Assembly (NCBI GenBank): GCA_937920515.1
Contig: CALEUG010000001.1
Span: forward strand, 1 to 64,000
Length of the DNA stretch: 64,000 nucleotides
From: an uncultured bacterium
GTDB lineage: Bacteria; Acidobacteriota; Aminicenantia; Aminicenantales; Saccharicenantaceae
Direction of reading: 5' to 3'
Part shown: positions 1 through 64,000 of the stretch, one piece after another
Numbering within the stretch: position 1 is the stretch's first letter
Layout of the letters: every line of letters begins with the position of its first letter
Program-made: the position numbers and the translations under genes
Notes under the pieces: model-generated
Told to the model about the DNA's origin: nothing
The model's database searches: none
Seen by the model: the letters and a program-made list of their open reading frames with translations, nothing else

Positions 1-177
1 TTCAATTAAAAGTTTTAACAAAACCTTTAAGGGAGGAAGCCCCGCTTTTTCAAGTACTGACTTTATAAAAGCCCTGGCTTCCTCAACCCCAATCCCTGTG
101 GCCGGAGCCCCACCCCGCCGCTCCCATACAGACCCCTTAGACCGGATACCATGTCTTAGCCGGAAAGAAGATTTTTA

Positions 178-206
178 TTGACTTTTATTAGCGGATTTTG
201 TATTTA
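178..206 (+). promoter_or_regulatory. candidate sigma70-type promoter TTGACT-17-TATTTA upstream of the EPS sugar genes
   Basis: TTGACT at 178-183, 17-nt spacer, TATTTA at 201-206; located before the first CDS. Confidence 0.35.
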
Positions 207-393
207 TTGAATCACGGGAGGAACTGGGCCAAGGCAAATGGGTGCCTCAGCTAAGGTAAAGGACTATTGTCTTTTTTTCGAGGGTGGAGTATATTAGTAT
301 GTGTTCAGTATTCGTCAATATTCAGGGCAACAGGATTTTAACGTAGCAAAAGGCCTCAAGATAAACTCATTTGAAGGAAAGGGAATTAACAAT

Positions 394-1506
394 ATGCCAA
401 ACATCCCCTTTGTTGACCTGAAGAGCCAGTACCAATCCATCAAGACTGAAATTGATGCTGCCATCCAGTCGGTCCTCAACGACACCGCCTTCGTCGGCGG
501 AAAATACGTTGAAGCCTTCGAGAAGGCTTTTGCCGCCAGTTACGGCGTTAATCACTGCATTTCCTGCGCCAATGGCACCGATGCCATTTACATCAGCCTG
601 AAAGCTGCCGGCATCGGACCCGGAGACGAGGTCATCACCGCTGCCAACACCTTTATCGCCACCTCGGAAGCCATAACTCAGGCCGGGGCCCGCCCTGTCT
701 TCGTTGATAACGACGAGTTTTACCACCTCAACCCGGATAAGCTGGAAGAAAAAATCACCGCAAAAACCAGAGCTGTCATTCCCGTTCATCTTTACGGCCA
801 GCCGGCAGCCATAGATAAAATCAAGGCCATCTGCGACCACCACCACCTGCTCATGATCGAGGACTGCGCCCAGTCCCACTTCGCCACCTTCCATGGCCAG
901 AAAACCGGAACCTTCGGACTGGCCGGAACCTTCAGCTTCTACCCAGGAAAGAACCTCGGGGCCTATGGCGACGGCGGAGCCATCATCACCAATGACGACG
1001 AGTTTGCCCTCCGGGCCCGCCTGTTCGCCAACCATGGCTCCCGGAAAAAATACATCCACGAAATTGAAGGCATAAACAGCCGCCTCGACGGACTGCAGGC
1101 TGCAATCCTGAGCGTCAAGCTAAAATACATTGAAGACTGGAACAGCGCTCGCTACCAGCATGCACTCAAACTCAACGACCTCCTCTCCGACATACCTCAA
1201 ATCACCACCCCCAGAATACGTCCAGGCTGCTCTCACATCTTCCATATTTACTGCATCCGGGTTCCGGAGCGCGAAAAACTGATTGATTACCTCAAGGCTC
1301 AGGGGATCGCCACCAACATCCACTACCCCCATGCTCTCCCCTTCGCCCCGGCCTACGCCCACCTCAACCACAGGCCGGAAGATTTTCCCGTGGCCTACGC
1401 CTACCAGGGCCAGATCCTTTCATTGCCGATGTACCCTGAGTTAACGGAGAAGCAAATAGAGTATATATCGGAATCTTTGCATAAATTTTATTCCAACCGG
1501 GTTTAG
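394..1506 (+). CDS. DegT/DnrJ/EryC1/StrS family PLP-dependent sugar aminotransferase
   Basis: ORF 301..1506; start at 394 (MPNIPFVDLKSQYQ) matches the family N-terminus; motifs CANGTDAIYISLKA, FSFYPGKNLGAYGDGGA. Confidence 0.93.
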   Translation: MPNIPFVDLKSQYQSIKTEIDAAIQSVLNDTAFVGGKYVEAFEKAFAASYGVNHCISCANGTDAIYISLKAAGIGPGDEVITAANTFIATSEAITQAGARPVFVDNDEFYHLNPDKLEEKITAKTRAVIPVHLYGQPAAIDKIKAICDHHHLLMIEDCAQSHFATFHGQKTGTFGLAGTFSFYPGKNLGAYGDGGAIITNDDEFALRARLFANHGSRKKYIHEIEGINSRLDGLQAAILSVKLKYIEDWNSARYQHALKLNDLLSDIPQITTPRIRPGCSHIFHIYCIRVPEREKLIDYLKAQGIATNIHYPHALPFAPAYAHLNHRPEDFPVAYAYQGQILSLPMYPELTEKQIEYISESLHKFYSNRV

Positions 1507-1538
1507 CCAAGGACCCGGCGGAAAAAGGGAGCGGAGAC

Positions 1539-2561
1539 ATGATAAATGTCGGCGTTATCGGTTTCGGTTACTGGGGGCCGAACGTAGCCAGAAACTTCAA
1601 CGCCAGCCCGGAGGCCAGGCTCACGGCCGTCTGTGACCTGCGCCCACAACGGATGCTGGTGGCTACTTCGACCTACCCCTTCATCAAGGCTTATGCCAAC
1701 CCGGACGAGCTGATCAAGGACCCGGAAATAGATGTGGTGGCCGTGGTCACGCCTGTTTCCAGCCATTATGACCTGGCCCGCAAGGCCCTGCTCAACGGCA
1801 AGCACATCTTCGTGGAAAAGCCCTTCACCCTGAACAGCCAGGAAGCGGAAGACCTGATCGAGCTGGCCGCCAAAAAGAACCTAAAAATCATGGTGGACCA
1901 TACCTTTCTGTTCACCGGCGCTGTCATGAAAATGAAAGAACTCATCGACTCGGGCGAACTCGGAGACATTCTCTTCTACGACTCGGTCCGGGTTAACCTG
2001 GGCCTTTTCCAGCACGACGTCAACGTGGTCTGGGATTTAGCCCCCCATGATTTTTCAATTATGTGTCACCTGATCAAGGAAAAACCGCTGGCCGTCTCGG
2101 CCCAGGGCGTTTCCCACTACAACGGCGATTTTGAGGACGTGGCTTACATCACGGTTTACTTCAACACCCCTCACCTCATAGCCCATTTCCACGTCAACTG
2201 GCTCAGCCCGGTTAAGGTGCGCCGCACCATCATCAGCGGCAACCGCAAGATGCTCCTCTGGGATGACATTTCGGCCGACGAAAAGGTCAAAATCTACGAC
2301 CGCGGAGTGGAGCTCAAGATCCAGACCTCAGAAGAACACGTCCACAACATGCTCATTAATTACCGCATCGGCGACGTCTACGTGCCCAAGCTGGAACCCA
2401 CCGAGGCCCTGAAGAAAGAAGTTGATTATTTCATAGAATGCCTGCAGCAGAACAAGGAACCTGTCAACAACGGCCAGGCCGGTCTGATGGTGGTCAGGTT
2501 GCTCGAAGCTTCCAACAGGTCTATCGCCCAGAAGGGCCATCTGGTAAAATTAACAGAGTAA
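1539..2561 (+). CDS. Gfo/Idh/MocA family oxidoreductase (WlbA/WbpB-like)
   Basis: N-terminal Rossmann GVIGFGYWGPNVARNF, EKPFTLN motif typical of the family. Confidence 0.9.
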   Translation: MINVGVIGFGYWGPNVARNFNASPEARLTAVCDLRPQRMLVATSTYPFIKAYANPDELIKDPEIDVVAVVTPVSSHYDLARKALLNGKHIFVEKPFTLNSQEAEDLIELAAKKNLKIMVDHTFLFTGAVMKMKELIDSGELGDILFYDSVRVNLGLFQHDVNVVWDLAPHDFSIMCHLIKEKPLAVSAQGVSHYNGDFEDVAYITVYFNTPHLIAHFHVNWLSPVKVRRTIISGNRKMLLWDDISADEKVKIYDRGVELKIQTSEEHVHNMLINYRIGDVYVPKLEPTEALKKEVDYFIECLQQNKEPVNNGQAGLMVVRLLEASNRSIAQKGHLVKLTE

Positions 2562-2589
2562 TAGAATTCAAGCTTAAAGGGAGGACCTG

Positions 2590-3063
2590 ATGGAATACTG
2601 TCGCATTGCCCCCGATGTTAAGCTGGGGGAAAACGTAAAAATTTTCGCCTTCGTCAACCTCTACGGTTGCACCATCGGCGACAACACCAAGATCGGAACC
2701 TTCGTGGAAATTCAAAAGGGCGCGGTCATCGGCAAAAACTGCAAGATTTCTTCGCATACCTTCATCTGCGAGGGCGTGACCATCGAAGACGGGGTCTTTA
2801 TCGGCCACGGCGTAACCTTTATCAACGACCTTTATCCACGGGCCACAACCGAGGAAGGTTCCCTCCAGACCGAGCAGGACTGGAAGGTTATTCCGACCAC
2901 CGTCAAAAAGCGGGCTTCAATTGGCTCTGGCACCACCATCCTGGCCGGGGTCACCATCGGCGAAGAAGCCATAGTCGGGGCCGGCTCGGTGGTTACTAAG
3001 GATGTCCCGCCGCGCACGGTGGTGGCCGGCAACCCGGCCCGGGTGCTGCGCACGCTTGACTGA
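2590..3063 (+). CDS. left-handed beta-helix acyl/N-acetyltransferase (WbpD/WlbB-like)
   Basis: hexapeptide repeats (IGDNTKIGTFVEIQKGAVIGKNCKI), EGVFIGHGVTFIND, GNPARVL C-terminus. Confidence 0.9.
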   Translation: MEYCRIAPDVKLGENVKIFAFVNLYGCTIGDNTKIGTFVEIQKGAVIGKNCKISSHTFICEGVTIEDGVFIGHGVTFINDLYPRATTEEGSLQTEQDWKVIPTTVKKRASIGSGTTILAGVTIGEEAIVGAGSVVTKDVPPRTVVAGNPARVLRTLD

Positions 3064-3119
3064 TAAGCGGGACTTTGTGATATAAATTTATATCATAGGG
3101 TACAGCCGGGAACGGGGCC

Positions 3120-4574
3120 ATGCTGAAAGAACGGGACCGATTTTTAAAGGAAGTTGCCTTCCTTCTTGACATTTTATTTCTGACCGCAGCTTATATCCTG
3201 TCCTATGGCCTCAGGGAATTATTCGATGTCAACCTGAAACTTTCCCGGCTCATTCCGGAAGCCGAAGTCAGCGGCACTCCCCTTTCCACCTTTCATCAGT
3301 ATGCCCTGGCCTATTTCCTGGGAATTTTTATCTGGATCCTGGCCCTATTCCTGAGCAGAAGCTATAAGTTCCTGCGAATTGAACCTTATTATCGGACCGC
3401 GGCCAGGGTGATCAACTCTTCTGTGCTGATGTTTTTTGGTTACGGAACGGCCCTGTTCGTCCTGAAAGCGGCCTATCTCAGCCGGCTTTTCTTTTTCATT
3501 TTCATAGTGACCGGCACCCTGTCCCTGCTTGTTGACCGGGCCATCGTCGTTGCCGCCCTCAGAAAAATTCACGAGCAGGGTTACAACTGGCGGCATATCC
3601 TGGTGGTCGGAACCGGAAATCGAGCGGAGCAATTCATAAACAAGGTACGGAAGAACCCCGACTGGGGGCTCAAGGTTATCGGGGTCATCAACGACGACGA
3701 GCAGCGGGATATAAAGGAAGTAAACGGGGTTAAAGTGATAGGCAGCATGAAGGATCTGCTTGATATCTTCCACCGGGTGCCGGTTGACCAGGTGGTTTTT
3801 GTCCTGCCGCGCTCAAGGCTCAACCAGATCCAGGAAGCCCTCCACATCTGCGAGGTGGAAGGCAAGGAAACTTCCATAGCCATAGACCTTTACGACATGA
3901 AGATTGCCCGCTCGGTGATAACCGAAATAGATGGCATACCCCTTTTGAGTTATAACACTGTCCGCATCGGTGAGTGGCAGCTTTTAGTCAAGCGGGCCAT
4001 GGATATATTTATTTCTTCGCTGGCCATTCTCATCTTGAGCCCGATTTACGTGGCCGCAGCTGTGGCCATCAAGCTTACTTCCCCTGGCCCGGTCTTTTTC
4101 AGGCAGGAGCGACTGGGTCTTCATGGACGGAAATTTAAGCTGCTCAAGTTCCGGACGATGAGAATCGATGCCGATAAGCATCTTTCCCGGGTCAACGACC
4201 TGGCCGAAATGACGACACCTGAATTCAAGAACAAGAAATTAAAATATATCACTCCGGTCGGTCGCTTCCTGAGAAAATTCAGCATAGATGAATTCCCCCA
4301 GTTCTTTAACGTCCTGGCCGGCGATATGAGCATCGTCGGGCCCAGGCCGACTGTGCCCTGCGAGGTGGAAAAATACGAGGTCTGGCAGCGCCGTCGCTTT
4401 TCCATGAAGCCGGGTATCACCTGCCTGTGGCAGATATCCGGCCGTAACGAAATAGACCACAACGGCTGGATGAAGCTGGACCTGGAATACATCGACAATT
4501 TTTCACTGTGGCTTGATGTTAGCATAATTTTCAAGACCATACCGGCAGTCCTGTTTGGAAAAGGCGCCTATTGA
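3120..4574 (+). CDS. exopolysaccharide biosynthesis polyprenyl glycosylphosphotransferase (bacterial sugar transferase)
   Basis: N-terminal TM segments, central nucleotide-binding-like domain, C-terminal KRAMDIFISS...GPVFFRQERLG...LLKFRTM...SIDEFPQFFNVLAGDMSIVGPRP. Confidence 0.95.
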   Translation: MLKERDRFLKEVAFLLDILFLTAAYILSYGLRELFDVNLKLSRLIPEAEVSGTPLSTFHQYALAYFLGIFIWILALFLSRSYKFLRIEPYYRTAARVINSSVLMFFGYGTALFVLKAAYLSRLFFFIFIVTGTLSLLVDRAIVVAALRKIHEQGYNWRHILVVGTGNRAEQFINKVRKNPDWGLKVIGVINDDEQRDIKEVNGVKVIGSMKDLLDIFHRVPVDQVVFVLPRSRLNQIQEALHICEVEGKETSIAIDLYDMKIARSVITEIDGIPLLSYNTVRIGEWQLLVKRAMDIFISSLAILILSPIYVAAAVAIKLTSPGPVFFRQERLGLHGRKFKLLKFRTMRIDADKHLSRVNDLAEMTTPEFKNKKLKYITPVGRFLRKFSIDEFPQFFNVLAGDMSIVGPRPTVPCEVEKYEVWQRRRFSMKPGITCLWQISGRNEIDHNGWMKLDLEYIDNFSLWLDVSIIFKTIPAVLFGKGAY

Positions 4575-4614
4575 AGACTGAAGCTTTTAATGGTATAAAG
4601 AAACGGGGCAAAAA

Positions 4615-5919
4615 TTGAAATTAGAAAAAATTGCAGCCTGCCTTGTTTTTTTATTATCCCTGTCTGCTTTCATAACCTTTCCTGCCCCGGCCAGGGCCCA
4701 GAGCGCCAACTGGATGACTACCTCTGTCCTGGGACTGCTGCCGGCTGCCCCCTGGAAGATGGGTATACTGAGGGGCTACCGGGCTTTTACTCTGGGCAAC
4801 GCAGGCTACGATTCTGACATCTACTATGGTTTCCGGGGCGAAGAATACCCCGATTTCACCTTCACCGCCGGCCCCTCCTTCCAGTGGTTTGTGCCGCTTA
4901 AGAAATTGATAATTTTTGACACCTACCAGCAGCTCCAGGGCGCATTTTACGTCAAAAACGAAAAGGAAAAAGCCTTTAATTACAGGACACACGCTCAGGT
5001 CCACTTCCTTTCCAAGAAATTCTACGGTAAAACAGCACTCTTTTATAACAACAGTCGCCGCCGCTTCAGCCCGGAGCTTATACTGAATATCAGGGAAGAA
5101 CAACTGGCCTGGGATGGCCTGATGCTCTGGCAATTCTCAAGGTCAGGGGCTGTGGCCTGGCAGCTCCGCACCGCCAGGTATAACTACAGCAATGCCGAAT
5201 ACGAAGGAATCTCGCTCGACCGGGAATTAAACCGTCGGGAAATATACGGCGACACTTTCCTTTATTTTCAGCCCAACCCGAAGTTCAGGTTCTTCTTGAA
5301 CGGCCAGATGGGTTTTTATAATTTCAAATACATAGAATCGAAGATAAAGGACAGCTGGAGCTATGCCGTCCTCGGGGGGCTGGAATTCACGCCCGAACTC
5401 TCGCCGACCGGGACCACCTTCCAGGGCGGTTTCAGCATAGGCTACATTTATCTTGACCCGAAAACCCCAACTTACCAGCCAGCCTCGGATATTGTGGGCA
5501 ATGGCTCGGTAAGCATAACTCTGAGCCGCTGGCTGACTGCCAGGGGGTATTATGCCAGGAATTTCAGTGTTTCCATATACTCCAGCTTGCTGCACTACCT
5601 GAGCACGATTTACGGTGGCGGGCTGACCTTTCGCCTGAGCAACAGGGTGAGCCTGGGTAATAACCTAACTTTCGGACAGACCGAGTATCCCTTTGAAAGA
5701 GAAGGCTGGGCCACGTCCCCTGCCTACAAGTTCATCACGCTTTCGGCTAACCTGGGAATAAGGCTGGGAAAGGAATGGAATTTTAACTTCTTCGGGAACA
5801 TGAGCCAGAGGAAAATTTTCCCCGCTGAGCAAAAACTTAACCGCTATTTCATCGGTTTCAGCCTTACTTTCGGCTCGGTCCCCGGCGAAAATGTTTTGCC
5901 AATACCTTCGCTGATATGA
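4615..5919 (+). CDS. predicted outer-membrane beta-barrel protein of the exopolysaccharide locus
   Basis: signal peptide (PAPARAQ), alternating aromatic beta-strand pattern throughout; genomic context between sugar transferase and OPX gene. Confidence 0.75.
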   Translation: MKLEKIAACLVFLLSLSAFITFPAPARAQSANWMTTSVLGLLPAAPWKMGILRGYRAFTLGNAGYDSDIYYGFRGEEYPDFTFTAGPSFQWFVPLKKLIIFDTYQQLQGAFYVKNEKEKAFNYRTHAQVHFLSKKFYGKTALFYNNSRRRFSPELILNIREEQLAWDGLMLWQFSRSGAVAWQLRTARYNYSNAEYEGISLDRELNRREIYGDTFLYFQPNPKFRFFLNGQMGFYNFKYIESKIKDSWSYAVLGGLEFTPELSPTGTTFQGGFSIGYIYLDPKTPTYQPASDIVGNGSVSITLSRWLTARGYYARNFSVSIYSSLLHYLSTIYGGGLTFRLSNRVSLGNNLTFGQTEYPFEREGWATSPAYKFITLSANLGIRLGKEWNFNFFGNMSQRKIFPAEQKLNRYFIGFSLTFGSVPGENVLPIPSLI

Positions 5920-5962
5920 AATATAAAAGGCTTAAAACGACAAAATATAAGAAAGCTACCGG

Positions 5963-6844
5963 ATGGAGAGAAGCGGAATGAAAAAGCGCAGAAGATCGAG
6001 AACTATTTTGGGTGGTATTTTTCTAATTTTTGCCCTTGTTTTCTGGCTGAGCCCTGTCCAGGCCCGGCAGCAGGCAGAGAAGGCCCAGGCCAGCCAGGTG
6101 GTTGAATACCGTATCGGGGCCAAGGACCTGCTGGAGATTAAGGTCTACGAGCTACCCGAGCTCAACCAGACGGTGCGGGTAGCCGAAGACGGTACCATTA
6201 CCTTAGCCGTGGTCGGTCCGGTGCCAGCCTCCGGCCTGACCGCCCAGGAGCTTGAGAAGCGAATCGCCGCCATCCTGAATGAAAAATACACCAAGAGTGC
6301 TCACGTTACGGTTATAATCAGGGAACACCAGAAGATCGCCGTTCTGGGAGCGGTCAGTCGACCCGGGCTTTACGAGATGGCCGGCCCCACCACCCTTGTC
6401 CAGATATTATCGGAAGCCGGCGGTCTGACCCAGCAGGCCGGCAAGGAAATTCACATCTTGAGGCAGCAGGACAACGGCAATAAAGAAAGAATAGTGCTGG
6501 GCGTTGATGACCTGATGAGGCGGAGCCAGGATGCCAACATTATTCTAAAACCCAAAGATGAAATTATCGTACCTTTTGACCAGACCCTGACCGTCTTTGT
6601 CTACGGCGAAGTCAGAAATCCCGGGGCCATCCAGTTCCTGGAATCAAAGGGGCTGACCCTGCTCAAGGCCGTGGCCCAGGCCGGTGGCCTGACCGAGTGG
6701 GCCAACGCCGTCCAGGTCCTGGTTAAAAGAAAAGACCCGCAGACCGGCAGGGAAAAGAACCTGTGGTTTAACCTGAAAAAAATTATAGATGGCAAACGTC
6801 CTGATTTCCCCCTGCAGGATGGAGATATCATTGTGGTCAAGTAG
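5963..6844 (+). CDS. polysaccharide export (OPX/Wza-like) protein, short form, with Poly_export and SLBB domains
   Basis: YRIGAKDLLEIKVYELPELNQTVRVAEDGTITLAVVGPVPASGLT, SLBB-like VLGAVSRPGLYEM / VYGEVRNPGAIQF; ends at QDGDIIVVK; alternative start at 5978. Confidence 0.92.
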   Translation: MERSGMKKRRRSRTILGGIFLIFALVFWLSPVQARQQAEKAQASQVVEYRIGAKDLLEIKVYELPELNQTVRVAEDGTITLAVVGPVPASGLTAQELEKRIAAILNEKYTKSAHVTVIIREHQKIAVLGAVSRPGLYEMAGPTTLVQILSEAGGLTQQAGKEIHILRQQDNGNKERIVLGVDDLMRRSQDANIILKPKDEIIVPFDQTLTVFVYGEVRNPGAIQFLESKGLTLLKAVAQAGGLTEWANAVQVLVKRKDPQTGREKNLWFNLKKIIDGKRPDFPLQDGDIIVVK

Positions 6845-6959
6845 CACCGGAATCAGGCCAAAAGCTTAACTTAGATGGACTCAATAAGAGCAGGGAAGTT
6901 TAAAAAATGGGAAAAAAAGAGAAGCTAACAAGAAACGAATTAAATATTCAGGATAGAAC

Positions 6960-9242
6960 ATGCATAAATTAACTTCAGGCAACTTAAACAGGCCAGCCCA
7001 GCAGAACCTGCTGGAACAGATACTTTATTACTGGCACGCCATGCTCAGGTGGAAATGGACCGGCCTGACGACGGCTTTCTTGATAATAACCCTGACCCTG
7101 GTCTATATCTTTATTTCGCCGCACATCTATTCAGCCAAAGGCACCATCTGGATAGATGAGACCCAGAGTGTGCTACCGTTTGAGGAATTATCCCGCCTTA
7201 GCGGTGGAATTAATTCCCAGAGCCACGCCCTGCTGCTTAAAAGCCGGTCGCTGGCTTCAGACGTCATCGAAAAGATGCAGCTCCACCAGCACCCGGAATT
7301 TATGGGACCCAGACTTCCGGTCAAGCTGGCCTCGGAAAAAATTGAACCCGATAACCCGGTTTTCAAAGAAAGGCTCATAGACGAATTTATCGCCAGCCTT
7401 AATGTTTCCCCCATCGCCGGCACCAAGTTAATCCAGGTTAGCTTTGACCACAAGAATCCGCGACTGGCCGCCGAGGTGCTAAACACCCTTCTGGATTCCT
7501 ACATAGAAATGCTGATCAAGCGCAAGTACACCGCCTCCGAGCAGGCCACCGAATTTTTAAGCACCCAGATCGCAGCCCTTAGACAAGACATTGAAGAGGC
7601 CGAAAAGAAGCTGGCCGAGCTGGGAACGGCCCAGGGCATCCTGCCCCTGAGCTCGGCTGAAGCCCCGTTGATTTCCAAGATAACCGAGGTCAACACTGCC
7701 CTGACCGCAGCCACTCTGGATCGGGTCAATAAATACACCACTTACAACCAGTTCAAAGCTCTGAGGCCGGAAGAGTTGCCCGAATCCCCGTCCAACCCGG
7801 CCATTACCCGCCTGCGCGAGCAGTACGCCCTGCTCAGCCGGGAATATGCCCGGCGGCTGGCCACCCTTAAACCCGAATACCCCGAAATGCAGAAGCTCAA
7901 ATCCGAGATTGAAGCTACCTACGAGTCATTGAACAGGGAGAAAGAAAACTTAATCAAGACAGCCTATGCCGAATACCAGGGAGCTCTGGCCAAAGAACAG
8001 AACCTGCAGAGGCTGTTAGACGACCTCAAGGCCCAGGCTTACAGGGCCAACAGCACGGCCATCCTTTATAACAGCCTGAAAATAGAAACGGAAAACAAAA
8101 AAGCCCTGCTGGAAGCCCTGTCCAAGAGACAGAGCGAAACCGACCTGGCCTCTCGCCTTAAAGACCTCCAGGCCCTGAATGTCTGGATAGTGGATAAAGC
8201 TTCTTTACCGGTAGACCCTTCTTTTCCCAACCGCCGCAAGACTTTACTGATCGGTTTCCTGCTGGCCCTGGCTGGTGGAGCCGGAACTTCCCTCTTCATC
8301 AATTACCTGGTGTCCACCGTTAAGTCATCCCGCGATGTCCTCCAGGCCACCGGCTGGCCCACCATCGGCACCATCCCGGCCTTCGAAAAAGAATACAAGC
8401 CGAAGGGGCCCCGGGCCGAGTTTCGAACCCTGTCCAGCTTGCTCAAGGGCAAACCAGGCATTCTGGAAAAAAAGAAGAAAAAGCACAATCCACATAAACC
8501 GAAGGACCTATCGTTGAAACCCGACCAGCCTTCCGCTGCCGAGCCTGACCACAACAACCACCAGATCGAGCTTATCATCCAGCGCGAACCGCGCTGCATC
8601 CAGTCCGAAGCTTTCCGCTCGATCAGGACTTCCCTGCTGCTGTCGTTAGATAGCCCCGCCCGCCGGGCCCTGATTCTCTCCAGCCCCCTGAGCAAGGACG
8701 GGAAATCATCTGTAATCTCCAATCTGGCCCTGGCCCTGGCTCAAGCTCACAAGCGGGTGGTGGTGGTGGATTCAGACCTGAGAAAGCCCCGGATGCAGGA
8801 AATCTTTAACCTGGATTACACCTGGGGCCTGACCCATTTTCTGAGTGCCATCGTCGACGCTTCAGAAATAATCCGTCCGACCGCCTACACCAATCTGTTC
8901 GTGGTGCCTTCGGGCATAACTCCTACCGACCCGCTGGAGATAATGTTCTCCGACAAGATGAAAGCCTTCATCAACTTTCTGAAGCAGCAATTTGACTTTG
9001 TGCTTTTCGACTCGCCTCCCATCCTGGCCGTATCAGACGCCCTGGTGCTCGGCAAACAGGTTGACGGCCTGATAATGGTGGTCAGGGCCGGCCAGACGCC
9101 GCTCAATGCCCTGAAACAGGCCCGGAACAAGGTGGAAGACCACAAAATAAACTGCCTGGGGGTGATCATCAACGGCGTTAGCCTCCTGGAACAGGAAGGC
9201 TATTACGCCAGGCAGTATTATCACTATTCCAAGCCACTCTAA
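6960..9242 (+). CDS. Wzz-domain chain-length determinant / BY-family tyrosine kinase (Wzc-like)
   Basis: Wzz-like N-terminus with two TM, coiled coil, Walker A SSPLSKDGKSS, Walker A' VVVVDSDLRKP, Tyr-rich C-terminal tail YYARQYYHYSKPL. Confidence 0.93.
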   Translation: MHKLTSGNLNRPAQQNLLEQILYYWHAMLRWKWTGLTTAFLIITLTLVYIFISPHIYSAKGTIWIDETQSVLPFEELSRLSGGINSQSHALLLKSRSLASDVIEKMQLHQHPEFMGPRLPVKLASEKIEPDNPVFKERLIDEFIASLNVSPIAGTKLIQVSFDHKNPRLAAEVLNTLLDSYIEMLIKRKYTASEQATEFLSTQIAALRQDIEEAEKKLAELGTAQGILPLSSAEAPLISKITEVNTALTAATLDRVNKYTTYNQFKALRPEELPESPSNPAITRLREQYALLSREYARRLATLKPEYPEMQKLKSEIEATYESLNREKENLIKTAYAEYQGALAKEQNLQRLLDDLKAQAYRANSTAILYNSLKIETENKKALLEALSKRQSETDLASRLKDLQALNVWIVDKASLPVDPSFPNRRKTLLIGFLLALAGGAGTSLFINYLVSTVKSSRDVLQATGWPTIGTIPAFEKEYKPKGPRAEFRTLSSLLKGKPGILEKKKKKHNPHKPKDLSLKPDQPSAAEPDHNNHQIELIIQREPRCIQSEAFRSIRTSLLLSLDSPARRALILSSPLSKDGKSSVISNLALALAQAHKRVVVVDSDLRKPRMQEIFNLDYTWGLTHFLSAIVDASEIIRPTAYTNLFVVPSGITPTDPLEIMFSDKMKAFINFLKQQFDFVLFDSPPILAVSDALVLGKQVDGLIMVVRAGQTPLNALKQARNKVEDHKINCLGVIINGVSLLEQEGYYARQYYHYSKPL

Positions 9243-9456
9243 AGGTCGTAAAAAATATGTTGAAAACAGACCTGGCTTTATAGAAAATAATAAAAGGCCC
9301 GGGCAATTCTGGAACGGAAGCCCGACGGGTTGATCATGATTTGTTTGTTGCTTTTACGACGGGCAAAAGCAACATCTTTATCTATAAGATAAAAATAAAA
9401 GAGTGCTCAAGCTCAGGAAAATGAGCCTGACCGTTCTCAAGGCAAGGAAGCGATAG

Positions 9457-10407
9457 ATGGCTGAAAAAATATCTCCAGAAATTTTCGAAAAGGTTAAAGG
9501 TGATTTTCTCAACCAGCTCCTGGACTATACGGCCGACGGCTGCGCCCTGCTTGACCATGATAAAAAAATAGTCTTCTGGAACAAGGCGGCAGAAGACCTG
9601 ACCGGCTTCGCCAGGGAAGAGATGCTGGGGAGGTCGTGCCAGGACGAGCCGGCGCTCTACACCGACTACGCCGGCCAGAGCCTTTGCGCAGAAAACTGCC
9701 TGTGCGAAAAAGTCCTCAGGGAGAGAAAACCCCAGGTGGTGGAGGTATTTATTCAGAACAAAGCCGGTTATAGACTCCCGGTCAGGTTAAAAGCCCTCCC
9801 GGCGCTTAATTCAGACGGCCAGGCTGTCGGCGTGGCTCAGGTCTTTACCAGCGCCTCGCCAGCCATTACCATTCCGCTGCGCGTTCCGGAGCTGGAAAAG
9901 ATGCAGCTTCTCGATATCGACACAGGAATTCCCAATCGACTCTACATGGAGATTTATCTCAAGAACAAGATCGCCGAATACCAGAAATATAACATCCCGT
10001 TCGGCCTGATTTTCGCTGACATTGACAATTACAACAAGGTGCAGGAACGGTTCGGCCGGTTCAACGGAGCCAAGCTCATCCGGATGATAGCCCGAACCCT
10101 GCAAAAAAATATCCGTTACCTGGACATGGTCGCCCGCTGGGACAACGAAGAATTCATAATCTGCCTGCTCAACATAGACGAAAACCGCCTGGACATCGTG
10201 GCCAATAAGCTGCGGCTGCTGGTGGCAGAATCTTACATTACCGTGGAAACGGGCTTGCTTAATGCCACCATTTCCATGGGAGCCAGCCTGGTCCAGAGGT
10301 TCGACACGGTGGAATCCCTGGTCAAGCGGGCCGAACAGCTCATGCTGCACAGTAAGTGGCTTGGCCGCAACCGCGTCTCCCTGACCTTTACCCAGAAAGA
10401 GACCTGA
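9457..10407 (+). CDS. PAS domain + degenerate GGDEF domain protein
   Basis: PAS (LDYTADGCALLDHDKKIVFWNKAAEDLTGFAREEMLG), GGDEF-fold (FADIDNYNKVQERFG...ARWDNEEFIICL). Confidence 0.88.
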   Translation: MAEKISPEIFEKVKGDFLNQLLDYTADGCALLDHDKKIVFWNKAAEDLTGFAREEMLGRSCQDEPALYTDYAGQSLCAENCLCEKVLRERKPQVVEVFIQNKAGYRLPVRLKALPALNSDGQAVGVAQVFTSASPAITIPLRVPELEKMQLLDIDTGIPNRLYMEIYLKNKIAEYQKYNIPFGLIFADIDNYNKVQERFGRFNGAKLIRMIARTLQKNIRYLDMVARWDNEEFIICLLNIDENRLDIVANKLRLLVAESYITVETGLLNATISMGASLVQRFDTVESLVKRAEQLMLHSKWLGRNRVSLTFTQKET

Positions 10408-10788
10408 AACCCTTTATCCGCATTAGATAAAGCCGGGAATAAGCCTCTTATTCGGAAGAGTGAGGGTCTTTATAATCTGAGTTGGCTTCATTATTACCTG
10501 TTTTAACTCCCATTTCTATTTTGTTTTATTTGTGACCCACGCCCGCCGCCTGAATCAAATAAAAATATCCACCTTGAACCGAGCATTGAGCGTTAAAAGA
10601 CTCTGCACATCAAAGGCTCTGCCTTTCACACTGAACTCAGCGGGACCGATCTTCTGTTTTATTTAATAAAATAAATGTTTTTATCATTCATTTTATAAGT
10701 TTTATCCCAAAATTATAAAATCCGGGCTGGATATTGCTCGAAGGAGATAGCAGAGGTTAATTTGAAATTACGGTTATAAGGGTCAGGT

Positions 10789-10811
10789 GGAACCGACGGG
10801 ACTTCTTCCCG
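10789..10811 (+). repeat. third copy of the GGAACCGACGGGACTNNTTCCCG core
   Basis: GGAACCGACGGGACTTCTTCCCG; 21/23 identical to the 37380 and 37546 copies. Confidence 0.65.
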
Positions 10812-10904
10812 TCCCTCCAATCACCCACCCCCCCCAAAATAGACGCCCCCCTTCCTTCCGGAAAAGGGGCGAGAAAGGAGGGGTTTATAGGGGGTAAAAG
10901 GGGG

Positions 10905-11765
10905 TCAATGGGAGAAAAAGCTCTTGTATTTCTGGCCGACGCACTCGGCCATAAAAGCCACGCGATTGTCCGAGCCGGTCAGCACCAGTTCTACCTCGGT
11001 CTCACCGACCACCCAGCTCGAGCGGAACTCCAACAGGCCCGAGCCCAGGGCCCGGCCCCAGAGTTCCTGCCGTTCCTTAAAGGTGGAATCGTGCCAGACG
11101 GTCTGTTCGTCAACCGGAAGCCCGAATCTCTGCACCAGGTAATTTTTGGCTTTTATAAAATCAGTGATGTAGTAATTATTGTCTGTAAATGTATCAATCA
11201 TGAAAAAGCGGGCCGCGGTCAGCTCACCCCGGATGAAAACATACTCCACCAGGCAGCGGCGGTTCATTATTTCCCGTTGATACTGAAGAATCTCAGATTC
11301 GCCAGACTTCTCCCGGGTCAGGGGCTGGCCTTCAACTTCCAGCAGCTTTTCAGGTGGCATTCCCCACAGATAGGGGAATTTCAGTTCCTGGCTGAAATCC
11401 AGCTCGCCCGGTTCGGCCACGCTTTCTCCGTTGTAGATAAGCCTGGCGTTGACCGTTGGGAATAGCTTTCTCAGCGGCGGTTCCCAGATGTAGCCGGCCA
11501 GGGTCTTCTGTTTCTCCGGGTGATAATAGTAGACAAAAATCCAGTTGTGCCGGAACCTGACGGCGCTGGCCTGGGCCAGAATGGCTCCCCGCGGTACGCT
11601 GACCACTACCGGGCTACTTTCGCTTGGCTCCAGGTGCAGCCTGGCCTCGGAAGCCACTACCTGGTACTTCCTGGGCTGGGCAATAAGGGAACCGGCCAGT
11701 AAAATTATCATTATCAGCAAGAAAATCCCTGCCGCCAGCTTGCCGATTCCGGTTTTTTCTGACAT
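10905..11765 (-). CDS. hypothetical membrane-anchored protein with SH3-like segment
   Basis: N-terminal TM, SH3b-like ARLHLEPSESSPVVVSVPRGAIL; long ORF on the coding strand of this gap. Confidence 0.65.
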   Translation of the reverse strand: MSEKTGIGKLAAGIFLLIMIILLAGSLIAQPRKYQVVASEARLHLEPSESSPVVVSVPRGAILAQASAVRFRHNWIFVYYYHPEKQKTLAGYIWEPPLRKLFPTVNARLIYNGESVAEPGELDFSQELKFPYLWGMPPEKLLEVEGQPLTREKSGESEILQYQREIMNRRCLVEYVFIRGELTAARFFMIDTFTDNNYYITDFIKAKNYLVQRFGLPVDEQTVWHDSTFKERQELWGRALGSGLLEFRSSWVVGETEVELVLTGSDNRVAFMAECVGQKYKSFFSH

Positions 11766-11917
11766 GGCCTCTTTTACCCTTGCTTACGCCTCTGTAGTGC
11801 TGCGTTCACCTCCAGCTTAACCCATCCCGGAACCAGGGCAATACCCCCTCCTGATGATTAGGGGGGTGATATTTTTTAACCCTCAGGGAGATGAAAAAAC
11901 CAGATGTAAAGAAGGAA

Positions 11918-11990
11918 AGCCAGCGAGAGGATTCGAACCTCCGACCCGCTGATTACGAATCAGCTGCTCTGCCGGCTGAGCTACGCTGGC
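11918..11990 (-). tRNA. tRNA-Thr(CGU)
   Basis: 7-bp acceptor GCCAGCG/CGCTGGC; anticodon arm GCTGA-TTCGTAA-TCAGC; T arm GGTTCGAATCC. Confidence 0.95.
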
Positions 11991-12013
11991 TTCTTCAAGG
12001 CCTCAGGCAGAAG

Positions 12014-12043
12014 ATTATAGCACAGCCCCCCGAACGGCCACAA
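12014..12043 (-). promoter_or_regulatory. candidate promoter of tRNA-Thr (TTGTGG-18-TATAAT)
   Basis: reverse-strand TATAAT about 24 nt upstream of the tRNA 5' end. Confidence 0.45.
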
Positions 12044-12222
12044 CGCTGCCCGACGGTCACTTTACCATAAAAAATCAGTCCTGCCCTTCAAAAACTCCCC
12101 CTAATTGATTACAATACTCATCTTAAAGCCAGGCCCGGCTGGTGGTAGGAACTAAGGCTTCTGCGGGCAAGGACCAACCCCCAGAAAAACCGCCGGCTGA
12201 ATTCAGGAAGGACTAAGGCCAG

Positions 12223-15200
12223 ATGTTCATAAAAAAACTGGAAGTTCAGGGTTTCAAATCTTTCCCCGACCGCACCAGGATCCTCTTCCACCCCGGCATT
12301 ACGGCCATCGTCGGCCCCAACGGCACCGGCAAGAGCAACATCGTTGACGGCATCCTCTGGGTGCTGGGCGGGTTGCGCCTCAAATCCGTCCGCGGCGACC
12401 GGACCGAGGATTTCATCTTTAACGGCAACGCCAGGCGCCCCCCGCTGAGCATGGCCGACGGCGTCATCACTCTGGGGAACGAAGAAGAACTGGTCATCTC
12501 GCACCGGGTCTTCCGCTCGGGCGAAAGCGAATACCGTCTGAACGGCAAGGCCGTACGACTGAAGGATATCCAGGATGAGCTCTGGAAACATTCAATTGGC
12601 GAGAAAGAATATTTTGTCATAGAACAGGGAGCCATAGGTTCCTTTGTCACTTCCAGGCCCCAGGAAAAGCGGATGCTGATCGAGGAAGCAGCCGGCACCG
12701 CCTATTATAAGGACAAGAAAAGGCAGGCCCAGAACAAGCTGGAATCGAGCGAGCAAAATCTCATCCGCCTGGAAGACATCATCATTGAAGTTGAGAAATC
12801 CAAGAACTCCCTTTACCGCCAGGCTCTGGCCGCCGCCCGCGTCCGCCGTCTTCGCGAAAGACTGCGTGAGCTCACCACCCACCATTTCTACCGGCGGATG
12901 AAACAGCTGGAGAATTCCCTGGAAGAAATTCAGGGCCACCTGCAGGAAGCAGAAGCCCGGGAGCAGAAAGCCCTGGAGGCCGTCCGGGAAGAGGAAAAGA
13001 AGCTGGCCAGAAAGAGAAAAGAGCTCTGGGACCTGGAAAAGCAGCTCAAGGACCGCCAGGAACGGACCTTCAACCTGAAATCGCAGCTATCACGGCTCGA
13101 AGGCGAAATAGAGCGGGAAAGCAAGCGCCTGGAATACCTGGAGACCTCCAGGCAGAAGGCCGAGGCTGACCGGGTTGAGCTCCAGAACGAAAAGAAGTCC
13201 CTGGAAGAAGAGAAAGCCGGAATCGTGGCTAAGCTGGCCGAACTGCAAAAACTGCTGGAAGTAACCACCGTCCAGGTCGAAGAAAAGAGGGCAGCCCTGG
13301 AACAAGCGGCCCGGCTGACCACCGCCGAAGAAGAGCTTCTGACCGGGTTGCGCCGCCAGCAGATTCAAAAAATCCAGGAAGCCACCGAAATCCGCAACAA
13401 CTTTTACCGCCTGGAAAAGGAGCTGGAACTTTTCCTGAAGCAGGCGGAAAAACTCGCCCGGGAAAAAGATGATTACCAGGCCCAGAAGCGCCAGGTTGAA
13501 AACCGGCTGGTCGACCTCAGAAACGAGCTCGAACAGGCCCGGCAGGAAAAAAACCGGCAGCAGGCGGATCTGGCCGGGCTTACCGGGAACTTAAACGGAC
13601 TTAATGACAGACTGGCCAGGCTGGAAGAAAATCTTTCCCGGCTCAACCGGAAAATAGAAGAAACCGGCCACCAGCTTCAGGCCCTGGAAAAGATAGCCGA
13701 GGTGGAGCGCAACCCTGCCGACCGCGCCCTCGTCCCGGGAGCCCTGGGCTGGTTTTCCGAACTGGTGGAAATTCCAGAAGAGGCGACAGGCCTGTTCGAC
13801 CTTTTCTGGAAAGAAGAAGCCAGGGCCCAGGCATTTCTCCTGGAACAATTCAAGGAGAATATACCGGCCGGAGACCGCCGGACATTACTCCTGCTATCGG
13901 AAAAACCGGCCCACCAGGTACCGGACAGTCTCCTCCGCCAGGTCGGAGTCCTGGGCCTGTTGAAGCAGAAAATCAAAGTCAGGTCCGGACTGGAAAAATA
14001 CACTTCTTCCCTGCCGGAGGCGGTCATCGTCAAAGATGTGCTGACCGCAGTCAGGCTCTGGGAGCAATATCCCGATTTCAACTACATCACGGTCGAAGGC
14101 GACCTGCTCCAGTCCTCCGGCCTGCTCAAGACCGGTCAGAAAAAAGAAGGGTTGTTCACCCTCAGCCAGGAAAAAAGACGCCTGCTCCAGGAATTGCAGA
14201 AGCTGGAAGCTGAAAAAGAACCGCTGCTCAGGGAAATCGAAAATTTAAGCGGAGAACGGAGCACCCTGGAGAAAAACTTAGAAGAGGCCAGGAACCGCCT
14301 GCTGGAGACCGAAAAGAAAATATCCGACCTGGAGCGGGAAAACAGGTTCGTCAGCTTAGAGCTCCAGAAAATCTCCACCGCCCTGGAAATAGTGGAGCGG
14401 GAAGAGAAAATCCAGCAGCAAGAAAAAGAAGCCCTGCGGCTTAAAAAAGAAGAAGTCCTCCGCGGGCTCCAGAGCCTGGAGGCCGGGCTGGAAGAAATCA
14501 AACAGAATATAAGAGAAAAAGAAAAAGCCTTAAATCTGGCCAGGGAAAACCTGAAGGCCGAAGAAGAAAAAGCCTACCAGCTTCGCTCCGAATTCAACCT
14601 TCTCCAGGAAAAAATCAGCGGCAACCGGAGCAGCCTGCAGGCCCTGGAAAAAAGGCACCAGGCCATCACCACCAAGCTGGGAGTCCTGGAGATGGAAGTT
14701 TATACCGGCCAGGAGGAGAAAGAACGGCTGGCCCGGTTGATAGAAGAACTGAAACAGAAAGCCGCCCGGCTCGAAACCGAAGCCCGGAAAGAAGAAGAAG
14801 GGCTGATGGAGCAGGACCGGCAGGTCCCCGAACTTCAGAAAGAGCTGGAAGAGATGGAGGCCCGGTTGCGGGAGCTGAGGGCAGAGGAGGAAAAAGCACG
14901 CCAGGAAAAAACCAGGCTGGAAATCCGCCGGGCCGAGGTGGAAAGGGACCGGGTCAACCTGGAAGAGACCTGCTGGCAGGAGCTGAAGAAAAACCTGCTG
15001 GAACTCAGGCAGGAAATAGAGAGCCAATTCCAGGAAGCCGGGTCGGGTGCAGTCAGCGAGGTGCAGGCCCGGGACCTTCCCGATGAAGCCGAGGAAGTTG
15101 AGGAAGAAGCGGCCGAAGTTACTGAAGAAAAAACTGAAGAGAAATCCGCAGAAAAAGCGGAAGAAAAGCCCAGGGAAAGAAGAAGGGGCAAGCCGCCGGT

Positions 15201-16011
15201 ACCGGCCCGCGAGCTGAGCGACGAAGAACTGGAAAAGGAGCTGGAGACTGTTGGTGACACCCTGCAGCGCCTGCGCCAGGTCAACATGATGGCCGAGGAA
15301 GAGTACATAGAACAGAAAAAGAGATATGATTTTCTCATCCAGCAGCGGCAGGACCTGCGCGACTCGATCAGCTCCACCCAGGAAGCCATCAAGAAAATAG
15401 ACGAGGAAAGCAAGAACCAGTTCCTCAAGGCTCTGGAAGAAGTCAACAAGAACTTCCAGGAAATCTTCGCCCTGCTTTTTCGCGGGGGCACGGCCGAGGT
15501 CAAGCTGCTGGAACCGGAAAACCCGCTGGAAAGCGGAGTGGAAATCGTGGCCCAGCCACCCGGAAAGAGGCTGCAGAACCTGACCCTGCTTTCTGGCGGA
15601 GAGAAATCACTGACCAGCCTGGCCTTCCTGTTTGCCCTTTTCCGCTACAAGCCGTCGCCGTTCTGCATCCTGGACGAGGTCGACGCCGCCCTGGATGAGG
15701 TAAACTTAGGCCGCTTCCTCAACCTGATGAAGGCCATCAAGCACCAGACCCAGTTCATAATCATCACCCACAACTACAAGACCATGGAAGTGGCCGATTA
15801 CATCTACGGCACTACCATGGAAGAGCCCAACGTCACCAGAGTCTACTCGGTCAGGATGGAGAGAAAAGAAGCCGGGAGCCAGGAAGAGGAAGCAGGAACC
15901 GGCAATGAACCGGCAGTTCCACCCGAAGCCGGGAGTCAGGATCATGGACCAAACTCCACCACATCAGAAGACGAGATTGAGCCCATAGAAGACACTGAGA
16001 AAGGAGCCTGA
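12223..16011 (+). CDS. smc: SMC chromosome segregation protein
   Basis: Walker A GPNGTGKSNIVDGILWVLGG, long coiled coils around a hinge-like domain, signature LSGGEKSLTSLAFLFALF, Walker B CILDEVDAALDE. Confidence 0.93.
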   Translation: MFIKKLEVQGFKSFPDRTRILFHPGITAIVGPNGTGKSNIVDGILWVLGGLRLKSVRGDRTEDFIFNGNARRPPLSMADGVITLGNEEELVISHRVFRSGESEYRLNGKAVRLKDIQDELWKHSIGEKEYFVIEQGAIGSFVTSRPQEKRMLIEEAAGTAYYKDKKRQAQNKLESSEQNLIRLEDIIIEVEKSKNSLYRQALAAARVRRLRERLRELTTHHFYRRMKQLENSLEEIQGHLQEAEAREQKALEAVREEEKKLARKRKELWDLEKQLKDRQERTFNLKSQLSRLEGEIERESKRLEYLETSRQKAEADRVELQNEKKSLEEEKAGIVAKLAELQKLLEVTTVQVEEKRAALEQAARLTTAEEELLTGLRRQQIQKIQEATEIRNNFYRLEKELELFLKQAEKLAREKDDYQAQKRQVENRLVDLRNELEQARQEKNRQQADLAGLTGNLNGLNDRLARLEENLSRLNRKIEETGHQLQALEKIAEVERNPADRALVPGALGWFSELVEIPEEATGLFDLFWKEEARAQAFLLEQFKENIPAGDRRTLLLLSEKPAHQVPDSLLRQVGVLGLLKQKIKVRSGLEKYTSSLPEAVIVKDVLTAVRLWEQYPDFNYITVEGDLLQSSGLLKTGQKKEGLFTLSQEKRRLLQELQKLEAEKEPLLREIENLSGERSTLEKNLEEARNRLLETEKKISDLERENRFVSLELQKISTALEIVEREEKIQQQEKEALRLKKEEVLRGLQSLEAGLEEIKQNIREKEKALNLARENLKAEEEKAYQLRSEFNLLQEKISGNRSSLQALEKRHQAITTKLGVLEMEVYTGQEEKERLARLIEELKQKAARLETEARKEEEGLMEQDRQVPELQKELEEMEARLRELRAEEEKARQEKTRLEIRRAEVERDRVNLEETCWQELKKNLLELRQEIESQFQEAGSGAVSEVQARDLPDEAEEVEEEAAEVTEEKTEEKSAEKAEEKPRERRRGKPPVPARELSDEELEKELETVGDTLQRLRQVNMMAEEEYIEQKKRYDFLIQQRQDLRDSISSTQEAIKKIDEESKNQFLKALEEVNKNFQEIFALLFRGGTAEVKLLEPENPLESGVEIVAQPPGKRLQNLTLLSGGEKSLTSLAFLFALFRYKPSPFCILDEVDAALDEVNLGRFLNLMKAIKHQTQFIIITHNYKTMEVADYIYGTTMEEPNVTRVYSVRMERKEAGSQEEEAGTGNEPAVPPEAGSQDHGPNSTTSEDEIEPIEDTEKGA

Positions 16012-16898
16012 GAACTTTTGGCCATCTTCCTAAAAGTCCCTTCGCCAATGGCCAAGGTAACCTATCCAGGTTCATAGCAACCATGTTTATTTTTCTGTTT
16101 ATTCTGGCTCCTTCGCTAACCACCCTGACCTCGCCTTAAGTTGATTTTCCTCCCTCATAAATCCCATAGTGCTGGCTCCGAGGCACTGGTGACACCCCCG
16201 GATTCTATAAATCAAATCTCTCCAACCCTGAGAGGATTAACATTTACACATTTCAGTCGTCTTATCTGGCAATCATCGGGATCGGTCATCAGGCAAAGCT
16301 TGTTCTCAAAAACCCAGACTGAAAATGTCACGGATGTCTTGACCCAATACAAACATTAGCAATGTTCCCGGCCATCCCCTGTAATCTCTTTGAGCCATAG
16401 TGAGCAAACACCTCGTTTCTTTCGTTTTTTGTTTAAAAGGGGAGAAGATTCGACGGCTCATTCCCCCGGATCAGGCCGGGGGACAGGCTCATGGTTTTAT
16501 AAGAGCGTATACACACATCTGACGGAACGGGTAAATGAGCCAGAGACGAAAACGGGTTAAATAAGAAAAGAGTTGCTTGACCCAGCGCTTTCATGCCTGC
16601 GAACTATTTTACAAACCGGGCTCACTCTCCTGGATAAATCGCAGATATACTCTGTACACCAGTTCTCAATCAGATGGCGAATGTTTTTATGGGCCGGCGA
16701 TTTATTCCAGAAGGCTAATTAAATTTTTTACTGGAGAATATATCTTTTTCTCGTGCCTGCCGCATTATCTACCTGTTCTTTTGTACCCTCTTCCGACCAT
16801 AAGATTGGCACCGGGTCTAAAAAACACCGCCGCCTTATTTCCTTTGTTATCAAACCGGTCACACCGGCCCCACGGCTCTGCCGGAAAGAATAAATCTT

Positions 16899-16926
16899 TT
16901 GACTGAAACCGCGGGTTTAAGATAAT
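16899..16926 (+). promoter_or_regulatory. candidate promoter TTGACT-16-GATAAT upstream of the symporter
   Basis: hexamers at 16899-16904 and 16921-16926, about 105 nt before the ATG. Confidence 0.4.
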
Positions 16927-17031
16927 ATCACTTACGATGTTTTCGTTAACAGGTTGCTGGCTTTCCTCCCCTCATCCAGCCCTGAATTTCTCTGTATTTT
17001 GCCAGAACTCTGCAAACTGCAAGGAGGCCTC

Positions 17032-18501
17032 ATGACCTTTTATCTCTACATCATCCTGGGTTATCTGCTGGTTCTAACCGTAATCAACTTCCTCCGGGCC
17101 AAAAAAGTCAAGAGCCAGGAGGATTTCATGGTGGCCGGCCGCAAGCTCAAGTGGTCGGTCATGGTCTTCACCCTGATCTGCACCTGGATTGGCTCTGGCA
17201 CTTTCATCTCCGGTGCGGAGTTCGCCTCCAAGGCCGGGTTTTCAGCCCTGTGGCTGGCGGCCGGAGCCTGGGTTGGTATCATCATCATCTATTTCCTGGC
17301 CGCCAAGATCCAGACCTTCGGCCAGTATACCATCGGCGACATCCTGGAAGTCAGGTACGGACCACTGGCCCGCCTGTTCGGGGCCATCGCCCTGGTGATT
17401 TCCTTCACGGCGATCGTCTCCTACCAGTTTGTGGCCGGTGGTTTCATCCTGAACGTGGCCACCGACGGGGCGATTTCTGACAGGATGGGAATTTACCTGG
17501 CCGCCACCTTTGTCATCCTGTTCACCGCCCTGGGCGGGATGGTGGCCGTGGCTTACACCGACCTGCCCAACGGAATAATCATCGTCCTGGCCTGCCTGCT
17601 GTCGGTGCCCTTTGTCTATGCCGCGGCCGGCGGCCTGAGCGGAGCCCAGGCCAGCCTGTCCCCGGGATATTTTGCCGTGGTCAACGAGCAATTTGGAGCC
17701 AACCCCACCCTCAAGGCCCTGGGCTACTTCCTATCGACCATGTTCCTGCTGCTGGGCGTCCAGAGCATGTACCAGAAATTCTACAGCGCCCGCAGCCCCA
17801 GGGACGCCAAGAAGGCGGTGGTCTTCTGGACCATAGGGACGGTCTTCGTGGAAACCGTGGTGGTCATAATCGCCGTTTTTTCCTACAGCATGTTCAAGGA
17901 TCAGATAAACCTCAGCATTCCCAAGGAAGGCGGGAAGGTGGTGCTGCTGGCCGCCCGCAACCTGGTGCCGCCGCCCATCGGCGTGCTGCTGCTGGGGGCG
18001 GCCTGCGCCGTGGTCATTTCCACCGGCATGAATTACCTCCTCTCCCCCTCCAGCAACCTCATCCGCGACATCTACCAGAGGTTCATCAATCGTTCGGCCG
18101 AAGACCGCAAGTTAGTGGCCCTGCAGAAACTGTTCATCGTGATAATCGGGGTTATTGCCTTTTTCTTTGCCCTGCGCCTGAAATCGGTGCTGGAGATGAG
18201 CTACTTCGCCTACACCATCTACGGGGTGGCCATCACCCCGGCCCTGATCGCCGCCCTGGCCTGGAAAAGGGCCACCAGGGCTGGCGGGCTGGCTTCCATC
18301 ATTTCCGGCACGGTGGTCAGCGTCGGGATGAAGGTCCTGGCCGAGGTCCTGCCGCCGGAGAAAGTCCCGGAAGGCGACCCCTGGGGCATACCCCTGATTT
18401 TCCCGGCTCTGGCCGTTTCTTTGCTGAGCCTCATCGTGGTCAGCCTGCTGACCAAAAAACCGGGCGAAGAAGAGCTGGCCACTTTCTTCCCGAAAAAATG
18501 A
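17032..18501 (+). CDS. sodium:solute symporter (SSS) family protein
   Basis: start preceded by AAGGAGG; multi-TM with VAGRKLKWSVMVFTLICTWIGSGTFISGAEFA and GDILEVRYG motifs. Confidence 0.92.
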   Translation: MTFYLYIILGYLLVLTVINFLRAKKVKSQEDFMVAGRKLKWSVMVFTLICTWIGSGTFISGAEFASKAGFSALWLAAGAWVGIIIIYFLAAKIQTFGQYTIGDILEVRYGPLARLFGAIALVISFTAIVSYQFVAGGFILNVATDGAISDRMGIYLAATFVILFTALGGMVAVAYTDLPNGIIIVLACLLSVPFVYAAAGGLSGAQASLSPGYFAVVNEQFGANPTLKALGYFLSTMFLLLGVQSMYQKFYSARSPRDAKKAVVFWTIGTVFVETVVVIIAVFSYSMFKDQINLSIPKEGGKVVLLAARNLVPPPIGVLLLGAACAVVISTGMNYLLSPSSNLIRDIYQRFINRSAEDRKLVALQKLFIVIIGVIAFFFALRLKSVLEMSYFAYTIYGVAITPALIAALAWKRATRAGGLASIISGTVVSVGMKVLAEVLPPEKVPEGDPWGIPLIFPALAVSLLSLIVVSLLTKKPGEEELATFFPKK

Positions 18502-18510
18502 TTCGAGCGG

Positions 18511-19554
18511 ATGAAAACCGGAATTGTTTTTGACAGGCGCTTTGCCCTGCACCAGATGGGCGAGGAGCACATAGAAAGTCCGCTGCGGATTATCGCCCTG
18601 CACGAGCTCCTGGAGAAGAAGCTCAGGCCCGGATTTTCCATCATCGAACCCAGGCCGGCTACCCGCGAAGAAATTGAGATGGTGCACCTCAGGGAATACG
18701 TGGATTTTCTGGCGGAGACATCTGGCCAGGATTCTTATTTCCCGTTTGACCCGGATACCATCGCCGGCCCTCATACTTACGAAGCGGCCTGCCTGGCCGC
18801 CGGGGCGGGGCTGACCGCCGCCGACCTGATCCTGGAGGGAAAGCTGGACAACGCCTTCGCCCTGGTCCGGCCTCCAGGGCACCACGCCGAGGCCCACCGG
18901 CCCATGGGTTTCTGCTTCTTCAACAATATCGCCATCACCGCCGAATTCCTCAGGCGCCGGCGAGGAATCAGGAAAATCCTGGTAGTTGATTGGGATTTGC
19001 ACCACGGCAACGGCACCCAGAAGACTTTCTACGCCACGCCGGAGGTTCTTTACATCTCCCTCCACCAGAGCCCGCTTTTCCCGGGCACCGGTTCCGCCTC
19101 CGAGGTCGGCGAAAAGGATGGGCTGGGCTTTAACCTTAACTTTCCGCTCCGGGCGGGAAAAACCGATGAAGATTACCTTTATATCTTTCAGAAAGCCATT
19201 CTGCCGGTGGCTGAGAGCTACCAGCCGGAGTTCGTCCTGGTTTCGGCCGGATTTGACATCATGAAGTGGGACCCGCTGGGGCGAATGGAGCTTACGGCCG
19301 AAGGCTGCGGGGATATCAGCCAGGTGCTGACCGAGATAGCAGGACGCTGGGCTTCAGGTCGCCAAATAATCTTCCTGGAAGGTGGATATAACCTGAAAGA
19401 GCTAAAAGACGGGGTGGAAGAGGTCTGCCTGAGGCTCAGCGAGGCTAAAAAACGTGAGCTTCCCGATATTTCCTGCCCTCAGGCTCTGGCCGGAGAAATA
19501 AGGCCCTACCTGAAGATTTTTCGCAACTACTGGAAGGACATACCTGAGATTTAG
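18511..19554 (+). CDS. histone deacetylase family (AcuC/APAH-like) deacetylase
   Basis: RPPGHHAEAHRPMGFCFFNNIAI, VVDWDLHHGNGTQKTFY, SAGFDIMKWDPLG, EGGYNL. Confidence 0.95.
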   Translation: MKTGIVFDRRFALHQMGEEHIESPLRIIALHELLEKKLRPGFSIIEPRPATREEIEMVHLREYVDFLAETSGQDSYFPFDPDTIAGPHTYEAACLAAGAGLTAADLILEGKLDNAFALVRPPGHHAEAHRPMGFCFFNNIAITAEFLRRRRGIRKILVVDWDLHHGNGTQKTFYATPEVLYISLHQSPLFPGTGSASEVGEKDGLGFNLNFPLRAGKTDEDYLYIFQKAILPVAESYQPEFVLVSAGFDIMKWDPLGRMELTAEGCGDISQVLTEIAGRWASGRQIIFLEGGYNLKELKDGVEEVCLRLSEAKKRELPDISCPQALAGEIRPYLKIFRNYWKDIPEI

Positions 19555-19900
19555 GAAGCCGGAGTCTTTTCGGAATGGCAAATAAAAAAAAACTTGCTAT
19601 ACCAGAATCCCCTTAATCCTATCTGCGCAGGCCGCAGGGCTGGCTTCGGCCAGAACATGAAAAGATGGGAACCCGTTAAGGCATCGGAAGCCGGGGCAAT
19701 GTTCAGAACGCAAAACCGGCCACCTCTTACAAAGCATCAGGCCCGGAAACTTGCTTATTCCCGGGCAAAACGACTGATTAGATGACAGGCGTCATCCAGA
19801 ATAGACACCTTTTCTTCCGGGAGCGGCCGTTTTCCCCTGTTAATTTGCCCCCAAAACTGGCACAAATTATGCATTAATTTCGGGTGTAAAGGAGCTTAAG

Positions 19901-21898
19901 ATGAGAAACAAGAGATTTTTCCTGATTGCGGGATTAATTCTACTCCTGGCTTTCTACGCCCCCACCCGGGCCCAGGAACAGCCGCCCCAGGTAGAACAGA
20001 CCCAGGAAGAAACTAAATATACCAGCGAGTCGATCGGCCGGGTCAGCTTCCTTGAGGGCAAAGCTTTTATCCAGAGAGCGGCCGATATCGGCTACGAGGA
20101 AGCCGTGGTCAACGACCCGGTGGCCGAAGGCGACCGCCTGGTGACGTCCGAAGGGCGGATGGAGATTCAGTTCGGCCGTCGAAATTACCTGCGCCTTGAT
20201 AACGATACCAAACTGGATATCATGAGCCTGCCCCGCAGGGATAACGACCTGGTAAGATTTCGCGTCTGGTCAGGCCATGTCTATTTCGCCATCAACAACC
20301 TCAAGCGGGAAAAGGGAATTGAAATTCATACCCCCGATTCTTCCTTCTATGTCCTGGAAAAGGGCATCTTCAGAATCGACGTGGAAGAAGGCCGCGGCAC
20401 CGAAATCCTGGTCTTCAAGGGGCTGGTGGAAGCGGCCGGCGAGCAGAATTCTTACCTGGTGAAGGGCGAGCAGCGCCTGGAAATGGCCGAGGGCCGCTTC
20501 TCTTCCAGGCCTGCTGGTTTCCGCCCGGTGGCTGACGACGGCTTCGACCGCTGGAACCAGGCCCGCGACCAGCAGACCAGCCGCCTCTACGCCAGGCGTT
20601 ATCTGCCCGAAGACCTGGCCGAGTATGAAGGCGAGCTCAATCAATACGGCGACTGGGTCTACCTGGCTCCTTACGGTTACGTCTGGGTGCCGCGGGGTGT
20701 GGCCGATGACTGGCGACCCTACTATTACGGCCGCTGGGTCTGGGTGCCTCTGACCGGCTGGACCTGGGTTCCTTACGAGCCCTGGGGCTGGGTGGCTTTC
20801 CACTACGGGCGCTGGCACTGGGCCGTGGGCCTCGGCTGGTACTGGATTCCCCATTATGCCTGGGGTCCGGCCTGGGTCAGCTGGTGGTGGGACATGGATT
20901 ATTTCTGCTGGGCTCCGCTCGGCTGGTACGGATACCCGGTGGTTGTGATCAACAATGTTTTTTACGCCAGGTACGTGGGTCACTACCCGATTCATTCCCG
21001 GGCCCTGGTTGTGGTCAGAAAAGACCAGCTGCGGGCCCGCGACATTTCCCGGGCTGCCCTGCGACCCGAAAACCTCAGAGCGACCAACCTTGAAAATAAG
21101 AAGATCAGCCTGACCAGCCGGCAACTCCCCTTTCGCCCGGAAGGCTCTAAGCTGACAGTGGAGAAACTGGATGGGAAGCGGGTCCTGGTCAGGCAGGACA
21201 GCCAGGGCACCGGCCTGAAACAGGGTTTGACCGGAACACCTGGAAGAATTTCCGGGAGCAGGGATACGAGCACAGCCAGTCCAGAACGTCTCCGTCCGGC
21301 CACCAAGACGGGAGAAAAACCGGCTCAGGCTTCAAGCGAAAAGGGAAAAACAATTCAGCCCAAAAACCAGGGCGGAGATAAAAGCTCCACATCGGCCAAA
21401 CCTTCAAAAAGCACCCCGGCTTCCGGCAAGGTGACTCCCAGAAAAATTAAAAAAGATGATTCGCCTTCTCCCCTGGCCGCCCGTTCATACAGCCCGGCTG
21501 ACTCCGACCGGACCATCAGAACCTATCCTTCGTCCTCGAGCCTGAGCTCCCGTAGCCTCAGCCGGCCGGCGAGCGGCTACAGCTCCGGCTATCTGACGCC
21601 GGGCCAAAGCTACAGCCCGCCTTCAACTGCCCCCGGCAGAAGCTACGGCAGCACTCTATCCAGGTCGTCGACCAGCTCCATAAACGAACACTATTCTCCC
21701 TCCCGCCTCAGCTCGCCCCGCAGCTCAAACCTTTCCAGCACCCGGTCGCATTCCTCGGGCCCCGGCTCCGGTTATTCCAGAATTGGTTCCTCCAGCTCAG
21801 GCTCCTCCAGGATCGGTTCATTTAGCAGAGGTTCCGGCTCCAGCGGTTCGTCGCTCAGCTCTTCGTCAAGGTCAGGCTCAGTCAGCCGCAAGAAATAG
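19901..21898 (+). CDS. FecR-domain protein with Trp/Tyr-rich DUF6600-like region and Ser-rich low-complexity tail
   Basis: signal peptide, FecR-like segment (GRVSFLEGKAFIQRA...RMEIQFGRRNYLRLDNDTKLDI), WVPYEPWGWVAFHYGRWHW repeats, SSS/RS-rich C-terminus. Confidence 0.85.
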   Translation: MRNKRFFLIAGLILLLAFYAPTRAQEQPPQVEQTQEETKYTSESIGRVSFLEGKAFIQRAADIGYEEAVVNDPVAEGDRLVTSEGRMEIQFGRRNYLRLDNDTKLDIMSLPRRDNDLVRFRVWSGHVYFAINNLKREKGIEIHTPDSSFYVLEKGIFRIDVEEGRGTEILVFKGLVEAAGEQNSYLVKGEQRLEMAEGRFSSRPAGFRPVADDGFDRWNQARDQQTSRLYARRYLPEDLAEYEGELNQYGDWVYLAPYGYVWVPRGVADDWRPYYYGRWVWVPLTGWTWVPYEPWGWVAFHYGRWHWAVGLGWYWIPHYAWGPAWVSWWWDMDYFCWAPLGWYGYPVVVINNVFYARYVGHYPIHSRALVVVRKDQLRARDISRAALRPENLRATNLENKKISLTSRQLPFRPEGSKLTVEKLDGKRVLVRQDSQGTGLKQGLTGTPGRISGSRDTSTASPERLRPATKTGEKPAQASSEKGKTIQPKNQGGDKSSTSAKPSKSTPASGKVTPRKIKKDDSPSPLAARSYSPADSDRTIRTYPSSSSLSSRSLSRPASGYSSGYLTPGQSYSPPSTAPGRSYGSTLSRSSTSSINEHYSPSRLSSPRSSNLSSTRSHSSGPGSGYSRIGSSSSGSSRIGSFSRGSGSSGSSLSSSSRSGSVSRKK

Positions 21899-21986
21899 GA
21901 CCTAAGAACCCCGACCAGAGTAAGGTACTTTTTTAAGAATGTCGTGGTTGGGAGGGGGGAAGTCCGGGCTATTGCCTGGCCCGGGA

Positions 21987-22042
21987 CCGGAAGTTCGGGC
22001 AGCAGCTTAAAGGTCCATACCAGAAATCAACTTCCGGATTTT
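21987..22042 (+). terminator. candidate terminator-like hairpin downstream of the FecR-type gene (9-bp stem CCGGAAGTT/AACTTCCGG, then ATTTTT)
   Basis: perfect inverted repeat 21987-21995 / 22029-22037 followed by ATTTTT; long loop lowers confidence. Confidence 0.35.
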
Positions 22043-22246
22043 TAGTTTAGCAGTTCTTCTGGCCTGTCAGGGCAGTCGGCAGAACCATCAGGGAACTTAC
22101 TACCAGGTATCAGGCCGGGCTGGCACCCGGAGCTAAAATCCCGTTCTCTCTAACCTTCTGACTTTCAGGCTTTTTCTGAAAATTTAAACCTCTACTTAAA
22201 ATCTTTGAATTCTTCAAGACTTTCAGGTATTGCAGCGGGCCTGATT

Positions 22247-22272
22247 AATATATGAATAAATCTTCATATATT
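22247..22272. repeat. perfect inverted repeat AATATATGAA-N6-TTCATATATT, candidate operator
   Basis: 10-bp arms at 22247-22256 and 22263-22272; shares half-sites with 39409-39430. Confidence 0.6.
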
Positions 22273-22296
22273 GTCTCACTTTCCCCTGTCCGGCAA

Positions 22297-24759
22297 TCAG
22301 TCGCGATCTCCCCTCTCTTCCCGGGCCTTTCGTTCCGAGTAATAATCCAGGACCCGCAGGTGGTCCTGCAGCGAGCAATAGCGGTTGGGCTCGGTTCCGG
22401 GCAGGAAGACTTCCTGGAAGGGATACTTGCAGACGGGCGAGGCCAGCAGCCCGGTCTTGCGGTCTATGGTCACGAAGACCAGGTTGGGCGGAACCTCGAA
22501 ATCTTCAATCAGGATGGCTTCCGGGTTGGTTACGGTTCCTGTTTCAGCCCCCGGAGATATTTCAGGATAGGAAGCGACAAATTCTTTCTTCTTTTCTTCA
22601 ATCACCCGGGCGAAGAAATCACGCCAGACAGGCAGGGCCACCACTGCCCCGGACTGCCGGTTGCCAAGGCTTATCTTGGTGTCATAACCCACCCAGACCC
22701 CGGCGCACAGCGAGGGCGAAAAACCGATGAACCAGGCATCGGTGAACTTGTTGGTGGTGCCGGTCTTGCCCCCCAGCGGCCAGTTGAGCGATGCGGCTGC
22801 GGCCGCCGTTCCCCTCTGGACAACGCCCTGCAGCAGGTAGGTCATCATGTAGGCAATCTGGGGTGAAATGACTTCTTCGGTCTGGGGCAGGTTTTCCTCC
22901 AGGACGTTGCCGTCTTTATCCTCAATCCTGACGATAAAATAGGGCCGGGCCCTCAGCCCCTTGTTGGGAAAAACGCTGAAGGCCGAGACCAGCTCCTGCA
23001 GGGTGACCTCGAAGGCTCCCAGGGCCAGCGACAGGTAGGGGTAAATGGTGGAAGTCAGTCCGAACTTGCGGCAATATTCAACGCCCACCTGGGGCGAAAT
23101 GTAATCCAGCAGCTTGGCCGTGACCACGTTCCTGGACCCCTCCAGCCCGGACCTCAGGGTTACCGCCCCGTGATACTCGCCGTCATAATTTTTCGGCGAC
23201 CAGGGGTTGCCGGTCCACCTGTCTACGAAGTTGGTCGGCTCATCGACGATGACACTGGCCGGGGTGAACCCCTTTTCCAGGGCAGCTGTGTAGAATATCG
23301 GCTTGATGGCCGAACCGGTCTGGCGCAGGGCCTGGGTGGCCCGGTTGAACTGGCTGCGCTTGAAGGAATAACCGCCGACCATGGCCTTGATCTGGCCGGT
23401 GGCCACGTCGACGGCAATAAAGGCTCCCTCTACCGCCGGTTCCTGGTCCAGATTGACCCGGGCCATCTTGGTAGCTTCATCCACTGACTGCACTTCAACC
23501 AGGATGACATCCCCTGGCTTTATCAGCTCGTTCAGGTAGCGCGCCCTGGTCCACTCAATGCCCTTGCTGGTCATCAGGCCGGTATAATTTTTAAGCCTGA
23601 CCCTGGCTTCGGTCTTCCCGGCTTCCAGGACGATGGCCTGTTCCGTCTTCCCCGGGACGGGGGCCAGGCTGTCCCAGTCGTCAAGCCAGATTTTTTCCAG
23701 GTCGCTTTTGCCCTCAGCCAGCAGGTTGCGCTTGTCCTTTCGCCAGCCGTTCTTCTTATCCTGAACTCGCAGGCCGCGGCCGAGCGCTTCCTCGGCATAT
23801 TTCTGGTAGTTAGAGTTAAGAGTGGTGTAAATTTTCAGGCCACCGCGGTAGAGGGCATCGTCGCCGTACTTGCGCTCAATATATTTTCTGACTTCCTCGT
23901 AAAAGTAGGAGCCGGCTTCAGCCGTCTGCCTCCGCAGTGGCAGGACTTCAAGTGGCTGCTTCTTCAATTCCTCCGCCTGCTGCCGGCTGATGAATCCCTC
24001 TTCGGCCAGGCGGTTCAGAACGTGGTTGCGGCGGTTGAGTGTTACCTTAGGATTATTGTATGGAGAATATATGGCCGGACCACGAAAGATACCGGCCAGC
24101 AGGGCCGCCTCGGACAGAGTTAATTCCGTGACACTCTTGCCGAAATAGAGCTGGGCTGCCGATTCCACTCCCCACGTTCCATGGCCCAGGTAAAACTGGT
24201 TGCAGTAAAGTTCCAGGATTTTTTCCTTGGTATAACGTCGCTCAATTTCCATGGCCACGAACATTTCCTTGAGCTTGCGGCGGATGGTCTGCTGGGGATA
24301 GAGAAAAAGGCTCCGGGCTAACTGCTGGGTGATGGTGCTACCCCCATGAAGCCGGCTTTTGCCCAGGATTATCCTGTATAAATCTTCCTTCAGTGCTCTC
24401 AGGATGCCCCGGTAATCTATGCCCCGGTGGGCAAAAAACCTCGGGTCCTCGGTGGCGATGATGGCCTGTTTAAGGGTTTCGGGAATCTTTTCGTAGGGGA
24501 TCTGAATTCTTCTTTCGGCCGCAAACTCTTTGGTCGGCTGGCCGTCGTCGGCATAGACCACTGAAATTATTTTTGGCTTGATCTGTTCCAGCTCCCCGAC
24601 ATCAGGCAGGTTTTCCCTTATGGCCAGGTAAGCCCCGAACATTCCACCCAGGGCCAGGGCCACCAGGAGCAGCAGCGAAAGCAGAAGTCCGCTTACAATT
24701 TTCTTCCGGTTGAAGGGTGGAACCCTGATCTTGAAAACGATTTTTTTTCTTTCGGGCAT
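22297..24759 (-). CDS. class A penicillin-binding protein 1A (transglycosylase/transpeptidase)
   Basis: ATEDPRFFAHRGIDYRGILRA, GGSTITQQLARSLFL, SxxK in TGSAIKPI, KTG in GGKTGTTNKFTDAWFIGF. Confidence 0.96.
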   Translation of the reverse strand: MPERKKIVFKIRVPPFNRKKIVSGLLLSLLLLVALALGGMFGAYLAIRENLPDVGELEQIKPKIISVVYADDGQPTKEFAAERRIQIPYEKIPETLKQAIIATEDPRFFAHRGIDYRGILRALKEDLYRIILGKSRLHGGSTITQQLARSLFLYPQQTIRRKLKEMFVAMEIERRYTKEKILELYCNQFYLGHGTWGVESAAQLYFGKSVTELTLSEAALLAGIFRGPAIYSPYNNPKVTLNRRNHVLNRLAEEGFISRQQAEELKKQPLEVLPLRRQTAEAGSYFYEEVRKYIERKYGDDALYRGGLKIYTTLNSNYQKYAEEALGRGLRVQDKKNGWRKDKRNLLAEGKSDLEKIWLDDWDSLAPVPGKTEQAIVLEAGKTEARVRLKNYTGLMTSKGIEWTRARYLNELIKPGDVILVEVQSVDEATKMARVNLDQEPAVEGAFIAVDVATGQIKAMVGGYSFKRSQFNRATQALRQTGSAIKPIFYTAALEKGFTPASVIVDEPTNFVDRWTGNPWSPKNYDGEYHGAVTLRSGLEGSRNVVTAKLLDYISPQVGVEYCRKFGLTSTIYPYLSLALGAFEVTLQELVSAFSVFPNKGLRARPYFIVRIEDKDGNVLEENLPQTEEVISPQIAYMMTYLLQGVVQRGTAAAAASLNWPLGGKTGTTNKFTDAWFIGFSPSLCAGVWVGYDTKISLGNRQSGAVVALPVWRDFFARVIEEKKKEFVASYPEISPGAETGTVTNPEAILIEDFEVPPNLVFVTIDRKTGLLASPVCKYPFQEVFLPGTEPNRYCSLQDHLRVLDYYSERKAREERGDRD

Positions 24760-25045
24760 CTTAGTCCAGTCTGAAACTTATAACTGCCAGCAAGAAAAAT
24801 AATATATCAGATTAAAGGGTAAAAAAACAATGCCTGCCGGCTTATGCTGGCCTATTTGCTATTTGTTTCCTTGATAGCTCAGATGGCTCAGGTGTCCTGT
24901 CAAGGCGCGACACCTCCCGGGCTCGCTCCGCCCATTCCTTCGTGGGAAACACTTGAGCTACGGGTCTACGGGTGCAGGAGACAGACACCAGACCGCCCTC
25001 CGGCAATCGTTGTTGCCAATAACATTAAAAGATAAACAGCCCCGC

Positions 25046-25684
25046 TTATTTTAGCTCAGGGAATTTCTTCAGAAAATGCGACCAGATTTTCCGGTGAATG
25101 ACCGCGGGGGCGGGTCGGCCGTCGACCACCAGGCACTGCGGGTCCCGGAAAGAAAGGAAAATTTTCCGGACCTGTTTAAGATATTCTTTTTCCTCAAAAT
25201 GCCCGTAAATGACCGGCCTGTCCTTGATCCGGCGCAGCCCGGTGGAGACCGGGACATCCAGGATGAAAACCAGGTCGGGGACGACAGCAAATCTCAGCTG
25301 CCGGCGCCAGATTTCTTCCAGCGGCAGCCCGCGGGCCCCCTGGTAAGCCAGGGTTGAATAATAATAACGGTCCAGGATTACTGTCTTTCCGGCTTTGAGG
25401 GCGGGCCTGATGTTTTTTGACACGTTCTCTTTCCGGTCCCTGATAAAAAGTTCCAGTTCTTCTTCGGGAGTGATCGAGCCGCTGGTCAGCGAGAGCTCCC
25501 TTATCTTTTGTCCCCATTTTCCCCCGGTGGGTTCCCTCAGTGTAACCACCTCCAGACCCCGGCGGCGCAGCCGCCTGGCCAGAAGTTCTACCTGGGTGGA
25601 CTTGCCGGAACCGTCGATTCCCTCGAAGACGATAAACAGCCCACTTCCCGTCTTTTTCCCTTTCAGCCGGTTTTTTTCTTTCAT
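25046..25684 (-). CDS. tmk: thymidylate kinase
   Basis: FEGIDGSGKSTQVELL, LREPTGGKWGQKIR, DRYYYSTLAYQGARG. Confidence 0.95.
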   Translation of the reverse strand: MKEKNRLKGKKTGSGLFIVFEGIDGSGKSTQVELLARRLRRRGLEVVTLREPTGGKWGQKIRELSLTSGSITPEEELELFIRDRKENVSKNIRPALKAGKTVILDRYYYSTLAYQGARGLPLEEIWRRQLRFAVVPDLVFILDVPVSTGLRRIKDRPVIYGHFEEKEYLKQVRKIFLSFRDPQCLVVDGRPAPAVIHRKIWSHFLKKFPELK

Positions 25685-25844
25685 GACACCATTCTCATTG
25701 TTCTCCTATCTTACCGGCTAAACCCGGCCAATGCAACCATCCCTCTGGTCTTCTGGTTATTCTATAAACCAGGCCAGGAGCCTGGATTCGTTGAATTTTC
25801 TTACCGGTTATGTTAATTTTAATTATCTCCGAGGGAGGCCTATC

Positions 25845-27362
25845 ATGAAGAAATACCTTTGGATCGGCGCCATAAGTTTTCTGGCTGGCTTTCTGCTGGC
25901 CGGCTACTTTCTCCTTTTACCTGAAAAGCCGGCTCCGGTCACAAATTCAAATAAACCGGGCCCGGCCCTGAACAATCACCTGCTGGCAGCTGAAAGGAGC
26001 CTTCCAGCTCCAGAATTTTTCTCCGGCCAGGATTTTGTTCGGGTTGTAGAAAAGGTCGGCCCGGCCGTGGTCAGGGTGGTGACCGAGAGAGTGGAACAGG
26101 TTCGGTCCTTCGGTTTCGACGAGGACTGGCCGTTCCAGGATTTCTGGGACAGGTTCTTCGGCGCTCCGCCCCGGTCTCGCGATCGTCAGCCGCGTGAATT
26201 TCGTTCCCAGGCTGAAGGTTCGGGTTTCTTCATCTCCCCCGATGGATACATTCTGACCAACAACCACATAGTCGAAAAGTCTGTCAAGGTGAGTGTCACC
26301 ACCATTGAAGGTAAAGACTACGAAGCCAAGATTGTCGGCCGGGATGCAGCCACCGACCTGGCCCTGCTCAAGGTTGAGGGCAAGAATTTTCCCTATGCCG
26401 TCCTGGGCGATTCCTCGGCCATCAAGGTGGGCGAATGGGTTCTGGCCATAGGTAACCCCTTCGGAATGGAACACACGGTAACCGCCGGAATAATCAGCGC
26501 CAAGGGACGACAGCTGGGGCTGGGGGCCAACACCCCGACCTACCAGGACTTTATCCAGACTGATGCCGCCATCAACCGCGGCAACAGCGGTGGCCCGCTG
26601 ATCAACCTTAAAGGCGAGGTTATCGGCATCAACAGCAACATCCTGACCCCGAGCGGCGGCAACATCGGCATCGGCTTTGCCATCCCCTCCGACCTGGCCA
26701 AGAAGGTTGTGGCCCAGCTCAAAGAAAAAGGACGGGTGGTCCGGGGCCGCCTCGGCCTGCGCGGTACCGACATCACCGAATCGATGAAGAAGCAATTTAA
26801 CCTCAGGGTCAACAAGGGCGTAATCATTTCCCAGGTAGAACCCGAGGGCCCGGCCGAGAAAGCCGGACTCAAAAAATACGACGTCATCGTGGAAATCAAC
26901 GGCCAACCGGTGGAAAGCTGGAAGGACCTCAGGTTCAAGGTGGCTGACCTGCAACCCGGCGACCTGGTGACCATCAAGATTGTCCGCGACGGCAAGGAAA
27001 TGACCGTCAAGGCCCGGCTGGATGAGCTGGAACCGGAACAGGCTCCCGGTCCCAAAGAAAGCCTGGACAAGGATGTCGGCCTGGGTCTAACGGCCATTAC
27101 CCCATCGCTGGCCAGGCGCTACGGCCTGAGCACCACTGAGGGCCTGCTGGTCACCGAGGTCCGGCAGTTCAGTCCGGCCGCCAGGGCCGGACTTCAGACC
27201 GGCGACATCATTCTGGAGGTCAACCGGGTCAAGGTCAGCTCGGTCAAGGAATTTCAGGACATCCTGAAAAAGACCGAGTCCGGGGAGGAGATCATACTGT
27301 TAGTGCGCCGCGAAAGCGACGGTGAAAAGATAGACTTTATCGTCACCCTGAGAGTACCCTGA
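25845..27362 (+). CDS. Do/DegP-family serine endopeptidase with two PDZ domains
   Basis: start 25845 (MKKYLWIGAISFLAG) after GAGGGAGG; triad contexts TNNHIVE, DAATDLALLKV, NRGNSGGPL; two PDZ segments. Confidence 0.95.
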   Translation: MKKYLWIGAISFLAGFLLAGYFLLLPEKPAPVTNSNKPGPALNNHLLAAERSLPAPEFFSGQDFVRVVEKVGPAVVRVVTERVEQVRSFGFDEDWPFQDFWDRFFGAPPRSRDRQPREFRSQAEGSGFFISPDGYILTNNHIVEKSVKVSVTTIEGKDYEAKIVGRDAATDLALLKVEGKNFPYAVLGDSSAIKVGEWVLAIGNPFGMEHTVTAGIISAKGRQLGLGANTPTYQDFIQTDAAINRGNSGGPLINLKGEVIGINSNILTPSGGNIGIGFAIPSDLAKKVVAQLKEKGRVVRGRLGLRGTDITESMKKQFNLRVNKGVIISQVEPEGPAEKAGLKKYDVIVEINGQPVESWKDLRFKVADLQPGDLVTIKIVRDGKEMTVKARLDELEPEQAPGPKESLDKDVGLGLTAITPSLARRYGLSTTEGLLVTEVRQFSPAARAGLQTGDIILEVNRVKVSSVKEFQDILKKTESGEEIILLVRRESDGEKIDFIVTLRVP

Positions 27363-28210
27363 TGCAGTTCGCCAAACTTCACGCCCTGGGCAATGATTTC
27401 CTGGTGGTAGATGATCCGGCCCGGGTGGATGAAGCCGACCTGCCGGTAATATCCAGGCAGATGTGCGAGCGTCATACCGGCGTGGGGGCCGACGGAATTA
27501 TAATCCTGAAGCCCCCGCACAATCATCCCCTGCGTTTTGGCTTTCGCATCTTTAACGCCGACGGCTCCGAGGCCGAAATTTCGGGAAACGGTTTGCGCTG
27601 CGCCTCGGCTTACCTCTTCTACCGCCAACGGGTAAAGGGAACAAACGTCTTCTTTGAAACAGTGGCCGGAGAACGTGGCTGTCAGCTGGTGAAACGCGAA
27701 GGGAACCTGTTTGAGCTCAGAACTGAAATGGGCGAACCCCGATTCTCTTCCCGGGACATTCCCTTTGACGACGGCCAGGAGCATGAGCACATAATTGATT
27801 ATCCACTGTCCATAAATCGCAGGGTCTACCACATCACCTGCGTTTCAGTCGGCAATCCCCACTGCGGCATCTTCGTGGAAAGGTTCTTCCCGGCCAGGAT
27901 AGAGTGGCACCAGGTGGGCCAGGAACTGGAACATCATCCTTTCTTCCCCCACCGAACCAACGTTGAATTCATCCGGGTCCTTAACCGCCAGGAAATAGAG
28001 GTCCTGTTCTGGGAAAGGGGCGTGGGCGAAACCCTGAGCTCGGGCAGCGGTTCCTGCGCCGCGGCCGTGGCCGCCATACTCAAGGGCCTGACCGAAAGAA
28101 AAGTCCGGGTCTGGACCAGCATGGGCTCGCTGCTGGTGGAATGGGAAAAGGACCGGATTTTCCAGACCGGTCCGGCCCAGCTGGTATTCGAAGGCAATTT
28201 CCTGGTCTGA
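27362..28210 (+). CDS. dapF: diaminopimelate epimerase
   Basis: MQFAKLHALGNDFLVVDD, RIFNADGSEAEISGNGLRCAS, GSGSCAAAVAA; start overlaps upstream stop (TGATG). Confidence 0.95.
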   Translation: MQFAKLHALGNDFLVVDDPARVDEADLPVISRQMCERHTGVGADGIIILKPPHNHPLRFGFRIFNADGSEAEISGNGLRCASAYLFYRQRVKGTNVFFETVAGERGCQLVKREGNLFELRTEMGEPRFSSRDIPFDDGQEHEHIIDYPLSINRRVYHITCVSVGNPHCGIFVERFFPARIEWHQVGQELEHHPFFPHRTNVEFIRVLNRQEIEVLFWERGVGETLSSGSGSCAAAVAAILKGLTERKVRVWTSMGSLLVEWEKDRIFQTGPAQLVFEGNFLV

Positions 28211-28559
28211 AAAAACCAGATTTTATACGGTCCCGGGGCAGGATTCTGCCTCCGGGTGAGTCCAACTCTCTGCCCGGACACTATCAACCAGTTTGGGAAC
28301 TGCCAAGATGGCGGGGAATTATCGAGGAATAGAACGCAAAACATAAAGAAGCAAAAGCGGAGGCAACTTAAAAAAAGATCGGCCTTATTTTCGGGCTACC
28401 CGTCGTCCCAGACCTCCCCGGTCTCCATTCAGAACCGTTTCTGGCTGGCCTTTAGGTTATCATGACCATTGAAGAAGATTCGCCTTTCAGTAAGCTACAG
28501 CCCTGAGCTTAGAAAAATTCTTCAACATTTATGGACATACCGGTCCCGGCTCTGGCAGT

Positions 28560-31021
<2,462 letters not shown>

Positions 31022-31025
<4 letters not shown>

Positions 31026-31486
31026 CCTCCTTGACCTTCGTCCTTTTTTGACTGGACCTTAACCTCGATTTCTCTGGTCGTTTTCTTTTGCTTTCTGAGA
31101 ATAATTGTCAGCACTCCGTTCTCCAGCAAGGCCCGGGTGTCTTCCGCAGAGACCCAGACCGGCAGAACAATCTCCTTGTGAAAGAAACCCATCTCCCTTT
31201 CCAGGCGGTGGAAGCGTAACCGCGAAGCTTCCACCATTTCTTTCTTCAGGCCGCTGACCTCCAGGCGGTTGCCCCGCTGGACAATCCGCAGGTTCCTGGC
31301 CGGGACTCCGGGCACCTCTACCTCGACCACCACTTCCTCATCCTTTTCGTAGACGTCAGCCGCTGGCTCCCAGGCTAAGTAGGGGCTGCCCGGGCTTTCC
31401 CGCCTGAACATGATTTCGCCGCCTGAGCCTTTGATCTTAGTTTCCACCCTGAAAATTCTGGCCACCGGTTTGATTTTCTTTTTCAT
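31022..31486 (-). CDS. Hsp20/alpha-crystallin family small heat-shock protein
   Basis: alpha-crystallin domain EEVVVEVEVPGVPARNLRIVQRGNRLEVSG...FHKEIVLPVWV...ALLENGVLTIIL. Confidence 0.92.
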
Positions 31487-31507
31487 CGGAGTCAGAGAAT
31501 GCTGGCT

Positions 31508-31963
31508 TTATTTTTCTTTGAGCAGGTTTTCCAGCACATGCTTAAATTCTACCACATCCTTGAATTCGCGGTAGACCGAGGCAAACCTGATGTAGGCAAC
31601 CTTATCCAGTGCCTTGAGCCTTTCCATGACTATCTGGCCTATTTCCGAGGATTCCATTTCCTTGTCCGGCCGGTCCTGGAGAATGGATTCAATCTCTTCC
31701 ACGATCTCCTCCAGCTGGCTGATCTGGATCGGCCTTTTCTCACAGGCCTTCATTATTCCGCGGAGCAACTTCTGGCTGTCGAACGGCTGCCGGGTGCCGT
31801 CCTTCTTTACCACCATATAGGGCAGCTGTTCCAGCCGCTCGTAAGTGGTAAAGCGCTTCTTGCAGGACAGGCATTCCCGCCGGCGCCTGATGGACATGCC
31901 TTTCTGGCTTTCCCTGGAATCGATGACCTTGCTCTCCAGAAATCCGCAGTAGGGGCAGCGCAT
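31508..31963 (-). CDS. nrdR: transcriptional repressor NrdR
   Basis: [43 protein letters not shown] zinc ribbon + ATP-cone; start set at 31963 within ORF 31508..32044. Confidence 0.96.
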
Positions 31964-32988
31964 CAGCTCTGTCCTTCTCCCATTTTCCTGGCCTGTAACA
32001 GGCTCAGGCCGTTTTTCCATAATATAACATAACCGAGGAGGCATGTCACCACGAACTGCAGGGAATGGATGACGATGGTCAACCCCACGGCCCGGTCAGG
32101 GTCCATCCCGTACAGGCTGGTCAGGGCCAGCTTGCTGAAGTAATCAAACCCGCCAGCCATGCCCGGGGTGGGAATGGAAGCCCCGATCATCGTCAGGAAA
32201 ATATAGGGGACGATGAAAAAATAGGGAATTTTCAGGCCGTAACCGGTATAGAACACCCAGTACAGGAGCGATATGCCCAGCCAGACCACCAGCGACAGGC
32301 CGAAATAGCCAAGCAGGCGCCAGAAAGAATGGAAGAACTTCAAACCCTCTATGAACTCCAGGCCAAACTTCTCTATGCCCGGCCTGACCCTAACGGGGAA
32401 GGGACGGCCAATGAACCGGAACAGGCCGCTGGCCCGGTCCTTCAAGAAATACAGGGTTATGATAATCAGGAAGAACACTGCGGCCAGTCCCAGCCCGAGC
32501 TTACCCCAGAAGTAAAGCCGGAGGAGCGTTTCGGGCTGAAGTTCCAGGTTATGCCGGAAAAAGGGCCTGGTCAGCAGGAAAGCGCCCAGGAGAAAGCAGT
32601 TGGTGAACAGGTCAAAGGCCCTTTCCACCACTATCGTCCCCATCAGGTAACCGGCGCTGAGGTTCTCGGCCCTGGCCAGGTAAATGGGTCTGACCACCTC
32701 GCCCACCCTGGCCGGAAAGAGCAGGGTCACGGTGAAACCGACGGTGGTGGCCTCAACCGCCTTGCCGAACCTGAGGTCGGGCTTGACCGGATGGAGCAGG
32801 AATTTCCACCTAATTGACCTGGTTACCAGGTGAAGCGGGCCCAGCAATATGGTCAGGATGAGGAACAGCAGCCGGAACTCCCGGAGATACCCCCAGACCT
32901 CATTCCAGTGGACGCTCTTAAAGAAAAAATAGAGAAAGACGGCGGTCAAAAGCAAAATTATCAGGTAGTTAAGCCGGCCCCTGGTCAT
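31963..32988 (-). CDS. lysylphosphatidylglycerol synthase transmembrane-region (flippase-like, UPF0104) family protein
   Basis: multi-[52 protein letters not shown]. Confidence 0.88.
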
Positions 32989-33068
32989 CCCGGTACTCGT
33001 CCCGCCGCGAAAATTTCAGCTTTCTATTATACAGGCAAGCACCCCGGGCTTCAATCTGCGGCCAGCCC

Positions 33069-33097
33069 TTGAAAAATCGAACAAAATTGGCTATATT
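33069..33097 (+). promoter_or_regulatory. promoter of tRNA-Gln (TTGAAA-17-TATATT)
   Basis: hexamers at 33069-33074 and 33092-33097, 11 nt before the tRNA 5' end. Confidence 0.6.
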
Positions 33098-33108
33098 TAA
33101 GCAAGCGC

Positions 33109-33182
33109 TGGGAAGTCGTCCAACGGTAGGACACATGACTCTGGATCATGTTATCTAGGTTCGAATCCTAGCTTCCCAGCCA
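33109..33182 (+). tRNA. tRNA-Gln(CUG), CCA encoded
   Basis: acceptor TGGGAAG/CTTCCCA, anticodon arm CATGA-CTCTGGA-TCATG, TAGGTTCGAATCCTA T arm, genomic CCA at 33180-33182. Confidence 0.96.
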
Positions 33183-33217
33183 ATCTCCCCCAAAACCCTC
33201 CTTCTTGTATTGACAAA

Positions 33218-33251
33218 GGCAGCTCCTCCCCTCCGGAGCTGCCACCTTTTT
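33218..33251 (+). terminator. intrinsic terminator downstream of tRNA-Gln
   Basis: GGCAGCTCC-tcccctcc-GGAGCTGCC followed by ACCTTTTT. Confidence 0.85.
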
Positions 33252-33478
33252 AAATTCGTCAGATAGGCAGTGTTTAGAAGAAAAAATTGGGTGGAAGCTG
33301 GCCTTCTCTGAATTGAAGCTCCTCAGGTCTCGATTGAATTCAGAAAGTCGATAGCGGGCTCATCCGGTCGTTTCAGCCTTTACCATCAGAATCTCGATGC
33401 CTGTCTCATTAAGAATCCCGGTAAAAAGCCAGAGTCTTCAAAACCTATAAATTTGATACCGGAATTATTTTGGTTTTT

Positions 33479-34639
33479 TCAGTCTTCAATAATCCTGGTC
33501 CCGGCTTCTATTCTGACCACGTGGATGGCCGGTTCTCGCCCGGTTTCCCGGCGGTAGTCGGCGGAAACCCTGGACTTGAATTCTTCGACAGCCCCGGCTT
33601 CCACCAGGCTGATGGTGCAGCCGCCGAAGCCGGCTCCCATCATCCTGGAACCCAGCACTCCGGGAACGGCCAGGGCCGATTCCACCAGCAGGTTTAATTC
33701 GGGCGAGCTGACTTCGTATTCATCGCGCAGACCGCGGTGTGATTCTTTCATCCTTTCCCCGAAAGAATTAAAATCTTGGCGGAGAAGGTCGCCGCAGGCC
33801 AGGTCCACCCGGGCATTTTCGCGGACCACATAGGCGCACCTCTTCCAGACCACGGGGTCAAATTCCACGCGGTGCTCTTCCAGCATCTCCAGGCTGACAT
33901 CGCGCAGGCTTTTTATTTCAGGGTAATGCCGCCGCAGAAGGCTGACCCCCTGCTCGCACTGGCGCCGGCGGACGTTATACTCGGAGGAAGCCAGTTCGCG
34001 CCGGACCAAGGTATCGCTGATTACCACCCTGAGCTCGGGCCGGTCAAAAGGATAGTACTCGTGCACCAGGTGGCGGCAGTCTATTTTCATAACTTTCCCC
34101 GGCTGCCCGTGAAGGTTGGCATACATGTCCATGATGCCGCATCTCAGCCCGACGAATTCATTCTCGGCTCTCTGGGCCAGCAGGGCCAGCGACAGCAGGT
34201 CCAGGTTGAGGTCGAAGAGATGGTTGATAGCAAAGGCCAGCCCGCCTTCCACCGCGGCCGAAGATGACATGCCGCCGCCTATGGGCACGTTGCCGCCGAA
34301 GGCCAGATCCAGGCCCCGCAGCGAGTAGCCACCCTTAAGAAACTGGTCCAGCACTCCCTGGAGATAATCCGGCCAGCGCCACTCCGACTTATGAAGATGG
34401 TCCAGGTCGGTGACATAATCCTGGTCAAAATCCAGCGAGTAAAAACGGCAGCTTCGATCTTCACGCGGAGCCAGGGCAAAGATTACAGCCCGGTCGGTGG
34501 CCCCGGGAAGCACGAAACCCTCGTTGTAATCGGTATGCTCGCCTATCAGGTTGATTCTGCCGGGTGAGGCCAGAAGCAACGGTTTCCGTCCGAATTTTTT
34601 CTCGAAGCTCTTCCTGACGTTCTCAATAAGTTTCTCCAT
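33479..34639 (-). CDS. galK: galactokinase
   Basis: ASPGRINLIGEHTDYNEGFVLPGA, VPIGGGMSSSAAVEGG, MMGAGFGGCTISLV; start at MEKLIENVRKSF. Confidence 0.95.
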   Translation of the reverse strand: MEKLIENVRKSFEKKFGRKPLLLASPGRINLIGEHTDYNEGFVLPGATDRAVIFALAPREDRSCRFYSLDFDQDYVTDLDHLHKSEWRWPDYLQGVLDQFLKGGYSLRGLDLAFGGNVPIGGGMSSSAAVEGGLAFAINHLFDLNLDLLSLALLAQRAENEFVGLRCGIMDMYANLHGQPGKVMKIDCRHLVHEYYPFDRPELRVVISDTLVRRELASSEYNVRRRQCEQGVSLLRRHYPEIKSLRDVSLEMLEEHRVEFDPVVWKRCAYVVRENARVDLACGDLLRQDFNSFGERMKESHRGLRDEYEVSSPELNLLVESALAVPGVLGSRMMGAGFGGCTISLVEAGAVEEFKSRVSADYRRETGREPAIHVVRIEAGTRIIED

Positions 34640-34750
34640 GATTTCCACCTGGTTCGAATTACTCCTTAAAGCCATGAAGGATTAGAATTATCAATTTGCT
34701 TCCGGTTTGTCAAAAGAGAGTGTTTTAATTCCGGGTCTTATCACCCTATT

Positions 34751-34776
34751 ATTAGTTGATAAAAATTAGTTGATAA
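34751..34776. repeat. 12-bp direct repeat ATTAGTTGATAA x2 (14-bp period) upstream of galK
   Basis: 34751-34762 and 34765-34776 identical. Confidence 0.6.
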
Positions 34777-35037
34777 TACCCAGAATATCCGGGAAAGCAA
34801 CTCAAAGATTGCACCGGGATAAGCCAAAGATTCAGGGCCAAAAATCAAAACAAAGAGACTGCCTGCCGGGTTTTGTGATCGGGCCTAAGACTATCAGGAA
34901 TAATAATTTATCAGCCTTTTCTACCTTATGAGATTATAAATTATCACCAGCTAATTTTTTAAGAAGAGCCAGTATCGGGAAATCCCAAAGGCCTGCCATA
35001 ACCGGGGCGAAACAGGCTGGAGTTCTTTCCAAAGGTC

Positions 35038-36099
35038 TCACATCGGCAGCAGGAAACGCAGGCGAAGAACTCTTTCTGCCGGCTTCCCGAAAGGAGAATA
35101 GCTGGTATCGTCGGGACCGCCGATGCTCAGGTCGGGAAACCACTGCCACCAGTACATGCCGGCCAGGTAGGGCCGGCCGGCCACCATCCGCAGGGCGGCT
35201 TCGTAACACTTGCGCTGTACCACCAGGTCGACCGGGCCTTCCTTCTGCCAGTCCCAGGGATTATGGGCCGCCCCCTGGACGCTGCGGTAGCCGATTTCAG
35301 TGATCAGCACCGGTTTCCCCCATTTCTCCGACAGAGCCTTGATTTTAACCAGCAGCCGGGCCCAGCCATAACAGAGGTCAGAAACCGAGGGATTGGTCCT
35401 GGAAGTCAGGGTGGGGTAAAGATCCTGCCCTATTAAATCCAGGGCATCCCAGAAAGTCACCGCTTCCGGCTTGCTTTCCACCTGATCATCGGCATAGACC
35501 AGGGTGCCGGGGTAAACCTGCCTGACCTCAGCGATAATCTGCCGCCAGTCCTGGGCCCGGGCCACGGTGCCGTCGAGCTCGCAGCCAACGGAGAACTGCT
35601 CGGCGCCGGTGGCCGCGGCGATTCCGGCATAGTGAAGTATGAATTGACGGTAGGAGCTCAGCCACTGCTGCCAGGACGCCTCGTTGAAATACAAACCGAT
35701 CTGCCCGCGCCAGTGATCGGGGTCGTTGAGCAGGTCGACGTGCGGTTTGAGCATGACCTTCAAGCCCAGCTGATGGGCATAATTGATCATGTGCACCACG
35801 GAATCGTCGTTAGGAGTGTAAGCCCCGCTGTAATCGATGACGGTTGAATAGACGTTGTCCTGGTAACCCGTTACCAGCAGGCTGACCCAGGTGGCATTGG
35901 TCTTCTTGAGATTCCGGAGAGATTCTTCAGCCTGCCAGCCGTTATAGGCCTCGCGGGTATATCCGGTGAAGGCCACTCCCTTCTGAAACTCCCTTACCCC
36001 TCGGATCTGGTTCAGGCCGATTGGACTTGAAAATAGAATGAGACCGGCCATCAAAACCGCGGCCATAGCCAGAGATAGCATGACTCTTCCCCGTTTCAT
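35038..36099 (-). CDS. GH113-like TIM-barrel glycosidase, secreted/anchored
   Basis: N-terminal TM/signal, GVAFTGYTREAYNGWQAEESLRNLKKTNATWVSLLVTGYQ, SVGCELDGTV, PVLITEIGYRSV. Confidence 0.75.
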   Translation of the reverse strand: MKRGRVMLSLAMAAVLMAGLILFSSPIGLNQIRGVREFQKGVAFTGYTREAYNGWQAEESLRNLKKTNATWVSLLVTGYQDNVYSTVIDYSGAYTPNDDSVVHMINYAHQLGLKVMLKPHVDLLNDPDHWRGQIGLYFNEASWQQWLSSYRQFILHYAGIAAATGAEQFSVGCELDGTVARAQDWRQIIAEVRQVYPGTLVYADDQVESKPEAVTFWDALDLIGQDLYPTLTSRTNPSVSDLCYGWARLLVKIKALSEKWGKPVLITEIGYRSVQGAAHNPWDWQKEGPVDLVVQRKCYEAALRMVAGRPYLAGMYWWQWFPDLSIGGPDDTSYSPFGKPAERVLRLRFLLPM

Positions 36100-36166
36100 G
36101 TTGCTATTTATATGTTAACAGATTCCGCCAGGCGAAGCAAAAGACTGGAAGGAAACATCCATGAAT

Positions 36167-36195
36167 TTGACTTTAATTATACCGGGTGTTAATTT
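36167..36195 (+). promoter_or_regulatory. candidate promoter TTGACT-17-TAATTT upstream of the GWxTD gene
   Basis: hexamers at 36167-36172 and 36190-36195. Confidence 0.4.
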
Positions 36196-36221
36196 ATAAA
36201 TTGGGAAAAAGGAGCACATAA

Positions 36222-36866
36222 ATGAATAAAAAAATTCTTTTAGTCCTGGCGCTGGTTTTTATTCTTTCTTCAGCCTGCGGAGTCAGCATGCTGCCCTCAA
36301 GGGACTCCTGGTATGCCAAACATTACTTCATCATGCAGGACTTTGAAAGAGAAGCCTATAAAAAGCTCACTACCGAGGGCCGGGTGCAATTCCAGACCCT
36401 TTTCTGGGAAGCCCGGCAGCCCGTGGCCAGGGAGCAATTTGACACCCGTATTGCTTACATAGAGCGGGTTTACAAGACCGAAAACAGGTCCCAGCCCTGG
36501 AATACCGACCGGGCCCGGGTTTACCTTCTGAACGGCCCTCCGGCTTCCATAGATTACCGGCAGAACACCGACTGGGCGACAACCGTTCAGCAGACCACGG
36601 GAGCCACCGGCAGCCGGGAAATGGGCGACCGGACCAACGAAGACATTCAGGCTAACACCGCCGAAATCTGGGTCTATCCCTACGATAAGTATTTTGTGTA
36701 TTATGTTTTCACCTTCTCCCCGCCCAACACCTGGAAACTTAACCCCGCAACCTATCAGAACAACCAGTACGTGCAGGCCTTAGAAAATCTGAACAAGGAC
36801 CTGACTTTCGGGATAGTGGACGAGACAGCCTACAAGGCTAAACTGGAAGCACTCCCCCATAAATAA
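36222..36866 (+). CDS. GWxTD-domain-type lipoprotein
   Basis: lipobox-like FILSSAC; ...TLFWEARQP...QPWNTDRARVYLLNGPPASIDYR...EIWVYPYDK resembling GWxTD domain. Confidence 0.8.
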   Translation: MNKKILLVLALVFILSSACGVSMLPSRDSWYAKHYFIMQDFEREAYKKLTTEGRVQFQTLFWEARQPVAREQFDTRIAYIERVYKTENRSQPWNTDRARVYLLNGPPASIDYRQNTDWATTVQQTTGATGSREMGDRTNEDIQANTAEIWVYPYDKYFVYYVFTFSPPNTWKLNPATYQNNQYVQALENLNKDLTFGIVDETAYKAKLEALPHK

Positions 36867-36872
36867 GAAAAG

Positions 36873-36945
36873 CAGCGCTACGGGGATTCGAACCCCGGTT
36901 TGATGGCTGAGAACCACCCGTCCTAGGCCTCTAGACGATAGCGCC
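36873..36945 (-). tRNA. tRNA-Glu(CUC)
   Basis: reverse strand GGCGCTATCGTCTAGAGGCCTAGGAC D arm, anticodon arm GGTGG-TTCTCAG-CCATC, GGTTCGAATCC T arm, TAGCGCT acceptor (first pair G-U). Confidence 0.92.
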
Positions 36946-36956
36946 GCAAGGCTAAA

Positions 36957-36985
36957 AAAATACCAGATTCTTTCCTGGCTGTCAA
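36957..36985 (-). promoter_or_regulatory. promoter of tRNA-Glu (TTGACA-17-TATTTT)
   Basis: consensus -35 at 36980-36985 and -10 at 36957-36962 on the reverse strand, 12 nt before the tRNA 5' end. Confidence 0.65.
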
Positions 36986-37254
36986 TCATTTATCCCGACT
37001 GCCATCCTCCCCCTCTTTATCTACCACACTTTTGGCTGAAAAGCCTCAGGTGATATGGCAAAATCCTCGCCCAATCGTCGCATCTCGGAAAATCTTACAG
37101 GAAATTCACAATCTTTTGCCAGCGCTTGTTCGCCAACTGTTTCTCCTTTTGCGCTTCAAGGCCGCAATCCGGGTAAAAGTTCCTTACTTTTCCGCTAAAA
37201 CCTTGAAATTCTGCAGGTAAAAGGATTCCCGGCAGCAGGCGGCAAGTGGCTGAT

Positions 37255-37568
37255 AATAAGTCGTGGCGATTGCCGGGCCATTAAGCTGTAAGTAAAGAGA
37301 TTGTTTCACCGAATAAACGGCACTCAGATTGCCACCGGACACCGAAAACGGAGGGGAACCTTAAATTAAATGGAGTGCAGGAACCGACGGGACTGGTTCC
37401 CGAACGCATGGCGACAACCGAAATAATGAGTCGTGGCGATTGCCGGACTTAAATATCATTAAGCAAAAACTTATTCCGCTGCGCAAAGGGCACACGAGCT
37501 ATCGCCGGGCTTCCATAGTGGAGGGGGACCCGCTTTCTGAGCGGGGGAACCGACGGGACTGGTTCCCG
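37255..37568. repeat. two diverged tandem units (about 145 nt each, about 168-nt period) with conserved ends
   Basis: AAT(A/G)AGTCGTGGCGATTGCCGG at 37255-37276 and 37425-37446; GGAACCGACGGGACTGGTTCCCG at 37380-37402 and 37546-37568. Confidence 0.8.
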
Positions 37569-37639
37569 GATGCATGGCTACAGCTCATGTGCCCCTACCA
37601 AAGGCTTATCCAGACGTACGGGCCAGCCCCGCATCCCTG

Positions 37640-39385
37640 CTACATCCGCCTGGCCTGCAGCAGCTTGGCCTGGGTCTCGCCGCCGTTCAGCCGGTAGAGC
37701 ATGGGCAGCGGCCGGTCGAGGCCTTCCTGGTACTCAGGCAGGTTCTCCCAGCGGTAGTTCAGGACGCAGGCATAATCGGAGAAGTACTGCCAGCGCCGGC
37801 GGTTGAGCCCGGTCACCATGTGGAAATGGTTGGCCGGCATGCCCATCTTGACCAGACTGGCCGGCAGGTGGTCATAAGTCACGAAGGTGTGAGGCCAGGA
37901 ATAATCTGAAGCCCGGCAGACTTCTTCCGCCAGAAGCGGCGGCAGCGAGACGCTCTCGGCTTCGCCCTGGACCATGGTAAACAGGCCACTCAGGTCGGAA
38001 TAAGCCAGGCGTCCGGCCAGTCCCCTGATGCCAGCCGGGGAAAGATAACTTACAGAAAATCCCAGTCCCGGGAAGTAATATTCAATTGCCTTGAATAAGA
38101 AGGCTTCCCCGGCATAATCAAGCGAAGCCGAGCCGGAGTTGTTGCCGTCAACAAAGCCGCGCTGCATCCAGCCCTCGTTCTCGAACGAAGCCAGGTCGAC
38201 CTCAAGCTCTCTGGCCTTCTTCCTGATTTCCCGGGGTTCGTAGACCTTGCGGAAATCCATGAACAGCGTCGGCTGTCCCCCGCTCAGGTAACAATAACAG
38301 ATCATGGTCAGCAGGGCCTGGATGTCATTCTCGGTGGCAAAGGGAATGACCGGCTTTTTACCGGTGTGGTCTTCGGTTGAATTAAACAGGGATTCGGCAA
38401 TGTCGGCCGTGGTCAGGGGAATCCCCCGCCGGTCAGAACCCCAGGCTAACTGGCTGGTCCAGCCTCCGCCCACGGCCTTAACGTCTCTGAGGTAATTCCT
38501 GATGATCAGGTAAAGGGCAAGGCCTTCATCCAGCTTTTTCTTATCTTCGGCGGTCAGGGACGGCGGCTTGACCCGGTCCAGCCCGGTGAGCAGGTTCTTT
38601 CTGGAATTTATTATTTCTTCGGTGTTGGTAAAAATCCGGTTCTTGAACTTGACATTCACCACCCAGTCCCGCAGGGCTTTCAGCTCTTCCGGGTCATAGC
38701 CACCCTTCTTATGCAACATGTCGGCAAAAAGCTTCATCGACTCGCGAGTTGATTCCAGGCCAAAAAATTTCCTGGCGGCATGAACATGGTTCAGGGCCGT
38801 TTCCATCTGCATGGAATCGGTGTCAATGGCAACGTATCTTTTGCCGCGCAGAGCCACCCGGGCCAGCATGGCATAACCGAGGTCCACGATTTGCTCGGCA
38901 GTCTGCTGGTCAAATTCCGGTTCCAGACCGGTTTCCGGCATGTTGCCAATTATCATCTGGCAGAGCCGGCCGGTCTGGGCATAGGCCCCGACCAGGGCGT
39001 CTATCCCCACCACTCCCGGCTTCGGGGCATTATTGCCGCCGACGCAGGCCAGCGGGGTGTCAACCGGGAAATGGGCGGTCAGGGCCAGGGCCGATTTCCC
39101 GGGGAAAAACCAGGTGTCAGGGACGATGAAGAGGCCGGCCACGCCGGCCTCTTTCATTTCCCTGGCCCCGGAATCAGCCGTGCTCTCCGAGTCCACCAGG
39201 CGGGAGCAATAGAAGACGTTGGGTGCGGCTCCGTCTGGCAGGCGAAGATGCCGGGCCAGCAGCCGGGCGGTCATCCGGCCGATGTTGAAAGCCCTGGTCC
39301 TGGAGGTTTCGTCAATCCTGGGGTCGCAGGGCACGAATACTCCCAGAGTGGGGTTGTCAGGATTTCTCTTTCCGATGAAAGGCAT
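37640..39385 (-). CDS. L-fucose isomerase superfamily protein
   Basis: PFATENDIQALLT, LFMDFRKVYEPR, NSGSASLDYAGE, WPHTFVTYDHLPASLVKMGMPANHFHMVTG align with FucI active-site blocks. Confidence 0.75.
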   Translation of the reverse strand: MPFIGKRNPDNPTLGVFVPCDPRIDETSRTRAFNIGRMTARLLARHLRLPDGAAPNVFYCSRLVDSESTADSGAREMKEAGVAGLFIVPDTWFFPGKSALALTAHFPVDTPLACVGGNNAPKPGVVGIDALVGAYAQTGRLCQMIIGNMPETGLEPEFDQQTAEQIVDLGYAMLARVALRGKRYVAIDTDSMQMETALNHVHAARKFFGLESTRESMKLFADMLHKKGGYDPEELKALRDWVVNVKFKNRIFTNTEEIINSRKNLLTGLDRVKPPSLTAEDKKKLDEGLALYLIIRNYLRDVKAVGGGWTSQLAWGSDRRGIPLTTADIAESLFNSTEDHTGKKPVIPFATENDIQALLTMICYCYLSGGQPTLFMDFRKVYEPREIRKKARELEVDLASFENEGWMQRGFVDGNNSGSASLDYAGEAFLFKAIEYYFPGLGFSVSYLSPAGIRGLAGRLAYSDLSGLFTMVQGEAESVSLPPLLAEEVCRASDYSWPHTFVTYDHLPASLVKMGMPANHFHMVTGLNRRRWQYFSDYACVLNYRWENLPEYQEGLDRPLPMLYRLNGGETQAKLLQARRM

Positions 39386-39405
39386 GGCTCCTCCTTTCAG
39401 GCTTT

Positions 39406-39435
39406 TTAATATATGAATGATTGTTCATATGTCAA
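39406..39435 (-). promoter_or_regulatory. promoter TTGACA-18-TATTAA with embedded palindromic operator ATATGAA-N6-TTCATAT
   Basis: reverse strand TTGACATATGAACAATCATTCATATATTAA, 21 nt upstream of the fucose-isomerase-like ATG. Confidence 0.65.
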
Positions 39436-39562
39436 AGGATTCGGCGATGTTAAGCTCAGAGGGCCCGGCCGTGTCTGGAAACCGCCACCCATGTCGGCCT
39501 CTTTAAAAAGACCTCATGACAAAACCTAACCGGCCTGGTTCCGGTGGCACCGCCCGCCGTCG

Positions 39563-40495
39563 TCAGATGTATTCTATGGTGGCCGGCGGCTTGGGAGTAA
39601 TCTCGTAGGCTACCCGCACCACCGACGGAATCTCCCTGGTAATGCGGCTGGCCAGCCTGGTCAGGACGTCCCAGGGAACAGGAGTCGGCTGGGCGGTCAT
39701 GGCATCCAGGCTTTCCACCGACCTGACGATGATTATGTTGCCAAATTTTCTCCTGCCTTCCTCCACCCCGGTCCCCATGTCGTTCATCAATACGGCAAAA
39801 GCCTGGAAAGGCTGGAGGGGAGCCAGCTCTTCTTCCACAATCCTGGTGGCCCTGCGGACCAGCTCCACACGCTCCGGGGTGACCTCGCCGATGACCCTGG
39901 TGGCCAGGGCCGGGCCGGGAAAGGGCATCCTTTTGAAAATCAGCTCGGGCAGGCCCAGGGCCCGGCCGACTTCCCGTACCTCATGCTTGAACAATTCTTT
40001 TAAGGGCTCGATTATCTTGAAGCCGAAGCCTTTTTCCGGGTCAATCCCGATCTGCTCCAGGATGTTATGCTGGGTCTTAACCCCGCGCCTGGTTTCAATA
40101 ATGTCGGCGGCTATGGTCCCCTGGATCAGGTACCTGGCCTTACTCTTCAGAACCTGGCGGCCAAAGACCTTGTAGAAAGTATTGCGGAAGGCTTTCCTTT
40201 TTTCTTCCGGGTCAGTCTTTCCCTTCAGAGCTTCGAAAAATTCGTTACTGGCATCCACTATTTCCAGTTCTATGCCCAGGCGGGCAAAGGTAGCCCTGAC
40301 CTCTTCCGGTTCTTTTTCTCTCATCAGCCCGTGGTCAATAAAGATGGTCTTGAGCTGCGAACCAAGGGCCCGGTGGGCCAGCAGGGTGGCCACCGAGCTA
40401 TCCACTCCACCAGAGAGGGCGGAGATAGCTTTATCCCTGCCTACTGTTTCTTTTATTTCCTCTACCTGGCGCTCGATAAATTTTTTGACGTCCAT
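39563..40495 (-). CDS. guaA: GMP synthase ATP-pyrophosphatase + dimerization domain only (subunit B type)
   Basis: ALSGGVDSSVATLLAHRALG, FIDHGLMRE, FPGPALATRVIGE, TPKPPATIEYI C-terminus; no GATase domain. Confidence 0.92.
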   Translation of the reverse strand: MDVKKFIERQVEEIKETVGRDKAISALSGGVDSSVATLLAHRALGSQLKTIFIDHGLMREKEPEEVRATFARLGIELEIVDASNEFFEALKGKTDPEEKRKAFRNTFYKVFGRQVLKSKARYLIQGTIAADIIETRRGVKTQHNILEQIGIDPEKGFGFKIIEPLKELFKHEVREVGRALGLPELIFKRMPFPGPALATRVIGEVTPERVELVRRATRIVEEELAPLQPFQAFAVLMNDMGTGVEEGRRKFGNIIIVRSVESLDAMTAQPTPVPWDVLTRLASRITREIPSVVRVAYEITPKPPATIEYI

Positions 40496-40838
40496 TTATT
40501 CCTCCGTTTCAAGGGCATAACAGGGTATAAAGATGATACAATAACCGCCGGAATTAAGTCCATAAAAAATTAATTTTTGCACATTTTCCAGTTGATTTTT
40601 GCTGACAAAAGTTGGATATTATTAGCAGAGATTTAAAAAGAGGAGGGCCTCCATCCAAGGCGTAAGATTGACCGGAGAAGGACGCCCCCCGAGAGTCCTT
40701 CTCCCCTGCCCTCCTCGGGAGGATTTCCTACTCATTTAGTCGCCTCTTTCCGGAAAAAATTGAAAAATTTTTTCTGTATTTTTTCCCCTCCCGGAAGTAA
40801 AATCAAACCTTTAATTTTGATTTTATCTGGAATATGCC

Positions 40839-42188
40839 ATGAAACCTGCAACCAGGCTGGAAAGAATTTATCTCGTTCTTACTTTAATTTTGATGATTCT
40901 GGCAGCCCCGGCTCCACTCCTGGCGGTCGGCCAGGCAAAACCCCCCGCCTATTACCAGAAAATCAAGGAACTTGCAGTCAGGGTTGAGCCGGAAATAATC
41001 GCTATCAGGCGGGACCTCCATGCCCACCCCGAGCTGGCTTTCCAGGAAAGGCGAACCGCAGGCATAGTGGCTGATTATTTCCGCAAGCTTGGACTGGAAG
41101 TCCGGACGGAAATCGGCGGGACCGGAGTCCTTGGTGTGCTTAAAGGAGGACTGCCCGGGCCGGTTCTGGCCATGCGCGGCGACATGGATGCCCTGGCCAT
41201 CACCGAGGAAACCGACCTGCCCTTTGCCTCCAAGGAAAAGGTAATCATAAACGGCCAGGAGACCGGCCTGATGCATGCCTGCGGCCACGATATCCATACG
41301 GCCATGCTGCTGGGTGTGGCTTCAGTTCTCAGCCAGATGAAAAACCAGGTCACGGGCACCATCCTGTTCATAGCTCAGCCGGCTGAAGAATGGGGCGACG
41401 GCGCCCAGAAAATGATTCAGGACGGAGTCTTCCGCGATTACCGTCCCGAGGCCATTTTTGCTTTCCACGTGGACGATACCCTCAAGGCCGGTTACGTTCA
41501 TTATGTTCCGGGCTATTCCGGGGCCAACTGCGACACCTTTTTCCTGAATATTTATTCCGAAGGTTGCCACGGAGCCGACCCCGACCAGTGTGTCGACCCG
41601 ATTGTCGTCGGAAGCCACGTCGTCCTGGCCCTGCAGGCCATGGTCAGCCGGGAAATAGACGTTCACGACCACACCGTCATCACCGTGGGCTACTTTCATG
41701 CCGGCACGGCCACCAACATCATTCCGAAAAAGGCCGAGCTCAGGGCCACCGTCAGAAGCTACGGAGATGAGCATAGAGAGCGCCTCAAGAAAAAAATAAC
41801 CAGGACCATTACCGGCATCTGCCAGTCTCATGGAGCTCCCTTCGAGCTGGACTACCAGTTCGGCACGCCGTCTCTTTACAACCACCCCGAACTGCTCGAA
41901 GCTATCAGGCCGACGGCCGAGGCCGTCCTGGGCGGACCTGACAGGCTGATTAAGGACCGGCCGGAGATGGGCGGCGAGGATTTCAGCTATTTTGCCAGGG
42001 AAATACCGGCGGTGATGCTGTCGCTGGGGGTGGTTCCGCCCCACCTGGAAAGGACCTCAGTCCACTCCCCCACCTTTGTGGCCGATGAAAAGGCGATTGG
42101 ACTGGGAATAAAGCTTATGTCCTGCATCCTGATGGATTACGCCCGCAAACCGGCCGCCCGAAGAGTCCGCGCTTTCAAGAAATCATAA
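40839..42188 (+). CDS. M20 family amidohydrolase/peptidase with signal peptide
   Basis: RRDLHAHPELAFQERRTAGIVADYFRKLGLEV, MRGDMDALAITEE, HACGHDIHTAMLLG, EMGGEDFSYFA. Confidence 0.94.
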   Translation: MKPATRLERIYLVLTLILMILAAPAPLLAVGQAKPPAYYQKIKELAVRVEPEIIAIRRDLHAHPELAFQERRTAGIVADYFRKLGLEVRTEIGGTGVLGVLKGGLPGPVLAMRGDMDALAITEETDLPFASKEKVIINGQETGLMHACGHDIHTAMLLGVASVLSQMKNQVTGTILFIAQPAEEWGDGAQKMIQDGVFRDYRPEAIFAFHVDDTLKAGYVHYVPGYSGANCDTFFLNIYSEGCHGADPDQCVDPIVVGSHVVLALQAMVSREIDVHDHTVITVGYFHAGTATNIIPKKAELRATVRSYGDEHRERLKKKITRTITGICQSHGAPFELDYQFGTPSLYNHPELLEAIRPTAEAVLGGPDRLIKDRPEMGGEDFSYFAREIPAVMLSLGVVPPHLERTSVHSPTFVADEKAIGLGIKLMSCILMDYARKPAARRVRAFKKS

Positions 42189-42568
42189 AAGCCAGCCGGG
42201 CCGCCGTGTTGATTGATAATAAATTCGGGTCAGAATTAGTTCAGAGCAGCTTCTGATTTTCTTGTCATTCAACAACTCCGGGTTATTTTTTCAGGAAGCC
42301 AATGTTAGCTGTTTCCTGGTTTAACCCTTTTACCCCCAGATAAACCTTGCCTGTGAATTAAAGCCTTAAGATTTAGTGAACCCAACTCTTCAGACCTGCC
42401 GTCCCGGGAGTGACCGCCCGGCCCTGGCCTGATCTGGTCTGACTGCAAACCGCTGAAGGCAGGTCCTTGAGCATTCCTGAACAAGAGGTCCCGGACTGCC
42501 AGGCCTGTTTAACGGGTTAATTCAATTGATAAAAATGGTGCCTGATGGTAAATTGATAACATTCAGCC

Positions 42569-43918
42569 ATGAAATTGCTAAAACTAAACATCTCCGGCGT
42601 CCGCGGCATCGTCGGACAGACCATCACTCCAGAACTGGTCATAGATTTTGCTTCAGCTTTTGGAACCATGCTGCCGGCCGGAAAGGTCCTGGCAGGCCGC
42701 GACAGCCGGAAATCAGGGTTGATGGTGCAGGAAGCGGCGGTCTCGGCCCTTCTCTCCACCGGTCACGAAGTTGTCAATCTTGGAATCTGCCCCACCCCCA
42801 TCATCCAGTTCCTGGTGAAGCAGCACCGGGCCGCCGGGGCCATTGCCATCACCGCCGGGCACAACCCGGCCGAGTGGAATGCCCTGAATTTCATCAACAG
42901 CCAGGGCACCTACCTCAACGAATTCCAGGGTTCGGAGCTGCTCGATATTTACCACCTGGGGCATTTTGCCCACCAGAAGCTTAAAAAATCCCCGGCAGTG
43001 GTCAATGAGCTTAACGCGGAAGAGGTCTATTTTTCCTGGTTGAGCCGCCGGCTGCGAACGGAAGAAATCAGCCGGGCCAGGTTCAAGGTGGTGGTCGACC
43101 CCTGCAACGGGGCCGGGGCCGGGCTGGTCAACAAGTTTTTCCAATCCCTGGGTTGCGAGCTGGTGGCCGTCAACAACGAGCCCAGCGGCTATTTTCCCCA
43201 CGAACCGGAACCGCGCCCCAGGAATGCCGGTGAGGTGTCCTCGCTGGTCAGGGCCACCGGGGCCAGCGTGGGCTTTCTTCTTAACAGCGACGTCAGCCGC
43301 GTCTCCCTGGTGGCCGAGACCGGGGAAACCCTGTCGGAAGAATACACCCTGCCGGTTGTGGCCGGTTATTACTTAGAGCAGCAGCCGGGACCGGTCATCA
43401 CCAGCCTTTCCACCTCCCGCATGATTGAAGAAGTGGCGGCCAGGTCCCGGGTCCCGGTCATCAGAACCAGGGTTGGCCAGTCGGCCCTCGTCCAGACGAT
43501 GCTCCAGGAAGACGGGGCCCTGGCCGGAGAGGGCAGCGGCGGGCTGGCCCTCCGCCGCTTTCAGCCGGCCTTTGATGGCTTTGCGGTCATGGGCCTGGTC
43601 CTGGAAGCGATGGCCGTTAAGCAAAAAAAACTTTCAGAGCTGGTAAAAGCTCTTCCCCGCTATCATATAGTCAAGGATAAAATAGTCTGCCCGCCCCACC
43701 GCCTGCACTCGCTGGTGGCTGAAACCAGAAAACTTTACCCCCGGGCTGAAATCAATCTCCTCGATGGATTGCACGTTACCCTGAAAGAGGCCTGGGTGCA
43801 CATCAGGGCTTCCAGCACCGAGCCCCTAATCAGGATAATTGCCGAAAGCCCTTCGGCCACCAGGGCCCAGCTCGAGGTAGACAGGGTGGTAGCTTTCCTT
43901 AACCGATTACTCGGGTAA
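42569..43918 (+). CDS. phosphohexomutase-fold protein (GlmM/PMM-like) lacking catalytic residues, predicted pseudoenzyme
   Basis: family-wide similarity to the downstream paralog; ITAGHNP instead of TASHNP; NSDVSR instead of DADADR. Confidence 0.88.
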   Translation: MKLLKLNISGVRGIVGQTITPELVIDFASAFGTMLPAGKVLAGRDSRKSGLMVQEAAVSALLSTGHEVVNLGICPTPIIQFLVKQHRAAGAIAITAGHNPAEWNALNFINSQGTYLNEFQGSELLDIYHLGHFAHQKLKKSPAVVNELNAEEVYFSWLSRRLRTEEISRARFKVVVDPCNGAGAGLVNKFFQSLGCELVAVNNEPSGYFPHEPEPRPRNAGEVSSLVRATGASVGFLLNSDVSRVSLVAETGETLSEEYTLPVVAGYYLEQQPGPVITSLSTSRMIEEVAARSRVPVIRTRVGQSALVQTMLQEDGALAGEGSGGLALRRFQPAFDGFAVMGLVLEAMAVKQKKLSELVKALPRYHIVKDKIVCPPHRLHSLVAETRKLYPRAEINLLDGLHVTLKEAWVHIRASSTEPLIRIIAESPSATRAQLEVDRVVAFLNRLLG

Positions 43919-43921
43919 AAC

Positions 43922-45289
43922 ATGAAAAAGAGATTTCCACTCAAGGTTAGCATCTCCGGCGTCCGGGGAATTATCGGAGAAAGCCTGACCCCTCAGATTG
44001 CCGCCCGGTTCGCCTCGGCCTTCGGCACCTACCTCGGACCGGGACAGGTCCTGGTCGGGCAGGATACCAGACCCTCGGGCACCATGCTCAAAAAGGCCGT
44101 CCTGAGCGGGTTGCTGGCCACCGGCTGCCAGCCGGTTGAAGTCGGCGTGCTTCCCATCCCCACCATTCTTTTCCTCACCCGCGAGAAACAGGTCCGGGGG
44201 GCGGTGGTAATCACCGCCAGTCATAACCCCCCGGAATGGAACGGGCTTAAATTCATCGGGCCGGAGGGGCTTTACCTCCGTCGCTCCCAGGTGGAAGAAT
44301 TCCTGGACATATTCCACCAGGGAGAATTCACCTTCGTGGCGGCCGAAAGAATCAAGGCCCCGCTCCAGGAGAAAAAGGCCGGGGAGCTCCACCTTGAAAA
44401 AATTCTGTCGCGACTTAAAGTTAAAGCCATCCGCCGCCGTGGGTTCCGGGTGGTGGCTGATTGCGCCAACGGGGCCGGCGCCACGCTCCTGCCCCAGCTT
44501 CTCAGGGAACTCGGCTGCGAGACTCTTCTCATCAACACCGACCTCAGCGGGAGCTTTGCCCATCAGTCGGAGCCAGTCCCGGAAAACCTCAAAGAGCTCT
44601 CCCGCCGGGTTAAAGAATTCAGGGCTGACCTGGGCCTGGCCCAGGATGCCGACGCCGACCGCCTGGCCCTGGTGGATGAAAGGGGTCGCCCCCTGGGAGA
44701 AGACCTGACCCTGATTCTGGCAGTGGCCCATGTGCTCGGTAAGAAGCGTGGCCCGGTGGCCGTAAATCTCTCAGCTTCCATGGCCATAGACGAACTGGCG
44801 GCCAGGTACCGGGTTCCGGTCATCAGGACCAGGATCGGAGAAATCAACGTGGTCGAAGCCATACTGGAGCAGGGCGCGGTCATCGGCGGCGAAGGTAACG
44901 GCGGAGTCATCTGGCCGGAAATCCACCCCTGCCGTGATTCTCTAACCGCAGCCGGCCTAATGCTGGAAATGCTGGCCGAGAACCAGAAGCCACTGTCGGA
45001 GACGGCCGCTGAATTTAAGAAGTATCACCTGTTGAAGGATAAAATGGACTGCCCGGCTGAACTGGCCTTCCGGGCGCTGGTTGAATTGAGACGACGCTAT
45101 CAGTCTGAAAATATTTCCACCCTGGATGGAATTAAAATAAGCTGGCCCGACTCCTGGGTCCATATCAGGCCGTCCAATACCGAACCCATCATCAGGCTGC
45201 TGGCTGAATCCCGGTCGCCGGTCCGCAGCCGGCGTTTAATAGAAAATTTTAAGAAAGAAATCAAGAGCATCATCAGGAAGCTGGCCTGA
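43922..45289 (+). CDS. phosphoglucosamine mutase/phosphomannomutase family, intact active site
   Basis: VITASHNPPEWNGLKF, QDADADRLALVDE, GGEGNGGVI, RPSNTEPIIRL. Confidence 0.94.
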   Translation: MKKRFPLKVSISGVRGIIGESLTPQIAARFASAFGTYLGPGQVLVGQDTRPSGTMLKKAVLSGLLATGCQPVEVGVLPIPTILFLTREKQVRGAVVITASHNPPEWNGLKFIGPEGLYLRRSQVEEFLDIFHQGEFTFVAAERIKAPLQEKKAGELHLEKILSRLKVKAIRRRGFRVVADCANGAGATLLPQLLRELGCETLLINTDLSGSFAHQSEPVPENLKELSRRVKEFRADLGLAQDADADRLALVDERGRPLGEDLTLILAVAHVLGKKRGPVAVNLSASMAIDELAARYRVPVIRTRIGEINVVEAILEQGAVIGGEGNGGVIWPEIHPCRDSLTAAGLMLEMLAENQKPLSETAAEFKKYHLLKDKMDCPAELAFRALVELRRRYQSENISTLDGIKISWPDSWVHIRPSNTEPIIRLLAESRSPVRSRRLIENFKKEIKSIIRKLA

Positions 45290-45369
45290 GGCGGCCGTCT
45301 GGGCTCAAGCGGCAATTCGGTTTAATAAAAAATACAAAATTGAGCAATAAAAAGAGGCAGGGTTCAGAC

Positions 45370-48300
45370 ATGAGTCTTAAAGAAAAATCTGGCTTTAGAA
45401 GCGTACCGGGAGTCCTGGCCCTGGTTATGTTAAGCCTGGCAGGTCTTCGGGCCCAACCCCCGGCAGAAGCCTGGCTTAACGGCTACCAGAGAACCATAGA
45501 AAGCCAGAAAATTTTTTATCATTCACCCTATCCCGATCAGCTACCGGCCCTGCTGGTCAGAGCCAGCGACGGCACAATGAAATCAGTCTGGGAAACACAG
45601 GTTGTCCCGGCCGATTTCAGCGCTTCCGCTGCGGTCTTTGTCTTCATGGGTGGCCTGGCCACGGGCAAGGGCAGTCATCGCTTTTACCTTAAGGTCAACG
45701 GGGCTCAAGCCCTGGAATTCACCACTTCAGAAAACCCGGCCAGAAGAGAGTGGACAGTTCTCGGTCCGGAAGGTCTGGGACTTACTTTCAGAACAGCTCT
45801 GGTTGACCAGTTTGACGAGCTATTCGGCTATTTCTTCCTGACCGTCCCTCGTCGTTTCCTGGAGCCAGGGAAACCGCTCCGGCTGGAACTTACGGCCGAG
45901 AAAGGCGGAAGTTCCGACTGGGTGATGGTCTTTGAGCAGCCGCTTTCTTCCTGGGCCAGGCTGAAGGTCCTGCCGGCCATCCTGAACACAAGGCCCCGGC
46001 GGCAGCCCCTGCTGCTGGAAATAAGTCATTTCGGACCTCCGGTTTCAGTCCGGATAAAAATGGGCCGGAATATTTCCGTCTCCAAGACCTTGCAGACCGG
46101 TTACAACCAGCTATACCTGGAAACCGAACCGGTCAGCAATCCGGCCCGGGTTGAAGCCGTCGTCCTCAGGGGAAAAGAACTTCTGTTCCGGGCAGCTTGC
46201 GAGCAAAAACCGGTTCGGGCGATAGAATTATGGCTTCTCCCCCATTCCCACCTGGACATTGGTTATTCAGATTACCAGGAAGAAGTAGAAAAGAAACAGT
46301 GGCAGAACATAGAAACCGCCATAGAACTGGCCGAGAAATCGCAATCCCTGCCTCCCGAGGCCAGGTTCAAATGGAACGTGGAACAACTGTGGCATGTTGA
46401 AACCTATTTGCGAAAAGCTGACGAACAAAAGCGAGAAAAATTATTGCGAGCCGTAAAGAATGGCTGGATAGGACTCCAGGCCACCCTAACCAACCAGCTG
46501 ACCGGTCTCTGCCACCCGGAGGAACTGCTGGAACTCACAGCTTTTGCCAGGGAGCTGGAAACCATGGGTTTCCCGCCGGTCACATCGGCCATGATCACTG
46601 ATATCCCGAGCTACAGCTGGTCCTTTGTTCCGGCGCTGGCCCTGGCCGGGGTTCGCTATCTTTCCAGCGGTCCCAACTTCATGCCCGTCCTGCCCGACGG
46701 CGGCGACCGGGTTGGCCGGGCTCTCAGGACCTGGGCCGACCGGCCGTTTTACTGGGTCTCACCTTCCGGCCAGGAAAAGGTTCTTTTCTGGATGGCCGGG
46801 CGCGGTTATTCCTGGTTCCACGGGCTGAACCTGGGAAACTTCAGGGTTGACAAAAAAAGAGAAATCCTGGAATACGTGGCCGAACTGGAAAACAAGAACT
46901 ATCCCTATTCTCTGGTGCAGGTCCGCTACACCGTGGGTGGAGACAACGGCCCCCCGGACCCGGACCTCAGCCGGGAAGTGGCCGCCTGGAACAAAGAATT
47001 CCTGACACCTCGCCTGGTGATCGCCACCAGCGAACAGCTTTTCCTGGAAATGGAAAAAAGGCACGGCCTGGAAATCCCGGCCATCCGCGGTGATTTTTCG
47101 CCATACTGGGAAGACGGCGCGGCCTCCACCGCCCGGGAAACCGCCCTGAACCGGAATCTCAGCGAGCGGCTGCTGCAGCTCGAAACTCTGTATTCGCTCC
47201 TGGTGCCGGAAGAATTCATTAAAAAATCAGCCGATTTTTACGAAGCCTGGCGCCAGGTAGTACTTTTTCACGAGCATACCTGGGGAGCCCACGACAGCGT
47301 CTCCAACCCGGATGGAGAAAACGCTACCCGGCAATGGGAATACAAGAAGTCCATCCTGGAAAAGGGACAGGAACTGGCTAATTCGCTGGAAGAAGACCTG
47401 AAGGCCATAATGAGCTCCAGAGAGGAGGAAGCTTTATCCAGAAGAAAGGTGCTCGACATCATCAACACCACCTCGCTGACCAGGTCAGAAATCATTTTTA
47501 TACCGGCTGAACTCTCGGCCGGCCTTGACCTGGTACTGGATGAAAACAACCGCTCCCTGCCTTCACAGAGGCTGGTTGATGGCACCCTGGCTGTTAAAAT
47601 AAGCCGGCTTCAACCATTTTCTGCCCGCCGCATCTACCTTAAGACCGGCAGTAGCTGGCCCGGCGGCCTGGCCCGGGCCGGGGAAAACTTCCTGGAGAAT
47701 GAGCAGCTTCGCCTGGAAGTCAGCCCGGAAACAGGGGCGGTGAGCAGCCTGATCTTCAAGCCGGCCCGAAACCTGGAACTGGTGGACAGCGAGAAATTCT
47801 CCGGGCTCAATGCCTATCTCTATGTTCCCGGGACCGACCCGGAAAAAGCCCGGCCGGCCAGGGTTCGCCAGGTACGGGTACTGGATTCCGGCCCTCTGGT
47901 GGCTTCGCTGGAGATAGAGCTGGAAGCCCCAGGATGTCACAGCCTGAAGGCAGTAATCAGGATTAACGGAATCAACGGCCGGATAGACTTCTTTAATCAC
48001 ATTGACAAGATAAAGGTCAGGGAAAAGGAAAGCGTTCACATAGCCTTTCCGTTCCGGATGCCTCCAACCGGAATCCGCCTTGACCTCGGCTGGGGCGCAG
48101 TCAATCCTTTCTTTGAAGAAATCCCGGGAGCCTGCCTGGATTTTTTTTCTGTTCAAAAAGCGGTGAGTTTCAGCCGGCCGGATTTTAACCTGACCTGGGT
48201 AACGCCGGATGCCCCACTGGTGGAAATTGGCGAATTGACGGATGAAAGAAGCGTCGGAGGCTTTCCCCGGGCCTGGAAAAAAGAGCTCCAGCCCTCTTCA

Positions 48301-48747
48301 ACGATTATTTCCTATGCCCTGAATAACTACTGGCATACCAATTACAAGGCCGACCAGGAAGGAGAAATCGAACTTCGCTATTCCCTTTTCCTCAACTCTA
48401 ATCTGGACCCGGCACTGCTCAAGACCCAGGCCCTTGAGGTCTGTCAGCCTCCGGTTATAATGCCGGTTGACGAAAGACGGGTACCCCTGCAGCCGGTTCT
48501 TAACCTCGAGCCGGAAAGGGTCGTGGTCACCAGGTTAAAGGCCATCCCGGGAGTTTCCGACTCCAGGCCGGCTCTGCTGCTCAGACTGTACAACGCCGGC
48601 GGACAACCAGAAACAATCAACCTCAAGGGGCTTCTTTTTCCCGGAAGAAAAGTCTATTTATCCAACCTGAAAGGAGAACCACTGGCCCAGGTCACCCGGC
48701 CTTTCCGGATGCTGCCCTGGGAGGTGGTAACTCTTCGGGTGGAATGA
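45370..48747 (+). CDS. glycoside hydrolase family 38-like (alpha-mannosidase) secreted enzyme
   Basis: ELWLLPHSHLDIGYSDYQEEVEKK, ARFKWNVEQLWHVE, ITDIPSYSWSFVPALALAGVRYLSSGPN; alternative start 45340. Confidence 0.85.
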   Translation: MSLKEKSGFRSVPGVLALVMLSLAGLRAQPPAEAWLNGYQRTIESQKIFYHSPYPDQLPALLVRASDGTMKSVWETQVVPADFSASAAVFVFMGGLATGKGSHRFYLKVNGAQALEFTTSENPARREWTVLGPEGLGLTFRTALVDQFDELFGYFFLTVPRRFLEPGKPLRLELTAEKGGSSDWVMVFEQPLSSWARLKVLPAILNTRPRRQPLLLEISHFGPPVSVRIKMGRNISVSKTLQTGYNQLYLETEPVSNPARVEAVVLRGKELLFRAACEQKPVRAIELWLLPHSHLDIGYSDYQEEVEKKQWQNIETAIELAEKSQSLPPEARFKWNVEQLWHVETYLRKADEQKREKLLRAVKNGWIGLQATLTNQLTGLCHPEELLELTAFARELETMGFPPVTSAMITDIPSYSWSFVPALALAGVRYLSSGPNFMPVLPDGGDRVGRALRTWADRPFYWVSPSGQEKVLFWMAGRGYSWFHGLNLGNFRVDKKREILEYVAELENKNYPYSLVQVRYTVGGDNGPPDPDLSREVAAWNKEFLTPRLVIATSEQLFLEMEKRHGLEIPAIRGDFSPYWEDGAASTARETALNRNLSERLLQLETLYSLLVPEEFIKKSADFYEAWRQVVLFHEHTWGAHDSVSNPDGENATRQWEYKKSILEKGQELANSLEEDLKAIMSSREEEALSRRKVLDIINTTSLTRSEIIFIPAELSAGLDLVLDENNRSLPSQRLVDGTLAVKISRLQPFSARRIYLKTGSSWPGGLARAGENFLENEQLRLEVSPETGAVSSLIFKPARNLELVDSEKFSGLNAYLYVPGTDPEKARPARVRQVRVLDSGPLVASLEIELEAPGCHSLKAVIRINGINGRIDFFNHIDKIKVREKESVHIAFPFRMPPTGIRLDLGWGAVNPFFEEIPGACLDFFSVQKAVSFSRPDFNLTWVTPDAPLVEIGELTDERSVGGFPRAWKKELQPSSTIISYALNNYWHTNYKADQEGEIELRYSLFLNSNLDPALLKTQALEVCQPPVIMPVDERRVPLQPVLNLEPERVVVTRLKAIPGVSDSRPALLLRLYNAGGQPETINLKGLLFPGRKVYLSNLKGEPLAQVTRPFRMLPWEVVTLRVE

Positions 48748-48814
48748 AAGTTTAAGATATAAGGTAAGATATAAGATATATGTTCTGGTAAAATATGAAC
48801 CTCAGGAGGTCTCA

Positions 48815-51652
48815 ATGAAGAAAACCCGCTGGCCAAGACTCGGAATAATATCAATCGTCTTAGTGTCTGTTCTTATCTGGACTGAGGCCTTCGCCCAGCC
48901 GGGCGGACAGTTCGGTGCGCCCCGTCGCAGCAGCTTGATGATGCTCCCGGAAACCCAGCTGATTCTGACCGACTGGTTTATCCAGTCTTCGGCCCGCCTG
49001 AAGGCCGACGGGGCCGCCCTATCCCGGCCGGGAATCATGACTGACCGCTGGTACCCCACCCGGGTCCCGGCCACGGTGCTGGGCACCCTGGTTGAAAATA
49101 ACATCTATGGCGACGTATTCTTCGGGAAAAACCTGGAGAATATCAAAGTTGAGGACTTTCAGACCTCCTGGTGGTACCGGACCGAATTCCTGTTGCCCGC
49201 CTACCCCGGACGAACCAGAACTTTCCTGGAACTGGACGGCGTTAACTACCGGGCCAACATCTGGCTGAACGGCCAGAAGGTGGCTGACGCCTCTGAAATT
49301 TACGGCGCCTTCCGGCGCTTCCGCCTGGATGTCACCAAACTGGCCAGGTCAGGCGAGAGAAACGTCCTGGCCGTTGAGGTCATCCCGCCGGCTAAAGGTG
49401 AGCCGACCATCGGTTTTGTTGACTGGAACCCGGCTCCGGCCGACAACAGCATGGGTCTATGGCGGCCGGTCAGAATCAGGCAAACCGGAGAAGTTACCAT
49501 TGAAAACCCTTTCGTCCAGACCACCCTGGATACCACCACCCTGAAGGAAGCCAGGCTGACCATCCAGGCCGAAGTTCGCAATCACTCCGATGTTCCGGTC
49601 ACCGGCACCCTGGAAATAGAGCTGGAAAACATAAGGATTTCCAGAGAAGTCAGGCTGGGACCGAAGGAAGTCCAGAAAGTGGTTCTCAGCCCGGAAACCC
49701 ACAAAGAACTGGTTCTGAGTAACCCCAGGATCTGGTGGACTCATGACCTGGGTCGCCCTGAACTTTATCTCCTTTTGATGGCCTTTAAGCTAAAAGCGCC
49801 AGCCGGGGATGAAAAGGCAACCACCAGGCCACCGGCCGCGGCTGAACCAGTCCCGCCATCCGCCCGGGAAAAAGAACAGGAAAAGGCCCCGGACCGGGAA
49901 AAGGATAAAGACCGGATGAGAATCCCACCTCAGTTCCAGGCGCTGATGCCGGTTTCCGACTGGCTGGCGCTGCGCTTCGGCATCCGGGAAATCAAGGACT
50001 ACCTAAATGAACAGGGTCACCGCGGGTATCTCCTCAACGGTAAAAAGATTTTAATCCGCGGTGGAGGCTGGACCGATGACATATTTCTCAATAACAGGTC
50101 CAAAAAGCTCAGGGCTGAACTGATGTACGCCCGTCATATGAACCTTAACGCCCTGAGGCTGGAAGGTTTCTGGGGAACCAGCCGGGAGCTTTATCACCTG
50201 TGCGACGAGCTGGGCCTGTTGATTATGGTCGGCTGGAGCTGTCACTGGGAATGGGAGAATTATTTCGGGAAACCGGTTGACCCCAGGTACGGCGGGATTA
50301 TCAGCCCGGAAGACATGGCCTTAGTAGCCACTTCTTTCCGTGACCAGGTGCGCTGGTTGCGCAACCACCCCAGCATCTTTGTCTGGGCCCTGGCCAGCGA
50401 CCTGGTGCCCAAACCGGAACTGGAAAGAGAATACCTGAAAATTCTGGCCGAGGACGACCCGACCCGCCCCTTCCTAAATTCCACCGGAACCAGGGTTAGC
50501 GAGGTCAGCGGGAAATCGGGCGTCAAGATGAACGGCCCTTACGACTGGGTGCCACCCAACTACTGGTTCGAAGATAAGAAGAACGGTGGAGCCTTCGGCT
50601 TCAATACTGAAACCGGACCCGGACCCCAGGTGCCGGTGCTGGAAAGCCTGAAGAAAATAATTCCGGAAGAGGCACTCTGGCCACCGAACGATTACTGGAA
50701 TTTTCATTGCTCCCGCGGCCTGTTCAAATCCCTCGATAGATACAACGAGGCCATGCGGGAACGCCTGGGCTGGCCCGAAAGTGTGGCCGAGTACTGCGAT
50801 AAGGCCCAGTTCCTCAATTACGAAGCTATGAGGGGCATGTTTGAAGCCTTTGTGGCCCGCCGGCCGGTAGCCACCGGAATCATCCAGTGGATGTTCAACT
50901 CGGCCTGGCCCAAGCTCTGGTGGCAGCTTTACGATTACTATCTTATGCCCACCGGGGCCTTTTACGGGGCCAGGAAGGCCAACAGCCCTGTCCATCTTAT
51001 TTATGACTACGAAACCCGGGAAATTATTGCCTCTAACCTGTCAGCGGTTAAGGCCGAAAAGCTTGGTGCCCTGGTCAGGGTATTCGACCTGGAACTCAAG
51101 GAAAAATTCAGGCAGGAATTCCCGCTGGTGCTGGAAGCGGACGGCAAGACGGTTCTTACCCGCCTGCCGGATATGCCCGACCTGACTGACCTCTATTTCC
51201 TGGACCTGAGAATCATCGGGCCAAAGCAGTCGCTTGAAGACCATAATTTCTATGTCCTCAGTCAGGAGCCCGATGTGCTTGATTTCAAGAAGACGACCTG
51301 GTATGTAACTCCGGTCAAAAAATATGCCAACCTGAAAGCCCTGAACCACCTGCCCGAATCACAGGTCAGGTACAGGTGGAAGGCGGAAGGAAAAGACCCC
51401 ATCAGAAACCTGACTATCGAGCTTCACAACCCGGGGCCGCACCTGGCCTTCAACCTGGAAATCCAGGTCCTGAAAAAATTAAGGCAGAAGTCGGTTCTGC
51501 CAATATTTCTCGAAGACAACTACATTTCTTTGCTGCCCGGGGAAAGGCGCACGGTTAAAGGCTATTTCTTCGGTGAAGACCTGGAAGGAGACGAGCTGGA
51601 AATCAGGATAAAGGGCTGGAACGTTAAAACCCTGGAAGTTAAAAAGTTTTGA
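48815..51652 (+). CDS. glycoside hydrolase family 2 (exo-beta-glucosaminidase/beta-mannosidase-like), secreted
   Basis: GH2 sugar-binding domain FLELDGVNYRANIWLNGQKVADASEIYGAFRRFRLDVT; NALRLEGFWG; ASDLVPKPELEREYL; FNTETGPGP. Confidence 0.87.
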   Translation: MKKTRWPRLGIISIVLVSVLIWTEAFAQPGGQFGAPRRSSLMMLPETQLILTDWFIQSSARLKADGAALSRPGIMTDRWYPTRVPATVLGTLVENNIYGDVFFGKNLENIKVEDFQTSWWYRTEFLLPAYPGRTRTFLELDGVNYRANIWLNGQKVADASEIYGAFRRFRLDVTKLARSGERNVLAVEVIPPAKGEPTIGFVDWNPAPADNSMGLWRPVRIRQTGEVTIENPFVQTTLDTTTLKEARLTIQAEVRNHSDVPVTGTLEIELENIRISREVRLGPKEVQKVVLSPETHKELVLSNPRIWWTHDLGRPELYLLLMAFKLKAPAGDEKATTRPPAAAEPVPPSAREKEQEKAPDREKDKDRMRIPPQFQALMPVSDWLALRFGIREIKDYLNEQGHRGYLLNGKKILIRGGGWTDDIFLNNRSKKLRAELMYARHMNLNALRLEGFWGTSRELYHLCDELGLLIMVGWSCHWEWENYFGKPVDPRYGGIISPEDMALVATSFRDQVRWLRNHPSIFVWALASDLVPKPELEREYLKILAEDDPTRPFLNSTGTRVSEVSGKSGVKMNGPYDWVPPNYWFEDKKNGGAFGFNTETGPGPQVPVLESLKKIIPEEALWPPNDYWNFHCSRGLFKSLDRYNEAMRERLGWPESVAEYCDKAQFLNYEAMRGMFEAFVARRPVATGIIQWMFNSAWPKLWWQLYDYYLMPTGAFYGARKANSPVHLIYDYETREIIASNLSAVKAEKLGALVRVFDLELKEKFRQEFPLVLEADGKTVLTRLPDMPDLTDLYFLDLRIIGPKQSLEDHNFYVLSQEPDVLDFKKTTWYVTPVKKYANLKALNHLPESQVRYRWKAEGKDPIRNLTIELHNPGPHLAFNLEIQVLKKLRQKSVLPIFLEDNYISLLPGERRTVKGYFFGEDLEGDELEIRIKGWNVKTLEVKKF

Positions 51653-51860
51653 GTGAACGATAAATCTTAACTGAATAGGGGGCGAGGCCAGACAGAATAG
51701 AAATTGAATTCTGAAAATTACAGGCCTTAAAAATTATAAAAATATCAACTGCTATTTTGCTGGCCGATTAATGAGCTGATTCGAAAACAAAGAATACCCG
51801 GGAATTTATGCCGGGAATAGAACCTTCCCGGGAAAAATCCCGAAGTTGATTTCCAGGTAT

Positions 51861-53921
51861 TTATTTCTTTTTCAAAGAGTTGACCAGCTCTCTCAGTTTT
51901 TCCTGGTTCGGGTTCAGGCCGAGCGATTTCTCCCAGAGAGCCAGGGCTTTATCCCTGTCACCCATCTGGAAATAGCAGCTTCCGAGAAAGTTCAGGATTT
52001 CCAGGTTGACCCCGAAGCGATTCAGGTACTGTTCATAATAGACGGCTGCCCTAAGCGGCTGGTTGAGGGAATGGAAAGCCCTACCCAGCAGCGAGACCAG
52101 TTCGGGCGGGGCCTCGGGCTGGTCATATGGTCCGAGCAATTCTATTACCCGCTGAAATTCTCCCGCCCTGAACAGAGCCTCGGACAGGGCCAGGGCTGTC
52201 ACCGGACCCGGGTTAAGAGAGTGGGCCCTGGCCAGGCGGCTGGTGGCTTCCTGAATGTTACCGCTATTTAAGTGCTGAATTCCCGTGGCCAGAAGCTCGT
52301 CGGCCTCGGTCAGACTGCCCCGGGACACCAGGATTGGGGCCGGCAGGTTGCTCAGGGGAGAAATTTCTAACTCGGCCCGGCGGCTGTCCCGGAGCTGGCC
52401 ATCAACCAGCAGCTCAGCCTTCAGGCTGTAATACCCTGGCTTCAGGGCCGCCAGCGGCATTGATTCAACAACCAGACCTTCGGCTGAAATTTCCAGGGCA
52501 GGACATTCCTTGCTCTGAACCGCCTGGTTCTCGGCCAGCAGGGAAATTTTTAAGGTTGACTTCTTCTTCAACTCATCGCTCCAGCCGTTTAGCTGAACGC
52601 AGACCACCAGGGAATCGGAAACGGCAAACGACTTGAGGCTCCGGCTGAGAAGCTGCCTGTCGCCGACCTGGTACGGGAGAAGACCGGTGCCATCCTTTGC
52701 TTCCAGCTGGCCATAGGCCAGCAGAATCTGGCCGATTTCCGCGGGGCCCGGATTTTCCGGCAGGGTCAGCTTTTTGGAAAAGCTGGAGAATTCCCGCGAG
52801 ACCGGGTTCTTGACCAGCAGGTCCAGGGTACAATTCCCGGGAATCAGGGGAAATACATCCTGAAAAGCCACCGCTCTTTTGCCGATCTCGCCCAGTTCTT
52901 CCCTGGTCAAATTCAGGGGGATGCTTTTATCGAACTGATAAATGGTTCGGCCCTTATCATCAGCAACCCGGCCGTTGAGGTCAAAACGCACCAGGTAATT
53001 CTGCCCGTCCTGACTCACTGACAGCTTGCCCGGCTCCACCGAATAATGAACAAGGTAGTGGCCTTTCTGGCTGCGCACCGTCCAGACCTCAAAATCAGAG
53101 CGGATGTAATTGGTGCTGTACTCCACTTCTATCAGGTCCCTGTGGCGAAACCAGGCCTCGGCGTAGGCATCTTCCACCTTGCGCTGTGGCAGCGACATGA
53201 TGGTGGCCAGAAGCCTGTTGGAAGCCAGGTTGATGACCCCGGGTTCCAGACGCTCGTTTGGTATGAGGCTGAGTGACTGCTCGGCCAGGTTGGGGGAAAG
53301 CTGGTAAAGCCGCTGGTAGGCGTCCCGGGCATCCCTGGCGTTATACATGTAATCGGCCACCAGGGCCTGGGGACCGTGGTCAGAAGGCGAGTAAAGAATG
53401 TACTCCCCTGCTCCCTCTTTCTTGAAAAAAATTACGTTAAAACCGGTCGGCAGCCCGTAGCGGGGGTCGCCATAGTAAAACCAGACCTGGGCGGGATAGA
53501 CGCCCATGATGTTTTCATAAGTTTCGATGTTGCTGGGCGGGCCGAGGATGATGTAGACGCGGCCCCGGTCGGTCTTCCAGCCAGGTTTGCCAGTTCCCCG
53601 CCCCAGGAACTGGTTGGCATAGTTAAGCCGGCGGTAATGCTCTTCCCTGAATTCATTCTGCGGGGTGCGAGGATCGGGGTCGCGCTGCTTCCAGAAGGCT
53701 TCGATGAAGATATCCCTTTCCCGGTCGGTCTGCAGCTTTAGAAAAACCTCTCTCTCCCTGGGAGTTATGATATAAACCACCTCTTCTTCCAGCCACCTGC
53801 GGTACCTTTCCGGCAGGCTGGCCGCCGCCAGAGAAAGTGAGAACAGAAAAATCAGACATAAGATAATTAGAAATCGGGGGACCCTTGTTTCAAAACGATG
53901 CTTCTTCTGGTCCATCTTCAT
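51861..53921 (-). CDS. GWxTD domain protein with C-terminal TPR repeats
   Basis: GWxTD-like LGRGTGKPGWKTDRGRVYIILGPPSNIETYE; C-terminal TPRs; start set at MKMDQKKHRF because ORF start 53957 runs into the upstream terminator. Confidence 0.9.
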   Translation of the reverse strand: MKMDQKKHRFETRVPRFLIILCLIFLFSLSLAAASLPERYRRWLEEEVVYIITPREREVFLKLQTDRERDIFIEAFWKQRDPDPRTPQNEFREEHYRRLNYANQFLGRGTGKPGWKTDRGRVYIILGPPSNIETYENIMGVYPAQVWFYYGDPRYGLPTGFNVIFFKKEGAGEYILYSPSDHGPQALVADYMYNARDARDAYQRLYQLSPNLAEQSLSLIPNERLEPGVINLASNRLLATIMSLPQRKVEDAYAEAWFRHRDLIEVEYSTNYIRSDFEVWTVRSQKGHYLVHYSVEPGKLSVSQDGQNYLVRFDLNGRVADDKGRTIYQFDKSIPLNLTREELGEIGKRAVAFQDVFPLIPGNCTLDLLVKNPVSREFSSFSKKLTLPENPGPAEIGQILLAYGQLEAKDGTGLLPYQVGDRQLLSRSLKSFAVSDSLVVCVQLNGWSDELKKKSTLKISLLAENQAVQSKECPALEISAEGLVVESMPLAALKPGYYSLKAELLVDGQLRDSRRAELEISPLSNLPAPILVSRGSLTEADELLATGIQHLNSGNIQEATSRLARAHSLNPGPVTALALSEALFRAGEFQRVIELLGPYDQPEAPPELVSLLGRAFHSLNQPLRAAVYYEQYLNRFGVNLEILNFLGSCYFQMGDRDKALALWEKSLGLNPNQEKLRELVNSLKKK

Positions 53922-53955
53922 CCATTGATTATAGCTTTTTTGTCTTGCTGTGGGC

Positions 53956-53990
53956 AAAAAAAGGGCGCCCGGGAAAATCCCGGACGCCCC
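53956..53990 (-). terminator. intrinsic terminator downstream of the TonB-dependent receptor
   Basis: reverse strand GGGGCGTCCGGGATTTTCCCGGGCGCCC followed by TTTTTTT. Confidence 0.85.
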
Positions 53991-54011
53991 TGAGCTTCAA
54001 CCTCAGCTGAA

Positions 54012-57000
54012 TCAGAACTCATAGCTGAAATTCAGGCGGATCTTTCTCGAAGGATAGGTGATACCGGAAACCCGGCCAATCTGAGGTTCATGAGGACCGC
54101 CGTAGCCGGCATTAACCACTGCATGCTCGTTGAACAGGTTCAGGATGTCAACCGCCAGCCTGATGTAGCCGGCCCTTTTCAGGCTGAAAGCCTTGTCGAA
54201 CCTCAGGTCAACCACTTTTTCGTGGGGCAGGTACCAGGGCTTGGTCGGGTCGATGGAGACGATGTAATTGTCGCCGGTGTTGACCACCAGCCCGGCCGGA
54301 TAGCCCCACTGGGTGATGACCGGATAGGTTTCCAGCGGCCACAGCGGTCGGCCGGAGTTGTACCTGAAGCGCAAACCGATGTCCATCTCCACCACCGGGA
54401 TGCGATAGGACCCTGACAGCTTGAACTCGAACTTCTGGGTATGGGGCAGCGGGCCCTTCATGTTGTTGATGGTCTGGTTCAGCCCGGCCAGGAAGGTGGT
54501 GTCCATGACCATGGGGCCTTCAAAGTTGAAGTCCTGGCGGACCGACCTCATGGCCATGCCGTCTGACCAGGAGAACAGGGCTGAAGCCAGCATCTGCCAG
54601 CGGTCGGAGAAGCGCTTGTTCAGCATGAACTGCAGGCCCTGGTACAGGCGGCGCGGCTTGATGCCGTCCACTTCGGGCATGTTCTGGACCATGTAGTCCA
54701 GGTGTGAGCCTATCCAGCCGACATCGGCCCCATTGATCACTCCATCCCCGTTGTAATCCTTGAGCACCACGCTGTAGAGCGAAACCGTTTCTCCATAATA
54801 CGTGGTGTAGGACTTGCGTTCGTATTCAAAGGGCTCCTGGGTGACTTCATTTAGCGGCCAGTTGACGAAGATGTTGCCCGTTCTTTTCCAGATATAAGTG
54901 GCGCTCAGCGACAGGTCCTTGACGAGTTCCCTTTCCAGATTCAGGGTAATCTGGTCGGTGTGCTGGTCCCTGGTGCCATCCTTGACCTTTAACTGCCAGG
55001 AGTAATCGATGGTCTGGTACTCATCCCACCAGCCCGGGCGGGAACCAGGGTCAACGTAAGTATCGCCATACAGATACCTGGCAGCGTTGGTGACTTCATC
55101 CGGGTCCACGTAGTTATTGCCGTTGAGGTCCACCAGGTCGAACGGGATGTTGTAGAAAATGTAATGGATGTTGGCAATTGGCATATCAGGGCCAAACCTT
55201 CTCAGGTACTCGACGCTGAGCGGCAGGTAGTAACGCCCGTAGCTTACCCTGAAGATAGTTTTCATATCCCTGGTCAGGGCATAGGTCAGGCCGATACGAG
55301 GCGAGAACAGCTTGAAGTCAAAGATATTGCCCGTGCCTTCCCTGTCCCTGAGAACCTTAAGACCGGTGTTAATCTCTTCAGGCCTGTTGACATACTCATA
55401 AACTTTGCCCTTGCCGTACCTGGTGGTCATCCGGTCGAAGCGCAGGCCGAGGTTAATAGTTAACCTCTTGGCGGGCGTCCACTGGTCATCGAAGAAAATG
55501 CCCATCTGGTCGGCCGTCCTGACGGTCAGAAAGGGGTTGAGCCAGGTCTGGCGGTTGTAGAAAACCAGTCCGGTAGCTCCATACCAGTTGCGCAGGTAAT
55601 TGATGTTCTGAGTCCAGGGAGCGGGATAGGCGAAGTTGGCATAGTTCTGGAAGTAGCCACCCAGCCAGTTACCGCGACCCATCGTGTACTGGACACCAAA
55701 CTTGATATCGTGCTCGCCCAGGAAGTTTTCGGCGTAGTAAGAAACATCAGCCTGGATGGTATTACGGCTGGATTTCTGGGCTTCGACGTAGGGAAAGGCT
55801 CCGTTAATCCCGTAGACATTCCATTTCCACCAGTTGATGTAGCCCGGATGGTCAGGAGCATCTTCCGGGATGAAAGGCTGGTCATCTCTCCAGAAGCCTA
55901 AGTACTTCAGGGTAAAAATGGTCTTGCCGGTGGCCATGTACTGCCACTGGGCGGAGACGCTGTGGGTGGAGCTGTTCTGGCCGTAGGTCATGGTTTCATC
56001 CCAGTGCGGGTTCCAGGTCCAGCCATCTCCCTTGTTGCGCTCGTAGTGGTAGGAAATCCAGGCCCGGTGATTGGTCCAGGGCTCGGTGGTCAGCTTGATA
56101 TCTCCAAAGCGACCCCAGTACCTGTTGGGCACCGGCCAGAACGGAGTCTTGGACTCGGCCCTGATGTAATCGAGGCCACCGTAGAACCAGACCTTATCTT
56201 TCTTTATCGGGCCGCCCACGGTGAAATTAAACTCGTATTCCTTGGTGTTCTTGTTGAGGATGTCATCACCCGGGCCGATGTACAGCCTCTCCCCGAACGG
56301 CCCGAAGGCACCCATATCCACCGCCTGGCCTGGACTGGCCGGCTTGGGCTGGTTGTCGGCAATCCATTTCTTCGGGGCCCCGTTGACCATGAAATTGCCG
56401 TGGAACTCGTTGCTTCCGGACTTGGTCAGGACGTCAATGGCCACGCCGGAGTAGCTGCCGTACTCGGCCCTGGAGCCAAGGGCGATTACCCTGACTTCCT
56501 CCACGGCGTTGTAATTGACATTGACCAGTGAGCCGTAGGCCGATGATCTGGGGTTGGTGGTATTAACGCCGTTGATTAAGAAGACGTTTTCGTTGGAAGA
56601 ACCGCCATAGGCGTTGGGGCTGGGCAGCCAGCTCCCGTCCTTACCCTGGGCTACCATGCCCGGGGTGCTCAGAGCCAGATCGTAGAAGGCATCACGGGTG
56701 GTCGGCAGCTTGGCCAGCAACTCGCTGCCGATGCTGGTGGCCACAGTGGAAGTCTTGGCATCGACCACCGGCCCGGCCGCGGTTACCGTTACCATCTCCT
56801 CCAGCTTGCCGATTTCCATCCGGACATCGACCACCAGAGATGAACCGGCCGTAACCACGATGTTTTCCTGTTTGCTGGTCTTGAATCCGGGCAGGGAAGC
56901 GGTCAGCGTGTATCTGCCCGGCGGCACATTCATGAAAACATAGCCGCCCCGGGCAGAGGTGGTTGTAGCTCTCTTCCCGCCCATCAGAGCTGGTCCGGTA

Positions 57001-57158
57001 ATTTCCACGGTCACCCCGGGCAGAGGAGCTCCTTCTTCATCAACCACTACGCCGGTGATCTTGCCGTATTCAATGGTCTGCGAGACAGCCAGCGGTGCCA
57101 GAAGCAACAGGATCAGGCTCAGTGAGAAAAGCTTTTCCCTCATTGACATTTTTTTCAT
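54012..57158 (-). CDS. TonB-dependent receptor (Oar-like) with N-terminal carboxypeptidase-regulatory-like domain
   Basis: signal peptide; GKITGVVVDEEGAPLPGVTVEITGP...; plug ENVFLINGVNTTNPRSSAYG; C-terminal RKIRLNFSYEF. Confidence 0.93.
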   Translation of the reverse strand: MKKMSMREKLFSLSLILLLLAPLAVSQTIEYGKITGVVVDEEGAPLPGVTVEITGPALMGGKRATTTSARGGYVFMNVPPGRYTLTASLPGFKTSKQENIVVTAGSSLVVDVRMEIGKLEEMVTVTAAGPVVDAKTSTVATSIGSELLAKLPTTRDAFYDLALSTPGMVAQGKDGSWLPSPNAYGGSSNENVFLINGVNTTNPRSSAYGSLVNVNYNAVEEVRVIALGSRAEYGSYSGVAIDVLTKSGSNEFHGNFMVNGAPKKWIADNQPKPASPGQAVDMGAFGPFGERLYIGPGDDILNKNTKEYEFNFTVGGPIKKDKVWFYGGLDYIRAESKTPFWPVPNRYWGRFGDIKLTTEPWTNHRAWISYHYERNKGDGWTWNPHWDETMTYGQNSSTHSVSAQWQYMATGKTIFTLKYLGFWRDDQPFIPEDAPDHPGYINWWKWNVYGINGAFPYVEAQKSSRNTIQADVSYYAENFLGEHDIKFGVQYTMGRGNWLGGYFQNYANFAYPAPWTQNINYLRNWYGATGLVFYNRQTWLNPFLTVRTADQMGIFFDDQWTPAKRLTINLGLRFDRMTTRYGKGKVYEYVNRPEEINTGLKVLRDREGTGNIFDFKLFSPRIGLTYALTRDMKTIFRVSYGRYYLPLSVEYLRRFGPDMPIANIHYIFYNIPFDLVDLNGNNYVDPDEVTNAARYLYGDTYVDPGSRPGWWDEYQTIDYSWQLKVKDGTRDQHTDQITLNLERELVKDLSLSATYIWKRTGNIFVNWPLNEVTQEPFEYERKSYTTYYGETVSLYSVVLKDYNGDGVINGADVGWIGSHLDYMVQNMPEVDGIKPRRLYQGLQFMLNKRFSDRWQMLASALFSWSDGMAMRSVRQDFNFEGPMVMDTTFLAGLNQTINNMKGPLPHTQKFEFKLSGSYRIPVVEMDIGLRFRYNSGRPLWPLETYPVITQWGYPAGLVVNTGDNYIVSIDPTKPWYLPHEKVVDLRFDKAFSLKRAGYIRLAVDILNLFNEHAVVNAGYGGPHEPQIGRVSGITYPSRKIRLNFSYEF

Positions 57159-57408
57159 TTGACCCTCCTTTTTCCTTTAACCGACTCTTCCGCCTGAAAA
57201 GACGCAGGCAGGAAGAAACCTTCAGACACTTTTGTTTTTAAAAACGGCCTTAATTCCCACCTCCTTTCCTGCAAAATCAGGTTAAACATATTCTACATCT
57301 TAACCATGCCGTCCTGTCAAGACATCCTTGACTCATCTGTCAGCCGCCACACCCTCTCCTCCAGGCCACAGTCAACCGGACCCATATATACTCCTCCGCA
57401 TTGAAAGC

Positions 57409-58380
57409 TTATTTTTTAATCTGGACTTTCAGGGTGGCGATAAAACTGTCCAGGAACTTAATCTTTTCTTCGTTCCGGGCCAGGGCCCGGGCCTTCTCCA
57501 GGTATTCAACTGCCTTCGTCAGGTCGCCCTTGTTTATGTAACACCTGGCAATCATCTCCAGGGTGTCCAGGTCGTCGGACCTGGTGCTCAGAGCCTGCTC
57601 AAAGTAGCTCAGGGCTTCATCCACTTTATCCATTTCAAAAAGGGTCAGTCCCAGATTGTAAAGGTTGACCGCGTTGGCCGGGTCCAGCTCGACCGATTTT
57701 CTGTAGTTTTCGAGGGCTTTATCCATGTTCTTCAGGCTCTGGTAGCAGAAGCCGAGCTGCTGGTAGGCCGGGGCAAATTCCGGGGTCAGCTCGGTTACCC
57801 TGGTCAACTCCGGAATGGCCTCTTCGTAACGGTGCAAACGACCGAGGGTAACACCCAGGAGGTAATGAATGTTGGGATCGTCGGGATACCTGGCCGCCAG
57901 CTCCTGCAGCCTGGACAGGGCCGTTTCCAGGTCATTGCGGTTTATCATTTCCATGACCTCGGCCACCGCCTGCTTCAGTTCTTTCAGCGTGGTCAGCATT
58001 TTCAATTTTTCGGTGGAAGCCAGGATGATGGTCTCCATCTCCACCTTCTGCATTCTCTCCTGCGGCTGGGAAAAATCCCACTCGAAAGTCCTGGTCTCGT
58101 AGCCGTCCTTTTTAACCGTCACCTGGTACCGACCGTGGGGCAGACCCGACAGAACGTATTTCCCGCTCTTATCTGTCTTCACCCGGTAATTCCGGCTGGT
58201 GTTGAGGTCCTGGAGAAATATATCCACGCCCGCAAGGGGGTTGGATTCGGTATCAACCACTATTCCAAAAAGATGATATTCGCGGTACTGGCTGAAGCCA
58301 GAAGAACACAGCAGAAAAACCAGGATTGCCAGAAAAGAGAGCCTCCAGGCTCGATCCGGTAAAGATTTGCCTTTTTTCAT
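57409..58380 (-). CDS. carboxypeptidase-regulatory-like domain + TPR repeat protein
   Basis: VVDTESNPLAGVDIFLQDL...GRYQVTVKKDGYE, then multiple TPRs. Confidence 0.88.
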   Translation of the reverse strand: MKKGKSLPDRAWRLSFLAILVFLLCSSGFSQYREYHLFGIVVDTESNPLAGVDIFLQDLNTSRNYRVKTDKSGKYVLSGLPHGRYQVTVKKDGYETRTFEWDFSQPQERMQKVEMETIILASTEKLKMLTTLKELKQAVAEVMEMINRNDLETALSRLQELAARYPDDPNIHYLLGVTLGRLHRYEEAIPELTRVTELTPEFAPAYQQLGFCYQSLKNMDKALENYRKSVELDPANAVNLYNLGLTLFEMDKVDEALSYFEQALSTRSDDLDTLEMIARCYINKGDLTKAVEYLEKARALARNEEKIKFLDSFIATLKVQIKK

Positions 58381-60770
58381 CTTTTTGACTCCTCTCCCTG
58401 ACTCTTGTATTGGTTGGCCCGGGTCAGGGCTTCCTGGACTCTTTGGGGTTGGCCCAGCCGGTTGTAAACGTCGGCCAGGAGAAAATACCCCAGTGCTTTG
58501 AGTTCGGATGTCCTGGCCCGGCTTAAGCCGGCCTTAACCAGCTCCAGGATTTCAGCCGGGTTATCGTTGCGGAGAAGTTTTCCCCGGGCCAGGAAAAGAT
58601 AGCCCTCCGCCTCGGCCGGAGCCACTTTCATCACCTTCTCCATGTTCTCAAGATAACCATTGAAGTCGCCCTGCCTGAGCAAAAGTTTCCCCAGGTTGAA
58701 GCGGGCCCGGAAGTGGTCGGGATAATACTCGATCTCCCTGGAATAAGCTTCACAGGCCTCTTCAATTCTTCCCTGCTCTTCATACAATAAACCAAGATGA
58801 AAATAAGTCAAAGGAAATTTTGGGTAATCCTGCAGCACCTGGCGCAGCAATTGTTCGGCCCGCGAATATTCCTTGAGCCCGATCAGGCAAACGGCCAGGT
58901 TAAGCACGTTGCGGGTCATCTTGGGCTGGATTTCAACCGCTTTCTCCAGGTAGGGCCGGGCCTTATCATGTTCCATCCTGGCCATGTAAACTTCCCCGAT
59001 AAGAGTGTAGGCCTGGGTGTTGCGGTTATCTATGGACAGGGCTTTTTCAGAAAGGGCCACCACGTCATCGGCCCGGTCTTCCTCCAGCAGGATGTTGGCC
59101 AGGCCAATCAGGGCCTGAACTGAATTGGGGTCTTCTTTCAGTATTTCATCCAGGAGTGATTTAGCTTCTTCCCTGCGCCCGAGCTCGAGGTAACAGGTTG
59201 ACAGCAGAAGGCGGGCCTGGGGAATCCCCGGTTCCAGCCCAAGGGCCTTTTCCAGGTTCCGGGCGGCCTGGCTGTACTGCTCGCGGTTGATGAGGTCTCC
59301 GGCCTGCTGGATAAGCTCATAGACTTCAAGCTTATCCTTCGGGTCAGCCAGCTCCCGGGCCGGCCTGGTTTTCATCCTGACCGAAGCCCCGATATAGCCC
59401 AGGGCCGCCAGCCTTTCCACTGTTTCCGAATCCAGATTGGCAGCCTGGGGCTCGGGTGCCCCCAGGCTTATTTTCTCAACCAGGGTATCAAGTTCCCTTT
59501 TTAACCTCAGCCCGACTCCGGGATACCTGTTCTGAACATCGATTAGCTCTTTCGGGTCATTTCTCAGGTTGTAAAGTTCCGGACGCGGGGCATCTATGAA
59601 CTTGAACTCGGGAGTCCTTAACCCCAGAAGAGGACTCCAGCCGTAATGAAGATTTGGACTCAGGGATTCACTGTAGGCCGGGATTTCCCTTTCCTTTTTT
59701 CCAAACATCAACCCGAGAAGTGACCGGCCCTGGGTGACCGGAACCTTAAGGCCGGCCATCCCGGCCATGGTCGGCAACAGGTCGACGACGCTGACCTGAA
59801 CCGACACCCTGGTCCCCTGAAGTTTTCGGTGAGGACTGACCACGATGAGCGGCACATGAACGGCATAGTCATAGATGAAATAACCGTGGGCCAGTTCACC
59901 GTGATCGCCCAGGCCCTCGCCGTGGTCACCCACCAGAATTATGATGGTCTTCCGGTCCAGTTCTCTGCTCTTCAGCCAGGAATACAGCCGGCCGATCTGT
60001 TCGTCCATAAAAGCTATCTCCCCGTCATAAAGGCTGACCGGCGGATAATACCTGTATTGTGAAAAATAGGGCTCCGGAGGCTCGTAGGGCAGGTGCGGGT
60101 CGTAGAGATGAACCCAGGCGAAGAAAGGCTGGCCGCGATTCTCTTCCAGCCACTTCAGGGCCGAATCCACCACCTCGTTTCCCGGCCGCTGGACCGTGCC
60201 CAGATCCAGTTGCCTGTATTTCTTCAGGTTGAACTGGTCGTCATAATAATCAAACCCCTGCTTCAATCCCCAGCGGCCGTCCAGGACAAAGGCGGCAATA
60301 AAGGCCGCTGTTTTATAACCGGCCGCCGCAAAAATTTCAGCGGCCGTGGTCTGGTCATCAGAAAGGGCATTATTGCCATTGACCCTTACCCCGTGATAGG
60401 GCGGATAATAGCCGGTCAGTATGGAGCAATGCGCCGGCAAAGTCAGGGGCGAGACGGTGGCGCATTGTTCAAAGACCACCCCGCGCTGGCCGAGCTCATT
60501 GAGATGCGGAGTCTGCACCCCGTTATATCCGTAAAGCGGCAGGTGATCGGCCCTGGTGGTATCCATGGTTATCAGCAGAACGCTGGGTTTTTCCACTCCC
60601 CGCGTTTTCCAGTAGCGCCCCAGCGAAGAAGACGGCTGAAGCCAGAACCTGAAGACCAGCCAGACACCGGCAATAAGAATGGCCGGGGTTAGCAAGATGA
60701 CCCAGATAGAACGTCTTCCCCTGGCCGTTTGTTCGTGACTGGCCTTCTGAATCTTATCCTTCCTGCTCAT
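58377..60770 (-). CDS. sulfatase-fold (alkaline phosphatase superfamily) domain fused to TPR repeats
   Basis: LLITMDTTRADHLPLYGYNGVQTPHLNELGQRGVVFEQCATVSPLTLPAHCSILTG, ILVGDHGEGLGDHGE; C-terminal TPRs. Confidence 0.9.
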   Translation of the reverse strand: MSRKDKIQKASHEQTARGRRSIWVILLTPAILIAGVWLVFRFWLQPSSSLGRYWKTRGVEKPSVLLITMDTTRADHLPLYGYNGVQTPHLNELGQRGVVFEQCATVSPLTLPAHCSILTGYYPPYHGVRVNGNNALSDDQTTAAEIFAAAGYKTAAFIAAFVLDGRWGLKQGFDYYDDQFNLKKYRQLDLGTVQRPGNEVVDSALKWLEENRGQPFFAWVHLYDPHLPYEPPEPYFSQYRYYPPVSLYDGEIAFMDEQIGRLYSWLKSRELDRKTIIILVGDHGEGLGDHGELAHGYFIYDYAVHVPLIVVSPHRKLQGTRVSVQVSVVDLLPTMAGMAGLKVPVTQGRSLLGLMFGKKEREIPAYSESLSPNLHYGWSPLLGLRTPEFKFIDAPRPELYNLRNDPKELIDVQNRYPGVGLRLKRELDTLVEKISLGAPEPQAANLDSETVERLAALGYIGASVRMKTRPARELADPKDKLEVYELIQQAGDLINREQYSQAARNLEKALGLEPGIPQARLLLSTCYLELGRREEAKSLLDEILKEDPNSVQALIGLANILLEEDRADDVVALSEKALSIDNRNTQAYTLIGEVYMARMEHDKARPYLEKAVEIQPKMTRNVLNLAVCLIGLKEYSRAEQLLRQVLQDYPKFPLTYFHLGLLYEEQGRIEEACEAYSREIEYYPDHFRARFNLGKLLLRQGDFNGYLENMEKVMKVAPAEAEGYLFLARGKLLRNDNPAEILELVKAGLSRARTSELKALGYFLLADVYNRLGQPQRVQEALTRANQYKSQGEESKR

Positions 60771-61053
60771 GCCTCACCCGCAGCTTATAACCTTCACTGA
60801 GAATATACACGCCCGAAAAGAGGTGGCTGATACCAGAAAGGGGTTAAGAACAAAGACCCGGTCTGTTTGCCAGCACTTAACTTTTCTGACCAAGCCAAAA
60901 CCTCTTTTAGATTTCCCATCTGTCCTGAATTCCCTGCAGGCAGCTTACAGCCAGAAATTAACCTGGCGGGTCTGGCTCCAGTTCTGGCCATAGACCGATT
61001 GACCGGGCTGCCTGCGCCCTTGCGGTAACAGCGACCATACTCTTTTCCATCCA

Positions 61054-63672
61054 TTATTTTTCGGTCATGAGGAAGGCGCGGTAAACAGCCCAGACTGCTC
61101 CCGGCCTCATATACTTCATTGCCCGGAAAAGGTTTTGCCCGTATTTTTGAGCTGGGTTATTCCAGACCTGTTCTTCCGGGTTGAGATAGGCTTCTGGAGT
61201 CTTGAAAAAATAGCCCTGTCCTTCAGGGCTCCAGACCACCCGGTAAATCCCGTAGGCTGTCTGCCAGGCTTCTTTTTTCAAACCGTGGAGCAGGCAGTTG
61301 GCCGAAAAAGTGTAGGTTGTGCCAACCCAGACCTCGTCGCCCTGCTGGCTCAAAAGTTGCCGGCCTGAAGCCGTCCGGCCGTTGACCGCTCCCATCAGGC
61401 CGTCGCCAAAACCGGCCACGTTGTTCTGGAAAATGGTGGTCAGGGCTTTTTTCACCTTATCAGGGCTGACTATCGGTTCCCTGTCTTCCAGGCCAAGCAG
61501 GCCGGCGTACCAGGCACCGAACAGCTGGTCGGTCATGATGTCATCAGTATAACTGTCGATATGAAAATAGCCTTTCTCCTCGTTCCAGAGCTTCAGAATC
61601 TCTTCCCGACCAGCTTTGAGCCAGTCGGCATATCTCTTCTGAACTTTATCCACGCTTAAACCCTCGACCTGGCTTATCCCCTGTTCCAGAAGCAGGTCAC
61701 CGAGCTTTATGGTCGCTTTTAAGGACGCCAGCCACAGCAGGCCTACATAGGCGCTGGTGCCCTTCATCCGCCAGGTGTCATAGGTCTGGTCGGGAATGGC
61801 CTCGTTCTGTGGAATATGAGAGACCGGATGGCCGAACTTTTTCTTTAGGGTATCCAGGGCCAGGACCGAAGCCGAAAAAACTTCCCTAAGATAATCGGGG
61901 TCTTCACGCCCGGAAGCCAGGTAATCCCTGAGGGCCCGCAGCGGGAACTTGGGGTTGAGGTCCTTCCAGGCATTACCGTTCTGCCAGTCAAAGGCGTTGA
62001 GCACCACCCAGGGCCGAACCCGTGGTGAGCCCAGGTCGTGGGGAATCATCCCCGGCTCCTTGTTGATGTTCCAGTAATAGCCTTTCTTGTCTGGAGGGAC
62101 CTCTCCCGGGAAGGTCTCATTATACTGATAGACCTTATAGGCCGGGTCCAGGAATCTTATGGTCCGGGCAAAATACCTGATATTACGCCATTCCAGCTCC
62201 GGCCAGAGTTCCAGCAATTGCCAGCAGTAGGAATCAACGTCAAAGGTTCCGTACATCAGATAATCGGCGCTCTCCAGATAGGTGAACAGGTCGGTGGAAG
62301 CCTCCCAGACCCCGGTTTCTGAAAGAATGTAGAGTTCGTTGAACAGGAGCTGTTTGAACCAGGGTGGAAGACGTTTCTGATTAAGAACCTGAGCCTGCCA
62401 GCTGTCAATGGCTTTTTCCCATTCGGAATACCTGTCGAGGGCCTCAAAGGCTATCTTCAGGGCCTGCTGGCCGTCATCGCCGAAAAATTCCGTGTATTTT
62501 TTGCGGTATTTAACGCCTCTTTCAAATTCGTAAAAGGGAAAATCCCAGCTGACAACAAACGGAAGCTCGACCTTCTGTCCCGGTTTCAGTTTCAGGGACA
62601 CGGACAGGGCCGAGGCGGTCCGACCGCTGCCTGCAGTCCTGGCGGATTTCTCCGAGGGCAGGCGGCCGCTGCTGGCAAAAGGCTCCATGACTTCAGAGCC
62701 ATCGCCGGTCGGGTCAAAATCGACGAGGTGGGTGACCGCCGCTCCAGGGATTTCCAGGGTGGCAATTCCCATGGTTCCGCTGAGAGCATTGCCTGTCCTA
62801 AGGTCAAGTCCCTTCCGCTGGAAGAGAATCCCCTTCTTCTGGCCTTCGCTCCTGAACTCGCTGAAGTTGCCCTGGCTCTTTTTATCCCAGACAAACTGAG
62901 TCTGGGGTACCGTTCCGCCAGGCCAAACAGCTTCCCAGCCAACCATGTTCTCCCAGGTGAGCATCAGGGAGACTTCGACTTCAGCTCTGGAATGGTTATG
63001 AATTATCCATTTATAAACGGCCACCGGGTAACTGCTTTCTCTGTAGTTATGCGGAATGACCGGCGAGAACTGGACTACGGCCAGATGGACCGGCCAGTCT
63101 TTTTTCTTTTCAAAAGAAAAACCACTCTTCGGATAAAGCGCAAAATAGTCTCCACTGCCCGGGGGCAGGCCATAGTTCCAGCTCTGCAACACTTTTTCGG
63201 GTTTATCGGCGGAGACCGTCTGGACAATTTTCTGGTTTCCCTTTTTTATGAAAACATGGAAAGCATCGGCCGGCAGCCAGTCGTCAACGAACCAGCCTGA
63301 CTTTAAGAACCAGTAACGGAAATTGCCGCTGATGGTCCATTCGTAGCCGCCGGAACCCAGACCGCCCACCGGGCAGGAGCTGCCTTCAGCATTATTATCA
63401 ATGTTGCCGGCGGCCGAGGTCCTTCCAAACTTTTCCATTTTATAGCCAAAAGGCCTGGTAAAGGCGCAGTCCGGGAATCCGGCCAGGTTGGCCGGGGCCG
63501 GCTGAAACCTGAATTCAAAACCCGGAAGAACCTGTTTTCCCTTCTCCCCACCTGCCTGACCCGAAAAGAGGTTGCCTCTTCCGAGCAGAACCAGGACAGA
63601 TAGAAAGGCCAGCAGGCAGAAAAAACGTGCTGCTTGAAACTTTAAAATACTTTGATTTCTCATTTCCCCCAC
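61054..63672 (-). CDS. glycoside hydrolase family 116-like (GBA2/beta-glucosidase-like) secreted enzyme
   Basis: CPVGGLGSGGYEWTISGNFRYW, FTYLESADYLMYGTFDVDSYCWQLLELWPELEW, DQTYDTWRMKGTSAYVGLLWLASL. Confidence 0.88.
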   Translation of the reverse strand: MGEMRNQSILKFQAARFFCLLAFLSVLVLLGRGNLFSGQAGGEKGKQVLPGFEFRFQPAPANLAGFPDCAFTRPFGYKMEKFGRTSAAGNIDNNAEGSSCPVGGLGSGGYEWTISGNFRYWFLKSGWFVDDWLPADAFHVFIKKGNQKIVQTVSADKPEKVLQSWNYGLPPGSGDYFALYPKSGFSFEKKKDWPVHLAVVQFSPVIPHNYRESSYPVAVYKWIIHNHSRAEVEVSLMLTWENMVGWEAVWPGGTVPQTQFVWDKKSQGNFSEFRSEGQKKGILFQRKGLDLRTGNALSGTMGIATLEIPGAAVTHLVDFDPTGDGSEVMEPFASSGRLPSEKSARTAGSGRTASALSVSLKLKPGQKVELPFVVSWDFPFYEFERGVKYRKKYTEFFGDDGQQALKIAFEALDRYSEWEKAIDSWQAQVLNQKRLPPWFKQLLFNELYILSETGVWEASTDLFTYLESADYLMYGTFDVDSYCWQLLELWPELEWRNIRYFARTIRFLDPAYKVYQYNETFPGEVPPDKKGYYWNINKEPGMIPHDLGSPRVRPWVVLNAFDWQNGNAWKDLNPKFPLRALRDYLASGREDPDYLREVFSASVLALDTLKKKFGHPVSHIPQNEAIPDQTYDTWRMKGTSAYVGLLWLASLKATIKLGDLLLEQGISQVEGLSVDKVQKRYADWLKAGREEILKLWNEEKGYFHIDSYTDDIMTDQLFGAWYAGLLGLEDREPIVSPDKVKKALTTIFQNNVAGFGDGLMGAVNGRTASGRQLLSQQGDEVWVGTTYTFSANCLLHGLKKEAWQTAYGIYRVVWSPEGQGYFFKTPEAYLNPEEQVWNNPAQKYGQNLFRAMKYMRPGAVWAVYRAFLMTEK

Positions 63673-63674
63673 CT

Positions 63675-64000
63675 TTATTCCCTATCGGGAAACACTTTCT
63701 TTCCCCTTAAATATGTGGCCACTGTCTCAAAGTTAGAGTCGAAGACAGCCACGCTGGCCAGCTTGCCGGGTTCCAGGCTGCCCATTGTCTTGTCCAGCTC
63801 AACGCTTTCGGCCGGGGTCAGCGAAGCCATCCTGACCACCGCCGGCAAAGGCAGGCCAGTCCATTTGCGGACGTTTCTTATAGCCTGGTTCAAACGCAGC
63901 ACCGAGCCGGCCAGAACTCCCGAGTCCTTGAGCCTGACCTCGGCCCCTTTCAGCACAATCTGCATATCCCCCCAGTCGTATGTTCCATCGGGCAGACCGG
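63675..64000 (-). CDS. nagA: N-acetylglucosamine-6-phosphate deacetylase, C-terminal part (5' end beyond window)
   Basis: reading frame open to the window edge: LPDGTYDWGDMQIVLKGAEVRLKDSGVLAGSVLRLNQAIRNV...ASLTPAESVELDKTMGSLEPGKLASVAVFD. Confidence 0.9.
   Translation of the reverse strand, partial: GLPDGTYDWGDMQIVLKGAEVRLKDSGVLAGSVLRLNQAIRNVRKWTGLPLPAVVRMASLTPAESVELDKTMGSLEPGKLASVAVFDSNFETVATYLRGKKVFPDRE

What the first reader, a model, noticed from the sequence alone, without database searches (positions are those of the whole stretch)
42569..45289. Tandem phosphohexomutase pair with a dead first member (predicted pseudoenzyme-enzyme system)
Both proteins are full-length alpha-D-phosphohexomutases separated by 3 bp. 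In the second, the phospho-Ser loop (TASHNP; AGT at 44219-44221) and metal loop (DADADR, 44645-44662) are intact. In the first, the phospho-Ser is Gly (ITAGHNP; GGG at 42857-42859), the metal loop is NSDVSR (43283-43300) and the sugar loop is GEGSGG with LALRRF following. The frame is undisturbed and the fold-defining segments (ISGVRGIVGQTITPEL, CNGAGAG, RASSTEPLIRI) are retained, so it is maintained rather than decaying. It may be a regulatory or scaffold subunit, a heteromeric partner, or a sugar-phosphate sensor for the active mutase.
Basis: partly seen in the sequence, partly recalled or inferred. Interest (0 to 1): 0.74.

Follow-up and report, generated by a model that had tools for sequence, protein, structure and literature searches.

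The report
Dead sugar-phosphate mutase beside live twin
Next to a working enzyme that moves a phosphate on an amino sugar, this bacterium and its relatives in at least four phyla carry a full-length copy whose catalytic residues are lost; because the dead copy is kept under selection and almost never occurs without its live partner, it is probably a non-catalytic subunit that controls it.

Summary
The first gene (42569-43918, "A") is a full-length alpha-D-phosphohexomutase with the phospho-Ser replaced by Gly and the metal loop DADADR replaced by NSDVSR. The second (43922-45289, "B") is intact.

It is not a recent lesion. In 105 non-redundant tandem pairs from Acidobacteriota, Verrucomicrobiota, Armatimonadota and Planctomycetota, gene 1 lacks at least one of four core catalytic residues in 105/105, gene 2 in 2/104 scorable. 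All A copies form one clade (SH-aLRT 99); on the tree the lesioned state changes once. Within the genus A and B have equal dN/dS (0.087, 0.086). About 40% of pairs overlap by 1 or 4 bases, and in at least four genomes A and B are not adjacent yet both remain. B occurs without A, but A was not found without a B.

B is an archaeal-type phosphoglucosamine-mutase homologue. Elsewhere the pair sits beside nagB, nagA or a GHMP kinase, so an amino-sugar substrate is likely.

Best explanation: A is an ancient pseudoenzyme acting as the non-catalytic, probably ligand-binding subunit of a hetero-oligomeric mutase. Complex and regulation are inferred: the fused A-B model was inconclusive (pTM 0.65). Pseudoenzyme-enzyme pairs are known elsewhere; I found none reported in bacterial phosphohexomutases.

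The parts
42569..43918 (+). Gene A: 449-aa phosphohexomutase pseudoenzyme (phospho-Ser, metal loop, loop-1 Lys lost; phosphate-binding loop kept)
42857..42859 (+). GGG = Gly97 in place of the catalytic phospho-serine
   Evidence: G in 31/31 close orthologues; G 87%, S 12%, T 1% of first copies
42887..42889 (+). AAT = Asn107 in place of the loop-1 Lys (B Lys110)
43283..43300 (+). NSDVSR in place of the metal-binding DxDxDR loop; middle Asp and Arg kept
43478..43480 (+). Gln304 in place of the invariant loop-3 Glu of B (Glu307)
43526..43543 (+). GEGSGG, altered sugar-binding loop 3 (GEGNGG in B)
43805..43834 (+). RASSTEPLIR, phosphate-binding loop 4, retained (Arg413 100%, Thr417 99%, Arg422 99% of first copies)
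43919..43921 (+). 3-base gap between the two genes; overlaps by 4 or 1 bases in many relatives
43922..45289 (+). Gene B: 455-aa archaeal-type phosphoglucosamine-mutase homologue, catalytic residues intact
   Evidence: (TIGR03990 510.6 bits, cut-off 439)
44219..44221 (+). Ser100, predicted phospho-serine of B
44645..44662 (+). DADADR metal loop of B
45340..48747 (+). Neighbour: GH38 (alpha-mannosidase-type) protein, first gene downstream in 11 genus loci
48815..51652 (+). Neighbour: GH2 protein with an exo-beta-D-glucosaminidase Ig domain (PF18368)

Best explanation
A is an ancient, selectively maintained pseudoenzyme derived from an archaeal-type phosphohexomutase. B is the active mutase and probably acts on glucosamine- or N-acetylglucosamine-phosphate. 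I propose that A and B are co-translated and assemble into one hetero-oligomer, by analogy with the dimer-of-dimers homotetramer of the closest solved relatives. A contributes no phosphoryl transfer; it keeps a folded cleft with the phosphate-binding loop and stabilises, activates or tunes B, perhaps by binding a sugar phosphate as an allosteric signal. SHOWN by computation: loss of canonical catalytic residues, retained (predicted) fold and phosphate loop, purifying selection, single origin, co-occurrence, gene overlap. INFERRED: physical complex, regulation, substrate.
For: Core residues S100/D242/D244/D246: gene 1 altered in 105/105 pairs, gene 2 in 2/104 scorable. One A clade, SH-aLRT 99, with a single change of the lesion state on a 98-row tree. 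A and B patristic distances correlate (r = 0.865, 0 of 2000 permutations). dN/dS median 0.087 for A and 0.086 for B within the genus. Gap -4 or -1 in 44/105 pairs and -20 to 60 bases in 90/105. In G333, G433, G439 and G448 A and B lie apart yet both persist, A altered and B intact. Arg12, His98, Arg244, Arg413 (by rounding 95-100%) and Thr417, Arg422 (99%) kept in A. AlphaFold2 of A: pLDDT 93.9, pTM 0.93; best PDB match the Thermococcus kodakarensis phosphoglucomutase, TM 0.92. A close archaeal relative is a homotetramer (PMC11641776). Neighbours NagB, NagA, GHMP kinase, exo-glucosaminidase-like GH2.
Against: The fused A-B model gave pTM 0.65 with only nine paired rows, so it does not demonstrate an interface. 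Co-occurrence and mirrored trees also follow from operon co-inheritance alone. B exists without A in Planctomycetota, many Armatimonadota and three Verrucomicrobiota genomes, so A is not universally needed for B-type activity. One A clade keeps the Ser (D242N only), so it may retain some activity.
Confidence: 0.6

Rival explanations
1. A is a sugar-phosphate-binding sensor or a partner of some other protein, not of B; the operon only sets co-expression.
For: Phosphate loop and cleft retained. Active GlmM is known to bind CdaA (PDB complexes 7ojs, 7olh, 9g69 listed), so non-catalytic roles of the fold exist.
Against: A stays with a B even when the genes are apart; no regulator or cyclase gene is a conserved neighbour.
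Confidence: 0.15
2. A has acquired a different catalytic activity (for example on a sugar bisphosphate) with a remodelled metal-poor site.
For: Specific replacements are strongly conserved in the window's clade (NSDxSR, GQS, GEGSG, F335), not randomly decayed.
Against: Different A clades have altered different core residues (G+NDS, G+DDE, G+DDD, S+NDD), which fits loss of constraint on chemistry better than one new chemistry.
Confidence: 0.12
3. A is still a weak mutase or uses another nucleophile; the pair is two isoenzymes.
For: Structures of Ser108 mutants of the P. aeruginosa enzyme exist (1k2y, 3rsm), and from memory some such mutants keep trace activity; one A clade keeps Ser.
Against: In the window's A the nucleophile, two of three metal ligands, the loop-1 Lys and the loop-3 Glu are all gone.
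Confidence: 0.08
4. A is a decaying pseudogene or an assembly artefact.
For: None found beyond the lost motifs.
Against: dN/dS 0.087, intact frames, about a hundred independent assemblies, deep conservation.
Confidence: 0.01

Closest known systems
Archaeal-type phosphoglucosamine mutase / phosphohexomutases (TIGR03990; PDB 9du5, 1wqa, 9ix8)
   Same: Same four-domain fold and closest sequence family for both A and B; a solved relative is a homotetramer (PMC11641776), and 9du5 and 1wqa hold four chains.
   Different: A lacks the phospho-Ser, the metal loop and other catalytic residues and falls below the TIGR03990 cut-off (418 < 439 bits); the known ones are single-gene enzymes.
PGM5 / aciculin, vertebrate phosphoglucomutase pseudoenzyme (PMC7761743)
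   Same: A phosphohexomutase-fold protein without mutase activity that keeps substrate binding.
   Different: PGM5 keeps the serine and metal loop (PMC7761743), belongs to the PGM1 branch, is a muscle structural protein and is not genetically paired with its active paralogue.
Trypanosomatid enzyme-prozyme pairs: AdoMetDC (PMC5201418), deoxyhypusine synthase (PMC3663545)
   Same: Catalytically dead paralogue maintained together with an active paralogue; proposed to work the same way.
   Different: Unrelated enzyme folds in eukaryotes; complex and activation are measured there and not here.
GlmM-CdaA complexes (PDB 7ojs, 7olh, 9g69)
   Same: Show that this fold can act as a protein partner rather than as a catalyst.
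   Different: GlmM is active there and the partner is a diadenylate cyclase; no such gene is a conserved neighbour of this pair.

Membership tests
alpha-D-phosphohexomutase superfamily (fold) | Four domains PF02878, PF02879, PF02880, PF00408 | tested here: met
   All four above gathering cut-off in A and B; AlphaFold2 model of A TM 0.92 to 9du5
active alpha-D-phosphohexomutase | Phospho-Ser in the T-x-S-H-N-P loop | tested here: not met
   A: Gly97, S in 12% of first copies. B: met
active alpha-D-phosphohexomutase | Metal loop D-x-D-x-D-R | tested here: not met
   A: NSDVSR. B: DADADR
active alpha-D-phosphohexomutase | Phosphate-binding loop 4 (R-x-S-x-T-E-P-x-x-R) | tested here: met
   A Arg413 100%, Thr417 99%, Arg422 99%
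active alpha-D-phosphohexomutase | Mutase activity | not testable with these tools
   No assay
TIGR03990 phosphoglucosamine mutase equivalog (gene A) | Score above curated cut-off of 439 bits | tested here: not met
   A 418 bits
TIGR03990 phosphoglucosamine mutase equivalog (gene B) | Score above curated cut-off of 439 bits | tested here: met
   B 510.6 bits
conserved pseudoenzyme | Catalytic residues lost while the protein stays under purifying selection | tested here: met
   105/105 pairs altered; dN/dS 0.087
enzyme-prozyme (dead activator) pair | Dead paralogue co-occurs with an active paralogue | tested here: met
   Each A-bearing genome examined whole has a B; pairs (contig-end cases not excluded)
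enzyme-prozyme (dead activator) pair | Physical complex | tested here: inconclusive
   Fused fold pTM 0.65
enzyme-prozyme (dead activator) pair | Dead subunit changes activity of the live one | not testable with these tools
   No assay

The most novel reading that the evidence does not exclude
A bacterial heteromeric phosphohexomutase in which the dead subunit keeps its phosphate-binding cleft to hold the sugar-1,6-bisphosphate intermediate and hand it back to B, keeping B phosphorylated: a built-in cofactor reservoir and metabolite sensor for amino-sugar flux.
Probability: 0.1. Interest if true: 0.82.

Novelty: new variant of a known kind. Interest (0 to 1): 0.62.

Why it matters
Phosphohexomutases are textbook single-gene enzymes. 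A deep lineage with a co-inherited inactive partner across four phyla would be, as far as I could find, the first prozyme-type system in this superfamily. Its sub-clades preserve different stages of inactivation (Ser only, one Asp only, all), so the loss of catalysis can be followed step by step. It also warns annotation pipelines: the dead copies resemble phosphoglucosamine mutase and would mislead pathway reconstruction. The pair sits in little-cultured groups; one MAG labelled Victivallis vadensis (L096), a species that from memory has cultured isolates, carries it, which gives a route to experiments.

Tried and rejected
Recent lesion or pseudogene: rejected. Assembly error: rejected, the same residues recur in about a hundred assemblies. 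Orphan first copies: the one apparent orphan (L129) has its B on another contig. Fused-chain fold of A+B as a test of the complex: the stop was read as Gly in L072, whose in-frame 42-base gap makes a linker (a computational device, not a claim of read-through); pTM 0.65, inconclusive, and AlphaFold2 is reported to misplace subunits in a related tetramer (PMC11641776). Adding unpaired A and B rows to that alignment failed because MAFFT laid the B rows on the A half. The mirror-tree correlation is kept only as weak evidence since the genes are co-inherited. Substrate from neighbours in the window alone is weak: GH38 and GH2 are glycoside hydrolases, and the genome's only NagB-family hit lies on another contig. 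Literature searches for phosphohexomutase, phosphoglucosamine mutase or phosphomannomutase with pseudoenzyme found nothing relevant, in an open-access library only.

Full report
OBSERVATION. Gene A (42569-43918, 449 aa) and gene B (43922-45289, 455 aa) each carry all four phosphohexomutase domains. A has Gly97 for the phospho-Ser and NSDVSR for the metal loop; B has TASHNP and DADADR. The genome holds five phosphohexomutase genes in all: the pair, a PgmG-like protein, a bacterial-type GlmM (TIGR01455 497.5 bits, cut-off 447.55) and one more. So B is not the only candidate glucosamine mutase of the cell.

CONSERVATION IN CLOSE RELATIVES. Of 19 genomes of the genus (own included), 16 have the pair; the first copies are 65-92% identical to A, and more distant families of the order have it too (the three without a hit above about 30% identity are G005, G007 and G018). 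Across about 31 pairs of that set, Ser to Gly holds in 31/31, D242 is Asn in 31 and Ser in 1, D246 is Ser or Gly in all, while B keeps these residues in all. Within the genus dN/dS (NG86, dS < 2.5) is 0.087 for A and 0.086 for B.

WIDER DISTRIBUTION. A scan of GTDB species genomes with an alignment of 13 first copies, keeping the best 80 of 114 hits, found the pair in Aminicenantes, other Acidobacteriota, Lentisphaerae/Victivallaceae, Kiritimatiellae, Armatimonadetes and a planctomycete. B-type genes occur in 37 of 396 Acidobacteriota genomes, 53 of 289 in the phylum of the Lentisphaerae locus, 34 of 121 in that of the Armatimonadetes locus and 42 of 199 in that of the planctomycete locus. In the first phylum 32 of the 37 have two matches, and four of the other five are pairs seen elsewhere. 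In the second, 39 have two or more matches and A was found by other means in 11 of the other 14, so about 50 of 53 carry both. In the planctomycete phylum only one genome has two matches. A is thus nested inside the distribution of B.

THE LESION IS UNIVERSAL IN GENE 1. In 105 non-redundant tandem pairs at least one of S100, D242, D244, D246 (B numbering) is changed in gene 1 in 105/105, against 2/104 in gene 2 (one further gene 2 is truncated at the Ser). The states of S100/D242/D244/D246 in gene 1 are GNDS (61), SNDD (13), GSDG (7), GDDD (7), GDDE (6) and rarer ones. Different clades have lost different residues; none has an intact set. On a 98-row ML tree all A copies are one clade (SH-aLRT 99) and the lesion state changes once. 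The tree was 'quick' with SH-aLRT only, and the catalytic columns were left out. Whether Ser was kept or regained in the SNDD clade is not resolved.

CO-INHERITANCE. The genes overlap by 4 bases in 37 pairs and by 1 in 7, and 90 of 105 gaps are between -20 and 60 bases, as expected for translational coupling. A and B patristic distances correlate (r = 0.865; 0 of 2000 permutations), which co-inheritance alone would also give. More telling, in G333, G433, G439 and G448 the fetched stretches around B or A show no partner next door, yet both genes are present, A altered and B intact; G507, G583 and G752 also have them on different contigs.

STRUCTURE. A keeps Arg12, His98, Arg244 and Arg413 in practically all, and Thr417 and Arg422 in 99%, of first copies; these include the phosphate-binding loop 4. 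AlphaFold2 with 30 first copies gives pLDDT 93.9 and pTM 0.93, TM 0.92 to the Thermococcus kodakarensis phosphoglucomutase 9du5. The related T. kodakarensis phosphopentomutase is a dimer-of-dimers homotetramer (PMC11641776), so an A-B heterotetramer is a natural guess. A fused A-B model reached only pTM 0.65 and neither shows nor excludes it.

FUNCTIONAL CONTEXT. B exceeds the phosphoglucosamine-mutase cut-off (510.6 against 439 bits). The best-conserved neighbours are NagB at +1 in 10 loci, NagA in 12, a GHMP (galactokinase-like) kinase in 9 including NagB-kinase fusions, a HAD phosphatase in 12 Lentisphaerae loci, and in the window's genus a GH38 plus a GH2 protein with an exo-glucosaminidase Ig domain. 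In several separate clades the context is glucosamine or N-acetylglucosamine phosphate. I infer that B interconverts the 1- and 6-phosphates of an amino sugar, feeding or draining NagA/NagB.

INTERPRETATION. The most economical reading is a pseudoenzyme-enzyme pair: A is a dead subunit that assembles with and tunes B. Precedents for the way of working are the trypanosomatid prozymes (PMC5201418, PMC3663545) and, for an inactive member of this fold that still binds substrate, PGM5 (PMC7761743). Loss of canonical catalysis in the window's A is near certain (about 0.95); the hetero-oligomer with regulation I put at 0.6; the amino-sugar substrate at about 0.55. No search here found a report of such a pair in bacterial phosphohexomutases, but the library holds open-access papers only.

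CAVEATS. Nearly all genomes are metagenome-assembled. Start codons were chosen by rule, so gaps may be off in a few loci. Phylum names for loci reached through the genome search rest on the record titles of the loci used as centres. No biochemical statement has been tested.

Noticed in passing
L117:3658-5022, L118:7064-8431, L119:6177-7541: In three gut Lentisphaeria MAGs the second copy also degenerates: the TASH His is Gln, the metal-loop Arg is Ser and the phosphate loop is changed, although Ser and the three Asp remain.
   Followed up: partly
L258 (G775) and L259 (G752): Two genomes of the Armatimonadota search have an additional tandem pair in which gene 2 has lost its Ser too; both genomes also hold an intact-looking B-type gene elsewhere.
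   Followed up: partly
L164:7854-9704; L161, first gene downstream of the pair: NagB (glucosamine-6-phosphate deaminase) fused to a GHMP/galactokinase-like kinase directly downstream of the pair, suggesting a sugar-1-kinase to mutase to deaminase route.
   Followed up: partly
L073 (NC_groundwater_316, labelled Armatimonadetes): Its pair falls inside the Aminicenantes clade; mis-binned contig or horizontal transfer.
   Followed up: no
L100, L120, L276 and nine other Lentisphaerae loci, first gene downstream: A conserved HAD-IB phosphatase directly follows the pair; its closest named models are histidinol-phosphatases, below cut-off. Substrate unknown.
   Followed up: partly
window 39563-40495 (-): 310-aa protein resembling, by eye only, the ATP-pyrophosphatase part of GMP synthase standing alone as a separate gene; its position near the pair is conserved in 11 genus loci.
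   Followed up: no
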